Part shown: positions 1-64,000 of the stretch, in pieces | Position numbering within the stretch: position 1 is the first letter of the stretch | How the letters are laid out: every line of letters starts with the position of its first letter | Origin: Streptomyces sp. NRRL F-5135 | Lineage (GTDB): Bacteria; Actinomycetota; Actinomycetes; Streptomycetales; Streptomycetaceae | DNA length: 64,000 bases | NCBI RefSeq assembly: GCF_000719775.1 | Contig: NZ_JOHR01000009.1 | Span: 372,001-436,000 of the forward strand | Direction: 5' to 3' | Made by a program: the position numbers and the translations under genes | The notes under the pieces: model-generated | Told to the model about the DNA's origin: nothing | Seen by the model: the letters and a program-made list of their open reading frames with translations, nothing else | The model's database searches: none

Positions 1-1
1 C

Positions 2-1552
2 ATGGATGCGACGGACGCCGTGGATGCGGCGGAGAGGGACCTGAACGGCCGTCCCGGGCGGTCCGGTCAGGCCAGGAGGACGTTGCTGGCCGCCGGGTTG
101 GGAGCGGTGCTGGTGGGGGGCGCGGCGCTCTTCGCGCCGGAGGAGGGCGCGCGCCCGGAGCGTGCGCCGTCGTCGGACGTACGGGCCGTGGGCCCCGGCG
201 GGCGCAGCGCGGTACAGGAGCTGGGCGCGCTCATCCGCGACCGGGAGGCCCATGTGCGCGCGCACCCGGAGGACGCGCGGGCGTGGGCGGTGCTCGGCTC
301 GGCGTACGTGGCACGCGGGGCGGCGCGGGCGGACTCGGCGTACTTCCCGAAGGCCGAACGGGCGCTGCGGCGGGCGCTGGACGGTCCGCGTGCCGCGGGT
401 TCCGCCGGTGCCGCGGGGCTTTCCGGTTCCGCCGGTGCCGTGGGGTCCGTGGGGTCCGTCGACGCCTCGGAGAAGCCGGCCGGTCCGAAGGGGGCGGCCG
501 GGCGTGGTGAGGACGCCAAGCCCCGGGAGCGGGGTGGCGTGGGCGGCCCGGCCGCCGTACCGGCGAAGGCGCTGCGGGAGGGACTGGCCGGGCTCGCCTC
601 CCTGGCCGTCGCGCGGCACGACTACGCCACCGCCAAGCGCTGGGGCGAGACGCTGCGCGCGCGGCAGCCCCGGCTGTGGACGTCGCACGCGGTGCTGGTC
701 GACGCGTACACCGGCCTCGGTGACCACCGGGCGGCCGGCCGGGCGCTGGACGAGCTGACGAAGCTGCGCTCGGGCGCCCCGGTGCTCCTGCGCACGGCAC
801 GGGTCTTCTGTGACCGGGGCTGGCGCGAGGACGCGGAGGCCAAGGCGGACGAGGCCGCCGCCCGTGCCGGTTCGCCCGCCGAGAAGGCGGCGGCCCTGCG
901 TCTGCTCGGCGAACTGGCCTGGGAACGGGGCGAACCGGCCGTGTCCCTGGCCCACTACGACGCGGCGCTCGCCACCGTCCACGACGAGCCCGCGGCCCGG
1001 GCCGGACGGGCGCGGGCGCTGGCGGCGCTGGGCAGGACGGCCGAGGCGTACACCGACTACCTGAGCGCGCTGGACCGGCTGCCGAGCCCGGAGATCATGC
1101 TGGAACTGGGCGAGTTGTACGACTCGGAGCGGCTGGACGGGGACGCGCGGACGCAGTACGCGCGGCTGCGCGCGCAGGCGGCGCGGGCGCGACGCGACGG
1201 CGTGAACGAGGAGTTGGTCCTCGCCCGCTACGAGGCGGACCACGGCGACGCCCGGTCGGCGGTCCGACGGCTGCGCGGCGAGTGGAACCACGGCCGCCGG
1301 AGCCTGGCGGTGGCGGACGCGCTGGGCTGGGCGCTGTACCGGGCGGGCGAGACGAAGGAGGCGCTGGCGTACGCCAAGAGGGCGACGGGGCAGGGGACGC
1401 GCAGTGCGCTGTACGCGTACCACCGGGGCGAGATCGAGCGGGCGCTCGGGATGCGGAGCGCGGCGCGGCTGCACCTGGAGGAGGCGCTGCGGACGAATCC
1501 GCACTTCTCGCCCCTGTTGGCGCCGAGGGCGCGGGAGGGGTTGCGGGGGTAG
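2..1552 (+). CDS. TPR-repeat membrane protein (5' end uncertain)
   Basis: The reading frame opens with an ATG at the second base of the window, so the true start may lie upstream. About 516 residues are visible. A hydrophobic segment near residues 26-45 looks like one membrane anchor or signal-anchor. A Gly/Ala/Ser-rich low-complexity stretch follows around residues 135-190. From about residue 75 onward there are repeated helical units with TPR character (for example AWAVLGSAYVARG and AWERGEPAVSLAHYDAALA). TPR proteins act as protein-protein scaffolds. No enzymatic domain is visible and the partner is unknown. It runs towards hppD, which is on the opposite strand, so the two are convergent. 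Function cannot be assigned beyond the repeat class. Confidence 0.75.
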   Translation: MDATDAVDAAERDLNGRPGRSGQARRTLLAAGLGAVLVGGAALFAPEEGARPERAPSSDVRAVGPGGRSAVQELGALIRDREAHVRAHPEDARAWAVLGSAYVARGAARADSAYFPKAERALRRALDGPRAAGSAGAAGLSGSAGAVGSVGSVDASEKPAGPKGAAGRGEDAKPRERGGVGGPAAVPAKALREGLAGLASLAVARHDYATAKRWGETLRARQPRLWTSHAVLVDAYTGLGDHRAAGRALDELTKLRSGAPVLLRTARVFCDRGWREDAEAKADEAAARAGSPAEKAAALRLLGELAWERGEPAVSLAHYDAALATVHDEPAARAGRARALAALGRTAEAYTDYLSALDRLPSPEIMLELGELYDSERLDGDARTQYARLRAQAARARRDGVNEELVLARYEADHGDARSAVRRLRGEWNHGRRSLAVADALGWALYRAGETKEALAYAKRATGQGTRSALYAYHRGEIERALGMRSAARLHLEEALRTNPHFSPLLAPRAREGLRG

Positions 1553-1688
1553 GGGTTGGCCTCCCGGCGGGGTCGCCTCCGGCGGGGGCGCGGTGCCGGC
1601 CGGTGGTGGGTGCCGGGGGCCGGGGCCTCCGGAGGTACATGTCCGGACGGGCATGCTGTGCTTTCTGGGGGACACCCCCAGGCCCCCG

Positions 1689-4817
<3,129 letters not shown>

Positions 4818-4950
4818 CTATCTTCCGGGCGGATGCGCCGGTCGGGCCGTCCGCCTGACTCCGTCCGGCCTCCGCCCTCCCTCCGCCGGGCCTTCACCGC
4901 GCCTTCCGTTCCGGGGCGCGACGCTCAGGGGTACGAGCTCGGGATCCGGC

Positions 4951-5592
4951 TCACCGCAGCGCGTCCGCCACCTCCCGGGCCGCGTCGACCACGCGCGGCC
5001 CGACCCGTTCCGGTACGGAGTCCGCGAGCATCACCACGCCCACGCTCCCCTCGATCCCCGTCACGCCCACCAGGGCCGCCGCCGCGCCGCTGGCGCCCGC
5101 CTCCAGCTCTCCGTGCGTGAGCGTGCAGTGCGGCTCGGTCAGGGCGCTCCGGCGGGCGGCGAGGATCGCCTTGCCCGCGGCGCCCCGGTCCAGGGGATGG
5201 CGGAAACCGGCCCGGTAGGCGACGTGGTAGTCGGTCCAGGTCGGCTCCACCACGGCGACCGCCAGGGCCTCCGCCCCGTCCACCAGCGTCAGGTGCGCCG
5301 TGGCCCCTATGTCCTCGGCCAGCGCGCGCAGGGCGGGCAGGGCCGCTTCCCGTACGAGCGGATGCACCTGGCGGCCCAGGCGCAGCACCCCGAGGCCGAC
5401 CCTGGCCCGGCCGCCCAGGTCGCGGCGGACCAGGGCGTGCTGCTCCAGGGTGGCGAGCAGGCGGTAGACGACGGTCCGGTTGACACCGAGCTTGGCGGAC
5501 AGCTCGGTGACCGTCAGGCCGTGGTCGGTGTCGGCGAGCAGTTTCAGGACACGTAGTCCCCGGTCCAGCGTCTGGGAGGTCTCCGCGGTCAC
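4951..5592 (-). CDS. IclR family transcriptional regulator
   Basis: The protein has 213 residues. The N-terminal winged helix-turn-helix covers about residues 6-60 (SQTLDRGLRVLKLLADTDHGLTV; LSAKLGVNRTVVYRLLATLEQH). The effector-binding domain follows, with the usual HPL.RGAAGKAILA segment. It is slightly shorter at the C-terminus than the 240-260 residues usual for the family. The target pathway is not shown by the neighbours; the closest metabolic gene is hppD, 1.7 kb away. The start MTAETSQTL at 5592 fits the family N-terminus. Confidence 0.88.
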   Translation of the reverse strand: MTAETSQTLDRGLRVLKLLADTDHGLTVTELSAKLGVNRTVVYRLLATLEQHALVRRDLGGRARVGLGVLRLGRQVHPLVREAALPALRALAEDIGATAHLTLVDGAEALAVAVVEPTWTDYHVAYRAGFRHPLDRGAAGKAILAARRSALTEPHCTLTHGELEAGASGAAAALVGVTGIEGSVGVVMLADSVPERVGPRVVDAAREVADALR

Positions 5593-6129
5593 GACGCCCT
5601 CTCCTTCGGATGCTTCGGAGTGAGTGACGACGGCACTCTCACGAAGTCCATGGCGATTGCCACGGAGCGTTTACCTTGTGTGCCGGGAGAGTAGCGATAC
5701 GCACCGCTCAGTGGAAGTCCTCGTCCAGAATCCGGTCAGAGCGGATCATCAGTCGTCATTCATCGTCAGAAGCGCAGCCAAAGAGGGATGTAGTAGTGAC
5801 ATGGGCGACTTCTTCTGATCATTCACCGCATACCGGGCGCCCTGGAGTGGTCGGGAGCGTCGCAGGAGTGTCCGAGGCGCGGGTGAGGTCCGTTCGGGGC
5901 CGTCCGAAGGCAGCGGAGGCCGCCGCCGGTTCGGTCCGCGGCCCCTCCCGTGCGATGGCCCCGCCGACAACTCGTACGGCTTCTCGCCGATACCTCCACC
6001 GCTTCGCCGCATGCGGAACGACTCATACAGCCGATACCCGGCGGTCGGCGAGCGGATGGGGGCGCCAGGGGCCGACGCGCCCGAGCCCCCGGCCCCGCCC
6101 CCGGTCGCCGGTGGGCTCCCAGGTCCCGG
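5593..6129. other. Intergenic region without a supported gene
   Basis: This is 537 bases between the IclR start and the helicase stop. The part next to the IclR gene is less GC-rich and should contain its promoter. Open frames here are Arg/Pro/Ser-rich and look like non-coding shadows. No RNA gene or clear hairpin was seen. Confidence 0.5.
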
Positions 6130-7923
6130 TCACCGCATCCGGGTCGCCCACTCCTGCACCTTCGCGATGCGTTCGCGGATCTGTCCGGCCGTCGCCTCCG
6201 CGCTCGGCGGGCCGCCGCACACCCGGCGCAGCTCCGTGTGGATCACGCCGTGCGGCTTGCCGCTCTGGTGGACGTACGCGCCGACCATCGTGTTCAGCTG
6301 CTTGCGCAGTTCGAGCAGTTCCTTGTGCGAGACCACCGGCCGCCGCTCGGCCGGCAGTTCGAGCAGGTCCGCCTCGGCGTCGGGCTTCTTGCGGCTGTGC
6401 GCGATCTGGCGGGCCTGCCGCTTCTGGAGCAGCAACTGCACCTGGTCGGGTTCGAGCAGACCCGGGATGCCGAGGTAGTCCTGCTCCTCCTCGCTGCCGG
6501 GGTGCGCCTGCATGCCGAACTCGGCGCCGTCATAGAGGACCCGGTCGAAGACGGCGTCGGACTCCAGCGCCTCGAACGGCAGCATGTCCTGTTCGCCGGT
6601 GTCTTCATCCTGCTGCTTCTCGGCCTCCGCCATCTCCTTCTCGGACTCCGCGTACGGGTCCTCCTCGCCGCCCTCCTTCTTCGGCTTGTCGAGGACGTGG
6701 TCGCGCTCCACCTCCATCTCGTTGGCGAAGCCCAGGAGGTTGGGGATGGTGGGCAGGAACACCGACGCCGTCTCGCCGCGCCGCCTGGACCGTACGAAAC
6801 GGCCCACCGCCTGCGCGAAGAACAGCGGGGTCGAGATAGTCGTCGCGTACACGCCCACGGCGAGGCGGGGCACGTCGACGCCTTCCGACACCATGCGGAC
6901 CGCGACCATCCAGCGGTCGTCGCTCTGGCTGAAGTCGTCGATGCGCTGCGAGGCGCCCGCGTCGTCGGAGAGGACGACGGTGGCCTTCGCGCCGGTGATC
7001 TCGCGGATGAGCTTGGCGTACGCGCGGGCCGAGTCCTGGTCGGTCGCGATGACCAGGCCGCCGGCGTCCGGGATGCCCTTGCGGACCTCGGTGAGGCGCT
7101 GGTCGGCGGCGCGCAGCACGTTCGGCATCCAGTCGCCGCGCGGGTCGAGCGCCGTGCGCCAGGCCTGCGAGACCGCGTCCTTGGTCATGGGCTCGCCGAG
7201 CCGGGCGGCGATCTCGTCACCGGCCTTGGTGCGCCAGCGCATGTTGCCGCTGTAGCTGAGGAAGATGACGGGCCGGACGACCCCGTCGCCGAGGGCGTTG
7301 CCGTATCCGTACGTGTAGTCGGCGGCGGAGCGGCGGATGCCGTCGTTCCCCTCCTCGTACGCGACGAAGGGGATGGGGTTGGTGTCGGACCGGAACGGCG
7401 TACCGGTCAGCGCGAGCCGCCGGGTGGCGGGTTCGAACGCCTCCAGGCACGCCTCGCCCCAGGACTTGGAGTCGCCCGCGTGGTGGATCTCGTCGAGGAT
7501 GACGAGGGTCTTGCGCTGCTCGCAGCGGTTGCGGTGCAGCATGGGCCGGACGCCGACGCCCGCGTAGGTGAGGGCGACGCCGTCGTACTCCTTGCTCAGC
7601 GGGCCCGCGCTGTACTCGGGATCGAGCTTGATCCCGATCCGCGCGGCGGCCTCCGCCCACTGCTTCTTCAGGTGCTCGGTCGGCGCGACGACGGTCACCT
7701 GCTGGACGACGTGGTGGTGCAGCAGCCACGAGGCCAGCGTCAGGGCGAAGGTCGTCTTCCCGGCTCCGGGGGTCGCGACGGCGAGGAAGTCACGGGGCTG
7801 CTGCTCGAGGTAACGGCCGAGTGCGCCTTCCTGCCAGGCGCGCAGCTTGTTGGCGGTGCCCCAGGGAGCGCGGTTGGGGAAGGCGGGCGACAGATGGTGC
7901 GAGGAGGCGGCGGTGGTAGTCAC
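6130..7923 (-). CDS. DEAD/DEAH box superfamily 2 helicase
   Basis: SF2 helicases use ATP to remodel nucleic acid. Walker A (ATPGAGKTTF, near residue 50), the DEAH-type box DEIHHAG (near residue 145), motif III-like LTGTPFRSD, and motifs V/VI (VSEGVDVPRL; QAVGRFVRSRR) are all visible. The GTG at 7923 is preferred because GGAG lies 6 bases upstream; an ATG at 7977 would add 18 residues. It gives 597 residues. The C-terminal third is acidic and Glu-rich and ends in coiled-coil-like helices. The family resembles stand-alone XPB/UvrB-like helicases of actinobacteria. The cellular role is unknown. Confidence 0.88.
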   Translation of the reverse strand: MTTTAASSHHLSPAFPNRAPWGTANKLRAWQEGALGRYLEQQPRDFLAVATPGAGKTTFALTLASWLLHHHVVQQVTVVAPTEHLKKQWAEAAARIGIKLDPEYSAGPLSKEYDGVALTYAGVGVRPMLHRNRCEQRKTLVILDEIHHAGDSKSWGEACLEAFEPATRRLALTGTPFRSDTNPIPFVAYEEGNDGIRRSAADYTYGYGNALGDGVVRPVIFLSYSGNMRWRTKAGDEIAARLGEPMTKDAVSQAWRTALDPRGDWMPNVLRAADQRLTEVRKGIPDAGGLVIATDQDSARAYAKLIREITGAKATVVLSDDAGASQRIDDFSQSDDRWMVAVRMVSEGVDVPRLAVGVYATTISTPLFFAQAVGRFVRSRRRGETASVFLPTIPNLLGFANEMEVERDHVLDKPKKEGGEEDPYAESEKEMAEAEKQQDEDTGEQDMLPFEALESDAVFDRVLYDGAEFGMQAHPGSEEEQDYLGIPGLLEPDQVQLLLQKRQARQIAHSRKKPDAEADLLELPAERRPVVSHKELLELRKQLNTMVGAYVHQSGKPHGVIHTELRRVCGGPPSAEATAGQIRERIAKVQEWATRMR

Positions 7924-8126
7924 GGTCTCCGGTTCGAACACGTTGGGTGGCTGGGCTAGGTACGACAACCGGGCCACCCTACCGGGGGCCCGGTCGCGCG
8001 TTCCCAGGAACCGGCCTTCGCGACCGAAGGTGGGACGGGGACCACATCACGCGATCCCGTGCGTGGCGGGCGGCGGTGTCCCGGGACGATGTATGGGGAC
8101 GCCGCTCAGGCGTGCGGGGCACTCGC

Positions 8127-8495
8127 TCAGCGGGCGAAACGCGGCAGCGACTCCGCGATTTTCGGTACGTCCAGCTCACCCTGGCACGTGGCCAGGACGA
8201 ACCGCTCCGCCTCGTCCACGTCGAAGCCGGGGTCAAGCGGATGACCGTTCAGGTGCAGAAAGACCCACGTCGCATACCAGGCGAGGCGCTTGTTTCCGTC
8301 CACGAGCGCGTGATTGCGCGCCAGGGACTCCATCAGCGCGGCGGCCTTCCGCCAGACATCCGGATAGGCGTCCTGCCCGAACACGCTGGACTGCGGACGG
8401 GTCAGCGCGGAGTCGAGCAGTCCGTAGTCACGCACCTCAGGGGTGCCGAGGCGTTCGGCCAGCCGCAGCAGCTCGGGAAGCGTCACGTACTGCAT
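8127..8495 (-). CDS. doc: Doc-type (Fic fold) toxin
   Basis: Doc toxins phosphorylate elongation factor EF-Tu and halt translation. The protein has 122 residues. The family motif HALVDGNKRLAW (HxFx[D/E]GNKR) is intact, with Leu for the usual Phe, and the N-terminal helix begins MQYVTLPELLRLAERLG. The ATG at 8495 overlaps the antitoxin stop (TGATG), as expected for a translationally coupled toxin-antitoxin pair. Confidence 0.88.
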   Translation of the reverse strand: MQYVTLPELLRLAERLGTPEVRDYGLLDSALTRPQSSVFGQDAYPDVWRKAAALMESLARNHALVDGNKRLAWYATWVFLHLNGHPLDPGFDVDEAERFVLATCQGELDVPKIAESLPRFAR

Positions 8496-8692
8496 CAGGC
8501 GAGCCTCCGGTTCAGCTCCTCACTCGCCTTCAGTACGTGATCCGCCGCCTCGTTGAAGAGACGTGAACGTTCGTTTATGGCGGAGATGACCGCTTCGTGG
8601 GCGAACGACTGCATGCTCCGCCCCTCGGCCTCGGCACGCTCGCGCAGCGCGTCCAGCTCTTCGTCGGTGAACCTCAGATTCAGACCAGCCAT
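8495..8692 (-). CDS. Antitoxin paired with Doc (ribbon-helix-helix type)
   Basis: The protein has 65 residues. The N-terminus (MAGLNLRFTDEELDALRERAEAEGRS) has the strand-helix pattern of ribbon-helix-helix DNA-binding proteins rather than a Phd fold. The C-terminal helix (INERSRLFNEAADHVLKASEEL) would bind and block the toxin. It directly precedes doc with a one-base overlap. It probably represses its own promoter through the repeats just upstream. Confidence 0.82.
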   Translation of the reverse strand: MAGLNLRFTDEELDALRERAEAEGRSMQSFAHEAVISAINERSRLFNEAADHVLKASEELNRRLA

Positions 8693-8700
8693 ATCAGGAC

Positions 8701-8726
8701 GGTACCACGCGGTACCAAGCGGTACT
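8701..8726. promoter_or_regulatory. Three 10-bp direct repeats, candidate TA operator
   Basis: GGTACCACGC, GGTACCAAGC and GGTACTAA follow each other at exactly 10-base spacing. They lie 9 to 34 bases upstream of the antitoxin start. The period of one helical turn suits side-by-side binding of ribbon-helix-helix dimers. The third repeat overlaps the stop codon of the upstream MFS gene (8725-8727). Confidence 0.6.
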
Positions 8727-10281
8727 AATGCTGTCGTTCCCCGGCTCCTGCCCCCGTTCCGGCGGGAACGCGCACCCGGACCGCCACCCACACCCCCGCC
8801 AGCGCCACCGCCGCCATCGGCAGGAACACCGCGGCGAAAGCCGCCGGGTGGGAGGCCGTGGCGGCCGCGGTCGCGCCGGCCGCGGCGGTGGCCGTGGCCG
8901 CGTGGCCGCCCGCCGCGCCGCCACCCAGGGCCGCGAAGGCCGCGCCGCCCGCCGCCAGCAGCAGGACGTTCGAGAGGCCGTCGGAGATCTGGAGCGCGGC
9001 GGAGTTCGTGCCCGCCTCCTCCGGCGCCGACAGCTTCAGCAGCAGCACGCTGGTCGAGGCGATCACCGCGCCCATCCCCAGGCAGCCCACGCCCCAGGCG
9101 ACCGCCACGATCCACACGGGCACGGCCTCGAACAGGACGCTCGGCGCGGTCGCGATGGCCACCGCGACCAGCACCATGCCACCGGCCATCAGCCGCTCCC
9201 GGTACGGTTCCAGGCGCGGCCGGGACTGTACGTACGAGCCGAACGCCCACGTCGCGCCGCCCGCCGCGAGCGAGAGCCCGGCCAGCGTCGGCGACAGGCC
9301 GCGCTCGGTGACGAGCATCAGCGGGACGAAGCTCTCGGCCGCCACGAACGCCCCGGCGGCGACCCCGCGCAGCAGCACCACGGACGGCAGCCCGCGGGCC
9401 GAGCGCCAGGTGCCCGCCGGAAGGAGCCCGAGCACGGCGGGGATCAGCAGGGCGGCGCCCGCGGCGGCCGGGGCGAGGGAGAGCCAGCGCAGATCCTGGC
9501 CCGCGTACTGCAGGAGTCCCGCGCCCGCCGAGATCCCGAGCGCGAGCCGGATCCTGCGCCGGTCGAAGGCGACGGGCGGCGCGGCGGGGTCGGCCGGCCC
9601 GGCGGCCCGGCGGCGTATCGCGGGCAGTGCGAGCGCGAGCGGCGGTACGACGAGTACCGGGATGCCGATGAAGACCCAGCGCCAGCCGATGTGTTCGGTG
9701 ACGGTGCCGGCGGCGAGCGGCCCGACGACGGAGGGCACCACCCACGCCGCGGCGAACGAGGCCATGATCGCGGGCCGCAGGCGTTCCGGGTAGGCGCGGC
9801 TGACGACCACGTACAGCGCCACGATGACGAGCCCGCCGCCGAGCCCCTGCACGGCGCGGCCCAGGATGAACGGCCACATGCCGACGGCGGTGCCCGAGAG
9901 CAGCAGCCCGGCGCCGAAGGCGCTGATGCCGGTGGCGAGCGGCGCGAGCGGACCGCTGCGGTCGGCCCACTGACCGGCGAGGACCATGGCGAAGAGGCTG
10001 GTGGTGAAGTACGCCGAGAAGGCGAAGGCGTACAGCGCGACCCCGTCCAGCTCCCGCGCGGCCACCGGCATGGCGGTGCCCACGGCGGTCGCCTCGAAGG
10101 CGATGAGCAGGACGACGGAGACGATGCCGACGCTCAGGGCCCGGTGCTCCGGCCCCAGCACGCCGGTGGGCCGGGAGGTGGAATCCCCGGCCGGGACGGG
10201 CGCCGCGGGCTTCAGCGGCCCGACCGGTGCGGGCGGTTCGGCGGTGGCGGCTTCGGCGTCGCCTGGCTCCAGGGCGGTCAT
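8725..10281 (-). CDS. MFS transporter, drug/H+ antiporter type
   Basis: The protein has 518 residues from the ATG at 10281 (MTALEPGDAEA). An upstream in-frame ATG at 10428 would add an unlikely Pro-rich leader. The sequence has the run of hydrophobic helices of a 12-14 TM facilitator. The motif GQWADRSGPL lies between TM2 and TM3, and GRAVQGLGGGLVIVALYVVV in TM4 is typical of DHA-type exporters. A long Ala/Gly/His stretch interrupts the C-terminal part (GGGAAGGHAATATAAAGAT). The substrate is unknown. The gene ends 33 bases before the antitoxin. Confidence 0.85.
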   Translation of the reverse strand: MTALEPGDAEAATAEPPAPVGPLKPAAPVPAGDSTSRPTGVLGPEHRALSVGIVSVVLLIAFEATAVGTAMPVAARELDGVALYAFAFSAYFTTSLFAMVLAGQWADRSGPLAPLATGISAFGAGLLLSGTAVGMWPFILGRAVQGLGGGLVIVALYVVVSRAYPERLRPAIMASFAAAWVVPSVVGPLAAGTVTEHIGWRWVFIGIPVLVVPPLALALPAIRRRAAGPADPAAPPVAFDRRRIRLALGISAGAGLLQYAGQDLRWLSLAPAAAGAALLIPAVLGLLPAGTWRSARGLPSVVLLRGVAAGAFVAAESFVPLMLVTERGLSPTLAGLSLAAGGATWAFGSYVQSRPRLEPYRERLMAGGMVLVAVAIATAPSVLFEAVPVWIVAVAWGVGCLGMGAVIASTSVLLLKLSAPEEAGTNSAALQISDGLSNVLLLAAGGAAFAALGGGAAGGHAATATAAAGATAAATASHPAAFAAVFLPMAAVALAGVWVAVRVRVPAGTGAGAGERQH

Positions 10282-10494
10282 GGGCTCAGCGTAAGGGTCG
10301 TCATGGGGTTTCGGCCCTGTCGCGGGGTGGATCACGGCTGGTCCGTTGGTCGTACGACCGGACCGGGAGCCGGGGGAACCGGAGGGAATCGGGGGAACCG
10401 TGAACGGCGTATGGCAGTCGCGTTGCACGCCGTCCGGAACCCTTGGCCGTGCTGCGGGACCCGCGTACGGTCATGAGCAGTGGAGGACAGCGAC

Positions 10495-10569
10495 GGCCGT
10501 GTGCCCGAGTGGTTCAGGGACTCGCCTGCAAAGCGAGTTACGCGGGTTCGATTCCCGCCACGGCCTCCA
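10495..10569 (+). tRNA. tRNA-Cys (GCA)
   Basis: The acceptor stem GGCCGTG pairs with CACGGCC. The anticodon stem CTCGC/GCGAG encloses the loop CTGCAAA, giving anticodon GCA. The T-arm is GCGGG-TTCGATT-CCCGC. The discriminator is U, as expected for tRNA-Cys, and CCA is encoded at 10567-10569. Confidence 0.95.
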
Positions 10570-10755
10570 CGTACGAAGCGGCCGCTTCCCGGGTCAGGTT
10601 CCGGGGCGGCCGCTTCGTCGCGTGCGGCGGTACGGCGCGTGCGGCGCGCACGGCTCGGCGGCGCGCACGGCTCGGCGGCCGGGGGGCCGGGGGCCTTTGG
10701 CGGGGCGGTCCGCGTCACGCCGGGCCGCCCCGCCTCAAGGTCGTACGGCTGGGCC

Positions 10756-11334
10756 TCAGGCCGTGCAGCCCCGCTTCTTGAGGGCCTGCGGGAGGTACGC
10801 CTCCAGGAAACGGGTCAGCGCCCGCCGTCGGTCGGCCGTGTCCTCGGGCGTCTTCGTGGCGAGGTCCGCCTCCAGGACGAACTTCCGCTTCTGCGGGTCG
10901 GCCGGGCAGGCGACGACCGCGAGCGCGCCCTTGTCCGCGATCCGCGCGTCGTCGCCGATGCCGGCCGGCCGCGGGTTCCCCAGCCCGGTCAGGGCGTGCT
11001 CGTTCACCTTGACCGGATCCGTGTCGGCGGGTACCACGTCGGCCCGTACGTACAGCACCTGCCGGGAGTCCACCGACAGCCGGCAGCTCCGGCTCCCCTG
11101 TCCCAGGTCGTTCTCCTTCTGCTCGATCGCGTCACCGTCCGGGAGCAGGGGGGAGAGCCTGCCGGTGTCCGCGGGCACGCCGCAGAGTTCGGCGGGGACC
11201 TCGTACCCCCGGGCGCCGGAGCAACCGGCCGTCGCTCCCAGGAGGAGCGCGCCCAGGGTGACGACGGCAGCGGTGTGCCGAGCGCGTCGGGGCCGTTTCA
11301 CTGGGATCACTCGCATCACTCGCATCACTGGCAT
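10756..11334 (-). CDS. Putative lipoprotein in ESX-like block
   Basis: The protein has 192 residues. After a basic start (MPVMRVMRVIPVKRPRR), a hydrophobic stretch ends in GATAGCSG, a loose lipobox. The mature part has four further cysteines (LCGVPAD, SCRLS, VACPAD, RGCTA) spaced as in small secreted lipoproteins such as the DUF3558 class, but I do not recognise the family with certainty. The ATG at 11334 overlaps the stop of the upstream 689-residue gene (TGATG). Three closely spaced in-frame ATG codons arise from a GTGATGCGA tandem repeat, so the exact start is ambiguous. Confidence 0.72.
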   Translation of the reverse strand: MPVMRVMRVIPVKRPRRARHTAAVVTLGALLLGATAGCSGARGYEVPAELCGVPADTGRLSPLLPDGDAIEQKENDLGQGSRSCRLSVDSRQVLYVRADVVPADTDPVKVNEHALTGLGNPRPAGIGDDARIADKGALAVVACPADPQKRKFVLEADLATKTPEDTADRRRALTRFLEAYLPQALKKRGCTA

Positions 11335-13403
11335 CACTGGTCTCCCGCGAGACCTTGTGCGCGGTCGTTGCCGGCGAAGGCCGCCTCGTTGATCTCCTGC
11401 GTCAGCGTGTACCGGTTGTTGGTGTGACCCGGGTTGGCGGCGGACCACTGGTCCGCCAGCGCCTGCAACTGGTTCTCGCGGGCGGTGAAGGTCTTGCCGT
11501 TCTCCCGCTGGGTCTCCTGGTTGATCCTGTCCTGTTCGTCGAGCTGCCACTGGTAGGCGAGCGCGTCGACGCCACGCTGGGCGGCGTCGCCGACCACCGG
11601 GATGAAGTTCACGGCACCACCGAAGCCGTGGTACGCCCACTTCGCGTCCCAGGACGGATCCTCCTTGTCCGTCTTGAGCGCCTGGTAGCGGGCCTCCTCC
11701 AAGAACCCGACCGTGGCTCCGGCCCGTTGCAGCGTTTCCTTCGGGTCGCTCGGTTTGTCCGTGTGGATGTCCCGGACCATTTCCTGGTTGAGGCCGTCGT
11801 TGAGGATGCCGTAGGCGTTCTGGTCGCGGGAGACCTGCTTGGTGACCTCCATCAGGTGGTGGCGGTCGAGCAGCCTCGGGTCGTTGGCGTCGTCGGCCTG
11901 CGAGCTGGCGGTGTGGTGGGTCTCGTCGCCGTAGTTGACGAGCACGGCGGCCATGTCGTCGCGCATCTCCGACGGGAAGTCGTCGCCGGCCTCGGAGAGG
12001 AACCGGAGCGAGCGGTCGAGGGCCTCGCGGTTCTGCGGGCTGTGCGGCACGGGGCGGGCGTCCGGGTCATTGGGGTTGACGCCGGTGGTGGCGGCGACGA
12101 GTGCCTTGCCAGTGGCCTCCCGCGCGTGGTTGGCGTCGCCGTCGTCCAGCGGCGTGTCCTCGATGACCTCCCGGTCCTTCAGGACGTACTGCGCGTTGTC
12201 CTGCGGCTGAGTGGTGTTGAAGAACTGCGTGGACGCCTCCGGGCTGTTGGAGAGCGCGCTCATGAATCCCGTCATGGGATCGCGGCCGAACTCCTCCCCC
12301 ATGAAGTTCATCTTCGGCATCGAAGGACCGCCGAGACCCGCCACCCAGTAGTGGGAGGGGATCTTCATGTCCTTCTCCGTCTTGACGAGCGCGTTCCCGT
12401 ACTTGTTCAGGAACTCGTCGTTGTAGTCGCCCACCCGCATGAGGTTGCTCATGATCTGGAAGCCGTAGACGTTCGCGCCGCGCGTCTGGATGCGCTCCTC
12501 GCCCAGCCGCACCATGTCGTCCTGCCAGCGCTGCATGGCGGGGCTGTCCGACTGCGTGGCGCCCGCGAGCGTCATGCTGAGGTTCTGCTGGAAGTCGCCG
12601 AGCTGCTCGCGGCGGGCACGCTGGAGGTCGCCGCCGTCGGAGGGGTCCGACAGGTCCGCCCAGAAATCGAGCAGACCGCGCGGGCCGAGGGTCGTCGCGA
12701 ACCGCTCCTGGAAGAGGGGGTCGTCCCGGTACTGGGCCAGGTCGCGGTTGAGCGCGTCGAACTCCTCGGGGGACATGTCGTCCCCCTTGTTCTTGATGAG
12801 GTTCGCGTACCGCTCGGCGTCCTTGATCGCCTTGGCCGCCGCGTCGCGGTCCGCGTACGAGGCGTCCGAGAAGCCGTACGGCGACTGGGTGACGATGGCG
12901 ACCAGCGCGTCCGACGCCGTCCTGTCGCTCTCCGTCGCACCCTGGAGGATGCGCTGGACCTCGTCGCGCAGGTTCTCCGCGTCCTCGGGGGTGTGGTCGG
13001 GCACCTCGGTGCCCTCGGCGGCCCGGTCGGGGTGGATGTTCATCGTCACGGTGAAACCGCCGTCGCCCGTACCGACGACCGTGAGGTTCTTCTTGAGGCC
13101 GTTCTCGATGGCGGTGCCGAGCCTGTCCTTGTAGTCGACGAGCTCGTCGTGCGTGTCGCGCAGGATGTTGCGGATGGTGGTCGCCTCGGTCACCGCGTCG
13201 GCGAACTCCGTGGCCGTCTTCAGGATGAAGCTCTTGGTGACGGTCGCGTTGACACCTTCCCAGTTGGCCTTCTTGGCGGCACCGTCGAGCTGGGTCCTCG
13301 CGTCCTCCTTCAGCTCCTCCAACTTGGTGATCATGGTGGTCCAGTCACCGACGGCGGTGCTGAGCTTGGAGAAATTGGCGTGCCGGAGCGCGTCGAGTTC
13401 CAT
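11334..13403 (-). CDS. Large helical protein (DUF6571-like), ESX-associated candidate
   Basis: The protein has 689 residues from the ATG at 13403 (MELDALRHANFSKLS), overlapping the previous stop. The first 100 residues are helical, with the length and feel of a WXG100 domain (FSKLSTAVGDWTTMITKLEELKEDART; AAKKANWEGVNATVTK, where W-E-G is a WXG motif). The body is hydrophilic and soluble, and no signal peptide is seen. Such proteins occur in Streptomyces as DUF6571-type hypotheticals, by memory only. A WXG-like head on a large body fits a type VII substrate. A toxin activity is not evident from motifs. It is translationally coupled on both sides. Confidence 0.78.
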   Translation of the reverse strand: MELDALRHANFSKLSTAVGDWTTMITKLEELKEDARTQLDGAAKKANWEGVNATVTKSFILKTATEFADAVTEATTIRNILRDTHDELVDYKDRLGTAIENGLKKNLTVVGTGDGGFTVTMNIHPDRAAEGTEVPDHTPEDAENLRDEVQRILQGATESDRTASDALVAIVTQSPYGFSDASYADRDAAAKAIKDAERYANLIKNKGDDMSPEEFDALNRDLAQYRDDPLFQERFATTLGPRGLLDFWADLSDPSDGGDLQRARREQLGDFQQNLSMTLAGATQSDSPAMQRWQDDMVRLGEERIQTRGANVYGFQIMSNLMRVGDYNDEFLNKYGNALVKTEKDMKIPSHYWVAGLGGPSMPKMNFMGEEFGRDPMTGFMSALSNSPEASTQFFNTTQPQDNAQYVLKDREVIEDTPLDDGDANHAREATGKALVAATTGVNPNDPDARPVPHSPQNREALDRSLRFLSEAGDDFPSEMRDDMAAVLVNYGDETHHTASSQADDANDPRLLDRHHLMEVTKQVSRDQNAYGILNDGLNQEMVRDIHTDKPSDPKETLQRAGATVGFLEEARYQALKTDKEDPSWDAKWAYHGFGGAVNFIPVVGDAAQRGVDALAYQWQLDEQDRINQETQRENGKTFTARENQLQALADQWSAANPGHTNNRYTLTQEINEAAFAGNDRAQGLAGDQ

Positions 13404-13846
13404 CAGTGCCTGGTCCCTTCCGCGAAGCCCTGGTCCAGTTCGGCGTAGCGGAACCGGGTCGCGATGTAGTACTCGTCCTCCGCGTGCGCGTTCTCCGTGT
13501 AGTCCAGGTGGTTGGAGATGTGGGCACAGGCTTCGAGCAGGGTGTCGACCTGCGTCTTCCATGTGTCGGTCACGGTCGAGAGCGCCGTGCCGAGGGCGAA
13601 GTCCGGCTTCAGCGAGGTCGCGGCCTCGTAGCTGGTCTGCTTGGCGTGATCGCCGTCCGTGTCCAGCCGCTGGTACAGCTTGAACGCCTCGTCGCCGATC
13701 GCCGCCAGATCGGTCTGGGTGACCTTCAGGTCCCCTTCCGGGATCGGGCCCGTGGGCCCCCCGTCCAGTTGGTTGAGCCGCGTCTGAGATGTCGCCTGTT
13801 CGGCCGCGGCACTCTTGGCCTGAGACCATTCCTGGTCGAATGACAC
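13403..13846 (-). CDS. ESX-sized helical protein, first gene of coupled trio
   Basis: The protein has 147 residues, hydrophilic and largely helical, with no signal peptide (MSFDQEWSQAKSAAAEQATSQTRL). Its length and helical-hairpin character resemble ESX/WXG100 partners, but no clear W-x-G is seen (the nearest is DTWKTQ). Its stop overlaps the ATG of the 689-residue protein, suggesting a stoichiometric pair, as usual for ESX substrates and chaperone-like partners. The function is inferred from context only. Confidence 0.7.
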   Translation of the reverse strand: MSFDQEWSQAKSAAAEQATSQTRLNQLDGGPTGPIPEGDLKVTQTDLAAIGDEAFKLYQRLDTDGDHAKQTSYEAATSLKPDFALGTALSTVTDTWKTQVDTLLEACAHISNHLDYTENAHAEDEYYIATRFRYAELDQGFAEGTRH

Positions 13847-14530
13847 GCTTTCCCCCGTGCTTCACCGAACTCGGCCACCCCGGCTACGGCGAGCCGTCAG
13901 GCCGGTCGGAACTCTCGGACCTGTCACACCTGTCACAAAGAACACCGGCCGGAGACGTTCCACGGCGGCCCCGCCCGGCTGTCGACGCTCTCGGACGTCT
14001 CCGTCCTCGAACCTCACCAACACGCGCGGACCCGCGCTCGCTCGACGCCCCCGTTACCTGTTGCCGCCCGGGCCCCCGAAGGCGGTGGCCACGGTCGACG
14101 GCGCCGACTTTACGGGCCCACAGGTTGCGTGAGCAACGCCCCGCGAACGCCGTCCGCCTCTTGATACACACCCGTCACGGCCCCCCGCACGCACCGCACG
14201 CACCCGTCACGGCGAGGCGGCGCGGCCGGGCCCGGAGTGGGGGCCGCCCGGAGCAGTGCCCCCGGCCCGGCGGACACGGGGCCGCGGTTCCCGCGATGCC
14301 CCGGCTCGGTTCGGTACGCCTCTGAGGGCCGGTTCCGCACGGCGCCTTGCGACTTGCGGCCTGTGGGCCCGTGGGCCTGTGGGCCTGTGGGCCCGTGGGC
14401 AGGGAACGGTGGCTTCGCCATCGCCGCGTGACCGCTGACGGCACTGCCGGGTCTCCCGAGCACGGTACGCGGCTCAGGCCCGGCTCCGGCGTGGCCGAGC
14501 GCGTCGAGCGCAACGCCGGACGCCAGAGAC
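13847..14530. other. Intergenic region with 8-bp tandem repeats
   Basis: This is 684 bases between the trio and the second mycosin gene. It should contain the promoter of the trio, since 13.85-13.95 kb is somewhat less GC-rich. At 14361-14400 an 8-base unit, CTGTGGGC or CCGTGGGC, is repeated five times. No credible gene is seen. Confidence 0.5.
14361..14400. repeat. Five tandem 8-bp units
   Basis: The units CTGTGGGC, CCGTGGGC, CTGTGGGC, CTGTGGGC and CCGTGGGC lie head to tail. They are probably a length-variable simple repeat, downstream of the second mycosin gene. Confidence 0.8.
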
Positions 14531-15754
14531 TCACCCGCGCCGAGAACGTATGACGGGTACGGCAACGGCCGCACCGAGCACGACCGCGGCACCGACACCC
14601 AGGCCGATCCACAGACCGGCGCCGCCGCTCTTGTCAGCCTCAACGGCGGCCGTCGAGGGCGACGCCTGGGCGTCGTTGTCCCCGGCCGCAGCCGACGATG
14701 ACGCCGACGCCTCGGCCTCGGCCTCGGCCAGATCCGACAGCGGGTACTCGTCCGCGGGCCCGGGATCACCAGGCGTCGTGAGCGCACGCAGCGGCCGGAC
14801 GGCGCCGTAGCCGACGTAGTCGTTCCGCTTGACGCCGTCGGTGGGGCCGCTGACGGTGTTGAGCATGACCCGGAGGACCTGGTTGTTGGTCCAGTCCGGA
14901 TGCTTGGACCAGATCAGAGCGGCGCTGGCGGAGGCGATGGCGGTGGCGGCACTGGTGCCGTGTCCCGTGCACAGCCCGGTCTTTCCGCCACAGGCGTGGA
15001 CCATTTCTTCGCCAGGTGCAGAGACATCCACTTGAGGTCCGTATTGCGACTCCTTGGTCTTCTTCCCCTCCTTGTCGAGGGCCCCCACCCCGACGACGCC
15101 TGGAGTCCCGGCCGGAAATTCCAGCCCATTCCCTTCATCGGCAGTGTTGCCCGTCGAGGCGAAGATCAACGCTCCTTTTTCAATGGCATAATTGACAGCA
15201 GACGCCAGTGCCTGCGACCCCTTTCGTGACCCCATTGATATATTAATGACTTTCGCACCATTATCGGCCGCATAGCGAATGGCGATCGACACGGACTTGT
15301 TGAACTCCTGCACCTTGGAAACGCGATTGGCATCCCAATCCGCGTCCCGTATCCTGACCGGAAGGATTTTTGCTCCCGGGGCCAGCCCGTAAGCTCCGTC
15401 CCCTCCCCCGCTCTTGCCAGTGCCAGCAATGAGCCCAGCCATTCCCGTCCCATGGCCGTCATAGTCGTTACGCTCATCACCCGCCGAGTCCGAGGCAAGG
15501 TCTTTGCCCTTCAGGACCCGCCCCTGGAGGTCCGGGTTCGTAGCGTCTACCCCGGAGTCGATGACCGCGACAGTCACGCCCTCACCCCTGCTGATCTTCC
15601 AGATCTCATCCGCCTTCATGGCATCGAGATGCCACTGCTGAGAGCGGATGGAATCCGCATAAGCCGGAGCCGGCGCGCTGCCCACCAGCAGAGCCCCTAG
15701 TACAGCAAGGACAGTTGCCGGGCCTCGGCCCATCCAGGGGGTGTTGGTGCGCAT
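14531..15754 (-). CDS. Mycosin-like subtilase (S8), copy 2
   Basis: Mycosins are membrane-anchored serine proteases of type VII secretion, acting outside the membrane. The protein has 407 residues from the ATG at 15754. A signal peptide (VLAVLGALLVGSAPAPAYA) precedes the catalytic domain. The triad is intact: Asp in VAVIDSGVD, His in DGHGTGMAGLIAG and Ser in GHGTSAATAIASASAA. An Ala/Ser/Glu-rich linker leads to one C-terminal transmembrane helix (GLWIGLGVGAAVVLGAAVA) and a short basic tail (RSRRG). It is closely similar to 18170-19591 (SKHPDWTNNQVLRVMLNT is shared). It lies 28 bases after the WXG-type gene. A patch around 15.17-15.26 kb is notably AT-rich for this genome. Confidence 0.9.
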   Translation of the reverse strand: MRTNTPWMGRGPATVLAVLGALLVGSAPAPAYADSIRSQQWHLDAMKADEIWKISRGEGVTVAVIDSGVDATNPDLQGRVLKGKDLASDSAGDERNDYDGHGTGMAGLIAGTGKSGGGDGAYGLAPGAKILPVRIRDADWDANRVSKVQEFNKSVSIAIRYAADNGAKVINISMGSRKGSQALASAVNYAIEKGALIFASTGNTADEGNGLEFPAGTPGVVGVGALDKEGKKTKESQYGPQVDVSAPGEEMVHACGGKTGLCTGHGTSAATAIASASAALIWSKHPDWTNNQVLRVMLNTVSGPTDGVKRNDYVGYGAVRPLRALTTPGDPGPADEYPLSDLAEAEAEASASSSAAAGDNDAQASPSTAAVEADKSGGAGLWIGLGVGAAVVLGAAVAVPVIRSRRG

Positions 15755-15782
15755 ACGCTCGTTCGCTCCGCTTTCTGCGAGA

Positions 15783-17216
15783 TCAGTCGATAACCGGCGG
15801 CACAATGCGCCGACCGCTCCGCTGCCAGGTCTCCTCGTCCTCCACGAGGTAGTCCGGCCGTTCGCCTGTCGTCTCGTCACGACGTTTCGGCGCCTTGCCG
15901 ACACGTGGCGGTGTCGCTCCGTTTCGCACCAGGCCTGTCCCTCCAGGAGTGAAGGCTCTACCACCGGTACCCGGCTGCTGCGGGCGTCCTCCGACGATGC
16001 CACCGTTCTCCCCTGCCAGCCGACGCCCGGTCATGCCGCTCTGAGCAGGCCCTCCACCCAGGCCACCACCAGCACCATGTGCCATCGGTGGACGGCCGTG
16101 GACAGGGCTCTCTCCGCCGACAACCATCCCTCGTGGCAGGGCACCCGAGCGGCCGGAAGCAGGGGGGACCGGACGGCCTCCGGTGATTCCTCGCTCAGCC
16201 GGTGCGCGCCCGACAGGTCCAGCATTGGGCCCTGTCTGTCCGGTCAGCGATGGAGGACGTGCGCCCCCCGTCCGCCCAACGTTTGGCAAGTTCTGCGGAG
16301 GGGAGCCATTCCTGCCGAGAGCCGGCGGTATGTTCGGCGGGACGGGGAGCGCCAGCCCCTCAGGTTTGCCGACGGCCTGCGGAGCATTGGGCGTTGTGGG
16401 AGTAGCAGTCACCGGCGATTGTGTATCGACACTGGCGATCTCGGTTGCCACCGGAACGTCCGGCCGTGTCACCTGAGTAGGGGACAGCGAGTTCCCGTAA
16501 ATCGCGGGAGTCACCGCTCCTTCGACGCTGCCGTTGCCGCCGCCCATCGTATGGGTCGGTCCCCCACCGAGGTTCGCGGTTGTGTCAGTGCCGCCCCCAC
16601 CAGAGCGCGCCAGGTCGTGGGTGGAGATCCGTGCTTCCCCACGCGGAACGAACTCCGTCGGCGGCGGCTGAAACGTCGGCACCTCCAGCTTGCCCATCTG
16701 CGTCTGCGAGTGCTCGTACACGTTCGCGAGCCTTCGCATCTGAGTCGCCGCCTCCAGGCGGTTCCGCTCCGCATCCGTCGCCAACGTCGACGACGACTTG
16801 CCGATCACCAGGTCCGAATCCGGGTCGTTGGGCGCGTTCAAGGCCGCCGCCAGGTTCGCCTTGGCCCCCGCGACATCGCGCGGAATCGCGCTCTGCGCCT
16901 CGGCGATCGCGTTCGAGGCGTGGCCCAGCCATTGCGAAGCGCCGTCGCTGTACTCCGCCAGCCGGAACGTCGCGCTCGCCAGGCTCGCGCTCCATTCGAT
17001 GAACGCCTTGTAGCCCTCTCCTTGCCACTCCACCCGCTCGGGACGGGCCTTGAGCTGCTCCGCGATCTCGCGGATCTCGCCGGCCGCCGCGCTCAGCGTG
17101 TCAGCGGCTCCCTGCACCGCCCCGCTGTCGGCTCGGTCGAGCCAAGAAAGCATGTCCTCGTGCGACATGTCTTCGAAGGGGGTCGAGCCGCCCCCGCTGC
17201 GGTTCTGCTGGTCCAC
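15783..17216 (-). CDS. WXG-motif protein with C-terminal tag, copy 2
   Basis: The protein has 477 residues. About residues 1-190 are helical and contain WQGEGYKAFIEW, the W-x-G turn of the WXG100/PPE fold. A long Pro/Gly-rich, probably disordered, region follows (repeats such as GRAPAERGITGGRPVPPASG). The last residues, RPDYLVEDEETW..GRRIVPPVID, are almost identical to the end of the paralogue at 19619-21100. No signal peptide is present. The architecture fits a type VII substrate whose tail is a recognition or processing signal, possibly for the adjacent mycosin (inference). Confidence 0.82.
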   Translation of the reverse strand: MDQQNRSGGGSTPFEDMSHEDMLSWLDRADSGAVQGAADTLSAAAGEIREIAEQLKARPERVEWQGEGYKAFIEWSASLASATFRLAEYSDGASQWLGHASNAIAEAQSAIPRDVAGAKANLAAALNAPNDPDSDLVIGKSSSTLATDAERNRLEAATQMRRLANVYEHSQTQMGKLEVPTFQPPPTEFVPRGEARISTHDLARSGGGGTDTTANLGGGPTHTMGGGNGSVEGAVTPAIYGNSLSPTQVTRPDVPVATEIASVDTQSPVTATPTTPNAPQAVGKPEGLALPVPPNIPPALGRNGSPPQNLPNVGRTGGARPPSLTGQTGPNAGPVGRAPAERGITGGRPVPPASGRSGALPRGMVVGGESPVHGRPPMAHGAGGGLGGGPAQSGMTGRRLAGENGGIVGGRPQQPGTGGRAFTPGGTGLVRNGATPPRVGKAPKRRDETTGERPDYLVEDEETWQRSGRRIVPPVID

Positions 17217-17331
17217 TCACCTGCCCCGTCCGTCTTCGCGCCCCTCGACGTAATCGTCGCACCGCCCGACGCGCCACCACCACTGTGGAAACCCGCATAC
17301 CGCGTACCGCTACGGGAATCCGTCGACCGAA

Positions 17332-17913
17332 TTACGCGAACCCGCCGACCCCGGCCGTACCGGCGTCGCCCGGGCTCGACCCGTCGGCGCGCTCGCTGGG
17401 CTGGGTGGGCTCGTTGGGCTCGTTCTGCGGTTTGTTCGCGTTCGCCACAGTCTCCGGAGGGTGCGGATCGCGCCGCGGATCGTAGTGTTCCTCGGCGTTC
17501 TGGTAGATCATCCGCATGCGCCGACGGATATCGTCGTCGAGTTGACCGAAACCGTCCTTCGACGCGACGACCGCGATCCCCATCCCCTCCAGAGAGTTCG
17601 ACAGCAGCCCGGACAACTGCTTCAGCTGGTCGATGACCGTCTGGTACGACGTGAACAGGCCCGCCGCCTCGGTCCAGGCGCCCCCTCCACCGCCGAACTG
17701 TCCACGTTCCAGCGGCTCGGCGGCCACCTTCTTCCGGCCCGCCGGTGAACCCTCGAGCTTGGTGATCAGCTCATCCACCCGGTTCTTGAACGAACGCATC
17801 GACTCCGGGTCGTAGACCACCGAAGTCGCCACAGGGCTGTTCACCCTGCGCTCGATTTCCTCCGGGCTCAGCGGCCCCGACGACCAGCCCCAGCCACCAC
17901 CTGCGATCGACAT
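17332..17913 (-). CDS. Coiled-coil ESX-like partner, copy 2
   Basis: The protein has 193 residues from the ATG at 17913 (MSIAGGGWGWSSG). The helical core matches the paralogue at 21118-21642: SFKNRVDELITKLE near the N-terminus, then DDDIRRRMR and EEHYDPRRDP before a hydrophilic tail. No signal peptide is present. It lies 115 bases before the WXG-motif gene and begins the second cassette. It probably forms a helical complex with the WXG-type protein (inference). Confidence 0.78.
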   Translation of the reverse strand: MSIAGGGWGWSSGPLSPEEIERRVNSPVATSVVYDPESMRSFKNRVDELITKLEGSPAGRKKVAAEPLERGQFGGGGGAWTEAAGLFTSYQTVIDQLKQLSGLLSNSLEGMGIAVVASKDGFGQLDDDIRRRMRMIYQNAEEHYDPRRDPHPPETVANANKPQNEPNEPTQPSERADGSSPGDAGTAGVGGFA

Positions 17914-18169
17914 GGTCTCCCCCCACGCACCAGCACATCGACCCCTTACCTTAACGACCTCGGATACGGCCGTTGACCTCTTATGACACCGATGCACACG
18001 GTCCCAGCCGCAAACCCTCTTCCGCGTACGGCCCGCATGCGCCGACCCGCGTGCGCAGGCCGACGAGCGCCTCCCGGTGGTTCCGTATCCGGGCCTGGAT
18101 CCGGGCAGCCTCGGCCCCGGCTGGTGCCACCGGCCGACTCACACAGGGCACGGCTCAGCTGGTGAAGCC

Positions 18170-19591
18170 CTATGAACCAGGTCCCTGTGGGTGGGCGGGA
18201 GGAGTCTGCGGCGTCGAGCCGGGGCGGTGAGGCGAGCCGTCGTAGGGCGGATACGGCGGGTTGGTCTGCTGGTGCTGGTAGGGCTGGTGTTGGTAGGGCT
18301 GGTGTTGGTAGGGCTGCTGCTGGTACGGGGGGAAGGCCGGAGCCGTCGGCTGTTGCGACGAGAGCGCGGCCCTGCGGCGGGAACGGACTACAGCCACCGC
18401 GACAGCTCCGCCGATGAGCAGAGCCGCGCCGACGCCGAGCCCGATCCACAGCCCTGTGCCACCGCCTTCGTCGGAAGCGGCTGCCGCCGCGGGATTCTCC
18501 TCGTCGGTGCTGGAATCGCCTGCCGCCTCGGAGGCGTTGGGCGAAGGAGATGCGGAAGCCGCCTCCTTGAGGTCGGGGAGCGGATACTCACCGGCCGGCC
18601 CCGGGTCCCCCGGATTAGTCAGTGCGAGGAGGGGACGTACAGCGCCGTAACCGACCTGGTCGCTTCGCCTGTCGCCACCCTTGACGCCGCTGGCGGTGTT
18701 GAGCATGACGCGCAGCACCTGATTGTTGGTCCAGTCGGGGTGCTTGGACCAGATGAGGGCGGCGGAGGCGGAAGCGAGGGCGGTGGCGGCACTTGTTCCG
18801 CTGCCCTCACAAAGTCCAGTTCCACCTGTGCAGGCATTGGTGATTTCCTCACCGGGGGCCGAAATATCCACCTCTGGACCGTACTGGGACACGCTCATAC
18901 GAGAGGCTTTTCGATCCAGCCCGCCAACTCCGACCACACCCGGCGTGGACGCCGGATACTGCGGATCGTATCCCAATTCGCCACCATTACCCACGCCAGC
19001 AAAAATCAGCTTGTTTTTGTCGTGAGCATACTTCACGGCCTTCGTGAGCTCAGCGGATCCTCCGTTACCGGCCACCGAGATGTTGATGATCTGTGCGTCA
19101 GAGTCCGCGGCAAAGCGGATGGCTTCGCTCATACTGCCCGCGAAAGTGTCGCGCGCAGATTTCTCCCGCATCCGCTCCTGGCTGTACTGGATCCGAACGG
19201 GAAGAATCTTGGCCTCGGGAGCAAGGCCGTAGGACCCCTGGGCCGGTCCCCGCCCGCCCATTCCCGCGATCAGCGAAGCCATTCCCGTACCGTGATTGTC
19301 GATGTCATTGTTCTCATCGCCGGACAGTTCCGAGAAATCCCTTCCTTCGAGGACTTGCCCCTTCAGATCAGGAATCGTGTCATCAACACCCGAGTCGAGC
19401 ACGGCGACGGTCACCCCGCGCCCTTTGCTGATCTTCCATGCCTCGTCGGCCTGCATGGCGTCCAAATGCCACTGCTGTTCTCGCACTGTCTCGGCATGAG
19501 CGGGAGTTGCCGCGATCGCCAGCAACGCCATCCCCAGAGCGGCCGACGCCACGGCCCTTGCAGCTGCCGACCGCTCAGAGTTGATGCGCAT
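18170..19591 (-). CDS. Mycosin-like subtilase (S8), copy 1
   Basis: The protein has 473 residues from the ATG at 19591, chosen because GAGGGG sits 5 bases upstream. An ATG at 19612 has no ribosome site. The signal peptide ends TPAHA. The catalytic triad is intact: Asp in VAVLDSGVD, His in DNHGTGMASLIAG and Ser in GSGTSAATALASASAA. After the transmembrane helix (GLWIGLGVGAALLIGGA) there is a cytoplasmic tail of about 70 residues absent from copy 2. It is Pro/Gln/Tyr-rich, with PYQHQ repeated. Copy 1 is the last gene of the first cassette, 27 bases after the WXG-type gene. Confidence 0.9.
   Translation of the reverse strand: MRINSERSAAARAVASAALGMALLAIAATPAHAETVREQQWHLDAMQADEAWKISKGRGVTVAVLDSGVDDTIPDLKGQVLEGRDFSELSGDENNDIDNHGTGMASLIAGMGGRGPAQGSYGLAPEAKILPVRIQYSQERMREKSARDTFAGSMSEAIRFAADSDAQIINISVAGNGGSAELTKAVKYAHDKNKLIFAGVGNGGELGYDPQYPASTPGVVGVGGLDRKASRMSVSQYGPEVDISAPGEEITNACTGGTGLCEGSGTSAATALASASAALIWSKHPDWTNNQVLRVMLNTASGVKGGDRRSDQVGYGAVRPLLALTNPGDPGPAGEYPLPDLKEAASASPSPNASEAAGDSSTDEENPAAAAASDEGGGTGLWIGLGVGAALLIGGAVAVAVVRSRRRAALSSQQPTAPAFPPYQQQPYQHQPYQHQPYQHQQTNPPYPPYDGSPHRPGSTPQTPPAHPQGPGS
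18271..18330. repeat. 15-bp tandem repeat coding the PYQHQ tail
   Basis: Four head-to-tail 15-base units of the type GGTGTTGGTAGGGCT lie in the 3' part of mycosin copy 1. They are in frame and encode the repeating PYQHQ peptide. Unit number is likely to vary between strains. Confidence 0.85.
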
Positions 19592-19618
19592 TTTCCCCTC
19601 AAGCCAATTCATACGAGA

Positions 19619-21100
19619 TCAGTCGACAACAGGCGGCACGATCCGCCGGCTGCCCTGCTGCCAGGTCTCCTCGTCCTCAACCAGGTAGTCGGGACGCTCT
19701 CCACTCTGCTCTTCCTCGTCACGGGCGCGTGCCGGCCCACGCCCACCACGAATCAGACCAGAACCACCTGGGGTGAACGCACGCCCCGGGTTCGCCCCCG
19801 GCCGCTGGTTCCGCCCACCGACGACGCCGCCAGTCTCCGAAGCCAGCCGCCGCCCGCCGGTGAGACCGCCCTGACTCGCACTGCCTCCGCCCGCTCCGGG
19901 CATCCCCGGCGTCATGCCTCGGCCCATAGGCGCACGCCCCTGGGACGTTTCGCCCCCGACAACCGTGCCTCGCGGGATTCCGCCTGCGGGCCTTCCCGAG
20001 CTGGGTGGCACTGGACGGCCGCCGACAATGCCGGTTTCCCGGGCCAACGGCGCACGCGAGTTCAGCCCGCCTCCAGGAAGAGCAGGATTTCGGACGGCTC
20101 CTGTGACAGGCCGCATGTTGCCGGGAAGACCCGGCACCGGCGGGGCGGATCCCCTGAAAGTAGGTGGAATCAAGCCAGGAGTCGGCACTGTGGTTTCCGG
20201 CCGGGCAACCGGCTGGTTGGTGACGGGGGTTGTGGGAGAGTTCGTGGGCGCGTCCGGGAGCGTGGTAATGCCGTCGATCTCCATCGAGACCGGCGTCTGG
20301 CTCGGGACGGTCACCCCTCCCACTGCGCGCCCGACGCCGTCGATCCCACCGGGCACAACATAGTCGCTGTCGCTTGAGCCGCCCCCGCCGCCGCCTCTTG
20401 CGTAGGCGACCCCACCGACCGAAGAGGTGCCGCCGCTGTACGTCTGTCCAGGCACGGACTTATAGCTCTCCGGCATGACCCAGTCCTGGCCCATGTACAT
20501 GGCCGGAGGCGGAAACGTCGGCACCGGCTCCTTGTTGACCTGGTTGGCCGACAGCACATACGTCTGCGCCAACTTGCGCAGCTGCCGCGCGGCCTCCGCT
20601 CGCGTCGCGTCGATCGACGCCTGCGCGCTCGCCATGTCCGTCCTCGACGTCGTGGCCACCGTCCGCGCGTCAGTGTCCTTCTTCCCGGGCCCCGTGGTGG
20701 CCGCGGTGTAGTTCTCCCTCGCGGTCCGCAGGGACTCCTCGGCGTCCTCCGTCTCGGACGCCGGAGGCATGTTCTGATGGGCCTCGGCGATCGCCTGCGT
20801 GACCTGGGTCATCCACTTGCTGGCGTTGTGTGTGTAACTGGCCAGGTTGATCGTGGCGTTGGCGGTCTGGTCGCCCCATTCACGGAAGCTCTGACCGGCA
20901 TCGCCCTCCCACCTCAGGATCGACACACGCGTCTTGAGGTCTTCGCCGATCTCGCTGATCTTCTGGGCCGCCTTCTCCAGCTTCTCGGCGAGCGCCATCG
21001 CCGTTTCCTTGCTGGCGGGCGACAGCAGAGCCCGCAGCTCCGCGTGTGTCATCGAGTCGAAAGGTGTTTCTCCGGGCTCTCCGCCGACCTGCTCACCCAT
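19619..21100 (-). CDS. WXG-motif protein with C-terminal tag, copy 1
   Basis: The protein has 493 residues. The N-terminal helical domain (to about residue 190) carries RWEGDAGQSFREW, the WXG turn, near residue 64. A Gly/Pro-rich middle includes a poly-Gly run (ARGGGGGGSS). The C-terminus RPDYLVEDEETW..GSRRIVPPVVD is shared with copy 2. No signal peptide is seen. It follows the small coiled-coil gene by 17 bases and precedes mycosin copy 1 by 27 bases. Confidence 0.82.
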   Translation of the reverse strand: MGEQVGGEPGETPFDSMTHAELRALLSPASKETAMALAEKLEKAAQKISEIGEDLKTRVSILRWEGDAGQSFREWGDQTANATINLASYTHNASKWMTQVTQAIAEAHQNMPPASETEDAEESLRTARENYTAATTGPGKKDTDARTVATTSRTDMASAQASIDATRAEAARQLRKLAQTYVLSANQVNKEPVPTFPPPAMYMGQDWVMPESYKSVPGQTYSGGTSSVGGVAYARGGGGGGSSDSDYVVPGGIDGVGRAVGGVTVPSQTPVSMEIDGITTLPDAPTNSPTTPVTNQPVARPETTVPTPGLIPPTFRGSAPPVPGLPGNMRPVTGAVRNPALPGGGLNSRAPLARETGIVGGRPVPPSSGRPAGGIPRGTVVGGETSQGRAPMGRGMTPGMPGAGGGSASQGGLTGGRRLASETGGVVGGRNQRPGANPGRAFTPGGSGLIRGGRGPARARDEEEQSGERPDYLVEDEETWQQGSRRIVPPVVD

Positions 21101-21117
21101 GTCTCATCATCCCCCCG

Positions 21118-21642
21118 TCACTGACCGTCCGGTGACTCGTAGCCACCGCTGTCGCCGCCCCCGTCGGCCCGCTGGGCCCGCGTCTCCGAGTCTTCCTCAC
21201 CACGCCGGGGCTCGTTCCTGGTCGGATCGCGGTCCCTGTCGTAGTGCTCCGTGATCTCTGCGTTCAGCGTACGCATCCGCCGTCGGATGTCCTCGTCAAG
21301 ACTGTCGTAGTCCTGTCCCGAAGCGCGCACGGCGAGGTACATGCTCTCTATTTGCAGCCCCAGGACCTTCGAGAGGTTCTCGAGCTCGGTGTGAACCGTG
21401 TCGTACGCCGTGTACAGGAAGTCCGCTTCCTGGAATCCCGCGCCTCCGAGCTGGGACCGCTTCAGGCGGTCCTCGCCCACCTTGTCCGGAGCCGCCGGCG
21501 ACTCCTTGAACTCGGTCAGCAGTTCATCGACCCGCTTCTTGAAGGACTCCAGTTCACCGGCCTCGTAGATGAGGTCCTGAACGGCGCTGACCGCGCCGAG
21601 GATCCCTCCCCAGAGTCCGCCCACCCCGTTGTTCTCCGCCAC
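21118..21642 (-). CDS. Coiled-coil ESX-like partner, copy 1
   Basis: The protein has 174 residues. It shares SFKKRVDELLTEFKESP, DEDIRRRMR and TEHYDRDRDP with the copy at 17332-17913, in the same order. It is hydrophilic with an acidic/Gly tail and no signal peptide. It opens the first cassette and lies 17 bases upstream of the WXG-motif gene. Length and helical content match ESX-type partners. No family name is recognised. Confidence 0.78.
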   Translation of the reverse strand: MAENNGVGGLWGGILGAVSAVQDLIYEAGELESFKKRVDELLTEFKESPAAPDKVGEDRLKRSQLGGAGFQEADFLYTAYDTVHTELENLSKVLGLQIESMYLAVRASGQDYDSLDEDIRRRMRTLNAEITEHYDRDRDPTRNEPRRGEEDSETRAQRADGGGDSGGYESPDGQ

Positions 21643-21742
21643 AGCTGCCTCCCCGTTACGCTCATGGCTGCCGAGGCAAGCTTAACGAGCGCCTCCGACA
21701 CACCACACCCCCAGGCTGGCACGCTCGACGAGGATCGCACCA

Positions 21743-24052
21743 CTACGAATTCGGTACCGCCACCGCCGCCTGCGGACGGATCGGGAGGCGGCTGACCGGG
21801 CGGCCCGTCGCGGCGCGGACCGCTGAGGCCACGGCCGCCGGGGAGGCCACCACCGGGGCCGCGCTGGCGGGTTTGGCTCCGAAGGGGGCCACCACGTCGC
21901 GTTCCTCGATGAGTTTGACGATGCGGATGTCCGGGGCGTCCAGCGCGGTCGGCAGGGCGTAGCCCGTGAGGTCCGGGCGGCGGATCAGGCCGCGGGTGGT
22001 GCGGAGGTTCTCCGTGAGGGCCGTGCCGATGCCCTGGGTGACGCCCGCCTCGATACGGGTCGCGAGCTGGGCAGGGTTCAGGATCCGGCCGACGTCCTGG
22101 GCCACGGCCATCTCGACCACGCGCACCGAGCCGAGTTCGATGTCGACGTCGACGACCGCGCGGATCGCGCAGAAGGCGAGGCCCACGAAGGCGTCGCCCT
22201 GGCCCGACTCGTCCAGGGGCTCGGTGGGGTGGGGGCGGCACTGGGCCGTCGCCCACAGTTCCTTGCCGTCCATCGCCTCCGTCACCGTCGTGGACAGCAC
22301 GCCGTCGTACGAGGTGATCTTGCCGTCGGTGATCTGGAGCAGCTCCGTGGACATGCCGAACTTGTGGGCCAGCGGCTGGAGCAGCTGCGTACGGACCATC
22401 TTGGCCGCCCGCTCCACCGCCCCGCCCGAGACCCAGGTGTGCCGGCCGTGGGCCGCCGGGCCCGCCGGGGGCTGGTCCGTGTCGACCGGGGCGACGTGGA
22501 CCTCTTCGATGCCCAGGGTCTCCTGGACGATCTGCCGGGCCAGCGTGGTGAATCCCTGCCCCGTCTCGACGGCCGCGCAGATGACCGTGGCCACGCCGTC
22601 GTGCACCTTCACCGTGGCCGTGGAGACCTCGTCCGCGCCCTCGGCGCCGAGCATGTGGACCATGCCGATCCCGTAGCCGACGCCGCGCCGGACAGCGCCC
22701 GGTTCGCCCGCGCCCTCCGGGCCGCCGGGCAGCAGCCAGGCCTCTTCCGGGGTGTCCTTGGGCAGCGGCGGCAACGGGTGTTCCCGTACGGCCTGGAGCA
22801 GTTCCGCCACCGGCGCCGGGCAGGTCACCGTCTGGCTGGTGGGCAGGATGTCGCCGGTGGCCAGGACGTTGCGGAGCCGCAGTTCGGCCGGGTCGAGGCC
22901 CAGCTTGGCGGCCAGTTTGTCCATCTGGCCCTCGTACGCCGCGCACACCTGCATCGCGCCCTCGCCCCGGACATGGCCGGACGGCGGGTTGTTGGTGCGT
23001 ACGGCCCAGCCCTCGATGAAGGCGTGCGGTACGACGTAGGGGCCGCACGCGAAGGACACCGCCGCCGCGAGCGATTCCGCCGAGTCGTCCGCGTACGCGC
23101 CCGCGTCCAGCAGGATCTGGGCCTCGACCTTCACCAGCCGGCCCTCGGTGTCCGCGTGGTGGCGGTAGCGCAGCAGCGTCGGGTGGCGGTGCGCGTGGCC
23201 CAGGAAGGACTCCTCCCGGGTCGCGGCCAGCTTGACCGGGCAGCCCGTGCGCATCGCGAGCAGTCCGAGCGGGATCTGGAAGCCGGGGTCCTCCCGGTCG
23301 CCCGTCGCACCCGGGACCCCGGTGACGACGATCTTGACCCGCTCGGGGTCCAGCCCGAAGCAGGCGGCGGCCAGGTCGCGGTCGGTGTGCGGGTCGGTGG
23401 AGGCGGTGTAGATCTCCACCCCGCCGTCCGGTCTCGGCACCGCGAGCGCGGCCTCGGCGCCGATGGGCGCCGGGTCCTGACGCCCGATGCGGTAGAGGCC
23501 CTCGACCACCACCTCGCCGGTGGCAGCCGGGTCGCCGTAGCTCAGCGGGATGTGCCGGATCAGGTTCCCTTCGGGGTGCAGCGGCTCGGCCGCGAACGCC
23601 TTCTCCGGGTCCGTCACCGGCTCCAGCACGTCGTACTCGACGGCGATCGCCGCCGCCGCCAGGCGGGCCGTGTCGGGGTGGTCGGCGGCGACCGCCGCGA
23701 TGGCCTCGCCGTGGTGCCGTACGAGCTCGGCGGCGAACACCGGGCGGTCCGCGATCCGCCGCCCGTACGACGGGTCGCCGGGCACGTCCTCGTGCGTGAC
23801 GACCGCCCGGACGCCGGGCATGCCCGCCGCCGCCGCCGTGTCGATCGAGACGATCCGGGCGTGCGGGTGCGGGGAGCGCAGGACCGCCGCCCACAGCAGG
23901 CCCTCGGCCCACAGGTCGGACGCGTACGGGAACGTGCCCTCGGTCTTCGCGCGCGCGTCGGCCGGGGCCAGGGACGCGCCGAGTCCGTGCGCGGGCGCCT
24001 CCTGTTCGGGGCCGGCCGGCGCGGGGGCCTCGGTGGCCACGTCGTTGCTCAC
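21743..24052 (-). CDS. Molybdopterin-binding subunit, xanthine dehydrogenase family
   Basis: This is the large subunit of a molybdenum hydroxylase, which oxidises aromatic heterocycles or aldehydes. The protein has 769 residues. The GTG at 24052 overlaps the preceding stop (GTGA). The aldehyde oxidase/XDH hammerhead domain (about residues 25-140) and the molybdopterin-binding domains (from about 160) are recognisable by TFPYASDLWAEGLLWAAVLRS, GLLAMRTGCPVKL and ETGQGFTTLARQIVQETLG. Near the C-terminus, where the family has the catalytic Glu (G-x-GE-P), this protein reads GAKPASAAPVVASPAAV, with Ala at that position. The substrate may therefore differ from xanthine, or the chemistry may be altered. 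It is the third gene of a three-subunit operon. Confidence 0.88.
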   Translation of the reverse strand: MSNDVATEAPAPAGPEQEAPAHGLGASLAPADARAKTEGTFPYASDLWAEGLLWAAVLRSPHPHARIVSIDTAAAAGMPGVRAVVTHEDVPGDPSYGRRIADRPVFAAELVRHHGEAIAAVAADHPDTARLAAAAIAVEYDVLEPVTDPEKAFAAEPLHPEGNLIRHIPLSYGDPAATGEVVVEGLYRIGRQDPAPIGAEAALAVPRPDGGVEIYTASTDPHTDRDLAAACFGLDPERVKIVVTGVPGATGDREDPGFQIPLGLLAMRTGCPVKLAATREESFLGHAHRHPTLLRYRHHADTEGRLVKVEAQILLDAGAYADDSAESLAAAVSFACGPYVVPHAFIEGWAVRTNNPPSGHVRGEGAMQVCAAYEGQMDKLAAKLGLDPAELRLRNVLATGDILPTSQTVTCPAPVAELLQAVREHPLPPLPKDTPEEAWLLPGGPEGAGEPGAVRRGVGYGIGMVHMLGAEGADEVSTATVKVHDGVATVICAAVETGQGFTTLARQIVQETLGIEEVHVAPVDTDQPPAGPAAHGRHTWVSGGAVERAAKMVRTQLLQPLAHKFGMSTELLQITDGKITSYDGVLSTTVTEAMDGKELWATAQCRPHPTEPLDESGQGDAFVGLAFCAIRAVVDVDIELGSVRVVEMAVAQDVGRILNPAQLATRIEAGVTQGIGTALTENLRTTRGLIRRPDLTGYALPTALDAPDIRIVKLIEERDVVAPFGAKPASAAPVVASPAAVASAVRAATGRPVSRLPIRPQAAVAVPNS

Positions 24053-25824
24053 GCCATGCCTCCGTCGGGCGAGTGCGGGGGCTGGACGCTGCCGGCCCCT
24101 GGGGGTGCCTGGTGCGGGATCCGTGCTTCCTCGGGGGCCGCGGCGGCGGCCTCCGCGCTCGCCGTGCGTTCGGCGACGACTTCGCTCACCGCGTCGAGGA
24201 CGCCCCGGTAGCCGGAGCAGCGGCACAGGTTGCCGCAGAGTGCCTGACGGGTTTCCAGTTCGCTGGGGGCGTGGTTGCCCTCCAGCAGGTCGTGGACGGT
24301 CATGGCCATGCCCGGGATGCAGAAGCCGCACTGCACCGCGCCGCACTTGGCCAGGGCGCGCTGGACGTCGGACGGTTCGCCGTCGACGGCCAGGCCCTCG
24401 ACCGTACGGACCTCGGAACCGGCGGCCGTGGCGGCGGGTACGAGGCAGGAGGCGACCAGCCGGCCGTCCACCTGGACGTTGCACGCACCGCACTCGCCCT
24501 GTGAGCAGCCGTCCTTGGCGCCCGCGAGGCCGAGCCGCTCGCGGAGCACGTACAGCAGCGACTCGCCGATCCAGGCGTCCGTGACGGGCCGGTCGGTGCC
24601 GTTGACGCGCAGCACGTACGAGCCGGAGGGGTGTTCCACGCTGTCGCCGCTGGTGGTCAGCGGGGCGGGGTCGAACCCGGCCGCGGCGGCCGGGCCCGCG
24701 GTGTCCGGAACGGATGTGTCCGGAGCGGACGCGTCAGGAGCGGGGGCTTCCACCGCGGCGCCGCCCGGAGCAGGCTCTTCCGGCACGGCGGCTCCCGGCG
24801 CGGCCGGGTCCTGGCCGGGTGCCGGGGGCGCGGGGACGTCGGCGCCGGCCGTTTCGGACGCGGCCACCTCGGGAGCGGTGCCCGTCACCGCCTCGTGCGG
24901 CCCGGCCTCGTGCGGCACCGCCTCGTGGGTCACGGCTTCCCGCGGCGCGTCCTCCTGCGGGCCGTGTGCCGGTTCCGCCTCGGCCGGGGCCCCCGGCCCG
25001 TACGCGAACTCCTGCCCAGGCACCGGCGCGGGGCCGGGCCCGTGCCCGTACTCCTGGTCCGGTACGAGACCGGGAAGGGGCACGGAACCGGTCTCCGGCC
25101 CCGGGCCGCCGTCCGCTCCCGCGCCCGGTACGTACGGCTGCTGGTCCGCGCCGGTTCCGTACGGGTCCGACCACGGCTCGGCGGTACCCCCGGGAAGCGT
25201 GGCCGCGGGGCCGCCGCCCCACTGGGCCGCCAGGACCGAGGTGCTGAACTCCCCCGACTCGTCCGGGAGATCGCCCTGGGCGACCGGGATCGTCCACCGG
25301 CCGGTCAGGTCGGAGCCGCCCTCTGTACCGCCAGCGGCCGGCCGGCCGCCGCCGTCCGTACCCGGGTCGCCGGCCAGGCCCGGATCGCCGACCGGGCCCG
25401 GCTCGTCGGCCGCGACATTCCACTGACCCGTTCCCTGCGTTCCCTGCGGGCCGTAGCCGCCCATCGCCTGCGGATCCGGCCATTGCGCGCCGCCCTCCCC
25501 GGCCGCCGGGGGCTGCTCCACCCAGCCGCCTCCGTAGGACGGCCCGGCCCCGGCCGACGGGTCGACGGCCGACGGGTCCACCGTCGGCGTCGTGATGTGC
25601 GGTGGTACGTAGCCGTGTCCGGGGGCGGCCAGCGGCGCGTCGTAGGTGTCCTCCGGAGGCAGCTGGACGAACGCGGTCGCCTCCGCGTCGTACTCGCCGC
25701 CGTGCGGGATCGGCTGCCAGCCGCCGTGCCCCTCGGAAATGCCGGGCGTGCCGGGCGTGCCCGGTTCGCCGTGGGGGCCGGGCCCCTGCCCCGGGCCCGA
25801 GCCGGAGTTCTCATTGGTGGTCAC
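24049..25824 (-). CDS. [2Fe-2S] subunit with long disordered N-terminus
   Basis: The protein has 591 residues, but only the last 170 or so match the usual iron-sulfur subunit. The plant-type cluster ligands are GCSQGECGACNVQ plus SCLVPA. The second cluster ligands are CGFCIPG and LCGNLCRCSGY. The first 400 residues are Gly/Pro/Ala/Glu-rich, low in hydrophobics and repetitive, with short motifs such as HEAVPHEAGPHEAVT. The normal family length is 150-180. The gene starts by ATGA overlap with the FAD subunit stop and ends by GTGA overlap with the molybdopterin subunit, so all three are co-translated. Confidence 0.88.
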   Translation of the reverse strand: MTTNENSGSGPGQGPGPHGEPGTPGTPGISEGHGGWQPIPHGGEYDAEATAFVQLPPEDTYDAPLAAPGHGYVPPHITTPTVDPSAVDPSAGAGPSYGGGWVEQPPAAGEGGAQWPDPQAMGGYGPQGTQGTGQWNVAADEPGPVGDPGLAGDPGTDGGGRPAAGGTEGGSDLTGRWTIPVAQGDLPDESGEFSTSVLAAQWGGGPAATLPGGTAEPWSDPYGTGADQQPYVPGAGADGGPGPETGSVPLPGLVPDQEYGHGPGPAPVPGQEFAYGPGAPAEAEPAHGPQEDAPREAVTHEAVPHEAGPHEAVTGTAPEVAASETAGADVPAPPAPGQDPAAPGAAVPEEPAPGGAAVEAPAPDASAPDTSVPDTAGPAAAAGFDPAPLTTSGDSVEHPSGSYVLRVNGTDRPVTDAWIGESLLYVLRERLGLAGAKDGCSQGECGACNVQVDGRLVASCLVPAATAAGSEVRTVEGLAVDGEPSDVQRALAKCGAVQCGFCIPGMAMTVHDLLEGNHAPSELETRQALCGNLCRCSGYRGVLDAVSEVVAERTASAEAAAAAPEEARIPHQAPPGAGSVQPPHSPDGGMA

Positions 25825-26717
25825 GACAGCGCCCTCCCCAGTGCTCGTCGGGCCAGCGCGGCGACGGTGCGCCGCAGGTGCAGTACGGCCGGCGACGGTG
25901 GGGGGACCTGCGTCCCGTCCGCCGGTGGCGGCGGGTCCGGGATACAGGCGGCCGCGACGTACTCCCCGAACGCGGCGAGGGCCTCCGGCGCCAGTCCCCG
26001 CACGCCGTCCCAGTCGATCAGCGAGGCGATCCAGCGCTCCGCGTCCAGCGGGCGCAGGGGCATCGGCGCGATGGCCCCGACCGCGCAGCGCACCCCGCGC
26101 CGCGCCGGGTCGAGCACGACGGCGACGGACGCGGTGGCCCGGCCGGGGCCGGTGCGTCCGGTCGCCTTGAGGAAGACCTGCGGGGCGTGCAGCAGCGGTA
26201 CCCGTACGAAGCCGATCAGTTCGGCGGGGGCCAGCATCTCGCGGCCCGCCAGCAGATGGGAGACGGGGACCTCGCGGCGCGCGCCGCCGGGGCCCGCGAC
26301 GACGAGGTCGGCCTCCAGGGCGGCCAGGACGGGCAGCGCGTCACCGGTGGGCGCGGCGCTGGCGATGTTGCCGCCGAGCGTGCCCGCGTTACGGATCTGG
26401 GGCGGGCCGGCCGCGCGCGCGGACGCGGCGAGCGCGGGGATGAGGGCGGCGAAGTCGGGCCTGCCCATGCGCGCGTGGGTCAGCCCGGCACCGAGTACGG
26501 CGTGGCCGTCCTGGTAGTGCCAGCCGCGCAGCTCGCTGATGCGGCCGAGGCCGACGAGTCCGGCGGGCCGCAGGAGGCCCTTGTTGACGGCCGCCATCAG
26601 ATCGGTGCCGCCCGCGACGGGCACGGCGGCGGGCATCGCGGTGAGCGCCGCCACGGCCTCGTCCAGCGAGGCCGGAAGCGTCACGGAGTGCGCCGTCTGC
26701 GGTGCGTGCGTGGTCAA
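25821..26717 (-). CDS. FAD-binding subunit, xanthine dehydrogenase family
   Basis: This medium subunit passes electrons from the iron-sulfur subunit to its acceptor. The protein has 298 residues. FAD-binding signatures are visible (VAVPVAGGTDLMAAVNKG; PQIRNAGTLGGNIASAAPTGD). The start is taken as TTG at 26717 (LTTHAPQTAH), preceded by AAAGGGG about 9 bases upstream. No ATG or GTG gives a family-like N-terminus. It is the first gene of the operon, followed by the [2Fe-2S] and molybdopterin genes with 4-base overlaps. Confidence 0.88.
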   Translation of the reverse strand: MTTHAPQTAHSVTLPASLDEAVAALTAMPAAVPVAGGTDLMAAVNKGLLRPAGLVGLGRISELRGWHYQDGHAVLGAGLTHARMGRPDFAALIPALAASARAAGPPQIRNAGTLGGNIASAAPTGDALPVLAALEADLVVAGPGGARREVPVSHLLAGREMLAPAELIGFVRVPLLHAPQVFLKATGRTGPGRATASVAVVLDPARRGVRCAVGAIAPMPLRPLDAERWIASLIDWDGVRGLAPEALAAFGEYVAAACIPDPPPPADGTQVPPPSPAVLHLRRTVAALARRALGRALS

Positions 26718-27202
26718 CCCAGCTGCCCCTTTCCGGTGTCCCGGTGTCCCGCCTGTGTTGCCGTACCGTACGTGCTCACAGCCCGGACGTGGCAACTCTG
26801 GCACATCTTCCGGGCCGTCCGACGCGAGGGTCCGCGAAGGACGCATCCGTCCCCCACCAGGGGGAAGGTCCGCTTTCGTACCCCTTACCCGTCACATACG
26901 GAATGCCACACTTCGCCGCCCCTCGTGCGACTTATCCCTACCGATTACCAAGATCGCGGGAGTTCACGCATCCGGGAGCGAACCAGGATTTCGGCCAAGA
27001 GCGAACCGGGGCCCCGGCCGGGAGCGTTGAGAGGGAGCCACGGGCGGGAGCCACGGGCCGGAGCCGCGGGCGGGAGCCACTGCCCCGCGCCCCGGGTCAG
27101 GACGCACAGGGGCCCCGAACGCGGGCACAGGGCCGGTGCCCGTGGGCGGGGCTCGCGGCCGCGCCCACGGACCGGCCTGCGGAGTGGGGCTCCGGGCCCG
27201 AC
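26718..27202. other. Intergenic region with 13-bp tandem repeat
   Basis: This is 485 bases upstream of the molybdenum hydroxylase operon. The part at 26.72-26.97 kb is less GC-rich and should hold the operon promoter. A 13-base unit (GGGAGCCACGGGC) is repeated four times at 27033-27084, just downstream of the hexosaminidase gene. No gene is supported. Confidence 0.5.
27033..27084. repeat. Four 13-bp tandem units
   Basis: Units GGGAGCCACGGGC, GGGAGCCACGGGC, CGGAGCCGCGGGC and GGGAGCCACTGCC lie head to tail in the non-coding DNA after the hexosaminidase gene. Confidence 0.8.
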
Positions 27203-28894
27203 TCACACGTTCGGGGGCGGCCCCTCGATCGGGCGTCCGAGGCCGGCGTCGTTCCCGTCGGGGGCCGGCCTGCGCTGCCACGGCAACGGGCCGCCGGGCG
27301 GCCGGTATTCGACCCCGAGTGCGTCGAGGCGCCGGTAGTGCTCGGCCATGCGCTGCTCGAAATCGGCGAAGTCCCGCTCGGCCGGGGCCGGCAGGGCGGA
27401 CCAGGCGACCTCGGCGAAGGCGGCCAGACGCGGGAAGACCTGGTAGTCGACGCGGGAACGGTCCTGCATCACCTCGGTCCAGACGTTGGCCTGGGCGCCC
27501 AGGACGTGTGCCGCCTCCGCCTCGGTGAGCTCCGGGGGCACGGGTTCGAAGCGGTAGACGTCCTCCAGCGTGCGGACGTAACCGATGGGCATCGGCTCGC
27601 CGGGGCCGGCCGCCTGCCGGTGGTCCAGGTAAACCTGCTGTTCCGGGCACATGACGACGTCATGTCCCGCCCGTGCGGCGGCGATTCCGCCCGCGTAGCC
27701 GCGCCAGGACGAGACGGCGGCGCCCGGCTCCAGGGCACCGGCCTGCGACCCGGTCCCGTCGCCCGGGCCGCCCTCCAGGATCTCGTCCCAGCCGATCAGC
27801 CGCCGGCCGCGCGCCGCGAGCCAGCGGTCGAAGTGCCGGACGAACCAGTACTGGAGCTCGTCCTCGCCGGACAGGCCCAGCTCCTGGATCCGGGCCTGGG
27901 CGACGGCGGACTCCTTCCACTGGCCCTTCGGGCACTCGTCGCCGCCGATGTGGACGAAAGGGGAAGGGAAGAGTCCGAGGACTTCCTCGAAGACCTCCTC
28001 GTAGAACCGAAGGGTGTTGTCAGTGGGGGCGAGTAGGTTTTCGTTGACGCCCCAGGTGTCCCAGACGGTGAGGGAGGACGTGTCGATGACATCACGGTTG
28101 CCGAGTTCCGGATACGCGGCGATGGCCGCCTGCGAATGCCCCGGGATCTCGATTTCGGGGACGACGGTGATATGCCGCTCGGCGGCGTACGCGACGATCT
28201 CGCGGATGTCGTCCTGGGTGTAGTAACCGCCGTGCGGCTTCTCGTCCCAGAGGTCCGAGGCGCGGTGGCCCCATTTGGTGCGCGGACGCCAGGCGCCGAT
28301 GCCGGTCAGTCCCGGCCGGCTCTTGATCTCGACGCGCCAGCCCTGGTCGTCCGTGAGGTGGAAATGAAGGACGTTCAGCTTGTGGGCGGCGAGCAGGTCC
28401 AGATAGCGCAGGACGCCGTCCTTGGGCATGAAGTGGCGCGCCACGTCGAGCATCATGCCCCGCCAGCCGAAGCGGGGCGCGTCCTCGATGACCCCGGTCG
28501 GTACGGACCAGGCGCGTCCGGGGTCGATCGGGGCCACGCGGTAGGCGTCCGGGCCGAGCATCTGGCGGAAGGTCTGCGCCGCCCAGAAGACGCCGGCCGC
28601 GCTGCCGCCGGCCATCTGGACCGTGTGGTCGTCGACGGTGAGGCGGTAGCCCTCGACGCCCAGTTCACGGGCGACGTCAGGGCTGATGGACAGCGCGATC
28701 AGATTGTCGCCGCCGGCCGCGTCCGGGAAGGAGAGCCCGGTGGCGCCCCCGATGGCGGCGCGGAACCACCGGGCGACGCCTTCCGTTCCGGGGCCCGCCT
28801 CGATGGCCGTATCGCCGTCGATCGGGAAGCCGTCCGCGGCGCGCGGCGCCGGCCAGGTGTGCCGGGGGTCGGGAATCAGGTCCATGAGGTCCAT
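27203..28894 (-). CDS. GH20 beta-N-acetylhexosaminidase
   Basis: GH20 enzymes release terminal GlcNAc/GalNAc, for example from chitobiose, by substrate-assisted catalysis. The protein has 563 residues. A GH20b-type N-terminal domain (about 1-135) precedes the (beta/alpha)8 domain. The catalytic Asp-Glu pair lies in HIGGDECPKGQW (D319/E320). The substrate-binding motifs WRGMMLDVARHFMP, HFHLTDDQGWR and EIEIPGHSQAA are present. No signal peptide is seen, so it is probably cytoplasmic, acting on imported oligosaccharide. The start is ATG 28894; an ATG at 28885 is also possible. It follows an ABC importer on the same strand after 194 bases that contain 18-bp tandem repeats. Confidence 0.92.
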   Translation of the reverse strand: MDLMDLIPDPRHTWPAPRAADGFPIDGDTAIEAGPGTEGVARWFRAAIGGATGLSFPDAAGGDNLIALSISPDVARELGVEGYRLTVDDHTVQMAGGSAAGVFWAAQTFRQMLGPDAYRVAPIDPGRAWSVPTGVIEDAPRFGWRGMMLDVARHFMPKDGVLRYLDLLAAHKLNVLHFHLTDDQGWRVEIKSRPGLTGIGAWRPRTKWGHRASDLWDEKPHGGYYTQDDIREIVAYAAERHITVVPEIEIPGHSQAAIAAYPELGNRDVIDTSSLTVWDTWGVNENLLAPTDNTLRFYEEVFEEVLGLFPSPFVHIGGDECPKGQWKESAVAQARIQELGLSGEDELQYWFVRHFDRWLAARGRRLIGWDEILEGGPGDGTGSQAGALEPGAAVSSWRGYAGGIAAARAGHDVVMCPEQQVYLDHRQAAGPGEPMPIGYVRTLEDVYRFEPVPPELTEAEAAHVLGAQANVWTEVMQDRSRVDYQVFPRLAAFAEVAWSALPAPAERDFADFEQRMAEHYRRLDALGVEYRPPGGPLPWQRRPAPDGNDAGLGRPIEGPPPNV

Positions 28895-29000
28895 CACGTC
28901 CGTTCTTGTCCGTTCTCGTCTCTCGTCCTTGACAGGTCTTTCGTGGAGCGCCGCCGGCGTTCTGCGCCGGACCGCCGGTCCGCCGGTCCGCCGGTCTTTC

Positions 29001-29051
29001 CGGGGCTGTCCCGCCTTCCGGGGCTGTCCCGCCTTCCGGGGCTGTCCCGCC
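29001..29051. repeat. 18-bp tandem repeat upstream of hexosaminidase
   Basis: CGGGGCTGTCCCGCCTTC occurs twice in full and a third time to its 15th base, directly after a shorter CCGCCGGT repeat. Each unit can form a small hairpin. It may attenuate transcription between the permease and the hexosaminidase genes. Confidence 0.8.
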
Positions 29052-29088
29052 CGTCCGTTCGCGGCGTGCGAGGAGACGGTCAGGGCCC

Positions 29089-29940
29089 TCAGTCCTTGAC
29101 GGCGCCGCCCAGCCCGGAGACCAGACGCCGCTGTACGAGCACGAAGAAAACCAGGACCGGAAGGGTCATCACGGTGGACGCGGCCATGATTCCGCCCCAG
29201 TCGTTCTCGTCCGGTTTGAAGAAGACCAGCAGCGCCATGGGAAGCGTCGACTGCGAGGTGTCGCTGATGATGAAGGACTTGGCGAAGAGGAAGTCGTTCC
29301 ACGTAGAGATGAAGGAGAAGACGCTCGTCGCGACGAGTCCCGGAAAGACCAGCGGGAAAAGGATCTGCCACAGGAAGCGCGTCCGGCTCGCCCCGTCGAT
29401 GGCGGCGGCCTCCTGAAGTGCCTCGGGGACGGCCTTGACGAATCCCCGGAGCATCCAGATGGCGAAGGGCAGCGAGAACGCGAGGTGCGGCAGGACGAGC
29501 GAGCCGAGTGTATTGAGCAGCCCGGCGTCCCGCATCAGGAAGAACAGCGGGATCGTCAACGCCTCGACGGGCACCATCTGCGCGATGAGGAACATCACGA
29601 GCAGGGTCGTCCGGAATCGGAAGCGGAAGCGGGTGACGGCCGTCGCCGCGAGAAACGCGATCAGGGCGGAGCCGACGACCACCGCGCCCGCCACGAACAG
29701 GCTGTTGAGGAAGTAGCGTCCGAATTCCTGCTGTTCGAAGACGCGGCGGAAGGAGTCCAGGGACGGGGAGAGGGTCCAGGGCCGGGCCTCGGCCGACTGG
29801 ATCTCGCCCTGGGGCTTGAGGGCGGACAGCACCATCCAGTACAGCGGAAAGGCCACGATCACGGCGATGACCAGGGCGGATGCCTCGGCCAGCAGCCGCC
29901 GTGGGCGGCGGACACCCAGGCGGGACAGGTTCATGCTCAC
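29089..29940 (-). CDS. Carbohydrate ABC permease (MalG/DasC type)
   Basis: The protein has 283 residues and six predicted membrane helices, starting at residue 20 or so (ASALVIAVIVAFPLYWMVLSAL). The EAA loop that docks the ATPase reads EALQEAAAIDGASRTRFLWQ. A GTG at 29940 is taken because GGAGG lies 5 bases upstream and it overlaps the previous stop (GTGA). An ATG at 29934 is the alternative. It forms the importer with the next two upstream genes. No ATPase is encoded nearby. In Streptomyces such systems share the MsiK ATPase (established knowledge). Confidence 0.88.
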   Translation of the reverse strand: MSMNLSRLGVRRPRRLLAEASALVIAVIVAFPLYWMVLSALKPQGEIQSAEARPWTLSPSLDSFRRVFEQQEFGRYFLNSLFVAGAVVVGSALIAFLAATAVTRFRFRFRTTLLVMFLIAQMVPVEALTIPLFFLMRDAGLLNTLGSLVLPHLAFSLPFAIWMLRGFVKAVPEALQEAAAIDGASRTRFLWQILFPLVFPGLVATSVFSFISTWNDFLFAKSFIISDTSQSTLPMALLVFFKPDENDWGGIMAASTVMTLPVLVFFVLVQRRLVSGLGGAVKD

Positions 29941-30983
29941 AGTTCCTCCCCCCGGTGTCGCAGCAGCCGCAGATGGACGAGCGTGATCGAGAGCAGCACC
30001 AGCAGCATGACCACGCCGATCGCCGAGCCCAGGCTGTACTGGGAGGAAGCGAATGCCTTCTGGTAGGCGTAGACATTGAGCACGAGATTCTGCCCGGCGA
30101 TTCCGCCGCCGTTCGTCATGACATAGATCTGAGTGAAGATCTTGAAGTCCCAGATGACCGACTGGATCGTGACGACCAGCAGAATGGGCCGCAGCAGGGG
30201 TGCGGTGACCGACCGCCAGGTCCGCCATGGGGACGCGCCGTCGAGCGCTGCGGCCTCGATCACCTCGCCGGGGATCGCCTTGATGCCCGCGTAGACGGTC
30301 ACCATCACGAACGGGAAGGAACACCAGACGACTTCGAACAGGACGAGCGTGAACGCGCTGTAGCGCCCGTACGTCCAGGAGAAGTCGCCCAGTCCGAGCA
30401 GCCGGTTGACGGGGCCGTGGTCCGGGTCGAAGAGGAACACCCAGACGGTGGACCCGGTGATGGCGGGGGTGGCCCAGGCGCCGAGGGCCGCGAGCATCAA
30501 CGCGAGCCGGGGCACGGCCCGTACGCGCGTCAGCAGCACGGCGAGCGCACAGCCCACGACGAGCGTGGCCACGACGCATGCCGCGGCGAACAGCACGGTC
30601 GCCAGCAGGACCTGCCAGAACTGCTCGTCCCGGAAGAGCGCGGCGTAGTTGCCGAAGCCCTGGAAGCTGGTCGGCCGGCCGCCGCTGACCTGCGCCTGGG
30701 TGTATTCCAGGAACGAGATCAGGCCGAGTTGGTAGACGGGGTAGACCAGCAGCCCGCCGAGCACGACCAGAGCGGGCGCGAGATAGAGCCATGGCGTCCA
30801 CCCGCCCCGCCGCACGCTCCCGGCGGCCCCTCGCCGACGGCCAGGTATGCCCCCGGCCGCCCCTCGCCGACGGCCCGGCACGGCGCCGCCGCCCGGTGCG
30901 GCCCCGGCGCCCTCCAGGGCTCCCGCACCCGTCACGGCGGCCCTCGTACCCGCCGTCGCGCTCACCGCACTCTCCGCGCCCAC
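29937..30983 (-). CDS. Carbohydrate ABC permease (MalF/DasB type)
   Basis: The protein has 348 residues. The first 60 are an Ala/Gly/Arg-rich leader with repeats (VPGRRRGAAGGIPGRRRGAAG), longer than usual, so translation may start further in. Six membrane helices follow, from LYLAPALVVLGGLLVYPVY. The EAA motif reads EVIEAAALDGASPWRTWRSV. The start lies 6 bases after the binding-protein stop and its end overlaps the second permease. Confidence 0.88.
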   Translation of the reverse strand: MGAESAVSATAGTRAAVTGAGALEGAGAAPGGGAVPGRRRGAAGGIPGRRRGAAGSVRRGGWTPWLYLAPALVVLGGLLVYPVYQLGLISFLEYTQAQVSGGRPTSFQGFGNYAALFRDEQFWQVLLATVLFAAACVVATLVVGCALAVLLTRVRAVPRLALMLAALGAWATPAITGSTVWVFLFDPDHGPVNRLLGLGDFSWTYGRYSAFTLVLFEVVWCSFPFVMVTVYAGIKAIPGEVIEAAALDGASPWRTWRSVTAPLLRPILLVVTIQSVIWDFKIFTQIYVMTNGGGIAGQNLVLNVYAYQKAFASSQYSLGSAIGVVMLLVLLSITLVHLRLLRHRGEEL

Positions 30984-30988
30984 CGCCC

Positions 30989-32308
30989 TCAGCCCGCCGC
31001 CGCGAACGCCGCGTCCATCTTCCTCGCCGCGTCGCCCGACGCCGCCGCCACGTCCTTACGGCCGCTCACGATCTCCTGGAACATCGTCGGCAGGACCAGC
31101 GACGCGTCGATCTGTGCCCAGCCGGGCGACGCCGGGACGAACCTGGCCCCGGCCTCCAGCGTCTCGACGAACGGCTTGACGTAGGGCTGTTTCCGCGCCG
31201 CCTCCGCCCGTACGTCCGTGAACGTCGGCAGGAAGCCCATCGTGTCGAAGAGCTTCGCCTGGGTTTCCTTGCCCGCGAAGGACTTCATCAGCTCCACCGC
31301 GAGCGTCCGGTGCGAACTGCTCCTGAGCACACCGATGTTGTTGCCGCCCGCGAAGGCCGGTGCCACCGAGCCCTCGGCGACCCCCGGCAGCGGCACCACC
31401 GCGTAGTCGCCCTTCACCGCGCCCGCCTCGACCGCCGCATGGCTGAAGTCCCCGCCGATCGCCATCGCGGCCTTCCCGGAAGCGAACGCCGTGACCGTCG
31501 CGTTGCCGCCCATGGAGGCGCACTTCGCGGCCGGGCAGTTGTCGTCGCCGAAGAGCGACGCGTACGCCTCGATGCCCTTGCGGGCGGCCGGACTGTCGAC
31601 GGCGGCCCGGTACGTGCCCCCGTCGCGCTCGGCGAGGTCGCCGCCGTGCGCCCAGACGAAGGGCAACGCGCCATAGGTGTAGGCGCCACCGACCGCGAGC
31701 CCGTACAGCCCGGGCTTCGCCCGGTGGATCTTCTTCGCCGCGGCGACCAGCTCGGCCTGGCTCCTGGGGGCCTTGATGCCGAGTTCCCGGAAGACGTCCG
31801 TCCGGTAGTACAGCGCCCGGACGCCGACGAAGAGCGGCGCCCCGTAGACCTTGCCGTCCACCGTGACGGACTGGCGGGCGGTCGCGTCGGTGTCCTTCGT
31901 CTCGCTCCAGGCGTCGAACTCGGCGGTGACGTCGGCGAGTCCGCCGTCCCGTACGTAGCCGGCGGTGTCGGTGTTGCCGTACTCGATCAGGTCCGGGGCG
32001 CTCCCGGGGTCGTTGAAGGCGGCCTTCACCCGCTGGGCGCGGGTCTCCACGGGGATGTACTCGATGTCGACGTCCGTCCCCGCGTGCTTCTCGCGGAAGG
32101 CCGCGACCGCGGCGTCGACGACCTGTTCCTTGGGGCCGTTGCCGACCTCCTGGAAGAGCCAGACGCGCAGCGTCCCGCTCTTGTCGTCCTTCGTCGCGCC
32201 GGTGTCGGAGGTCTGGGGCGCACAGGCGGTGGCGGTGAGGCCCGCGAGCAGCAACAGGGCCGCTGCCGGGCCGCCGAGACGGGCAGAGAGCTTGGGCCGA
32301 AGCTTCAT
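30989..32308 (-). CDS. Sugar-binding lipoprotein of ABC importer
   Basis: This extracellular solute-binding protein (family 1) captures an oligosaccharide for the two permeases. The protein has 439 residues. The signal sequence is AAALLLLAGLTATAC, with Cys as lipidation site. The binding-protein fold shows RVWLFQEVGNGP, FGTDTAGYVRDGG-like and GVRALYYRTDVFRELGIK segments. The GH20 enzyme in the same operon and a dre-like element upstream point to an N-acetylglucosamine oligomer such as chitobiose. By memory this is the SCO2946-type paralogue rather than DasA itself. Start ATG 32308. Confidence 0.88.
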   Translation of the reverse strand: MKLRPKLSARLGGPAAALLLLAGLTATACAPQTSDTGATKDDKSGTLRVWLFQEVGNGPKEQVVDAAVAAFREKHAGTDVDIEYIPVETRAQRVKAAFNDPGSAPDLIEYGNTDTAGYVRDGGLADVTAEFDAWSETKDTDATARQSVTVDGKVYGAPLFVGVRALYYRTDVFRELGIKAPRSQAELVAAAKKIHRAKPGLYGLAVGGAYTYGALPFVWAHGGDLAERDGGTYRAAVDSPAARKGIEAYASLFGDDNCPAAKCASMGGNATVTAFASGKAAMAIGGDFSHAAVEAGAVKGDYAVVPLPGVAEGSVAPAFAGGNNIGVLRSSSHRTLAVELMKSFAGKETQAKLFDTMGFLPTFTDVRAEAARKQPYVKPFVETLEAGARFVPASPGWAQIDASLVLPTMFQEIVSGRKDVAAASGDAARKMDAAFAAAG

Positions 32309-32328
32309 CCTTGTCCCTACGAGTCGGC

Positions 32329-32345
32329 GTTGCGCGATACGCAAC
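32329..32345. promoter_or_regulatory. 17-bp palindrome upstream of the sugar-binding gene
   Basis: GTTGCG-CGATA-CGCAAC is a perfect 6-base dyad, 21 bases upstream of the start codon. It has the form of a LacI- or ROK-family operator and would block transcription or leader elongation. The cognate regulator is not in the window. Confidence 0.5.
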
Positions 32346-32402
32346 GGGCGTTCCGTGCTGCACAACTCGCAGGAGATTAAGCGCGGCCGGAGCCTGCCGA
32401 CA

Positions 32403-32418
32403 AGTGGTCTCGACCAAT
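32403..32418. promoter_or_regulatory. DasR-responsive element (dre) candidate
   Basis: AGTGGTCTCGACCAAT matches the DasR consensus (A-G/C-TGGTCTAGACCA-C/G-T, from memory) at 14 of 16 positions. It lies about 95 bases upstream of the binding-protein start. DasR is the GntR-family GlcNAc-responsive repressor of Streptomyces. This supports amino-sugar control of the operon. Confidence 0.65.
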
Positions 32419-32560
32419 CCGTGACCGCCGGACCGGTCACCGCCCATGACAGACGGCCCCCCGGGGCGCACGGGAATCCGCGCGCCCCGAGGGGCCGTCC
32501 ACCACACGCATACGCGACAACCGCGACATCCACCCCGTCCGCGACGACCGCCGAGCCCGC

Positions 32561-32660
32561 CGGACCGTCACGGGCGACGCGGAACCGTCACAAGCGACGC
32601 GGGCCCGTCACGGGCGACGCGGAACCGTCACAAGCGACGCGGAACCGTCACGGGCGACGT
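32561..32660. repeat. Five 20-bp tandem units
   Basis: The five units of exactly 20 bases follow GGAACCGTCACAAGCGACGC or the variant with ACGGG in place of ACAAG. The two variants alternate for the first four units, giving a 40-bp higher-order period. The array ends 4 bases from the DUF3039 stop codon. Confidence 0.9.
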
Positions 32661-32664
32661 GGCG

Positions 32665-32952
32665 TCACTTCTTGTCCTTGCCGCCCTTGTCCTTGTCCCC
32701 ACCGGGGCCCATGGACTCGTAGATCTCCTTGCACATCGGGCAGACCGGGTACTTCTTGGGGTCGCGCCCCGGTACCCAGACCTTCCCGCACAGTGCCACC
32801 ACGGGAGTGCCGTCGAGGGCACTCGCCATGATCTTGTCCTTCTGGACGTAGTGGGCGAAGCGCTCGTGGTCGCCGTCGCCGTGCGACACCTCCGGTGTCG
32901 GCTCCACGAGGGTGCCCGTACCTGCCCCGCGCTCGGGCTCAAGAGTGCTCAT
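32665..32952 (-). CDS. DUF3039 family protein
   Basis: The protein has 95 residues from the ATG at 32952 (MSTLEPERG). The core (HERFAHYVQKDKIMASAL; VVALCGKVWVPGRDPKKYPVCPMCKEIY) matches the DUF3039 family of actinobacteria. Its three cysteines (CGK, CPMC) suggest a metal-binding knuckle. The C-terminus is Lys/Gly/Asp-rich. The function of the family is unknown. It lies 124 bases downstream of, and in line with, the YqgE gene. Confidence 0.88.
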   Translation of the reverse strand: MSTLEPERGAGTGTLVEPTPEVSHGDGDHERFAHYVQKDKIMASALDGTPVVALCGKVWVPGRDPKKYPVCPMCKEIYESMGPGGDKDKGGKDKK

Positions 32953-33075
32953 AGCTGCCAAGGGTACCTACGCCCGGGCCGTCCCGGCGGCTCCGGGACC
33001 CGCGCCCCGGAGCCGCTTCGTCCGAGGCCCGCCCCGACACGCCCCGCGGCCACGAGGACCCCGCGCGCCGGCCGG

Positions 33076-33636
33076 TCAGTTGAGCGACGGATCGTCCGGG
33101 TATGTGGCCACCATGGCCAGTTTTCCGCGCTGCCTGCGCAGCACCGCCCGCCACAGCCCCTCCGGCCGCGGCGACGACACGTCACCCGGCTCCGACTCGA
33201 CCACGTACCACGCGCCTTCACGCAGCTCGGACTCCAGCTGCCCGGGGCCCCAGCCCGCGTACCCGGCGAAGATCCGCAGCGAGCCCAGGGCCCGCGCGAT
33301 CAGTTCCGGCGGGGTGTCCAGGTCGACCAGGCCGATCGCGCCGTGCACCCGGCGCCAGCCGAGCGGTCCGTCACCGCCCGGGATGACGGCGAGGCCGAGC
33401 GCGGAGTCCAGCGAGACCGGGCCGCCCTGGAAGACCACCCCGGGCTCCCCGGCCAACTCCCCCCAGGGCTCCAGGATCTCGCCGACGCCCACCGGGGTGG
33501 GCCGGTTCAGGACCACGCCGAGCGACCCCTCGCCGTCGTGATCGAGCAGAAGGACCACCGCGCGCGCGAAATTGGGGTCGGCGAGAGCGGGGGTCGCGAC
33601 GAGCAGCCGCCCTGTGAGCGAGGACACCTCGGTCAT
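33076..33636 (-). CDS. YqgE/AlgH family protein
   Basis: The protein has 186 residues from ATG 33636 (MTEVSSLTGRLL); an ATG three codons upstream is equally placed. The whole length matches the YqgE/AlgH (UPF0301) family: LLVATPALADPNFARAVVLLL at the N-terminus and VLNRPTPVGVGE and IFAGYAGWGPGQLESEL later. The molecular role of the family is not established. It is divergent from murA. Confidence 0.9.
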   Translation of the reverse strand: MTEVSSLTGRLLVATPALADPNFARAVVLLLDHDGEGSLGVVLNRPTPVGVGEILEPWGELAGEPGVVFQGGPVSLDSALGLAVIPGGDGPLGWRRVHGAIGLVDLDTPPELIARALGSLRIFAGYAGWGPGQLESELREGAWYVVESEPGDVSSPRPEGLWRAVLRRQRGKLAMVATYPDDPSLN

Positions 33637-33899
33637 GCGAGACATGATCCCGCATATTCGTCCGCCGCGGGACACGCCCGCCGCACTCGGCGGGAACGCA
33701 GCTCAGCGCGGCCCCGGAACGACGACCGCGCCGGGCCCCCGCCCACCGGACACGTCACCGTGAGCGACCGAGCGGGAACGCTCCGCCGCCGCGCGAGAAC
33801 CATCACCGTTCCACCCCTCCCGGGCCCTACGGGGCAGGGGCCCCGGCCCCTTACCCTTTTCCTTGGCCACCTGCCCGCCCACTCCGGAACGCGAGATTC

Positions 33900-35240
33900 A
33901 TGACCGGCACAGACGATGTAATGCTTGTCCACGGCGGAACCCCGCTGGAGGGCGAGATCCGCGTCCGCGGTGCGAAGAACCTGGTGCCGAAGGCCATGGT
34001 CGCCGCGCTCCTCGGCAGCGGCCCCAGCCGGCTGCGCAACGTGCCCGACATCCGTGACGTACGGGTCGTCCGGGGACTGCTCCAGCTGCACGGCGTGACC
34101 GTACGCCCCGGTGACGAGCCGGGCGAGCTGGTCCTCGACCCGACGCACGTCGAGAGCGCCAACGTCGCCGACATCGACGCGCACGCGGGCTCGTCGCGCA
34201 TTCCGATCCTCTTCTGCGGTCCGCTGCTGCACCGGCTCGGCCACGCCTTCATCCCCGGCCTCGGCGGCTGCGACATCGGCGGCCGGCCGATCGACTTCCA
34301 CTTCGACGTGTTGCGGCAGTTCGGCGCGACGATCGAGAAGCGGGCGGACGGCCAGTACCTGGAAGCCCCGCGCGGGCTGCGCGGCACCAAGATCCGGCTG
34401 CCGTACCCGTCCGTCGGCTCGACGGAGCAGGTGCTGCTGACGGCCGTGCTGGCCGACGGTGTCACCGAGTTGTCGAACGCGGCGGTGGAGCCGGAGATCG
34501 AGGACCTGATCTGCGTGCTCCAGAAGATGGGCGCGATCATCTCCATGGACACCGACCGGACCATCCGGATCACCGGTGTCGACCGGCTCGACGGCTACAC
34601 GCACCGGGCCCTGCCGGACCGGCTGGAGGCGGCGTCCTGGGCGTCGGCCGCGCTGGCCACCGAGGGCAACATCTACGTGCGCGCCGCGCAGCAGCGCTCG
34701 ATGATGACGTTCCTCAACACCTACCGCAAGGTCGGCGGCGCCTTCGAGATCGACGACGAGGGCATCCGCTTCTGGCACCCGGGCGGCTCGCTCAACGCCA
34801 TCGCGCTGGAGACGGACGTGCACCCCGGCTTCCAGACCGACTGGCAGCAGCCGCTGGTGGTGGCCCTGACGCAGGCGTCCGGCCTGTCCATCGTGCACGA
34901 GACGGTGTACGAGTCGAGGCTCGGCTTCACGTCCGCGCTCAACCAGATGGGCGCGCACATCCAGCTCTACCGGGAGTGCCTCGGCGGCTCCGACTGCCGC
35001 TTCGGGCAGCGCAACTTCCTGCACTCGGCGGTCGTCTCGGGCCCCACCCGCCTCCAGGGCTCCGATCTGGTCATCCCCGACCTGCGGGGCGGTTTCTCGT
35101 ACCTGATCGCGGCGCTGGCGGCGCAGGGCACCTCCCGGGTGCACGGAATCGACCTGATCAACCGCGGCTACGAGAACTTCATGGAGAAGCTCGTGGAGCT
35201 GGGCGCGAAGGTCGAGCTGCCGGGCGGCACACCGCTGTGA
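33900..35240 (+). CDS. murA: UDP-N-acetylglucosamine 1-carboxyvinyltransferase
   Basis: MurA transfers enolpyruvate from PEP to UDP-GlcNAc, the first committed step of peptidoglycan synthesis. It is cytoplasmic. The protein has 446 residues, slightly above the usual 420. The conserved Lys-Asn pair is at K26/N27 (RGAKNLVPKAM). The flexible-loop cysteine is C124 in GLGGCDIGGRP, which is the fosfomycin target in the family. A perfect palindromic terminator follows 10 bases after the stop. Streptomyces often has two murA genes. The position next to hup fits the SCO2949-type copy (from memory). Confidence 0.95.
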   Translation: MTGTDDVMLVHGGTPLEGEIRVRGAKNLVPKAMVAALLGSGPSRLRNVPDIRDVRVVRGLLQLHGVTVRPGDEPGELVLDPTHVESANVADIDAHAGSSRIPILFCGPLLHRLGHAFIPGLGGCDIGGRPIDFHFDVLRQFGATIEKRADGQYLEAPRGLRGTKIRLPYPSVGSTEQVLLTAVLADGVTELSNAAVEPEIEDLICVLQKMGAIISMDTDRTIRITGVDRLDGYTHRALPDRLEAASWASAALATEGNIYVRAAQQRSMMTFLNTYRKVGGAFEIDDEGIRFWHPGGSLNAIALETDVHPGFQTDWQQPLVVALTQASGLSIVHETVYESRLGFTSALNQMGAHIQLYRECLGGSDCRFGQRNFLHSAVVSGPTRLQGSDLVIPDLRGGFSYLIAALAAQGTSRVHGIDLINRGYENFMEKLVELGAKVELPGGTPL

Positions 35241-35249
35241 CCCTGTAGT

Positions 35250-35285
35250 GCCGTGGGGCTCCGGCGCGCGCCGGAGCCCCACGGC
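35250..35285. terminator. Perfect 36-bp palindrome after murA
   Basis: GCCGTGGGGCTCCGGCGC is followed immediately by its exact reverse complement, with no loop bases beyond the centre. It lies between the convergent murA and hup genes, so it can terminate transcription from both sides. Confidence 0.85.
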
Positions 35286-35407
35286 GTACGTGTACGCGTA
35301 CGTGCGGGTGACGGTGTACGCGGACGCGCCCCCGGGCGCGACGGACGCGACAGACACGACGGACGCGCGACAGACGCGACGGACACACCGACACCGGCAC
35401 ACACCAA

Positions 35408-35436
35408 GGGCGGCCACCCGATCCGGGTGGCCGCCC
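35408..35436 (-). terminator. Hairpin terminator of hup
   Basis: GGGCGGCCACCCG and CGGGTGGCCGCCC pair perfectly over 13 bases around an ATC loop, 15 bases beyond the hup stop on the minus strand. Confidence 0.85.
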
Positions 35437-35450
35437 CTGTACGTGGTGTC

Positions 35451-35732
35451 TTACTTGCCCTTGGCAGCTTCCTTGAGCTTGGAGCCCGCGGAGACCTTCA
35501 CGCTGTAGCCGGCCGGGATCTGGATGGGGTCGCCGGTCTGCGGGTTACGAGCGGTGCGAGCGGCACGGTGGGTGCGCTCGAAGGTCAGGAAGCCGGGGAT
35601 GGTGACCTTCTCGTCGCCCTTCGCGACGATCTCGCCGACGGTCTCGGCGAGCGCGGCCAGCACGGCGTCGGCGTCCTTGCGGGTCACCTCGGCGCGGTCG
35701 GCCAGGGCGGCCACCAGCTCACTGCGGTTCAT
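35451..35732 (-). CDS. hup: HU-family nucleoid DNA-binding protein
   Basis: HU bends and compacts DNA as a dimer. The protein has 93 residues, typical of the short (HupA-type) form without the Lys/Ala-rich tail. The family pattern is intact: MNRSELVAALADRAEVTRKDA, then VTIPGFLTFERTHRAARTARNPQTG and the DNA-binding arm with IQIPAGYSVKV. The start ATG 35732 matches the family N-terminus. It has its own terminator at 35408-35436 and a long upstream region. Confidence 0.95.
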   Translation of the reverse strand: MNRSELVAALADRAEVTRKDADAVLAALAETVGEIVAKGDEKVTIPGFLTFERTHRAARTARNPQTGDPIQIPAGYSVKVSAGSKLKEAAKGK

Positions 35733-36495
35733 GTTGTTACTCCCGTGTTCTTCTTGCCTGTGAGGCGTGAGATCGAAGCCGATGCTGCCAGGGCCCTCGG
35801 ACAGTCCCCGGACCCGGGTCTGCTGACAGACCCTCGCGCCCGAATACGCATCCTGCCCCCACCAGCGGCGGGAAAGCCAATCCGGCACCCTCCGGGGTCA
35901 CACGAAAAGCGCCACCGCCTCGTCGTCGTGACGTTCCGTCGCCCCGGTGGGACTCCTCGGAGCCCGGGGTCCCGAGCCCTGAACCCCTTCGGAGGCCCTG
36001 AAAACCTCGCCGGACCGGCGGGGGCTCTTGGTTCCCGCCACCCTAAAGGGGGTCGCGGGGCCCCGCGAATCGCGACGCGCCGGGCACAAAAGCCGCGTAC
36101 GGCACGCCGGCGGGACGCCGTGGCACCGGCCGGGCGGGCCGGGACACGGTGTGAACACACCGCGTCGCGCACCGTCGATCACCTGGACCGGCACACGCGC
36201 ACCGCGGATGTGTCACACAAGCGACACCTGCCCGCCCCCGCCCACACCACACTCCCGCCTCGCAGGTGGCCGGGCATTGTGGCGGAACACACGCACACCG
36301 GGGCCGGGAGTGGGACTCGCCACACTGCGCCGTCCCCGCTCCCGTGACCGGCCTTCATAGCACGTGACCGGCCTCGTGGCCCGTGGGTGGCCCGCCTCGC
36401 GGCCGGGGTGGCCCCGCCTCGTGGCCCGTGGCCGCCACCCGGCCCAGGGGCCCAGGGCCGGCCTCCCGGCCCAGGGCAGGCGCCGCAGGGCGACG
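35733..36495. other. Long intergenic region upstream of hup
   Basis: This is 763 bases between the hup start and the malic enzyme stop. The hup promoter should lie in the first 150 bases. From about 36.34 to 36.48 kb there are imperfect short repeats (GTGACCGGCC, CCTCGTGGCCCGTGG, GGCCCAGGG). No convincing gene, RNA or hairpin was found. The open frames are Arg/Pro-rich shadows. Confidence 0.5.
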
Positions 36496-37932
36496 TCAGC
36501 CGTGCGTGCCGGCGTCCGCGACCGTCGCGCCGGCCGCCTTGGCGGCGTCCCGCACCGCGCCCGCCACCGCGCCCGCGACCTTGTCGTTGAAGACCGAGGG
36601 AACGATGTAGTTCGGGTTCAGCTCGTCCTCCGTGACGACGTCCGCGAGGGCGGCGGCCGCGGCCAGCATCATCTCCGTGTTGACCGTCCGGGACTGGGCG
36701 TCCAGCAGGCCGCGGAAGACGCCGGGGAAGACCAGCACGTTGTTGATCTGGTTGGGGAAGTCGGAGCGGCCGGTGGCCACGACGGCGGCCGTCTCGCGCG
36801 CGACGGCCGGGTCGACCTCCGGGTCCGGGTTCGCGAGCGCGAACACGATCGCGCCGTCCGCCATCGCGGCGACGTCGTCGCCGTCGAGCACGTTCGGGGC
36901 CGAGACGCCGATGAAGACGTCCGCGCCGACCACGGCCTCCTTCAGGGTGCCGGTGATGCCCTCGGGGTTGGTGTTGTCGGCGATCCAGCGCAGCGCGGAC
37001 TCCGGGGTGGCGTCGACCAGGTCCGCGCGGCCCGCGTGCACCACTCCGTGGATGTCGGCGACGACGGCGTGCTTGACGCCCGCGGCGATGAGCAGCTTGA
37101 GGATGGCCGTACCGGCGGCGCCCGCGCCGGACATGACGACCCGTACGTCCTCGGTGGCCTTGCCCACCACGCGCAGCGCGTTGGTCAGGGCGGCGAGCAC
37201 CACGATCGCCGTGCCGTGCTGGTCGTCGTGGAAGACCGGGATGTCCAGGGCCTCGCGCAGGCGGGCCTCGATCTCGAAGCAGCGGGGCGCGGAGATGTCC
37301 TCCAGGTTGATGCCCGCGAAGCCCGGCGCGATGGCCTTGACGATCTCGACGATGGCGTCGGTGTCCTGGGTGTCCAGGCAGAGCGGCCAGGCGTCGATGC
37401 CCGCGAAACGCTTGAAGAGGGCCGCCTTGCCCTCCATGACGGGCAGAGCCGCCTTGGGGCCGATGTTCCCCAGGCCCAGCACGGCGGAACCGTCCGTGAC
37501 GACCGCGACCGAGTTGCGCTTGATGGTCAGGCGGCGGGCGTCCTCGGGGTTCTGCGCGATCGCCGTGCAGACGCGGGCGACACCCGGCGTGTAGATCATC
37601 GAGAGGTCGTCACGGTTGCGGATGGGATGTTTGGACTGCATCTCGATCTTGCCGCCGAGGTGCATCAGGAACGTACGGTCGGAGACCTTGCCGAGGATGA
37701 CGCCCTCGATGCCGCGCAGCCGCTCCACGATCTCGTCCGCGTGGGCGGTCGAGCTCGCGGCGATCGTGACGTCGATCCGGAGTTTCTCGTGGCCGGAGGC
37801 GGTCACGTCGAGGCCGGTGACGGAGCCGCCGGAGGACTCCACGGCCGTGGTCAGCTGCGAGACCGCGGTACCGCTCGCGGGCACCTCCAGCCTGACCGTC
37901 ATCGAGTACGAGACGCTGGGCGCCGTTGCCAT
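36496..37932 (-). CDS. NAD(P)-dependent malic enzyme with N-terminal ACT domain
   Basis: Malic enzyme decarboxylates malate to pyruvate, linking the citrate cycle to pyruvate and acetyl-CoA supply. The protein has 478 residues. An ACT-like regulatory domain (about 1-80; SVSYSMTVRLEVPASGTAVSQ) precedes the malic domain (YTPGVARVC with the catalytic Tyr; FHDDQHGTAIV metal-binding acids). The NAD-binding domain has VVMSGAGAAGTAILKLL. The ACT domain suggests allosteric control. It is flanked by long non-coding regions. Confidence 0.93.
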   Translation of the reverse strand: MATAPSVSYSMTVRLEVPASGTAVSQLTTAVESSGGSVTGLDVTASGHEKLRIDVTIAASSTAHADEIVERLRGIEGVILGKVSDRTFLMHLGGKIEMQSKHPIRNRDDLSMIYTPGVARVCTAIAQNPEDARRLTIKRNSVAVVTDGSAVLGLGNIGPKAALPVMEGKAALFKRFAGIDAWPLCLDTQDTDAIVEIVKAIAPGFAGINLEDISAPRCFEIEARLREALDIPVFHDDQHGTAIVVLAALTNALRVVGKATEDVRVVMSGAGAAGTAILKLLIAAGVKHAVVADIHGVVHAGRADLVDATPESALRWIADNTNPEGITGTLKEAVVGADVFIGVSAPNVLDGDDVAAMADGAIVFALANPDPEVDPAVARETAAVVATGRSDFPNQINNVLVFPGVFRGLLDAQSRTVNTEMMLAAAAALADVVTEDELNPNYIVPSVFNDKVAGAVAGAVRDAAKAAGATVADAGTHG

Positions 37933-38047
37933 GACCGTGTTCCTCTACTTTCCTCAAGCCTTATTGCCGCCCCGCCCGGTCGACGCCCGGCGGCGCCTAC
38001 CGATGGTCGCACCTACCGGCGGGTAGCAGGTAAAGGCCAGGGCCTCA

Positions 38048-38061
38048 GGAAAGTGTTTTCC
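38048..38061. promoter_or_regulatory. GGAAA-N4-TTTCC dyad upstream of malic enzyme
   Basis: This is a perfect 5-base dyad with a 4-base centre, about 116 bases upstream of the malic enzyme start, in a locally AT-rich patch. It may be an operator or simply part of the promoter. Confidence 0.35.
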
Positions 38062-38142
38062 ATCATATGAGATGCCGGCGCGGCGCGGCCGGGGGGAGCG
38101 GCGCCGCCCGCGACAGAAGCAGCCACCCACCCCGACACAAAC

Positions 38143-38179
38143 GAGCGGGTCCTCATCCGTGAGGGATGAGGACCCGCTC
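38143..38179. terminator. Strong hairpin terminator
   Basis: GAGCGGGTCCTCATCC and its exact reverse complement pair over 16 bases around a GTGAG loop. It lies about 180 bases beyond the stop of the HelD-like gene on the minus strand and upstream of the malic enzyme promoter region. Confidence 0.8.
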
Positions 38180-38361
38180 GCTTCACGTTGGCGACACCGA
38201 CCCGCCATGCTCGCCTCGCGGCAAGTGGTCGCTCTGAGCGACGATGGTTGGGCCCGGGGGCTTGGATCGGGCCGGTGCCACACCCAGGCTAACAAACCAC
38301 TCCGGTAAGCGATTCCCCCACCACGGGTTGACTTGCGGTCAATCACCGTGGCACGAGCGGG

Positions 38362-41322
38362 TCAATCGCGGAGCAGGTCCGGTACGCCGTGCGCGTCGGG
38401 CTCGTCCCGGTCCGCCGCGATGACCGTGAGCGCCTGCGTCGCCCGGGTGAGGGCCACGTACAGCACCCGCAGCCCGGCCGGGGACTCGTCCGCGATCTCG
38501 GCCGGGGACACCACGACCGTCGCGTCGTACTCCAGCCCCTTGGCCTCCAGGCTGCCGAGCGCCACCACCCGGTCACCGAGGCCGGACAGCCAGCGGGCCG
38601 CCTGTGCGCGCCGGTTCATCGCCACGACGACGCCGACGGTGCCGTCCACCTGCTCCAGCAGCCGCCCGGCCTCGGCACGCACCGCCTCGGCCAGCCCCTC
38701 GGCCGGGCTCTCCGCCGGACCGACGGCCGGGCCCTGGCCGGACCGGCGCCCACGGGCCCGGCCGCGCCCGGTTCCGGCCGCCCGGCCGTCGGTCCCGCGC
38801 CCGCCGTCCGGTCCGCGCCCGCCTTCGGGCCCACGGCCCCCGGCGGTCCCGCGCGCGCCTTCGCCGCCCCGGCCGCCGCCTTCCACGACGCGGAAGACCG
38901 GCCGTACCCCCGTGGAACGCACCGCCCTCGGGGACCGGGCCCCCGGCATCGCCAGCGCCAGGACCCGGGCGGCCAGTTCGGCGATCTCGGCCGGGTTGCG
39001 GTAGTTCACGGTCAGCGTGAAGCGGCGGCGCGTGCGGGTGCCGAGCGCCTCGTCGCGCGCCTGGGCCGCCTCGTCCGGGTCCGACCAGGAGGACTGCGCC
39101 GGGTCCCCGACGACCGTCCAGGTGGCGTGCCGGCCCCGGCGGCCGACCATCCGCCACTGCATGGGCGTCAGGTCCTGGGCCTCGTCCACGATGACGTGCG
39201 CGTACTCCGTACGCTCCGCCGCCAGCCGCTCCGCGCGCTCGCGCTGGGTCTCCTCGCGCCGCGGCATCAGCTCCTCCAGCCCGGTCAGCTGGTCCAGCGG
39301 ATCCGCCTCCCGGCGCTTCCTGGGCCTGGGCGGCGCGCCGAGCACGGTCTCCAACTCGTCCAGGAGCGCCACGTCGTGCACGGACAGCGGGCCGGAGCCG
39401 TCGGCGCCCAGCCGTTTGAGGGACCGGGCCAGCCGACGGGTCTCGCCCTGGTTGAGGACGCGCCGGGACCAGCGGGCCAGCCGCCGCTCGTCGGCCATCG
39501 CGGCGAGCACCCCGCGCGGGGTCAGTTCGGGCCACCAGGCGTCCAGGAACCGCTGGAAGGCGTCGTCCGAGGTCACGTCGTCGTCGAAACCCGAGCGCAG
39601 TTCGGCGGCGAGTTCGGCGTCGCCCGTCGCCGTGTACGAGTCGGCGCGCGCGGCGGCTCCCGACCGCGCCCAGAGGGCGTCCAGCAGCAGTCTTCGCGCC
39701 CGGGGCCTGAGCAGGTTGACCGGCGCGGTGCCGCCGAGCGCGGTCCGGCGGATCTGGTCCAGCTCGTCGGCCTCCAGCTCCAGCCGGCGGCCGAACGCGA
39801 CCACCCGCAGGCGATCGGTCCGTACCGCCCCGACGGGCACGTCGCCGTCGGCACCGGAGCCTGGTCCCTGGTCCGCGGGGTCGTCGTCCCCGAAGGCGAG
39901 CTGCCCGGTGAGCTGTCCGGCCGGGGCGGCGGGCCGCTTCCTCGCCCCCCGCGTCGCCCCCGTAACGGCCGGGGCGCCCGCGGCCTGCTCCAGCGCTCCC
40001 CTGGCGGCCTTGCGCAGCACCTTCGACATCCGCGCGGAGCCCTTGACGCGGGCCACGGCCGGTTCGTCGTACACCGTGGCGTCCGCGCCGTCCACCAGCG
40101 ACCCGATCGCCCGGATCGCGACCTGTCCCTCCTCGCCCAGCGAGGGCAGCACGCCCTCGGTGTACGCCACGAGGAGCGGCGTCGGCGAGACGATCAGGAT
40201 GCCGCCCGCGTAGCGCCGCCGGTCCTGGTAGAGCAGGTACGCGGCACGGTGCAGCGCGACCGCCGTCTTGCCCGTGCCGGGGCCGCCCGACACCTCGGTG
40301 ACCGAGGCGGCGGGCGCCCGGATCACCAGGTCCTGCTCCGCCTGGATGGAGGAGACGATGTCCCGCATGGTGTGGCTGCGCGCCTGGCCGAGCGCGGCCA
40401 TCAGCGCGCCGTCGCCGATGACGGCCAGCGGGGCGCCGTCCAGTGCCGCGGTCAGCTCGGGGCGCAGCAGGTCGTCCTCGACCCCGAGGACCCGGCGGCC
40501 CTTGGAGCGGATGACCCGGCGGCGTACGACCCGTCCCGGATCGACCGGGGTGGAGCGGTAGAAGGGCGCGGCGGCGGGGGCACGCCAGTCGATGACGAGC
40601 GGCGCGTAGTCGGAGTCCAGGACGCCGATGCGGCCGATGTGCAGGCTCTCGGCGATGTCGGCGGTGTTGTCGGCCCGGATGGCGTCGTCCGCGGGTTCGA
40701 CCGAGGTGTACGCCCCGTCCGGGCCCTTCTCGCCGTCCTTGCCGGGCAGCAGGTCGATCCGCCCGAAGAGGAAGTCCTCGAACTCGTTGTTCAGCCGGTT
40801 GAGGTGGATTCCGGCCCGGAAGACCTGGGCGTCCCGCTCGGCGAGGGCGCCGGGCGTGCCGACCTGGCCCCGCTGGGCGGCGTCGTGCATCAGGAACTCC
40901 GCCTCGTCGATCTTCTCCTCGAGGCGGCGGTACACCTGGTCCAGGTGGAGTTGTTCGACCTCGATCTCGCGCTCGCGGACCGATTCGTGCGGCGTGAGGC
41001 GCACGGGTTCGGCCCCCGTGACACGCATGGGTTCGCCCCCCGTCACGCGCACGGCGTCGTCGGGCTCCGTCGCGCGCACGGCCTCGTCGCGCTCCGCCGC
41101 GTGCACGGGGCCACGATCGCCAAGACGACCGGAATCGCCGGCGGCGTCACGAGCGGCGCCACGACCGGGGGCAAAGCCGGGGTCGGGACGCGGGTCGTGA
41201 CCGGAATCCGGACGCGGATCGCGTCCGGAGTCGCCCGCGCGACCGACGGCCGGTCCTGCGGGTGCTACGGGTCCAGCGGAATCAACAGCGGCATCCTGCG
41301 CGGCCACCGAGGCCCCCTTCAT
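38362..41322 (-). CDS. HelD-like UvrD-family RNA polymerase-associated ATPase
   Basis: HelD proteins are SF1 ATPases that release stalled RNA polymerase. The protein has 986 residues. Residues 1-120 are low-complexity, with an RVTGGEP-type repeat. The coiled-coil entry arm follows (EREIEVEQLHLDQVYRRLEEKIDEAEF). Walker A is GGPGTGKTAVALHR and Walker B is HVIVDEAQDLTPMQW; GDPAQS and TVNYRNPAEIAELA are SF1 motifs. An Arg/Gly-rich insert (RGGEGARGTAGGRGPEGG...) interrupts the second ATPase half near residue 830. The IEVEQLHLDQVY arm points to HelD rather than UvrD/PcrA. Confidence 0.87.
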   Translation of the reverse strand: MKGASVAAQDAAVDSAGPVAPAGPAVGRAGDSGRDPRPDSGHDPRPDPGFAPGRGAARDAAGDSGRLGDRGPVHAAERDEAVRATEPDDAVRVTGGEPMRVTGAEPVRLTPHESVREREIEVEQLHLDQVYRRLEEKIDEAEFLMHDAAQRGQVGTPGALAERDAQVFRAGIHLNRLNNEFEDFLFGRIDLLPGKDGEKGPDGAYTSVEPADDAIRADNTADIAESLHIGRIGVLDSDYAPLVIDWRAPAAAPFYRSTPVDPGRVVRRRVIRSKGRRVLGVEDDLLRPELTAALDGAPLAVIGDGALMAALGQARSHTMRDIVSSIQAEQDLVIRAPAASVTEVSGGPGTGKTAVALHRAAYLLYQDRRRYAGGILIVSPTPLLVAYTEGVLPSLGEEGQVAIRAIGSLVDGADATVYDEPAVARVKGSARMSKVLRKAARGALEQAAGAPAVTGATRGARKRPAAPAGQLTGQLAFGDDDPADQGPGSGADGDVPVGAVRTDRLRVVAFGRRLELEADELDQIRRTALGGTAPVNLLRPRARRLLLDALWARSGAAARADSYTATGDAELAAELRSGFDDDVTSDDAFQRFLDAWWPELTPRGVLAAMADERRLARWSRRVLNQGETRRLARSLKRLGADGSGPLSVHDVALLDELETVLGAPPRPRKRREADPLDQLTGLEELMPRREETQRERAERLAAERTEYAHVIVDEAQDLTPMQWRMVGRRGRHATWTVVGDPAQSSWSDPDEAAQARDEALGTRTRRRFTLTVNYRNPAEIAELAARVLALAMPGARSPRAVRSTGVRPVFRVVEGGGRGGEGARGTAGGRGPEGGRGPDGGRGTDGRAAGTGRGRARGRRSGQGPAVGPAESPAEGLAEAVRAEAGRLLEQVDGTVGVVVAMNRRAQAARWLSGLGDRVVALGSLEAKGLEYDATVVVSPAEIADESPAGLRVLYVALTRATQALTVIAADRDEPDAHGVPDLLRD

Positions 41323-41382
41323 GACGTGCGTCGGGCAGCCGTCAACCGTACGCGAAGGGGGCGGGTATGTCAGGCGTCACGC

Positions 41383-42243
41383 TCAGGCGTCGATCTCCAC
41401 CAGCCGCTTGCCGTCGAACGTGCGCACCTCGAAGTGATCGATGTCCGCCTTGCTCATGGCCGTGCCGCCCTGGACATAGAGGGGCTTCTTTCCCTCCTCG
41501 TGCGTGCTGCCGGGGATGCCGTACCCCCACTTGGGCACCGACCACGTGGTGACGACCTCCTCTTCACCACTGCTGGAGACGGCGATCAGGCTGCATTTCT
41601 GCGGTCCCGTGACATTGCTCAGCTCCAGGGCCGTGAACGTGCCCCACGCCTTCTCCTCCATGCCGACGGTCCCGCTGACCTTGGTCGACGGGTCGGTCGC
41701 CGAGGCCTTGTCCTCCATGGCCTTCAGCTCGGCGGCCGGATCCGCCGTGCGCGGCGACGCCAGGTTGCTCGACCCGCTGTCGGAGCCGGTCGTGGCGACC
41801 ACGGTGGCGACGGGGCCTCCGATGATCAGCGCCGCCGCGGCCGCGACGAGATAGAGTCCGCGCCGCTTGCGCTTGGCGCGCTTCACGGCGACCTCGTCGA
41901 CCAGCCGGTCGAACATCTGCGGGCCGGGCTGTACGGACACGGCGGGCGTCGGCACCTGGCGCAGCGGGGTGACGGACGCCATCGGCGCGGTCGCCCCGGG
42001 CGAGAGGGGTGATCCCGGCGGCGCGAGCGAGCCGAAGGGATCGGGGTTGTCGGCGAGGAGAGCCAGCATCGGCTCCATCCCCGAGAACTCCTCCAGATGG
42101 ACAGCACACACGTGGCAGCCGGCCAGATGCGCCTCGAAGGCGGTGGCCTCGGTCTCATCCAGAATTCCGAGAACGTACGCACCGACGGCCTCATGCACCG
42201 TACTGTCGTCACCCAGTCCGTAATTCCGCTCGTGTGTGGTCAT
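41383..42243 (-). CDS. rsuA: Zinc-binding anti-sigma factor (RsuA-like)
   Basis: The protein has 286 residues. The N-terminal ZAS motif is EAHLAGCHVCAVHLEEF (H-x3-C-x2-C), which binds zinc and the sigma factor. A transmembrane helix follows (GLYLVAAAAALIIGGPVATVV, near residue 130), and the extracytoplasmic C-terminal part ends FDGKRLVEIDA. It starts with a 4-base ATGA overlap on the sigma gene, so the two are made together. The name rests on recalled synteny with SCO2953. Confidence 0.85.
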   Translation of the reverse strand: MTTHERNYGLGDDSTVHEAVGAYVLGILDETEATAFEAHLAGCHVCAVHLEEFSGMEPMLALLADNPDPFGSLAPPGSPLSPGATAPMASVTPLRQVPTPAVSVQPGPQMFDRLVDEVAVKRAKRKRRGLYLVAAAAALIIGGPVATVVATTGSDSGSSNLASPRTADPAAELKAMEDKASATDPSTKVSGTVGMEEKAWGTFTALELSNVTGPQKCSLIAVSSSGEEEVVTTWSVPKWGYGIPGSTHEEGKKPLYVQGGTAMSKADIDHFEVRTFDGKRLVEIDA

Positions 42244-42827
42244 GCCGAGATCCCCCTCTCCTCCAGCGCGAGCTTCATCGAACGCAGCGCATAGAACACG
42301 CGTGATCGTACGGTTCCGCTGGGTATGCCGAGCTTCTCGGCCGCCTCGTTCACCGTACGTCCCTTGAAGTACGTCTCTACGAGCACTTCCCTGTGGGCAG
42401 GGGTCAAATCATCCAGTGCATCAGAGAGCGTCATCAGCCACAACGCCTTGTCGATCTCGTCCTCCGCGGGCATGACCTCCAGCGGCGACGGGTCAACCTC
42501 CTGCGGCCGGGCCTGCCGGCTTCGGTGACCGTCGATGACGATGCGCCGGGCGACCGTCACCAGCCAGGGTCGGACAGAGCCGGTCGCACGGTTGAGCTGA
42601 CCGGCGTTCTTCCAGGCACGGATGAGCGTCTCCTGCACGACGTCCTCGGCACGTTGGCGGTCACCCGCGACGAGGCGAAGGACATAGGCGAGCAGAGGTC
42701 CGGCGTGTTCCCGGTAGAGGGCGCGCATCAACTCCTCGTCGGCGACGGGGATGTTGGTGCGCTGTGCCTCGTTCCGGTGTCGGGCCCGGCGAGGTCGGTC
42801 ATCGGCCACGGCCGCATCCTTGCGCAC
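42240..42827 (-). CDS. sigU: ECF sigma factor (SigU-like)
   Basis: The protein has 195 residues. Region 2 is ELMRALYREHAGPLLAYVLRL through DVVQETLIRAWKN. Region 4 is LDDLTPAHREVLVETYFKG with the helix-turn-helix VNEAAEKLGIPSGTVRSRV. ECF factors direct RNA polymerase to stress or envelope promoters when the partner anti-sigma lets go. The gene is directly upstream of and overlaps the membrane anti-sigma gene. The symbol follows remembered gene order (SCO2954), and orthology is not proven here. Confidence 0.85.
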   Translation of the reverse strand: MRKDAAVADDRPRRARHRNEAQRTNIPVADEELMRALYREHAGPLLAYVLRLVAGDRQRAEDVVQETLIRAWKNAGQLNRATGSVRPWLVTVARRIVIDGHRSRQARPQEVDPSPLEVMPAEDEIDKALWLMTLSDALDDLTPAHREVLVETYFKGRTVNEAAEKLGIPSGTVRSRVFYALRSMKLALEERGISA

Positions 42828-43222
42828 CTGAACCTCCCGGTCGACACCTTGTTGGCTGCTTCTCCCTCATCACTACGGACGTGCGCCGGAGGCCACTCAA
42901 CAAGCCGGGAAAAAGTTTCAAGATCTTTTACGGGGCCCGGGAGGGCGGCATGGGCTGGTCCGCCCCGATCCGGAACCTGTGTCAAATCAATGCAGACTCC
43001 ATGGAGATACTGTCCGGTAGCCGCGTAGAAACCGTGCAGACTTGGCTGAAAATCGCTCAACGACCTTACATAAAGCGAGGGTTCGGCCGCCCTACTTAGG
43101 GGTACCTACTGTCCCCCTCGCACCAAACCTCAGGGAATAACGGCGATTCGCACCGATTCGCCGAGATGTACGGGCGCCCATGGCGCGTGCCCGTATACGG
43201 AACGGACTACCCAACTTGCCCG
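42828..43222. other. Intergenic region upstream of the sigma gene
   Basis: The 395 bases are AT-richer than their surroundings between about 42.90 and 43.17 kb. They should contain the promoter of the sigma/anti-sigma operon, and possibly a self-recognised ECF promoter. A short CCCTA-CT-TAGGG dyad lies near 43.09 kb. No gene or RNA is supported. Confidence 0.5.
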
Positions 43223-43837
43223 TCAGGCACGCGCGAGGGCCGCACGACGTCGATGTCTGGCCACCCGCTCGCGGTTGCCGCACACCTCACTGGAGCACCA
43301 ACGGCGGCGCCGCCCGCGGGAGGTGTCCAGGTAGACCCGGCGGCAGCTGTCGCCCTCGCACTGCCGCAGCCGAGCCCGCGCGGCCGGATCGGTGAGCAGT
43401 TCCACGGCGTCCCGCGCGACGACCGCCAGGAGCGCGGCGCAGTCGGGCTCGGCGTCGAGCGCCCGTACGAGCGTGCCGTCCGCCCTGCGTACGGCCCGGA
43501 GCGCCGGCGGCGCCCCGGCGGCCAGCGCGTTGACCCTGGCCAGGGCGGCGGTGGCGTCCCGGGACGGCCGGCCGTCGCGCTCGGCGCGCAACTCGGCGCG
43601 CACGAGCTCCCCGAGACGGCCCCTCAGCTCGGCGAAGGCCCGCACCCAGCGGGCGTCGACGGCCGTGAGCGGCGTCCCTTCCGGCACCAGCCCGGCACCG
43701 ACGAGCCACTGGCCCAGCGGCACGGCGCCGTCGATCCGCTCCTGTCTTCCCGCGACCGGTTCGCCGGTCGCCAGGAGATCCAGGCAGACGCGCCCGGAGT
43801 CGAACCGCCATACGTACGAGCCCGTGCCCGTCGTCAT
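43223..43837 (-). CDS. CGNR zinc-finger (ABATE domain) protein
   Basis: The protein has 204 residues from ATG 43837 (MTTGTGSYVWRFDSG). The N-terminal ABATE-type domain begins with YVWRFDSGRVCLDLLAT. The C-terminal CGNR zinc knuckle is RQCEGDSCRRVYLD plus WCSSEVCGNRERVARHR, with all four cysteines. The family is thought to be transcriptional regulators. The target is unknown. Its neighbours are a HemD-type gene and the sigma operon, all on the minus strand. Confidence 0.88.
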   Translation of the reverse strand: MTTGTGSYVWRFDSGRVCLDLLATGEPVAGRQERIDGAVPLGQWLVGAGLVPEGTPLTAVDARWVRAFAELRGRLGELVRAELRAERDGRPSRDATAALARVNALAAGAPPALRAVRRADGTLVRALDAEPDCAALLAVVARDAVELLTDPAARARLRQCEGDSCRRVYLDTSRGRRRRWCSSEVCGNRERVARHRRRAALARA

Positions 43838-44020
43838 GTCCCTGCCACCACCCTGGTCGCCGGTGGGTGCCGCGCTTGTCGGTCCTCCCAGCGTGCCCGT
43901 CCGGCGGCACCGACGTAACCCCCTCGGTCGGCCAGGGCCGCGGACACCGGGCGGACCGCTGACGCGGGTACGGCTCACACCGCCGCGGCGAACGCGGGTA
44001 CGGCTCGCGGAGCCGTGTGC

Positions 44021-45235
44021 TCACACGTCCGCGTACTTGGAGTCCGCCGACGGGTCCAGGGCGAGCCGGTAGCCGCGCTTGACCACCGTGTGGATCAGCT
44101 TGGGCGCTCCCAGCGCGGTCCGCAGCCGGGCCATCGCCGTCTCCACCGCGTGCTCGTCACGGCCGGCGCCCGGCAGTACCCGCAACAGCTCCGCCCGCGA
44201 CACCACCCACCCGGGGCGCCTGCTCAGCGCGTGCAGCAGCGCCATCCCGGCGGGCGGCACGGGCCGCAGGTCGCCGTCGACCAGGACGGCATGGCCGCGG
44301 ATCTCCACCCGGTGCCCGGCCACCGGGAGCGTACGGGCACGGGCCGGCAGCTCCGCGCACAGCACCTGGACGAGCGGCCCGAGGCGGAAGCGCTCCGGCT
44401 GGAGCGTGTCGATGCCGTGCGCCTGGAGCGGCAGCGCGGTGACCGGCCCGACGCAGGCGGCCAGTACGTCGTGGTGCAGGGCGGCGAGCAGGTCCGGCAG
44501 CCGTCCGCGCTCCTCGGCCCGGGAGAGCAGCGAGGCGGCGGCGGGCGCGCTGGTGAAGGTGACGGCGTCCACGGTGCGTGCGACGACCGCGTCGATGAGC
44601 CGGTCGACGGGAGCGAGGTCCTCCGGGGGCATCCACCGGTAGACGGGCACGACGACCACGTCGGCGCCCCCTTCCTCCAGCGCCTCGACGAAGCCGGGCA
44701 GGGGTTCGCCGTGCAGCTGCAGCGCGACCCGGCGGCCCTCGACGCCCTGCGCCAGCAGCCGGTCGAGCACCTCGGCCATCGACTCGGAGGACGGCGACCA
44801 GGACTCCGTGAGCCCGGCGGCGCGGATGGCGCCCTTGACCTTGGGGCCGCGGGCCAGCAGCTCGACACCGCGCAGGGTGGACAGGAGGGCCTCGCCGTGG
44901 CCCCAGCCGTCGGCGGCCTCGACCCAGCCGCGGAAGCCGATCGCCGTGGTCGCCACGACCACGTCGGGGACGTGGTCGATCAGCTCCTTGGTGGCGGTGA
45001 GCAGCTCCGTGTCGTCCGCGAGCTGCACGATGCGCAGCGCGGGCGCGTGGACGACGGAGCCGCCGCGCCGCTGGAGCAGCGCGCCGAGTTCGTCGGCCCG
45101 CCGGGCGGCGGTGACCCCGATCGTGAAACCGGCGAGGGGGCCGTGCGGTGGCGAGCCGTGCCGCTCGGCACCGTGCCGCTCGGCACCGGTTCGCTCGGCG
45201 CCGGGTTGCCCGGGGCCGGTTCGCTGGTCGTCCAT
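44021..45235 (-). CDS. Uroporphyrinogen-III synthase-like protein fused to winged-helix domain
   Basis: The protein has 404 residues. After an AERHG-repeat leader of about 33 residues, a HemD-type domain covers about 35-285 (GFTIGVTAARRADELGALLQRRG; VDAVTFTSAPAAASLL). A C-terminal OmpR/PhoB-type DNA-binding domain covers about 305-395 (HRVEIRGHAVLVDGDLRPVP; AVETAMARLRTALG; IHTVVKRGYRLAL). Proteins of this architecture are annotated as bifunctional synthase/regulators in Streptomyces. Whether the HemD part is catalytic is unknown. It is followed by the CGNR gene and lies downstream of narK, a nitrate link noted elsewhere (siroheme). Confidence 0.88.
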   Translation of the reverse strand: MDDQRTGPGQPGAERTGAERHGAERHGSPPHGPLAGFTIGVTAARRADELGALLQRRGGSVVHAPALRIVQLADDTELLTATKELIDHVPDVVVATTAIGFRGWVEAADGWGHGEALLSTLRGVELLARGPKVKGAIRAAGLTESWSPSSESMAEVLDRLLAQGVEGRRVALQLHGEPLPGFVEALEEGGADVVVVPVYRWMPPEDLAPVDRLIDAVVARTVDAVTFTSAPAAASLLSRAEERGRLPDLLAALHHDVLAACVGPVTALPLQAHGIDTLQPERFRLGPLVQVLCAELPARARTLPVAGHRVEIRGHAVLVDGDLRPVPPAGMALLHALSRRPGWVVSRAELLRVLPGAGRDEHAVETAMARLRTALGAPKLIHTVVKRGYRLALDPSADSKYADV

Positions 45236-45530
45236 GCCCGCTCCTCCCTGTCGCTACGTCTGCCGGCTTCCCGTTACCCGTGACGACGTTCCCCGTGATG
45301 ACTTCCCCGTGACCGTTTCCGGTGACCATTTCTGGCGACAACGGACGTGACGACCGAGCCTGTCAACAACAGATGACGGACTCGGTTCGCTGTCATTTCC
45401 CGGCCGTTACGTATACGTACACCACTACCGCATCACCACGTCGGGCCGCGTCGGGGCAGCGGCGGGGCCGGGGCAGGAGCGGCGAACGGTGCTCCCGGCA
45501 TCCCACCTGCTCCGGCCCGCTCCCGCCGGC

Positions 45531-46925
45531 TCACACCTCGGCGTAGCTGAGCCGGGCCTCCGTCTGCTCCGTCACGGCGTCCTCCCGTGTCGCCTCCCGT
45601 GCCGTGCGGCGAAGGTATACCGCCCACGTCAGGGTGAAGCAGACGGCGTAGAAGACCAGGAAGACGACGAAGGCCGCGGTCCCGGTGCCCGCGCTCTGGA
45701 AGGACTGCCGGAAGGCGAGGTTGATGGCGAGCCCGCCGAGCGCGCCGACGGCCCCGATGAGCCCCATGGACGCCCCGGACAGCCGGCGCCCGTACGCGGC
45801 CGCGGCCTCGCCCGCCATCCCCTTCCGCAGCGCCTTCGCCTGGAAGATGCCGGGGATCATCTTGTAGGTGGAGCCGTTGCCGAGGCCGGTGAGCAGGAAG
45901 AGCGCGACGAACCCGACGAGGAAGACGCCCATCGACTCGATCAGGGAGGCGTAGATCACGACGGCGGTGGCGACGGCCATGGCGGCGAAGTTCCACAGCG
46001 TGATCCGCGCCCCGCCGTACTGGTCGGCGAGCTTGCCCCCGACCGGCCGGACGAGCGAACCGAGCAGCGGTCCGATGAACGTCAGGGACGCCGCCTGCAG
46101 GGGGGTGCGGCCGAACTGGGTCTGGAGGACCAGGCCGAACGCGAAGCTGTAGCCGATGAACGAACCGAACGTCCCTATATAGAGGACGGCCATGATCCAG
46201 GTGTGCCGGTCGCGCACGGCCTCGGCCGCCGCACCCGTGTCGTTCTTCACGGGCGCCAGGTTGTCCATGAACAGGGCCGCGCACACGGCCGCGGCGATGA
46301 TCAGCGGGATGTACACGCCGAGCACGATCCGCGGGTGCGCGGCGCCCGCGGTGCCGATCACCAGCAGCCCGATCAGCTGCACGACGGGTACCCCGATGTT
46401 CCCGCCGCCGGCGTTCAGCCCGAGGGCCCAGCCCTTCTTCCGCAGCGGGAAGAAGGAGTTGATGTTGGTCATGGAGGAGGCGAAGTTGCCGCCGCCGACC
46501 CCGGTGAGCGCCGAGACGACCATGAAGTTGGTGTACGAGGTCCCCGGCTCCATCACGGCGAAGGCGGCGGCGGTCGGCACGAGCAGCAGCAGCGCGCTGA
46601 TCACCGTCCAGTTCCGCCCGCCGAAGCGCGCCACGGCGAAGGTGTACGGCACGCGGGCGATCGAGCCGACCAGGGTGGCCATGCCGATCAGGAAGAACTT
46701 CCCGGCCGGGTCGATGCCGTACTCGGGGCCCATGAACAGGACCATGACCGACCACAGGGTCCAGATGGAGAACCCGATGTGTTCGGAGAGTACGGAGAAG
46801 AGCAGGTTGCGCCGTGCGATCCGCTCGCCGGTGTCACGCCAGAAGGTCTCGTCCTCCGGGTCCCACCGCTCGATCCAGCGGCCCCCTTTACGACGTGCGG
46901 TGGTGGTGGTCGGGGCAGTCATCAC
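45531..46925 (-). CDS. narK: NarK-type nitrate/nitrite MFS transporter
   Basis: The protein has 464 residues and 12 membrane helices. Both nitrate signature motifs are present: SALTGVGGGNFASSMTNINS and LNAGGGNIGVPVVQ. The hydrophilic N-terminal WIERWDPEDETFWRDTG is typical of actinobacterial NarK. It moves nitrate in or nitrite out. The start at 46925 is MMTAPTTTT; the second Met is also possible. A perfect 30-bp palindrome lies about 160 bases upstream. Confidence 0.93.
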   Translation of the reverse strand: MMTAPTTTTARRKGGRWIERWDPEDETFWRDTGERIARRNLLFSVLSEHIGFSIWTLWSVMVLFMGPEYGIDPAGKFFLIGMATLVGSIARVPYTFAVARFGGRNWTVISALLLLVPTAAAFAVMEPGTSYTNFMVVSALTGVGGGNFASSMTNINSFFPLRKKGWALGLNAGGGNIGVPVVQLIGLLVIGTAGAAHPRIVLGVYIPLIIAAAVCAALFMDNLAPVKNDTGAAAEAVRDRHTWIMAVLYIGTFGSFIGYSFAFGLVLQTQFGRTPLQAASLTFIGPLLGSLVRPVGGKLADQYGGARITLWNFAAMAVATAVVIYASLIESMGVFLVGFVALFLLTGLGNGSTYKMIPGIFQAKALRKGMAGEAAAAYGRRLSGASMGLIGAVGALGGLAINLAFRQSFQSAGTGTAAFVVFLVFYAVCFTLTWAVYLRRTAREATREDAVTEQTEARLSYAEV

Positions 46926-47084
46926 GCCTCCCGGACGGGGATCGGTTGGTGGTCCCGACCGTAGGTACGTCGCGTTTCACCGCCGTGCCTCACGAGGTGA
47001 CCGGAAGGCAACCTTGCTCTCACCCGGTCGCGCCGCGTGCTGTGAGCGGGCCCGCCGGCGCCGCCCGGCCCCGGGTACGCCGCA

Positions 47085-47114
47085 CGGCCTTCTGACATCG
47101 ATGTCAGAAGGCCG
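47085..47114. terminator. Perfect 30-bp palindrome
   Basis: CGGCCTTCTGACATC is followed by its exact reverse complement. It sits 40 bases past the stop of the DUF6879 gene on the minus strand, so a terminator is the simplest reading. It also lies upstream of narK, where the TGACATCGATGTCA core could serve as an operator. Confidence 0.65.
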
Positions 47115-47154
47115 GGATCGGTAACGTGCGGGAGATCGGACGGAGGAACCGCGA

Positions 47155-47775
47155 TCAGACGGAGGAACCGCTGACGGCCGGTGCCTCGAGCGGCAGGATC
47201 TCCCGCTCGAAGAACTCCTGGAAGGGTTCGGCCCTGCCGTACAGGGTGTCGAATCCGGCCGAGGTCTCCGCGATCAGCGCCGGGTCGGTGTACCGGCGCG
47301 CCCCGTCCGCGTTCCCGTCGTCGTCGTACACCACCTCGTACATGGCCCGGTCCCCGAGGATCACCACTTCGGGTACGGGTCCGGTCCGCTCGATGTCCGC
47401 GATCCGCCGGGCGTCCATCACCCTGACGGGATCACCCAGCTCCTGGCGCAGCCGGAGCACATGGAATTCCCATTGCACATAGGGGGTCACCGGGAATTCC
47501 ACCACCCGAAGGCGGCGCTGCGTGATTCCGAGGTCCGCCACCTCCGCCAATTGCCGGGTATAGATCTCGCGCTTCTCCTCGATGAGCGAGAGCGCGTTTT
47601 CCCATTCCCCGGCGGCGAACGCCTCCCAGCTCGGGAAGCCGCGTTCCTTGAATTGCTGGCCGCGTTCCAGTTTGTTCAGGTACCGGATTCCGCTCCGGAA
47701 GATCCGGTAGAAGTCCTCGTGGTAGCTCGGCCGGTCGAGTCGGTCGGATACGCCTTGGGCGAAGGAATCAAACAC
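47155..47775 (-). CDS. DUF6879 family protein
   Basis: The protein has 206 residues (MFDSFAQGVSDRLDRPSYHEDFYRIF). The block RLRVVEFPVTPYVQWEFHVLRLRQELGD and the later VILGDRAMYEVVYDDDG are typical of DUF6879 proteins of Streptomyces, which often sit beside XRE-type regulators or STAND genes (recalled, unchecked). The function is unknown. Its start overlaps the end of the 89-residue gene upstream, so the two form an operon. Confidence 0.8.
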   Translation of the reverse strand: MFDSFAQGVSDRLDRPSYHEDFYRIFRSGIRYLNKLERGQQFKERGFPSWEAFAAGEWENALSLIEEKREIYTRQLAEVADLGITQRRLRVVEFPVTPYVQWEFHVLRLRQELGDPVRVMDARRIADIERTGPVPEVVILGDRAMYEVVYDDDGNADGARRYTDPALIAETSAGFDTLYGRAEPFQEFFEREILPLEAPAVSGSSV

Positions 47776-48037
47776 CGGGGATGTCCGGCTTCGCCGCGAT
47801 CAGCATGTTCCTGGGAATGACCACGAGCCGCTCGTCGAGGCCGATCGAGACGCCCGCGGGCAGGTTCCTGCCGAGGGAATCGGTGAGATCCCGGCCGATC
47901 ACCGCCACGTCCCCGTTCTCCAGCTCCCAGATGTCGGGGCAGTCGGGGGTGTCGGTCGTGTGGCCTAATTCCTGTGGAGATTTCCCCAACCGCTTCTTGA
48001 ATCCCGTCGTCGGATCAGCTTCCCATGGCCTGGCCAT
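47768..48037 (-). CDS. Small hypothetical protein with TTA codon
   Basis: The protein has 89 residues (MARPWEADPTTGFKKRLGKSPQ). No family is recognised with certainty. DIWELENGDVAVIGRDLTDSL resembles proteins paired with DUF6879. A leucine at ...PQELGH is encoded by TTA (47967-47969), the codon read by the bldA tRNA in Streptomyces, so expression may depend on development. The end overlaps the DUF6879 start by 8 bases. Confidence 0.75.
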   Translation of the reverse strand: MARPWEADPTTGFKKRLGKSPQELGHTTDTPDCPDIWELENGDVAVIGRDLTDSLGRNLPAGVSIGLDERLVVIPRNMLIAAKPDIPGV

Positions 48038-48342
48038 AGCGTCTCCTGTCGCCGAATATTGTTCGACGGCACCTTATCATTCGGCACCCGCCGGACCCCT
48101 GCTCGTCGACCAACTCTGTCCAAAACAGTCCGCAATCCGACGCGGAATGACGGAATCTCCCTCTGCGTCGCGCCAGGAGAATGCCTCCTTGCCACACAGG
48201 GCTCAAGAGTGTATCAATATTTGATCAGGAAAAGATCGTACCGCCCACCTCGCCACTCGCCTCATTATCGGATCTACATACACGCGAGAGCCGTACAGGG
48301 GAGAGGTGACGGGCGGCGACACGGTACGGGGGAGCTGAAGCT
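48038..48342. other. Divergent promoter region with AT-rich dyad
   Basis: The 305 bases separate the DUF6879 pair (minus) from the STAND pair (plus). The region is clearly less GC-rich than its surroundings. The ATCAA-TAT-TTGAT dyad is at 48213-48225. Both promoters are expected here. Confidence 0.6.
48213..48225. promoter_or_regulatory. ATCAA-TAT-TTGAT dyad
   Basis: This is a perfect 5-base inverted repeat in an AT-rich island, about 118 bases upstream of the first STAND-pair gene. It may be an operator controlling either the STAND pair or the divergent genes. No regulator gene is adjacent. Confidence 0.4.
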
Positions 48343-48756
48343 GTGGATCCGGAAATCAGTTCACTCGCGCAGGGCGCGGGAGCCACATTGGTCACGCTGA
48401 TGGTCACCGACGCCTGGGAGCGCGCCCGCGAGGGTGTCACCCGGATCTGGCGCCACGTCCAGCCCGAGCGGGCCGATTCCGTCGCCGCGGAGCTGGAGGT
48501 CAGCCGGGAGGACGTCCTGGCCGCGCACGCCGCCGACGACCGGCAGAGCATGGACGAGCTGCGCGCCCAGTGGCAGGGCCGGCTCCGGCGGCTGCTCGTC
48601 GCCCACCCCGAGGCGGCGGAGGAACTGCGCCGGCTGCTCGACGCGATCGATCCGGCGTCGGCCGGCGCCGCCCCGACGGTCACCCAGCACGCGACGGCCT
48701 CCGGGCAGGCCCGGGTCTACCAGGCGGGACGAGACCAGCACAGCACCGAGCGATGA
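48343..48756 (+). CDS. Small helical partner of the NB-ARC protein
   Basis: The protein has 137 residues from a GTG preceded by GGGGGAG. It is all-helical and mostly hydrophilic. A slightly hydrophobic start (ISSLAQGAGATLVTLMVTDAWERAREG) resembles N-terminal helices of STAND-associated proteins. The C-terminus is QARVYQAGRDQHSTER. The same motif (RVYQASGDQHITEHHH) stands near the start of the next protein. Its stop overlaps the next ATG (ATGA). It is probably a sensor or adaptor in the same complex (inference). Confidence 0.75.
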   Translation: MDPEISSLAQGAGATLVTLMVTDAWERAREGVTRIWRHVQPERADSVAAELEVSREDVLAAHAADDRQSMDELRAQWQGRLRRLLVAHPEAAEELRRLLDAIDPASAGAAPTVTQHATASGQARVYQAGRDQHSTER

Positions 48757-51044
48757 CGACAGGCGGCGCGACCGACGACGACGACGCGACCGACGACGAC
48801 GGCGGCGGCGGCGGCGCGACGAACGGCCGCGGCGGCGCGATGGACGGCCGCGCCGCGAACGACGGCCGCGTCTACCAGGCGTCCGGCGACCAGCACATCA
48901 CCGAGCACCATCATTACGGGTACCGGCCCGGCGACCGCGCCGACGGCGGACACCCCGACAGCGCCGACCGCGCCGGCAGCCGCTCCGGCGCGCGCTTCGA
49001 CGGGCGGTTCGACGACCGCGATCGGCACCCGGCGGCCCCCGACTCCGTCCGCCGCCCGACCGTCGGCCGCGCCCCGGTCGTCCTGCGCGACCGTGCCGAG
49101 GTGCTGGCGCGCCTGCGGGAGAGCGTCGCGCCGGGCCGGGGCGACGAGGTCTACGTCCTGCACGGCATGGGCGGCTGCGGCAAGACGGCCGTCGCCTCCG
49201 CGTTCTTCGAGTACGCCACCGCCGGGGGAGCCCGCGTCGGCCTGTGGGTCAACGCCTCCGACCGGGCGAGCCTGCGCGCGGGCATGCTCGCGGTGGCGGC
49301 CGACCGGGGAGCCGGCGACGGCGAACTGCTGGCCGCCCGCAACGGCTACCGGTCGGCCGCCGACCTGGTCTGGGAGCGCCTCGACCACTCCCCCGAGCCC
49401 TGGCTGCTGGTGCTCGACAACGCCGACGACCCGGCGATCCTGCGCGACGGCAGCTGGCTGCGCGGCAGCCCGCGCGGCACGGTCGTGGTCACGACCCGCA
49501 GATCGGCGGCGCGCTGGTGGCCGGGCGCGGAGTTGCAGCACGTCGGCGTACTGCCCCGGGAGGACGCCGCGCGCGTCCTGTGCGACCTGGCGCCGCACAG
49601 CGGCACACCGGCCCAGGCGGCCGAGGTCGCGGACCGGCTGGGCCGGCTGCCGCTGGCACTCACGCTCGCGGGCGGCTTCCTCTCCCACCAAGTGATCGAC
49701 CCGTGGACCATGGACGCCTACGGGCGCCGGCTGGACGAGGGCGAGCGGGTCGCGCTCATCGATCAAGGAGCTGACGCATTGGCCGACGAGGACCCCCGGC
49801 AGCTGGTCGGCCGGACCTGGCAACTGACCCTAGACGCCTTCGAGACCAACGGCCTGCCCGAAGCGGCCGTGCTGCTGCGGCTGCTGGCCCGGCTGGCCCC
49901 CGAGCCACTGCCTCTGTCGCTGCTGGGCCGCCCGGAGATCGGCGACGTACTGCCGCGCGCCCGGGCCGAGACGGCGCTGCGGGCGCTGCTCGACCACTCG
50001 CTCACCGAACGGGTCGACATCGGCGTGCGCTGCGTGCGGAGCCATGGCGTCCTGCTCGACAGCGTGGCCGCCGCGACGCCGCCCGCGCTCCGCGGCACGC
50101 TGGACGCGACGGCGGCCCGGCTCCTCGACGCGGCCGTACCGGCCCGGCCGGACGCCGGTCCGTACGACCCCGTGTCACGCCTCCTCGCGCCCCATGTCCT
50201 GGCCCTGCTGCGCCGGGTCACGGAGCCGTCCGCGGCGGCCTGCGTACTGGCCGTCGCGACCCGGCTGGCCGTCGCGCTGCACCGCACCGGCGACTACCCC
50301 TCCGCCGAGGAGACGGCCCACGCCGCGGCCGACCTCGGCGCCGGCGCGCTCGGCGCGGAACACCGCCTCGTGCTGGCGGCCCGGTCGAGGCAGGGCCGGG
50401 CCCTGTTCCGGCTCGGCAGGTACGCGGAGGCCGAGACCCTGCTGAGCCGGATCCGCGCCACCCAGGAACGGCTGTTCGGCCCGGAGGACCCGGACACGCT
50501 GGACAGCTGCCACGGCCTCCAGCTCGTCCTCGTCAACCTCGGCCGCCGGGACGAGGCCCTCGCCCTCCTGCGCACCACGGCAGCGGCCCGCCACCGGACG
50601 CTGGGCCCCGAGCACCCGCTGACCCTGCGCTCCCGTTCCAGCCTGCTGACGATGCTGACCGCCGCCGAACTGGCCACGGCGGAGGGCCGGTCGCTGCTGT
50701 CCCTGCCCGACGAGTGCCGGCGCCACCTCGGCCCCGACCACACGGTCACGCTGGGCGCCCGGCACAACCACGCGTGGGCGCTGTACGTCCTGGGCCGGCA
50801 CGAGGCGGCCGAGGAAGAGATCCAGCACGTCACCGCGGCCTACCGCGACCGCTTCGGCCCCGACTACCCCATCGCGCTCGCGGCCCAGCAACTGCTCGCC
50901 CGCACCCGGTCGGCACTCGGCCGGACGGACTCGGGGATCGAGCTGATGACGGACGTCGTCGCCCGCCGCGCCCACGCGCTCGGCCCCGACCACCCCTTCA
51001 CCGCCGCGAGCCGCCGGCTGCTGGACGAACTCACCGCCCACTGA
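48753..51044 (+). CDS. NB-ARC/STAND ATPase with TPR repeats
   Basis: The protein has 763 residues. An Asp/Gly-rich leader contains RVYQASGDQHITEHHHYG (about residues 46-64). The NB-ARC NTPase shows P-loop LHGMGGCGKTAVAS (135-146), Walker B EPWLLVLDNADD, VVVTTRRSAAR, and RLGRLPLALTLAGG, the GLPL-type motif near 294. From about 510 on there are TPR units with the LGPEHPLTLRSR/FGPEDPDTLDS signature (TPR_10/12 class). STAND proteins are switches that oligomerise on ligand binding, in signalling or defence. No effector domain (nuclease, TIR, protease) is visible in either gene of the pair. Confidence 0.87.
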   Translation: MTTGGATDDDDATDDDGGGGGATNGRGGAMDGRAANDGRVYQASGDQHITEHHHYGYRPGDRADGGHPDSADRAGSRSGARFDGRFDDRDRHPAAPDSVRRPTVGRAPVVLRDRAEVLARLRESVAPGRGDEVYVLHGMGGCGKTAVASAFFEYATAGGARVGLWVNASDRASLRAGMLAVAADRGAGDGELLAARNGYRSAADLVWERLDHSPEPWLLVLDNADDPAILRDGSWLRGSPRGTVVVTTRRSAARWWPGAELQHVGVLPREDAARVLCDLAPHSGTPAQAAEVADRLGRLPLALTLAGGFLSHQVIDPWTMDAYGRRLDEGERVALIDQGADALADEDPRQLVGRTWQLTLDAFETNGLPEAAVLLRLLARLAPEPLPLSLLGRPEIGDVLPRARAETALRALLDHSLTERVDIGVRCVRSHGVLLDSVAAATPPALRGTLDATAARLLDAAVPARPDAGPYDPVSRLLAPHVLALLRRVTEPSAAACVLAVATRLAVALHRTGDYPSAEETAHAAADLGAGALGAEHRLVLAARSRQGRALFRLGRYAEAETLLSRIRATQERLFGPEDPDTLDSCHGLQLVLVNLGRRDEALALLRTTAAARHRTLGPEHPLTLRSRSSLLTMLTAAELATAEGRSLLSLPDECRRHLGPDHTVTLGARHNHAWALYVLGRHEAAEEEIQHVTAAYRDRFGPDYPIALAAQQLLARTRSALGRTDSGIELMTDVVARRAHALGPDHPFTAASRRLLDELTAH

Positions 51045-51204
51045 CGCACGCCCGCCACCCGCTCGGGGCCGGCGGCACGTCAGCCGTGGGCGTCACGGTC
51101 TCCGGTGTCCCCTGTCTCCGGTGTCCTCTGTCGCGAACAGCGCACGGCACGACCCGACATCGCGACACGAACCCCCGGCGCGCTTCTCGCTGCGGACGTA
51201 CGCG

Positions 51205-51480
51205 CTACCGCGCCCGCCGGTAGCTGCTGCCGTCGCGCGGGCGCTCCAGCAGGCCCGCAACGACCAGGTAGCGGCGCAGGGCCGCGCAGTCGTCGTGCAC
51301 CGCGCGCAGCGCGTCGTTGACCTCGCGCTCGGTGTAGGCGCGGTCCCGCTCGAAGAGCGTCTCCGTGAGGTGGACGAGCAACTGCTCGCGGCGGGCCGGT
51401 CGGCGGGGGATCACGGTCAGCCGGCCGCCGGAGAACAGATCGGCCACCCCGCGCGCACCCGCGGTCGCGTTGTCGGACAT
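51205..51480 (-). CDS. DUF2087 family protein
   Basis: The protein has 91 residues. RLTVIPRRPARREQLLVHLTE, then REVNDALRAVHDDCAALRRYLVVAGLLERPRDGSSYRR matches DUF2087, a small winged-helix-like domain often fused to ArsR-type regulators. Here it stands alone, suggesting a nucleic-acid-binding regulator. It is convergent with the STAND gene. Confidence 0.85.
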   Translation of the reverse strand: MSDNATAGARGVADLFSGGRLTVIPRRPARREQLLVHLTETLFERDRAYTEREVNDALRAVHDDCAALRRYLVVAGLLERPRDGSSYRRAR

Positions 51481-51579
51481 GGCCGGAAGCCTCGTGCACC
51501 GGCCCGCCGCCCGGCAACGGATTTTGCCGGGCGGCGGCGGGCGACGGGCGACGGCGGACCGGTCGACGCGGGCGCGGGA

Positions 51580-52875
51580 TCAGCCGTGTGCCGGCCTGCC
51601 CCGGCGGGCACCGGACCCGGCGGGCTTCGTGCCGTTCGGCCACAAACGTGGTTTCCGTTTGGCCGCGACGTCCTCGACCCAGCCCATCGCGAGGATCATC
51701 AGCGCCAGCAGCGGGAAGACCAGGACCAGGCTCAACGTCGAGTAGGCCGCGTCCAGTTGGGCGGAGAAGGCGTCGATGCCCGGGATGTTCCAGAGCTGGT
51801 CGACGAGCGGGACCGTGGCCATGATCAGGAGGTTGTGCCAGAGATAGATCGTCACGGCACGGTTGTTGGCGAGCGTGATCACGGAGTCGTACCGCGCCAG
51901 CCGGCCCGGCAGTTCCTTCCAGGACGGGCTGTACTGGAGCAGGATCACGCAGAAGCCGAGGGACCAGGTCGCCTGGGCGAGCGGGATCTCGTCCAGGTTC
52001 CAGCCCTCCTCGGTGAGGTGGCCCGAGGCCCACCACAGGGCGAAGGCCATCGTGAAGAACGCCACGGAGACCGTCACATAGCGCGGGACCTTCTCGAACA
52101 GGCCGTCGTTGTACGCGAAACCCAGCACCCAGCACGCGCCGTAGACCGCGAAGTCGGTCAGCGCCCGGCCCGCCTCGCCGGGTATCTCCACCAGCCCGGT
52201 GCCGATGACCGCCGTCAGCGCGACCGGGAACGCCAGCGTCGCCCAGGGCAGCCTGCGGAAGGCCCACAGCAGCAGCGGCGAGGCGAGCACGAACCACAGG
52301 TACGCGCGGATGTACCAGAGCGGACCCGCCGCCTGGTCGGCCCAGGTGGAGTCCAGCAGGCCGCCCGGCGAACCGCTCTCCCACGGGTACGGCGGGGCCC
52401 CAACCGGGACGAGGTAGTTGGCCACCTTGGCCCACCCCCAGGCCCCCTCGTCCGTGCCCGGCTGCCAGCCCATCACGAACATCAGCGGCACGACGAGCGC
52501 CGCGAACGCCCACATCGGCGGCAGCAGCCTGCGCAGCCGCCCGCGGATGACGCTCCACGGCGGGCGCTTCGACAGCGACCTGGCCATCAGCGACCCGGCC
52601 AGCGCGAACATCACGCCCATGGACGGGAAGAGGATGGTCAGCCACGCCCAGCCGAAGACGTGGTACACCACGACCCGCACCAGCGCGACGGCCCGCAGCA
52701 GGTCCAGGTAGCGGTCCCGGCCACCGGTCCGCGCGGGAGCGGGGGCGGCGGCCCGGGCGGGGTCCGGAACGGACTCCGCCGCGCCAGCCGCGCCCGCGCC
52801 CGCCGGATCCGGGTCGTCCGGACCGCCCGCACCCGCCGTCGACGGGCCGAACGGGTCGAGAGGTCGCGTACTCAT
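51580..52875 (-). CDS. matA: Membrane acyltransferase, mat locus
   Basis: This acyltransferase-3 family protein modifies surface polysaccharide. The protein has 431 residues. A Pro/Ala-rich leader of about 50 residues precedes about ten membrane helices, beginning RYLDLLRAVALVRVVVYHVFGW, where the family histidine is present. Further helices include AVTIYLWHNLLIMATV. The ATG at 52875 overlaps the stop of the deacetylase/glycosyltransferase gene (ATGA). Recalled as the matA position of S. coelicolor/S. lividans; the symbol rests on that. Confidence 0.82.
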   Translation of the reverse strand: MSTRPLDPFGPSTAGAGGPDDPDPAGAGAAGAAESVPDPARAAAPAPARTGGRDRYLDLLRAVALVRVVVYHVFGWAWLTILFPSMGVMFALAGSLMARSLSKRPPWSVIRGRLRRLLPPMWAFAALVVPLMFVMGWQPGTDEGAWGWAKVANYLVPVGAPPYPWESGSPGGLLDSTWADQAAGPLWYIRAYLWFVLASPLLLWAFRRLPWATLAFPVALTAVIGTGLVEIPGEAGRALTDFAVYGACWVLGFAYNDGLFEKVPRYVTVSVAFFTMAFALWWASGHLTEEGWNLDEIPLAQATWSLGFCVILLQYSPSWKELPGRLARYDSVITLANNRAVTIYLWHNLLIMATVPLVDQLWNIPGIDAFSAQLDAAYSTLSLVLVFPLLALMILAMGWVEDVAAKRKPRLWPNGTKPAGSGARRGRPAHG

Positions 52876-55253
52876 CCGACCGGCCTCCGATCGACGTCCG
52901 CGTCCCGCCGCCGCTGCGTCGGGATCGACCCCGGTGCCTCCACCGCACCCGTCCGGCGCAGCTTCTGCCAGCGCAGCCGGCCACCGGTGAGCGCCGTGAT
53001 CCAGGACTGGAGCAGCACCACGTACATGAGCTGCCGGTAGAGGATCTGCTGGAGGGGCAGCGAGATCAGATGCGTCATGCGCTCCTTGTCGAGCCGGAAG
53101 GCGTACGTCGCGCACACCGCCTGGAGCGCCAGTACACCGAGCCACGCCACGACCGTCTTCTGCGTCGGGCCGAAGACCAGCCCGTACAGCAGGAACACGT
53201 CGATCAGCGGGGCCAGCAGGGGCGCCAGCACCATGAACAGCGAGACCAGCGGCAGCCCGACCCGGCCGAAGCGCCCCGAGGGGCCGCGTTCGACGAGGGC
53301 GCGGCGGTGCTTCCAGATCGCCTGCATCGTGCCGTAGCTCCAGCGGTACCGCTGGGACCACAGTTGCTGAACGGACTCCGGCGCCTCGGTCCAGGCGCGG
53401 GCGCGCTCGGCGTAGACGACCTCCCAGCCGTCGCGGTGCATCGCCATGGTGATGTCGGTGTCCTCGGCGAGGGTGTCCTCGCTCATCCCGCCGACCCGCT
53501 CCAGCGCCTGCCGCCGGAAGGCCCCGACCGCGCCGGGGATGGTCGGCATGCAGCGCAGGACGTCGTACATCCGGCGGTCCAGGTTGAAGCCCATCACATA
53601 CTCGATGTGCTGCCAGGCGCCGATGAGGGTGTCGCGGTTGCCGACCTTGGCGTTGCCCGCGACCGCGCCCACGCGCGGGTCGCCGAAGGGCTGCACCAGC
53701 TCGCGCACCGTGGACGGTTCGAAGACGGTGTCGCCGTCCATCATCACGATCAGGTCGTACCGGGCGTGCGCGATGCCGTTGTTGAGCGCGGCCGGCTTGC
53801 CGCTGTTCTGCTGGCGCACGACACGGACGTTCGGCAGCCACAGCTCCTCGACGATGTCCGCCGTCCCGTCCGACGAGCCGTCGTCGATGACGATGACCTC
53901 GATCGGATGGTCGCTCGCCATCAGGGAGCGCACCGTGTTGGCTATGCACTCGCGCTCGTTGTACGCGGGGACCAGCACCGTCACCGGTTCGGTCACGGGC
54001 GCGCCCCAGCTGAAGTCCCGCCGGCGCACCTTGCGGGCGTGCAGGAACGAGAGCAGCAGCATCAGGCCGAACCGGCCCATGACGAGCACCCCGATCACGG
54101 CGAGCCCGCCGACCAGCACGCCGGTGAGGTCCTCGGAGAGGGTGACGGCCGCGATCCACGCCTTGCCCTTCCACAGGTCCGCGCCCGCGACCTCGGTGTG
54201 GGCGCTGGGGGCGCCCAGGGCCTCGGTGAGGTTGCTGAAGGCGTACCCCCGCTTCTGCATGTCCGGCAGGAAGCGGTCCAGGGCCTCGACGGTCTGCGCG
54301 CGGTTGCCGCCCGAGTCGTGCATCAGCACGATCGAGCCCTTGGTGCCCTCGGGCGTGGCCCGCCGGATGATCTCGTCGACGCCGGGACGCTTCCAGTCCT
54401 CGCTGTCCGTGTGGTTGAGCACGGTGATGTAGCCGAGGCTGCCGATGTACTGCGTGACCGGCCAGGACTTGTTGTCCATGGCGGACGAGAAGGAGGAGTA
54501 CGGCGGTCGGAAGAGCGAGGTCCGCACCCCGGCCGCGCCCGCGAGGACCAGCTGGTTCTGCGACAGCTCCCAGTCGATGCGCTCCTTGGTCTGGTACGCG
54601 AGGTCGGGGTGGTTGAAGGTGTGCAGGCCGACCTCGTGGCCCTCGTCCACCATCCGCCTGACCAGGTCCGGATAACGGGAGGCCATGGTGCCCGTGACGA
54701 AGAAGACCCCGTGCGCGTTGTACTGCTTGAGCTTGTCGAGGACCTTGGGGGTCCATTCGGGGTCGGGGCCGTCGTCGAAGGTGATGACCAGCTTGTGGTC
54801 GGGGATCGTCAGCGCGCGTGCGTCGCCGGAACCGCGTGCGTCGATGACCGGGCCGCCCTTGAGGATCCGTTCGGGCACCTGGTCGGTGGCGGCCGGTGGG
54901 CGGATGCGGTGGTCGGCCAGGATCTCGCTGTGCACGTATCCGCGCAGCATCAGCATGGCGAGCAGGGCGACGAGGATGAGGGAGGGCAGCAGGTACCGCA
55001 TGGGGAGCCGACGCCGTTTCACCCGCTGCGCGGACGCTTTGCGCCGGGCCGCCTTCCGGCCGCCCGTCGGCGGGACGGGCGTGCCTGTCTGCGAGGGGAA
55101 GGACATGTCCGCGGGTGTACCGGAGGCCGGTGTGCCGGAGGCGGCCCAGCCGGCCCCATGTCCGCCGGCCCCATGTCTGCCGGCCCCATGTCTGCCGGAC
55201 ACCGGCCCGTCTCCGTCGTCGCGCCGACGGGCGCCTCTTCCGGTGGGGGTCAT
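52872..55253 (-). CDS. matB: Bifunctional polysaccharide deacetylase / family 2 glycosyltransferase
   Basis: It is predicted to make and partly deacetylate a beta-1,6-GlcNAc-type exopolysaccharide. The protein has 793 residues. After a repetitive Gly/His leader and one TM helix (YLLPSLILVALLAMLMLRG), a NodB (CE4) domain shows TFDDGPDPEWTP, HTFNHPD and RPPYSSFS (about 170-350). A second TM segment leads to a GT2 domain with VPAYNERECIANT, VIDDGSSDGT, MMDGDTVFEP, EDTDITMAM and QRYRW (about 440-700). C-terminal TM helices follow. ATG 55253 directly abuts the upstream stop. An ATG at 55106 is an alternative that skips the repeats. Confidence 0.9.
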   Translation of the reverse strand: MTPTGRGARRRDDGDGPVSGRHGAGRHGAGGHGAGWAASGTPASGTPADMSFPSQTGTPVPPTGGRKAARRKASAQRVKRRRLPMRYLLPSLILVALLAMLMLRGYVHSEILADHRIRPPAATDQVPERILKGGPVIDARGSGDARALTIPDHKLVITFDDGPDPEWTPKVLDKLKQYNAHGVFFVTGTMASRYPDLVRRMVDEGHEVGLHTFNHPDLAYQTKERIDWELSQNQLVLAGAAGVRTSLFRPPYSSFSSAMDNKSWPVTQYIGSLGYITVLNHTDSEDWKRPGVDEIIRRATPEGTKGSIVLMHDSGGNRAQTVEALDRFLPDMQKRGYAFSNLTEALGAPSAHTEVAGADLWKGKAWIAAVTLSEDLTGVLVGGLAVIGVLVMGRFGLMLLLSFLHARKVRRRDFSWGAPVTEPVTVLVPAYNERECIANTVRSLMASDHPIEVIVIDDGSSDGTADIVEELWLPNVRVVRQQNSGKPAALNNGIAHARYDLIVMMDGDTVFEPSTVRELVQPFGDPRVGAVAGNAKVGNRDTLIGAWQHIEYVMGFNLDRRMYDVLRCMPTIPGAVGAFRRQALERVGGMSEDTLAEDTDITMAMHRDGWEVVYAERARAWTEAPESVQQLWSQRYRWSYGTMQAIWKHRRALVERGPSGRFGRVGLPLVSLFMVLAPLLAPLIDVFLLYGLVFGPTQKTVVAWLGVLALQAVCATYAFRLDKERMTHLISLPLQQILYRQLMYVVLLQSWITALTGGRLRWQKLRRTGAVEAPGSIPTQRRRDADVDRRPVG
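55150..55197. repeat. 15-bp tandem repeat in matB leader
   Basis: Three units of the type GCCGGCCCCATGTCT lie head to tail in the first codons of the deacetylase/glycosyltransferase gene. They encode a GRHGA/GGHGA repeat on the minus strand. Confidence 0.8.
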
Positions 55254-56108
55254 CTACTGTGCGCCTTCCGCGGCCAGGGCCTGGTTGTTCAGCTGTGGTG
55301 GCGATGTCTGCACGGGGTCGCCCGATTCACCCGGATCCGGGCTGTTCGACGGGGACGGCGGCGGCGACGGGTCACCGTCGCCCGTTCCGCCGGGCCCCGT
55401 GTCCGGGTCACCGCCGGGCGGTGGTGATGTGTCGGAGCCGGGCTTCTCCTCCCCCTCCCCGGGCGGCGGGGCGTCCGGGGCGGTCGGGCCGCCCGCCCCC
55501 GGGTCCGGCTGCCGGTCGGGGCCGGGGGTGACGCCGCCGGTGGACTCCCGCGCGATCTCGCCGCCCGCCGCCGGGTCCGTCGCGGAGGGCGAGGCGTCCG
55601 GGGCGCCGGGCGCCCCGGAGAGGGAGGCGCCGACCGTGGGCGTGGGCTGTATCTCTACGGTCTCCGACCTGCCCTTTTCCTCGGCGAGACCGGGTATCGG
55701 AAGCCAGGGCGCGCTGGAGTTCCCGCCGAGCAGGGTGCCTATCACCGTCATCGCGTAACCGGCGCAGGCGAGGGTGATGACCCAGCCGGCCCGCCGGAAT
55801 TTCTTGCTCCGGCGACCGCTGGCGTCGACGAAGACCGGGCCGTCGGCGTCCCCGGGGGCGGCGGCGGCCGGTGGTGCCGCACCGATCTCGACCCGCTGTT
55901 CGTCCCTGTTCCGCGGCTCACTCCCGACCCGCTGCTCGCTCCGCGACCCGTCGCCCACCATCGGCAGGGGACGCGTCCGGTCGGGCGGGCCGGAGTGGAG
56001 ACGCCCCCGGACATCCAGTTCCACGGTGACGTCATTCGGCTCATGCGTATGCCCATCACGGGCGTCTTCAGGCCAATTATCCACAGGTGTACGCACATCC
56101 CCCACCAC
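55254..56108 (-). CDS. Single-pass membrane protein, first gene of mat operon
   Basis: The protein has 284 residues. A cytoplasmic hydrophilic part of about 105 residues is followed by a basic border (GRRSKKFRRAG) and one TM helix (WVITLACAGYAMTVIGTLLG). A Pro/Gly/Asp-rich extracytoplasmic tail follows. No catalytic motif is seen. Its stop is immediately followed by the matB ATG, so it belongs to the same operon and may scaffold the polysaccharide synthase (inference). Confidence 0.78.
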   Translation of the reverse strand: MVGDVRTPVDNWPEDARDGHTHEPNDVTVELDVRGRLHSGPPDRTRPLPMVGDGSRSEQRVGSEPRNRDEQRVEIGAAPPAAAAPGDADGPVFVDASGRRSKKFRRAGWVITLACAGYAMTVIGTLLGGNSSAPWLPIPGLAEEKGRSETVEIQPTPTVGASLSGAPGAPDASPSATDPAAGGEIARESTGGVTPGPDRQPDPGAGGPTAPDAPPPGEGEEKPGSDTSPPPGGDPDTGPGGTGDGDPSPPPSPSNSPDPGESGDPVQTSPPQLNNQALAAEGAQ

Positions 56109-56640
56109 TTAATGACATGGGCGCACGCATGAACGGCTGGTTACTCCACCGGTCAGGTTCCCCAACCCGAACCGGCCGCCCCCCTGTCACTCCGCACCCG
56201 GGAGATGAATGTAGCGCACGCCGTTGACAGCCGAGTTCCGCTTCACGAGTTGCCGTACGCCCTCCCGGGAGCCGTGGTAGGGAACAGGCTCCCCGGAGTA
56301 CGGACCAACCGGCCCTCCTGTTCAGCCAGTTCGCCGGCCGCCGTACGCAGCGCGATCAGTCCTGGGTGACCGCTCCCCGTGCGCCGCGCCAGGGGCGCCG
56401 GCGAGAGCGGTACGGGGGCGGTCGGCGGGCGCGGCACTGTGTCGGGCATCACCGGGAACTCCACGACGGCCGGCGGCGAATTGCGGTGGTTCGCCCTCAC
56501 TCGCCGGATTTCCGCGGTCCCCACCGCCATGGGCGCCGGTGGCGCGATCTCGATGCCGTACCCCGCGCGAAGTCGAACAGGCCACGTGGCACCGGCCGCG
56601 TTTCGGCGCGAACGTGAGCCGCATGTGAGCCGCACACGAC
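56109..56640. other. Intergenic region between mat operon and ssrA terminator
   Basis: The 532 bases should include the mat promoter in the AT-richer first 60 bases. A 130-codon minus-strand frame (56243-56635) has one VVEFPV stretch reminiscent of DUF6879, but no other similarity. I do not call it a gene. Confidence 0.45.
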
Positions 56641-56675
56641 GAAGGTCCCGCAGCCACCAGGGCTGCGGGACCTTC
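56641..56675 (-). terminator. Terminator of ssrA
   Basis: GAAGGTCCCGCAGCC pairs perfectly with GGCTGCGGGACCTTC around ACCAG, 17 bases beyond the tmRNA 3' end. Confidence 0.85.
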
Positions 56676-56691
56676 GCTCACATGGGAATTG

Positions 56692-57075
56692 TGGAGATGG
56701 CGGGAATCGAACCCGCGTCCAACGGTGCGGAACCAGGGCTTCTCCGAGCGCAGTCCGCTGCGATTTTCTCGGCCCCGGAGATCACACGGACAAGTCTCCG
56801 ACGGGCTCAGTCACTGTTTGGTTTCCCTGTACACCCCGTGACCGGGCGTACAGGTTTAGTTCCCTAGCTGATGCCAGGATCCGGGTCGGGAACAACCCCG
56901 GGCTGACACTCCGCAGAGTCTTCGCTAGCTGCTAATTAGGCAGCGAGGGCGAAGGCGGAGGAATCGCGCTTGGAATTGGCGATTATTGTTTGCGACATAT
57001 GGTTAACGAGATCATTGCCGCTTCCTCGGCTCGCTTCCCCTGCTTCGACATCCGCTGTCGAAACCGATCATCCCC
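56692..57075 (-). ncRNA. ssrA: tmRNA (transfer-messenger RNA)
   Basis: tmRNA rescues stalled ribosomes together with SmpB. The 5' GGGGATG at 57075 pairs with CATCTCC at the 3' end to form the acceptor stem. The T-arm GCGGGTTCGATTCCCGC is adjacent. The tag frame (56939-56980, stop TAA 56936-56938) reads ANSKRDSSAFALAA. The 3' CCA is not encoded, since the discriminator is followed by CAATTC. Length is about 384 bases. It lies 168 bases downstream of smpB on the same strand. Confidence 0.95.
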
Positions 57076-57243
57076 ATGTTGATTTTTCAAATGTGCCCGG
57101 TCGGCCCGGGCACGCACACCCGCTGTGAGGTGCGAGTCCATCGTACGTGAACAACGCACGACGATGCCAGCCTATTTCCGCGCGGCCGTCCCCGCCGACG
57201 GGCCGGACGGAACCGTCCCGAGCGGCCGCGGCCGGGCCCGCGC

Positions 57244-57723
57244 TCAGGCCCGCTGCCGCCGCCGCACCGCCGAGATCGCCCGCTCCGCCTCGCGCCGGTC
57301 CTGCTTCTCCCGCAGCGTCTGGCGCTTGTCGTACTCCTTCTTGCCCTTCGCCAGCGCGATCTCGACCTTGGCCCGGCCGTCCTTGAAGTACAGGGCGAGC
57401 GGCACGATCGTGTGACCCGTCTCCTGCGACTTGGACTCCAGCTTGTCGATCTCCAGCCGGTGCATCAGCAGCTTCCGCTTGCGCCGGGCGCTGTGGTTGG
57501 TCCAGGTCCCCTGGCTGTACTCGGGCACGTGCACGTTGTGCAGCCATGCCTCGTGCCCGTCGATCTGCACGAAACCGTCCACCAGCGAGGCGCGTCCCTG
57601 GCGCAGGGACTTCACCTCCGTGCCCATCAGCACGAGACCGCACTCGTATGTGTCGAGAATGTGGTAGTCGTGCCGTGCCTTCTTGTTCTGCGCGATGAGT
57701 TTGCGCCCTTTTTCCTTCGCCAT
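57244..57723 (-). CDS. smpB: SsrA-binding protein SmpB
   Basis: SmpB delivers tmRNA to stalled ribosomes. The protein has 159 residues, full-length for the family: [44 protein letters not shown], and a basic C-terminal tail ([21 protein letters not shown]) that enters the mRNA channel. Start ATG 57723 (MAKEKGRK). It is directly upstream of ssrA. Confidence 0.97.
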
Positions 57724-57792
57724 AGTCCCGCCATTTTCGCACCCCGGCGCAACTTCTTTTCACCGGTCGGCCCGGGGCGCGCGGCGCTCACC

Positions 57793-59076
57793 TCACGGTG
57801 TGACGCCGAGACCGCCGAGCACCGTCCTGGCGTGCTCCTGCACGCCCTCCCTGACCGCGAGGTCGGGGGCGACGCCCCGGCCGTCCACGGCGTGACCGGC
57901 CGGCGTGCGGTAATGGCCGACGGTCAGCTCGGCCACCGAGCCGTCCGCGAGCTTGCTGGGCATCTGGACCGAGCCCTTGCCGAAGGTGCGCGAGCCCACG
58001 GTCACCGCCCGGCCACGGTCCTGGAGGGCGCCGGTGAGCAGTTCGGCGGCGCTCATCGTGCCGCCGTCGACCAGGACGACCAGGGGCCGGTCGGTGTCCC
58101 CGCCGGGCCTCGCGTACAGGGCGCGCTGCTCCCCGCCCACGTCGTACGTGGCGACCAGCCCGCCGTCGAGGAAGGCGGAAGCCGCCTCGACGGCCTCGGA
58201 CACCAGCCCGCCGCCGTTGCCCCGCAGGTCGAGCACGACACCGGTGCCCTCGGGGGCGTCGCGGACCACGTCCCGGACCCGCTCGCCCGTACCCCGTGTG
58301 AACGACTCGACCCTGATGCGCAGCGCCCCGCCCTCGATCCTGCCGACGGAGACGGATTCGGTGCTCAGCCGGGCCCGGCGCAGGCTCTCGGTCCAGCGCC
58401 GGCCGTCCCGCTCCAGACCGACCCGGACGAGGGTGCCGGCGGCGGCCTCGGAGCCCGGGCCGTCCCCCGTACCGGCGCCGGGGACGGCCTCGCCCCTCAG
58501 CAGCGCCATGACCTCCGTGACGGGCCTCTTCGCGACGCTCGCGCCGTCCACGGTCCTGATGGTGTCCCCCGGCCCGATGCCGGACCTGGCCGCGGGGCCC
58601 CCGGGCTGCACCCGGGTCACTTCCACGAGCCCGCCGAGGGTGCGCCTGCCCCAGAGCCCGACACCGGTGTACTCGCCGTCGAGGGCCTGCTCGAACTCCT
58701 CGTACTCCTTCTTGTCGTACACGGCGCCCCAGCGGTCGCCGCTGCGGCTGACGACCTCCTCGGCCGCCTCCGTGGGGGACTTGCCCTCCGCCAGGGCCTT
58801 GGCCGCGGCTCTGGTGACCTCCTCGGGGACGGCCGTCCCCGAGCCCGGGCCCGTACCGTCACGGCCGCCGACGCCCGCCCTCGAGGCGGCGTTCGCGCGC
58901 TCGGCGGAGGCGTCCTCCTCCCGGGGCAGGGAGTTCGTCGCCGCGCCCGTCGCGAGCACGCTCGCGAAGACCAACGTCAGAACCGCCCCGCGGCCCAGCC
59001 CCTGGGCCCTGCCCCTCGGTCTTCGCGGGCCCCGCGCTGAACAACGGGGCCGTTCGTGCGACTCTGAGCCCGCCAT
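57793..59076 (-). CDS. S41-family (CtpA-like) secreted peptidase
   Basis: The protein has 427 residues. After a basic leader, a signal-anchor (AVLTLVFASVLATGA) leads to a helical region. A PDZ domain follows (GLVEVTRVQPGGPAARSGIGPGDTI, about 150-215), then the S41 core. The serine nucleophile is in VDGGTMSAAELL and the lysine base in VGSRTFGKGSVQ. These proteases act outside the membrane on C-termini of envelope proteins. The conserved place between ftsX and smpB fits the SCO2967-type gene (recalled). It has the same orientation as ftsX and is separated by 69 bases. Confidence 0.9.
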   Translation of the reverse strand: MAGSESHERPRCSARGPRRPRGRAQGLGRGAVLTLVFASVLATGAATNSLPREEDASAERANAASRAGVGGRDGTGPGSGTAVPEEVTRAAAKALAEGKSPTEAAEEVVSRSGDRWGAVYDKKEYEEFEQALDGEYTGVGLWGRRTLGGLVEVTRVQPGGPAARSGIGPGDTIRTVDGASVAKRPVTEVMALLRGEAVPGAGTGDGPGSEAAAGTLVRVGLERDGRRWTESLRRARLSTESVSVGRIEGGALRIRVESFTRGTGERVRDVVRDAPEGTGVVLDLRGNGGGLVSEAVEAASAFLDGGLVATYDVGGEQRALYARPGGDTDRPLVVLVDGGTMSAAELLTGALQDRGRAVTVGSRTFGKGSVQMPSKLADGSVAELTVGHYRTPAGHAVDGRGVAPDLAVREGVQEHARTVLGGLGVTP

Positions 59077-59145
59077 GGCGCCGAGTCTAGGACAACGGGG
59101 GCCTTACGGACGGCGCTTGTGACCCCTCGCACCGGGCGGGACTTG

Positions 59146-60066
59146 TCACACCCGGAGGTACTTGCGCAGCGCCAGGAAGGCCGCCAGAGCGGGCATCAGC
59201 AGACCGATGACGATCACGAGCGGAAGCTTGGTCAGCACCGCGTCCCAGCCGATGAAGTTGACCAACTGCATCTTGTCGGCGAGGGCGAAGCCGTTGTCGA
59301 TGATGAAGTAGCGGCCCAGGAGCAGGAAGACGCAGGCCACGACGCCGCCGATCAGCCCGGCCACCGCCGCCTCCAGGATGAACGGCATCTGGATGTAGAA
59401 GCTGGAGGCGCCGACGAGCCGCATGATCCCGGTCTCACGCCGACGGCTGAACGCGGACACGCGCACGGTGTTGACGATGAGCATCAACGCGATCACGAGC
59501 ATCAGGCCCATCACGAGCAGCGCCGCGATGTTCATGCTCCGCATCAGGTTGAACAGGTTCTCCAGGATGTCCCGCTGGTCCTGGACCGACTCGACGCCGT
59601 CCCGGCCCTCGAAGGCGGTGGCCACCACCTTGTACTTCTCGGGGTCCTTGAGCTTGACCCGGAAGGACTCCGGCATCTGGTCCGGGGTGATCGTGCCGGC
59701 GATGGGCGAGTCGCCGTACCGCTCCTTGTAGTGCTTGTACGCCTCGTCGGACGTCTCGTAGTGGACGGTCTCGACGATGTCCGACATCTTGTCGAGGTCG
59801 GCCTCGATCTCCTTCTTCTGCTCGCCGGTGACGGCACCCTTCGCGCACTTGGGCGTGGTCGTCGCGTCGGTCTTGTTGCAGAGGTAGATGGAGACGTTGA
59901 CCTTGTCGTACCAGTACCCCTTCATCGCGTTGACCTGGTCGCTCACCAGCAGCGCGGCGCCGAACAGGGCGAGCGAGAGGGCCACGGAGACGACGACCGC
60001 GAAGGTCATCGTGAGGTTTCGGCGGAGACCGACGCCGATCTCCGACAGGACGAACTGGGCGCGCAT
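59146..60066 (-). CDS. ftsX: Cell division protein FtsX
   Basis: FtsX is the membrane part of the FtsEX complex, which links division or growth to peptidoglycan hydrolase activation. The protein has 306 residues: TM1 near 25-45 (FAVVVSVALSLALFGAALL), an extracytoplasmic domain of about 120 residues containing two cysteines (CNKTD, PKCAKG), then three TM helices (IAALLVMGLMLVIALMLI). The end LALRKYLRV is typical. It lies downstream of ftsE but 110 bases apart, which is unusual since these genes often overlap. Confidence 0.95.
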   Translation of the reverse strand: MRAQFVLSEIGVGLRRNLTMTFAVVVSVALSLALFGAALLVSDQVNAMKGYWYDKVNVSIYLCNKTDATTTPKCAKGAVTGEQKKEIEADLDKMSDIVETVHYETSDEAYKHYKERYGDSPIAGTITPDQMPESFRVKLKDPEKYKVVATAFEGRDGVESVQDQRDILENLFNLMRSMNIAALLVMGLMLVIALMLIVNTVRVSAFSRRRETGIMRLVGASSFYIQMPFILEAAVAGLIGGVVACVFLLLGRYFIIDNGFALADKMQLVNFIGWDAVLTKLPLVIVIGLLMPALAAFLALRKYLRV

Positions 60067-60072
60067 GGCGTC

Positions 60073-60112
60073 CTTTCAGCTTTCAGCTTTCCGCTTTTGA
60101 TTCAGCTTTGAT
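60073..60112. repeat. AT-rich TTTCAGC repeats between ftsE and ftsX
   Basis: The short unit TTTCAGC or CAGCTTT recurs four to five times imperfectly in the ftsE-ftsX gap. It is directly upstream of the ftsX ribosome-binding region on the minus strand (GAAAGGACGCC before the ATG), and is locally poor in GC. Confidence 0.55.
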
Positions 60113-60176
60113 GCTCGATGCCGGGCGCTCGCGCATCGCGCACGCGGTACGCGGCCCATGCCCGCCGCCGGGCGGC

Positions 60177-60866
60177 TCAGTGCTGGTAGCCGTAGACGCC
60201 GCGGGCCTGGTCACGCACCAGTCGGCCCTTCTCCAGCTCGATCACGCGCTTGCGCATCTGGTCGACGATGTTCTGGTCGTGGGTCGCCATCACGACGGTC
60301 GTGCCCGTACGGTTGATGCGGTCCAGCAGCTTCATGATGCCGACGGAGGTCTGCGGGTCGAGGTTGCCGGTCGGCTCGTCCGCGATCAGCAGCATCGGCC
60401 GGTTGACGAACGCCCGCGCGATCGCGACGCGCTGCTGCTCACCGCCGGACAGCTCGCCGGGCATCCGGTCCTCCTTGCCGCCGAGGCCGACGAGGTCGAG
60501 GACCTGGGGGACGGACTTGCGGGTCTCGCCACGGGACTTGCCGATGACCTCCTGGGCGAACGCCACGTTCTCCGCGACGGTCTTGTTCGGCAGCAGCCGG
60601 AAGTCCTGGAAGACCGTGCCGAGCTGGCGGCGCATCTGCGGCACCTTCCAGTTGGACAGCCGGGCGAGATCCTTGCCGAGGACGTGCACAATGCCATGAG
60701 TGGCACGTTCCTCACGGAGGAGAAGTCTCAGGAAGGTCGACTTCCCGGAACCGGACGAGCCGACCAGGAAGACGAACTCCCCCTTCTCTACTTCGAGGGA
60801 GACGTCACGCAGGGCGGGACGGTTCTGCTTCGGATAGGTCTTGGAGACGTTGTCGAATCGGATCAC
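60177..60866 (-). CDS. ftsE: Cell division ATP-binding protein FtsE
   Basis: FtsE is the ABC-type ATPase of FtsEX. The protein has 229 residues. Walker A is [14 protein letters not shown], the Q-loop region is [11 protein letters not shown], the signature is [17 protein letters not shown], Walker B is [13 protein letters not shown] and the switch is [12 protein letters not shown] start at 60866 ([13 protein letters not shown]) is standard for the family. Confidence 0.97.
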
Positions 60867-61188
60867 GGAGGCACCAGGGTCGGCCGGGAGTAGGTGAGCG
60901 AGACCTTACGCGAAGCGGAGAGGGCCGCGCAGTCGGCGTCCGCGGTTACCACCCGGACACGGGACCGGCTTGGGCGATTTGTCATGGATACGGTACGGGC
61001 TCCGGCGGAGGCACCCGTGGCGGGATCCGGACGGCCGCGCCGAAAGCGCGGGGAACTGGCACAGTGGAGGAGGGAACCGTCGTGTTTCCCGGAGCGTTGA
61101 GCGGAGTGACAGTGCCCCTGACAGCACTGACAGGACCGGCAGGACCGACAGGACCGACAGCTCCGCCGCGCGGTGAGGAGGAAAGCGC
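60867..61188. other. Divergent intergenic region
   Basis: This is 322 bases between ftsE (minus) and the small membrane protein (plus). It contains a short imperfect GACAGGACCG repeat near 61.12-61.16 kb. The promoters for both are expected here. No gene is seen. Confidence 0.5.
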
Positions 61189-61383
61189 ATGACCTATGAC
61201 CGATTGGTGTGCGCCAACTGCGCGGGGCCGGTCACCGAGGGCAGGTGCCGGGTGTGCCGGGCCCACCGGGAGCGGTTGCAGCAGCAGGGCCCCCTGGGCT
61301 CCCTGAGCCCGGTGGCGCTGCTGACGCTGGTGGTGCTGCTCATGGCGGCGGTGGCGCTGGTGGCGGCGCACCAGCCCGCCTGA
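61189..61383 (+). CDS. Small zinc-ribbon membrane protein
   Basis: The protein has 64 residues. The N-terminal half carries four cysteines in a ribbon pattern (VCANCAGPVTEGRCRVCRAH). The C-terminal half is one hydrophobic helix (VALLTLVVLLMAAVALVAA). A GTGAGGAGGAAAG ribosome site lies just upstream of the ATG, and a strong terminator follows 13 bases after the stop, which supports it as a real gene. The function is unknown. Confidence 0.8.
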   Translation: MTYDRLVCANCAGPVTEGRCRVCRAHRERLQQQGPLGSLSPVALLTLVVLLMAAVALVAAHQPA

Positions 61384-61396
61384 GACGCGGCAACGG

Positions 61397-61431
61397 GAAG
61401 GGCCCGGACGCTCATGGCGTCCGGGCCCTTC
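61397..61431 (+). terminator. Hairpin terminator
   Basis: GAAGGGCCCGGACGC pairs perfectly over 15 bases with its reverse complement around TCATG, directly after the small membrane protein gene. Confidence 0.88.
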
Positions 61432-61544
61432 GTGCGACTGGCTTCGTGCGACCGATTCGCCGCGCCTCACCGCGTCACCGCAGGGGCCGCCGCGTACCTA
61501 GGCGCGGGAAGCACCTAGGTACGCGGGGCACCCGGCGTACGTCG

Positions 61545-62252
61545 TCAGGCGGCGGTACGGCCACCGCCCACCAGACGGGGCAGCATCCGGAAGCCGATGC
61601 CACCGGCGATCATCGTGGCGGCACCGATGAGCAGGAACGTGGTCGTGTCGCCGGCACCGGTCTCGGCCAGCTCCTCCTTGCCCACGCTCTGCTCGACCGG
61701 CTTGGAGCCGGCGCTGTCGGTGCCGGTGTTGTCGGCGCACTCGGCACCGTCCAGGTCGACGGTGCAGGTGCCCGCGCCCTCGTCGTCCGAGCCGTTGCCG
61801 CCGGGTGCGCCGCCGCCGTTCTCACCCGGGGTGTTCGGGGTCGGGGCGGACGGGTCCGAGGGTTCCGACGGGTCACCGGCCGGCGGGTCCGACGGGTCGG
61901 TCGGGTCCGTAGGCGGATCGGACGGGTCGGTGGGCGGGTCCGACGGGTCGGTCGGGTCCGTGGGCGGCTCCTCCGGCTCGGTCGGCGGCTCCTCCGGCTC
62001 CGTGGGCGGCTCCTCCGGCTCGGTCGGCGGCTCCTCCGGCTCGGTCGGCGGGTCCTCCGGGTCGGTCGGCGGCTCCGGAATGTCGGTGGGCGGGTCCGTC
62101 GGGTCCTCGTCGCCGAGGGAAACGTTCACGCCGACGATGCCCAGATCGATGTCGGTGGCCGAAGCGGCACCCGCGGCGGTCAGGGAAGCGCCCGCGGCGA
62201 TCACGGCACCGGCCGCGAGCCGTGCGACGCGGATCCGCGTCTTCTTGGTCAT
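61545..62252 (-). CDS. Sortase-anchored surface protein (LAETG) with PPTEPEE repeats
   Basis: The protein has 235 residues from ATG 62252 (MTKKTRIRVARLAAG). The signal peptide ends GAASA. The middle is a Pro/Glu/Asp/Ser repeat region (PPTEPEE four times, then PSDPPTDP units), a stiff wall-spanning spacer. The C-terminal sorting signal is LAETG followed by a hydrophobic helix (FLLIGAATMIAGGIGF) and a basic tail. LAxTG is the class E sortase motif of Streptomyces. A cysteine pair (GTCTVDLDGAEC) may form a disulfide. It is convergent with the small membrane protein gene. Confidence 0.88.
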   Translation of the reverse strand: MTKKTRIRVARLAAGAVIAAGASLTAAGAASATDIDLGIVGVNVSLGDEDPTDPPTDIPEPPTDPEDPPTEPEEPPTEPEEPPTEPEEPPTEPEEPPTDPTDPSDPPTDPSDPPTDPTDPSDPPAGDPSEPSDPSAPTPNTPGENGGGAPGGNGSDDEGAGTCTVDLDGAECADNTGTDSAGSKPVEQSVGKEELAETGAGDTTTFLLIGAATMIAGGIGFRMLPRLVGGGRTAA

Positions 62253-62470
62253 CTGCCTGCTACCCCCAGTAGCTGATACGTCATTGGCGTAGCGTCCGGG
62301 GCTGCGGCCGCTGGGGGTCACATGTCTCGCCGCCCCCGGTTTCACGCGCCCCTCGCATACGCATGCCGCGTCAGCTTTGCCATTTTTTATATATGCGTCA
62401 AGGTCGTTGCGCGTGCGATGACCGTTATGGAGTTAGTTGTCCATCGCGCGGGGATGCAACTGTGACATAA

Positions 62471-62505
62471 AAGGGAACTGCCGCCCGACGGACGGCAGTT
62501 CCCTT
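62471..62505 (-). terminator. Terminator of prfB
   Basis: AAGGGAACTGCCG and CGGCAGTTCCCTT pair over 13 bases around a 9-base loop, 18 bases beyond the prfB stop on the minus strand. Confidence 0.85.
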
Positions 62506-62522
62506 GTCGACAAAGCGTGTTT

Positions 62523-63629
62523 CTACTTCTCCTGCTGCTTGCGCCAGCGAATTCCGGCTTCGAGGAATCCGTCGATCTCCCCGTCGAGCACGCTCTGCGG
62601 ATTGCCGACTTCGAACTCCGTCCGCAGGTCCTTGACCATCTGGTAGGGGTGCAGGACGTACGAACGCATCTGGTTGCCCCAGGAGTTGCCGCCGTCGCCC
62701 TTGAGCGCGTCCATCTTCGCCTGCTCCTCCTGGCGGCGGCGTTCGAGCAGCTTCGCCTGGAGGACGTTCATGGCGCTCGCCTTGTTCTGGATCTGGGAGC
62801 GCTCGTTCTGGCAGGAGACCACGATGCCGGTGGGGAGGTGGGTGATACGGACCGCGGAGTCGGTGGTGTTGACACCCTGCCCGCCGGGGCCCGAGGCGCG
62901 GTAGACGTCCACGCGCAGCTCGGACTCGTCGATCTCGACGTGGTCGCTGGACTCGACGACCGGGAGCACCTCGACACCCGCGAAGGACGTCTGTCGGCGG
63001 CCCTGGTTGTCGAAGGGCGAGATACGGACGAGCCGGTGGGTGCCCTGCTCGACGGAGAGCGTCCCGTACGCGTACGGCGCCTTGACGACGAAGGTGGTCG
63101 ACTTGATGCCGGCCTCTTCCGCGTACGACGTCTCGTAGACCTCCGTGCCGTAGCCGTGGCGCTCGGCCCAGCGCAGGTACATGCGCTGGAGCTGTTCGGC
63201 GAAGTCGGCCGCGTCGATGCCGCCGGCCTCGGCGCGGACGTTGACGAGCGCCTCGCGCTCGTCGTACTCACCGGACAGGAGGGTACGGACCTCCATCTCG
63301 TCCAGCGCCTTGCGCACCGCCTCCAGCTCGGTCTCGGCCTCGGCCCGGGTGTCCGAGTCGTCCTCGGCCTCCGCCAGCTCGAACAGCACTTCCAGGTCGT
63401 CGATACGCCCGCGCAGCGCCTCCGCCTTACGGACCTCGGCCTGGAGGTGCGAGAGCCGGCTGGTGATCTTCTGCGCGGCCTCCGGGTCGTCCCACAGGGA
63501 CGGGGCCGCGGCCTGCTCCTCCAGCACGGCGATGTCGGCCCTCAGCTTGTCGAGGTCGAGGACGGCCTCGATCGACCCCATGGTCGAGGAGAGGGACTTC
63601 AGCTCTTCGGATACATCGACGACTGCCAC
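62523..63629 (-). CDS. prfB: Peptide chain release factor 2
   Basis: RF2 terminates translation at UGA and UAA. The protein has 368 residues from the GTG at 63629 ([13 protein letters not shown]). The stop-codon recognition region ([16 protein letters not shown], family SPF motif) and the hydrolytic GGQ ([10 protein letters not shown]; residues 249-251) are present. The frame is continuous. The programmed +1 frameshift known in E. coli prfB is absent, as expected for actinobacteria. Confidence 0.96.
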
Positions 63630-63817
63630 GGGTCCAGCGTAACGGCTGAGAGCCGAAACCCACCCCGGGGCCAATTCCCAGGGCTCGGTTCGCCTCCGGG
63701 GGCGCTCTGAGCCCCTGTCGGCTCACTCGCCGGCGGACGTGCGCAGCCCGGACGTATCGGCACCTCGGGAGGCGGACGTGGGCACCCGGGACGTCACCGG
63801 CACCGGCCGGGACGGCC

Positions 63818-64000
63818 TCACGGCGACGTCGTCCGCACCGGGTTCCCCGGTGTTTCCTCCCCGCCCTCGCTCGTCGCCAGCCAGCCGCCCACTCCCACCG
63901 CCGCGACGAGCAGCACCGCCGCCGCCCCCAGGGTGATCCGCCGTTTACGCACCGCGCCCGCCTTGTTGCGCGCCGAGCCCGGTCGGCGCTGGCCCGGTGT
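63818..64000 (-). CDS. C-terminal end of a single-pass membrane protein (truncated by window)
   Basis: The final 60 codons are visible: a basic stretch (RRPGSARNKAGAVRKRRI), one membrane helix (TLGAAAVLLVAAVGVGGWLA) and a short polar tail ending RTTSP. The TGA is at 63818-63820. In related genomes the genes upstream of prfB encode Ser/Thr protein kinases (PkaA/PkaB type), whose C-termini have this layout. That identity is a guess from synteny and cannot be seen here. Confidence 0.6.
   Translation of the reverse strand, partial: TPGQRRPGSARNKAGAVRKRRITLGAAAVLLVAAVGVGGWLATSEGGEETPGNPVRTTSP

Follow-up and report, generated by a model that had tools for sequence, protein, structure and literature searches.

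Two sets of three genes lie in the 64,000-nucleotide stretch of Streptomyces sp. NRRL F-5135 DNA analysed here (the window), and they probably encode an EspG-less PE/PPE-like pair with a dedicated processing mycosin, an orphan ESX module serviced in trans. An earlier sequence-only reading, which proposed a substrate plus processing module borrowing its secretion apparatus, was largely right but needed rebuilding: a PPE-like fold is predicted for the WXG protein, the sets belong to separate lineages, and in relatives EccC is encoded nearby.

Organization and history of the two gene sets

The order P1-W2-S3 occurred twice in the list of open reading frames, with all six genes on the minus strand. 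Set A consisted of A1 (21118..21642; P1 family, the small partner; 174 aa), A2 (19619..21100; W2 family, 493 aa) and A3 (18170..19591; S3 family, 473 aa), and set B of B1 (17332..17913; P1 family, 193 aa), B2 (15783..17216; W2 family, 477 aa) and B3 (14531..15754; S3 family, 407 aa). The mechanical ORF of B3 runs to 16003, overlapping B2, and its start was taken near 15754. Reading frames were intact in both sets, and identities between them were 42% for A1/B1, 45% for A2/B2 and 60% for A3/B3 (BLASTP E values 2e-29, 5e-81, and 4e-134, respectively). Judged by these alignments, the homology is far above chance, and the two sets first described, in one order and strand, were confirmed.

Relative loci were collected with two W2 patterns, and the best 78 of 235 were used; this choice has no bearing on the adjacency of P1 and S3. 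P1, W2, and S3 formed one unit in 74/78 loci, in line with the co-occurrence expected by the earlier reading. Loci without a clean triad (L068, L077, L081, and L093, the last two with W2 in two pieces that were left unjoined) were omitted from trees and counts. In each of the P1, W2, and S3 trees, set A and set B fell in distinct clades. Tree topology thus indicates two diverged lineages lying side by side, in which the sets behave as units, as had been suggested; the tandem duplication also put forward was rejected, as a recent local event, on the same trees.

The site itself was shared by 47/75 relative sets, which lie behind a xanthine-dehydrogenase-type operon as in the window. Here that operon spans 21743..26684 on the minus strand and contains three genes, which, by eye, we take to encode a molybdenum hydroxylase (xanthine-dehydrogenase type); in the 47 sets the P1 stop lies 0.5-0.8 kb past the end of a relative of the last operon gene. 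On the other side, the gene group had been placed as ending at 14531, but a further operon, C1-C2-C3, continues beyond, also on the minus strand. C1 (13403..13846; small, 147 aa) has YAELD near its C-terminus and is a possible partner of C2 (11334..13403; large, 689 aa; 1-base overlap with C1), itself a possible second T7SS substrate with W48-E-G near the N-terminus. C3 (10756..11334; 192 aa; 1-base overlap with C2) is a putative lipoprotein with a lipobox-like LGATAGC recognized by eye. Where 3.5 kb or more of sequence was available downstream, S3 was followed by relatives of C1 or C2 in 38/72 relative sets. Beyond the gene group lies tRNA-Cys (10495..10569, plus strand), also present in 8/20 relative loci scanned. 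An island at this tRNA was rejected as unproven: a one-strand search of the window gave no second exact copy of 14 or more bases from the final 40 of the tRNA gene, and the flanks are syntenic in many relatives.

The P1, W2, and S3 proteins

A hydrophobic-x3-D-x6-hydrophobic pattern was present in 77/77 aligned P1 members, its first residue being Y in 54 and F in 17 (Y or F in 71), and 56/77 displayed the full HxxxD/ExxhxxxH pattern, as given for T7SS export in section 10 of PMC3935865. In A1 it reads Y112-x3-D116-x2-I119-x3-M123, and in B1 F replaces Y (FGQLDDDIRRRM). By this motif evidence the export pattern of type VII secretion is present in P1; DxDIRRRMR, previously taken for a coiled-coil motif, does not stand as stated and overlaps the YxxxD...M of the export pattern. 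No similarity of P1 to PE or WXG100 profiles was detectable (hhalign 0.1 and 1.1%, one protein each), a fold search returned no informative match, and a search against sequences of solved structures gave nothing under E 0.019. Naming P1 through Pfam failed, PF10817 being found in one of five rescanned P1 proteins and below cut-off there; as a precomputed annotation it accompanied 21/22 hits of the P1 search.

The WXG motif of the middle protein was found at residues 64-66 in both A2 and B2, as had been noted, and WxG was present in 76/77 W2 proteins; in the structure prediction it lay between the two long helices (31-61 and 67-110). The predicted structure (pLDDT 94.6) had the fold of a PPE domain, the six best-aligned structures were all PPE, and the W2 profile matched an EspG-linked PPE (hhalign 94.5%). 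In A2 the predicted PPE-type domain covers approximately residues 13-200, W64-x-G66 included, and is followed by a Pro/Gly-rich linker and a conserved C-terminal tail. PF00823 (PPE) did not match A2 or B2, nor at all the one genus relative L134, and it scored 23.6 and 21.5 bits, under the 26-bit cut-off, on two W2 relatives of family f22. Since the Pro-Pro-Glu motif was absent from the inspected N-termini of A2 and B2, we term W2 PPE-like and not a PPE family member. Among sequences of solved structures, the best natural T7SS match of the W2 profile was S. aureus EsxA (E 0.058). The sole low E-value in that search belonged to a designed coiled coil. Structural modelling predicts that W2 is PPE-like, with a longer PPE-type domain rather than the WXG100 hairpin initially supposed.

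The C-terminal tail of A2, RPDYLVEDEETW....VPPV[VI]D, is the same in B2 and was kept in 74/77 proteins of the locus set, a figure biased because the loci had been found with two W2 patterns, and in 108/120 proteins from a word search, which is also not unbiased. Within the genome it was convincing only in A2 and B2 (next E 0.06). The presumed chaperone-binding tip loop of W2 is polar (consensus NDPD; KDTD in A2).

A3 and B3 scored 328.6 and 333.7 bits with TIGR03921, above the NCBIfam cut-off of 278.75, which upheld their identity as mycosins; some ESX-linked S3 relatives fall under this cut-off (e.g., 245 to 273 bits in L134 and L135). The subtilase triad was intact as reported, Asp-His-Ser at D66, H100, and S267 being present in 77/77 aligned S3 proteins, A3 and B3 included. 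A signal peptide and a C-terminal membrane helix were read by eye from the sequence; beyond this helix A3 has a Pro/Gln/Tyr-rich tail and B3 none. N-termini were compared on untrimmed frames. A hydropathy scan showed that the catalytic core follows the hydrophobic stretch of the signal peptide after 7-15 residues in 80/80 S3, as compared to 25-49 in 13/13 EccB-linked MycP, and the motif G[ST]G[ED]C occurred in 11/13 MycP vs. 0/80 S3; the N-terminal extension that serves in the MycP trimer was not found in any of the 80 S3. On sequence grounds, S3 is a mycosin, but it and EccB-linked MycP belong to different clades.

These data bear on whether S3 processes W2 at all. It may instead be a second structural mycosin stabilising the ESX complex, or have another target, and be linked to the pair by operon history; we regard this as unlikely. 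MycP5 enables EccB trimerisation (part of PMC8131196), the S3 proteins of the window pass the mycosin model, and P1-W2-S3 is located inside ESX operons in other genomes, all of which would suit a structural S3. The short core spacing and the missing G[ST]G[ED]C argue against it, the N-terminal extension of MycP5 being described in the same source as helping the protease trimer form, as do the retention of D-H-S in 77/77 proteins and the presence of another mycosin match (not classified further) besides S3 in the ESX regions of 4/4 inspected genomes.

Secretion machinery

Profile searches of the whole genome located EccC and EccD on contigs C17 and C23, in agreement with the proposal that the machinery is encoded elsewhere, and contig C17 also encodes EccB, EccE, MycP, and two WXG100 proteins, which makes a full ESX set. 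No EccC/EccD match was obtained within the window. The window set is an orphan copy, with complete EccC encoded elsewhere in the genome. The description of the cassette as lacking secretion machinery holds at this place but not elsewhere, as P1 lay within 5-17 kb of EccC in 10/12 sampled P1-positive genomes. EspG (PF14011) gave no match in 14/14 genus genomes, including this one (best 17 candidates scored per genome); among 148 genomes it was above cut-off in 12, all of family f4.

An FHA-FtsK/EccC-like ATPase about 46 kb off (C9:439819-444240) might serve the pair in place of the ESX of C17 or C23, a reading with very little probability. This 1473-aa protein matches EccC_a with E 1.5e-38, and four orphan loci (L055, L082, L103, and L105) have partial matches of this kind 25-28 kb from the read-stretch edge, if contig numbers were read correctly; the score, however, was 133 bits against an EccC_a cut-off of 509, the gene is far outside the triad operon, and triad relatives adjoin true C17-type EccC.

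The odd codon use and the missing local EccC would also fit a pair that functions without T7SS export, or a relic. GC3 was low in the triad genes, with A2, A3, B2, and B3 under all 36 background genes, a contrast overstated because the background came from a caller favouring high-GC3 genes. That view is improbable given that export motifs and catalytic triad are conserved across deep divergence, that both sets keep their frames, that 47/75 relative sets share the site, and that P1 and W2 show no signal peptide by eye.

Known systems, proposed mechanism, and significance

Mycobacterial PE/PPE pairs (PE25-PPE41 and others) are alike in that the W2 N-domain has a predicted PPE fold with WxG, P1 bears a YxxxD-type signal, the genes are adjacent with the small partner first, and relatives of P1-W2 are ESX-linked. 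They differ in that the genus sample gave no EspG match, the W2 tip loop is polar, W2 has a conserved end tail, and P1 is longer and not detectably PE by profile. EspB and MycP1 of ESX-1 likewise combine a PPE-type domain and C-terminal extension with a mycosin, and MycP1 removes the EspB C-terminus (parts of PMC9811218 and PMC5156307). The corresponding parts here are encoded by two genes, EspB being a single polypeptide; MycP1 belongs to its own ESX, whereas S3 is an additional mycosin of another clade, whose cleavage of W2 we infer. A3 and B3 resemble MycP in their near full-length TIGR03921 match above cut-off, the catalytic triad and the membrane anchor seen by eye, and depart from EccB-linked Streptomyces MycP in clade, in lacking the N-terminal extension and in their linkage to a PPE-like pair rather than to EccB. 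In S. pratensis, Sfla_1620/Sfla_1621, printed among unusually divergent core genes (PMC4239341), are a mycosin and a protein resembling ESX-1 Ala/Pro-rich proteins, a likeness by description only; the section of that paper gives them without a P1-like gene, PPE fold, orphan site or two lineages.

In the mechanism that we favour, P1 and W2 would form a PE/PPE-like heterodimer with a composite export signal, WxG coming from W2 and YxxxD plus the hydrophobic residue seven positions on from P1. EccC of an ESX elsewhere, most likely the C17-type locus, would recognise and export the pair without the EspG chaperone. S3 would reach the outside of the membrane via its own signal peptide, be held there by its C-terminal helix and trim W2 in the Pro/Gly linker between PPE domain and tail, as MycP1 trims EspB. 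The pair may finally act as a surface or antagonism protein, and the two sets, as paralogous lineages that have diverged, would be inherited or exchanged whole at one constant position in the chromosome. More tentatively, and with rather less than even confidence, mycosin jobs may be split in Streptomyces, and in one or more further actinobacterial families, with an extended EccB-linked MycP holding the complex and an extensionless S3 as the cargo-specific protease of an EspG-independent pair; the cassettes would transfer whole between the ESX operon and a constant orphan location, where they would diversify rapidly in the manner of an adaptable surface or antagonism system.

A passage of a 2025 review (PMC12209268) describes PE/PPE proteins as unique to mycobacteria, and a 2006 study (PMC1660551) describes them as absent from other genera. 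Here a PPE-like protein, a signal-bearing partner and their own mycosin are common in Streptomyces, with no detectable EspG. The triad would offer a genetically tractable non-mycobacterial setting for the study of PPE-type cargo recognition and EspG replacement, and would let one ask whether mycosin proteolysis is separable from its structural role, a separation hard to make wherever a single MycP performs both.

Gene order and ESX linkage of the triad

The two three-gene sets, A1-A2-A3 and B1-B2-B3, lie on the minus strand from 21642 to 14531, each encoding a small partner (P1), a PPE-like WXG protein (W2) and a mycosin (S3). Identity between the sets was 42% for A1/B1, 45% for A2/B2 and 60% for A3/B3 (BLASTP E values from 2e-29 to 4e-134); intergenic gaps were 17 and 27 bases in set A and 115 and 28 bases in set B, with 256 bases separating the sets. 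The window has a G+C content of 71%, and the relatives of its genes belong to Streptomyces. GC3 of the triad genes (14531-21642) was unusually low, values for A2, A3, B2 and B3 falling under those of all 36 background genes, a background biased to high GC3; these triads nevertheless occupy a site syntenic in many Streptomyces. An operon, C1-C2-C3 (10756-13846, minus strand), starts 684 bases past set B, with 1-base overlaps inside, and is followed by tRNA-Cys. C1 carries YAELD and C2 carries WEG near its start; these two look like a second substrate pair and C3, the third gene, like a lipoprotein. Codon use of C2 is normal, in contrast to that of the triads. Relatives of C1 or C2 come after S3 in 38 of 72 sets.

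The sequence-only reading had expected the triad members to co-occur, and they did: among the best 78 of 235 confirmed stretches, retained as loci from a scan of the genome collection, P1, W2 and S3 appeared in order at 74 (75 sets overall), and W2 adjoined P1 in all 12 P1-positive genomes. W2 was matched in 46 of 61 genomes sampled from the organism's family. Across the class, P1 was matched in 12 of 148 genomes, two of these matches being weak; the genus contributed 11 of the 12, from 14 genomes. Extra W2 or S3 copies adjoin the triad at L061, L066, L045 and L037, possible remnants of further tandem sets. EccC exceeded the cut-off in the 12 P1-positive genomes, 11 of them from one genus, vs. 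62 of 148 overall. More telling than this co-occurrence is proximity: in 10 of the 12, P1 and EccC share a contig and are separated by 5.5-17.3 kb (exceptions, G163 and the window's own genome). At L133 and L135, from two genomes of another family, EccC is followed at some distance by Esx, Esx, a small gene, W2 and S3, the small gene of L135 being assigned by position only. Another mycosin match was located 11-19 kb from S3 in the EccC regions of G059, G094, G106 and G126.

The triad stood behind the same xanthine-dehydrogenase-type operon as in the window in 47 of the 75 relative sets; in 14 the sequence covered included ESX core genes, and 14 were unplaceable. A tRNA-Cys was found at 8 of 20 loci scanned, and the genes past it are common to many. 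Fifteen genomes without EccC in the locus stretch all had an EccC over the cut-off; in the four where both could be placed on one large contig (L030, L038, L042 and L082), the nearest EccC was at least 174 kb from the triad. That the secretion machinery is encoded elsewhere, as had been proposed, was borne out by the genome-wide search, which placed EccC and EccD on contigs C17 and C23 of the own genome. C17 also has EccB, EccE, MycP (the EccB-linked mycosin) and two WXG100 proteins over the cut-off, and is the probable serving ESX, because the triad in relatives adjoins EccC of the C17 type.

Close behind eccC on C17, with two small genes between, is a gene for a 575-aa protein (L020:19-1746, corresponding to C17:166019-167746) that combines a T7SS_signal domain (PF21725) with a papain-fold toxin domain, Gln_amidase, at its C-terminus; the C17 ESX may export polymorphic toxins. 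An FHA plus FtsK/EccC-like ATPase of 1473 aa is encoded outside the window, about 46 kb from the triads (L024:3819-8240, C9:439819-444240); comparable matches occur at four orphan loci (triad without local EccC), 25-28 kb from the stretch edge if the contig numbers are read rightly.

Two lineages of the triad

Set A of the window fell in one 13-member clade excluding set B in the trees of P1 (support 0.941), S3 (0.957) and the three genes together (1.0). In the W2 tree, 10 of these 13 members grouped together (0.936), the window's set A included, and the window's set B fell in a 40-member clade free of A members (0.979). Among the 78 loci, L060 alone had two complete sets; P1 and S3 assign one of them to A and place the other outside it, the A-member W2 clusters with L036/L037, apart from the main A group, and the order is B then A, opposite to that of the window. 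At the same site, other genomes carry an A set (L030, L036, L037, L040) or, in many cases, a B set. This pattern may reflect differential loss from an ancestral A+B pair or, alternatively, exchange of cassettes. Divergence was high: when loci sharing the site were compared in 1081 pairs, median identity was 88% for the flanking dehydrogenase, against 36% for P1, 39% for the W2 domain and 60% for S3. The core genes listed as unusually divergent in a 2014 study of S. pratensis (PMC4239341) include those for a mycosin and for a protein resembling ESX-1 Ala/Pro-rich proteins.

Export pattern of P1 and features of W2

Among 77 aligned P1 proteins, position 112 was hydrophobic (Y in 54, F in 17, I in 4, M in 2), position 116 was Asp in all, and position 123 was M in 65, L in 11 and Y in one. 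The published WXG100 pattern HxxxD/ExxhxxxH (PMC3935865) was complete at 112 in 56 of the 77, and no other start column, out of 112, exceeded 7 of 77. Excerpts of PMC9811218 state that, for EsxB, EccCb1 recognises hydrophobic residues seven positions past YxxxD/E; for PE-PPE pairs, part of PMC12209268 places YxxxD/E of the PE protein next to WxG of its PPE partner and considers a composite signal likely. P1 is a candidate signal-bearing partner, on the strength of motif and gene order and not of fold, because the predicted fold is only moderate (pLDDT 73.5) and the best Foldseek match, CFP-10/ESAT-6, was not significant; unrelated hairpins scored higher in a second aligner.

Many W2 relatives are named 'WXG100 family type VII secretion target' at NCBI, and one in UniRef 'PPE family domain-containing protein'. 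The W2 linkers (19619-20500 and 15783-16616) contain a pair of related stretches, each with [VT]GGR at its end, a putative repeat unit; their glycines G357, G360, G361 and G425 were invariant in the 77 W2 proteins. The conserved W2 tail contains YLVED, which may be a second YxxxD; in the own genome, A2 and B2 were the only convincing carriers of this tail.

S3 proteases and a proposed role for the triad

Both A3 and B3 scored above the cut-off of the NCBIfam mycosin model, and the Asp, His and Ser triad was present in all 77 aligned S3 members. By plain sequence comparison with solved structures, B3 matched other subtilisins best (E 2e-34) and MycP1 more weakly (2e-27). In a tree of 77 S3, 13 EccB-linked MycP and two more own-genome subtilases, S3 formed one clade (0.998) and MycP a separate one (1.0); S3 remained a clade (0.913, 80 proteins) when three further S3, taken from other ESX loci, were included. 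On untrimmed frames (called starts for five S3), the interval between the signal peptide's hydrophobic stretch and the catalytic core was 7-15 residues in all 80 S3 and 25-49 in all 13 MycP; G[ST]G[ED]C occurred in this interval in 11 of 13 MycP and none of the 80 S3. In the ESX-5 structure, described in sections of PMC8131196, MycP5 copies touch one another mainly via loops 1 and 3 and the N-terminal extension, and MycP5 enables EccB dimers to trimerise. Since the S3 interval is short and these contacts use the N-terminal extension, we infer from sequence that S3 is not built for a MycP5-type role in the ESX complex. A further own-genome mycosin over the cut-off (L023:8730-10025, contig C19) grouped as sister to the clade of S3 proteins (0.932); the 18 kb covered there gave no significant match to P1 or W2, and a neighbouring gene encodes an uncharacterised 245-aa protein.

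Titles and abstract openings retrieved in a literature search contained no PE/PPE-like pair or second, cargo-linked mycosin in Streptomyces. An earlier mention is possible, because a passage of PMC8401907 names a subtilisin-type protease encoded far from the ESX cluster of S. scabies, citing the paper on that ESX (PMC6638804). Portions of PMC9811218 and PMC5156307 report that MycP1 cuts off the C-terminus of EspB. The best account of the triad, with export, pairing, cleavage and biological role all inferred, is that of a PE/PPE-like pair without EspG, the mycobacterial PPE chaperone, which would be exported in trans by an ESX system and whose own mycosin would trim the exported cargo, as MycP1 does with EspB.
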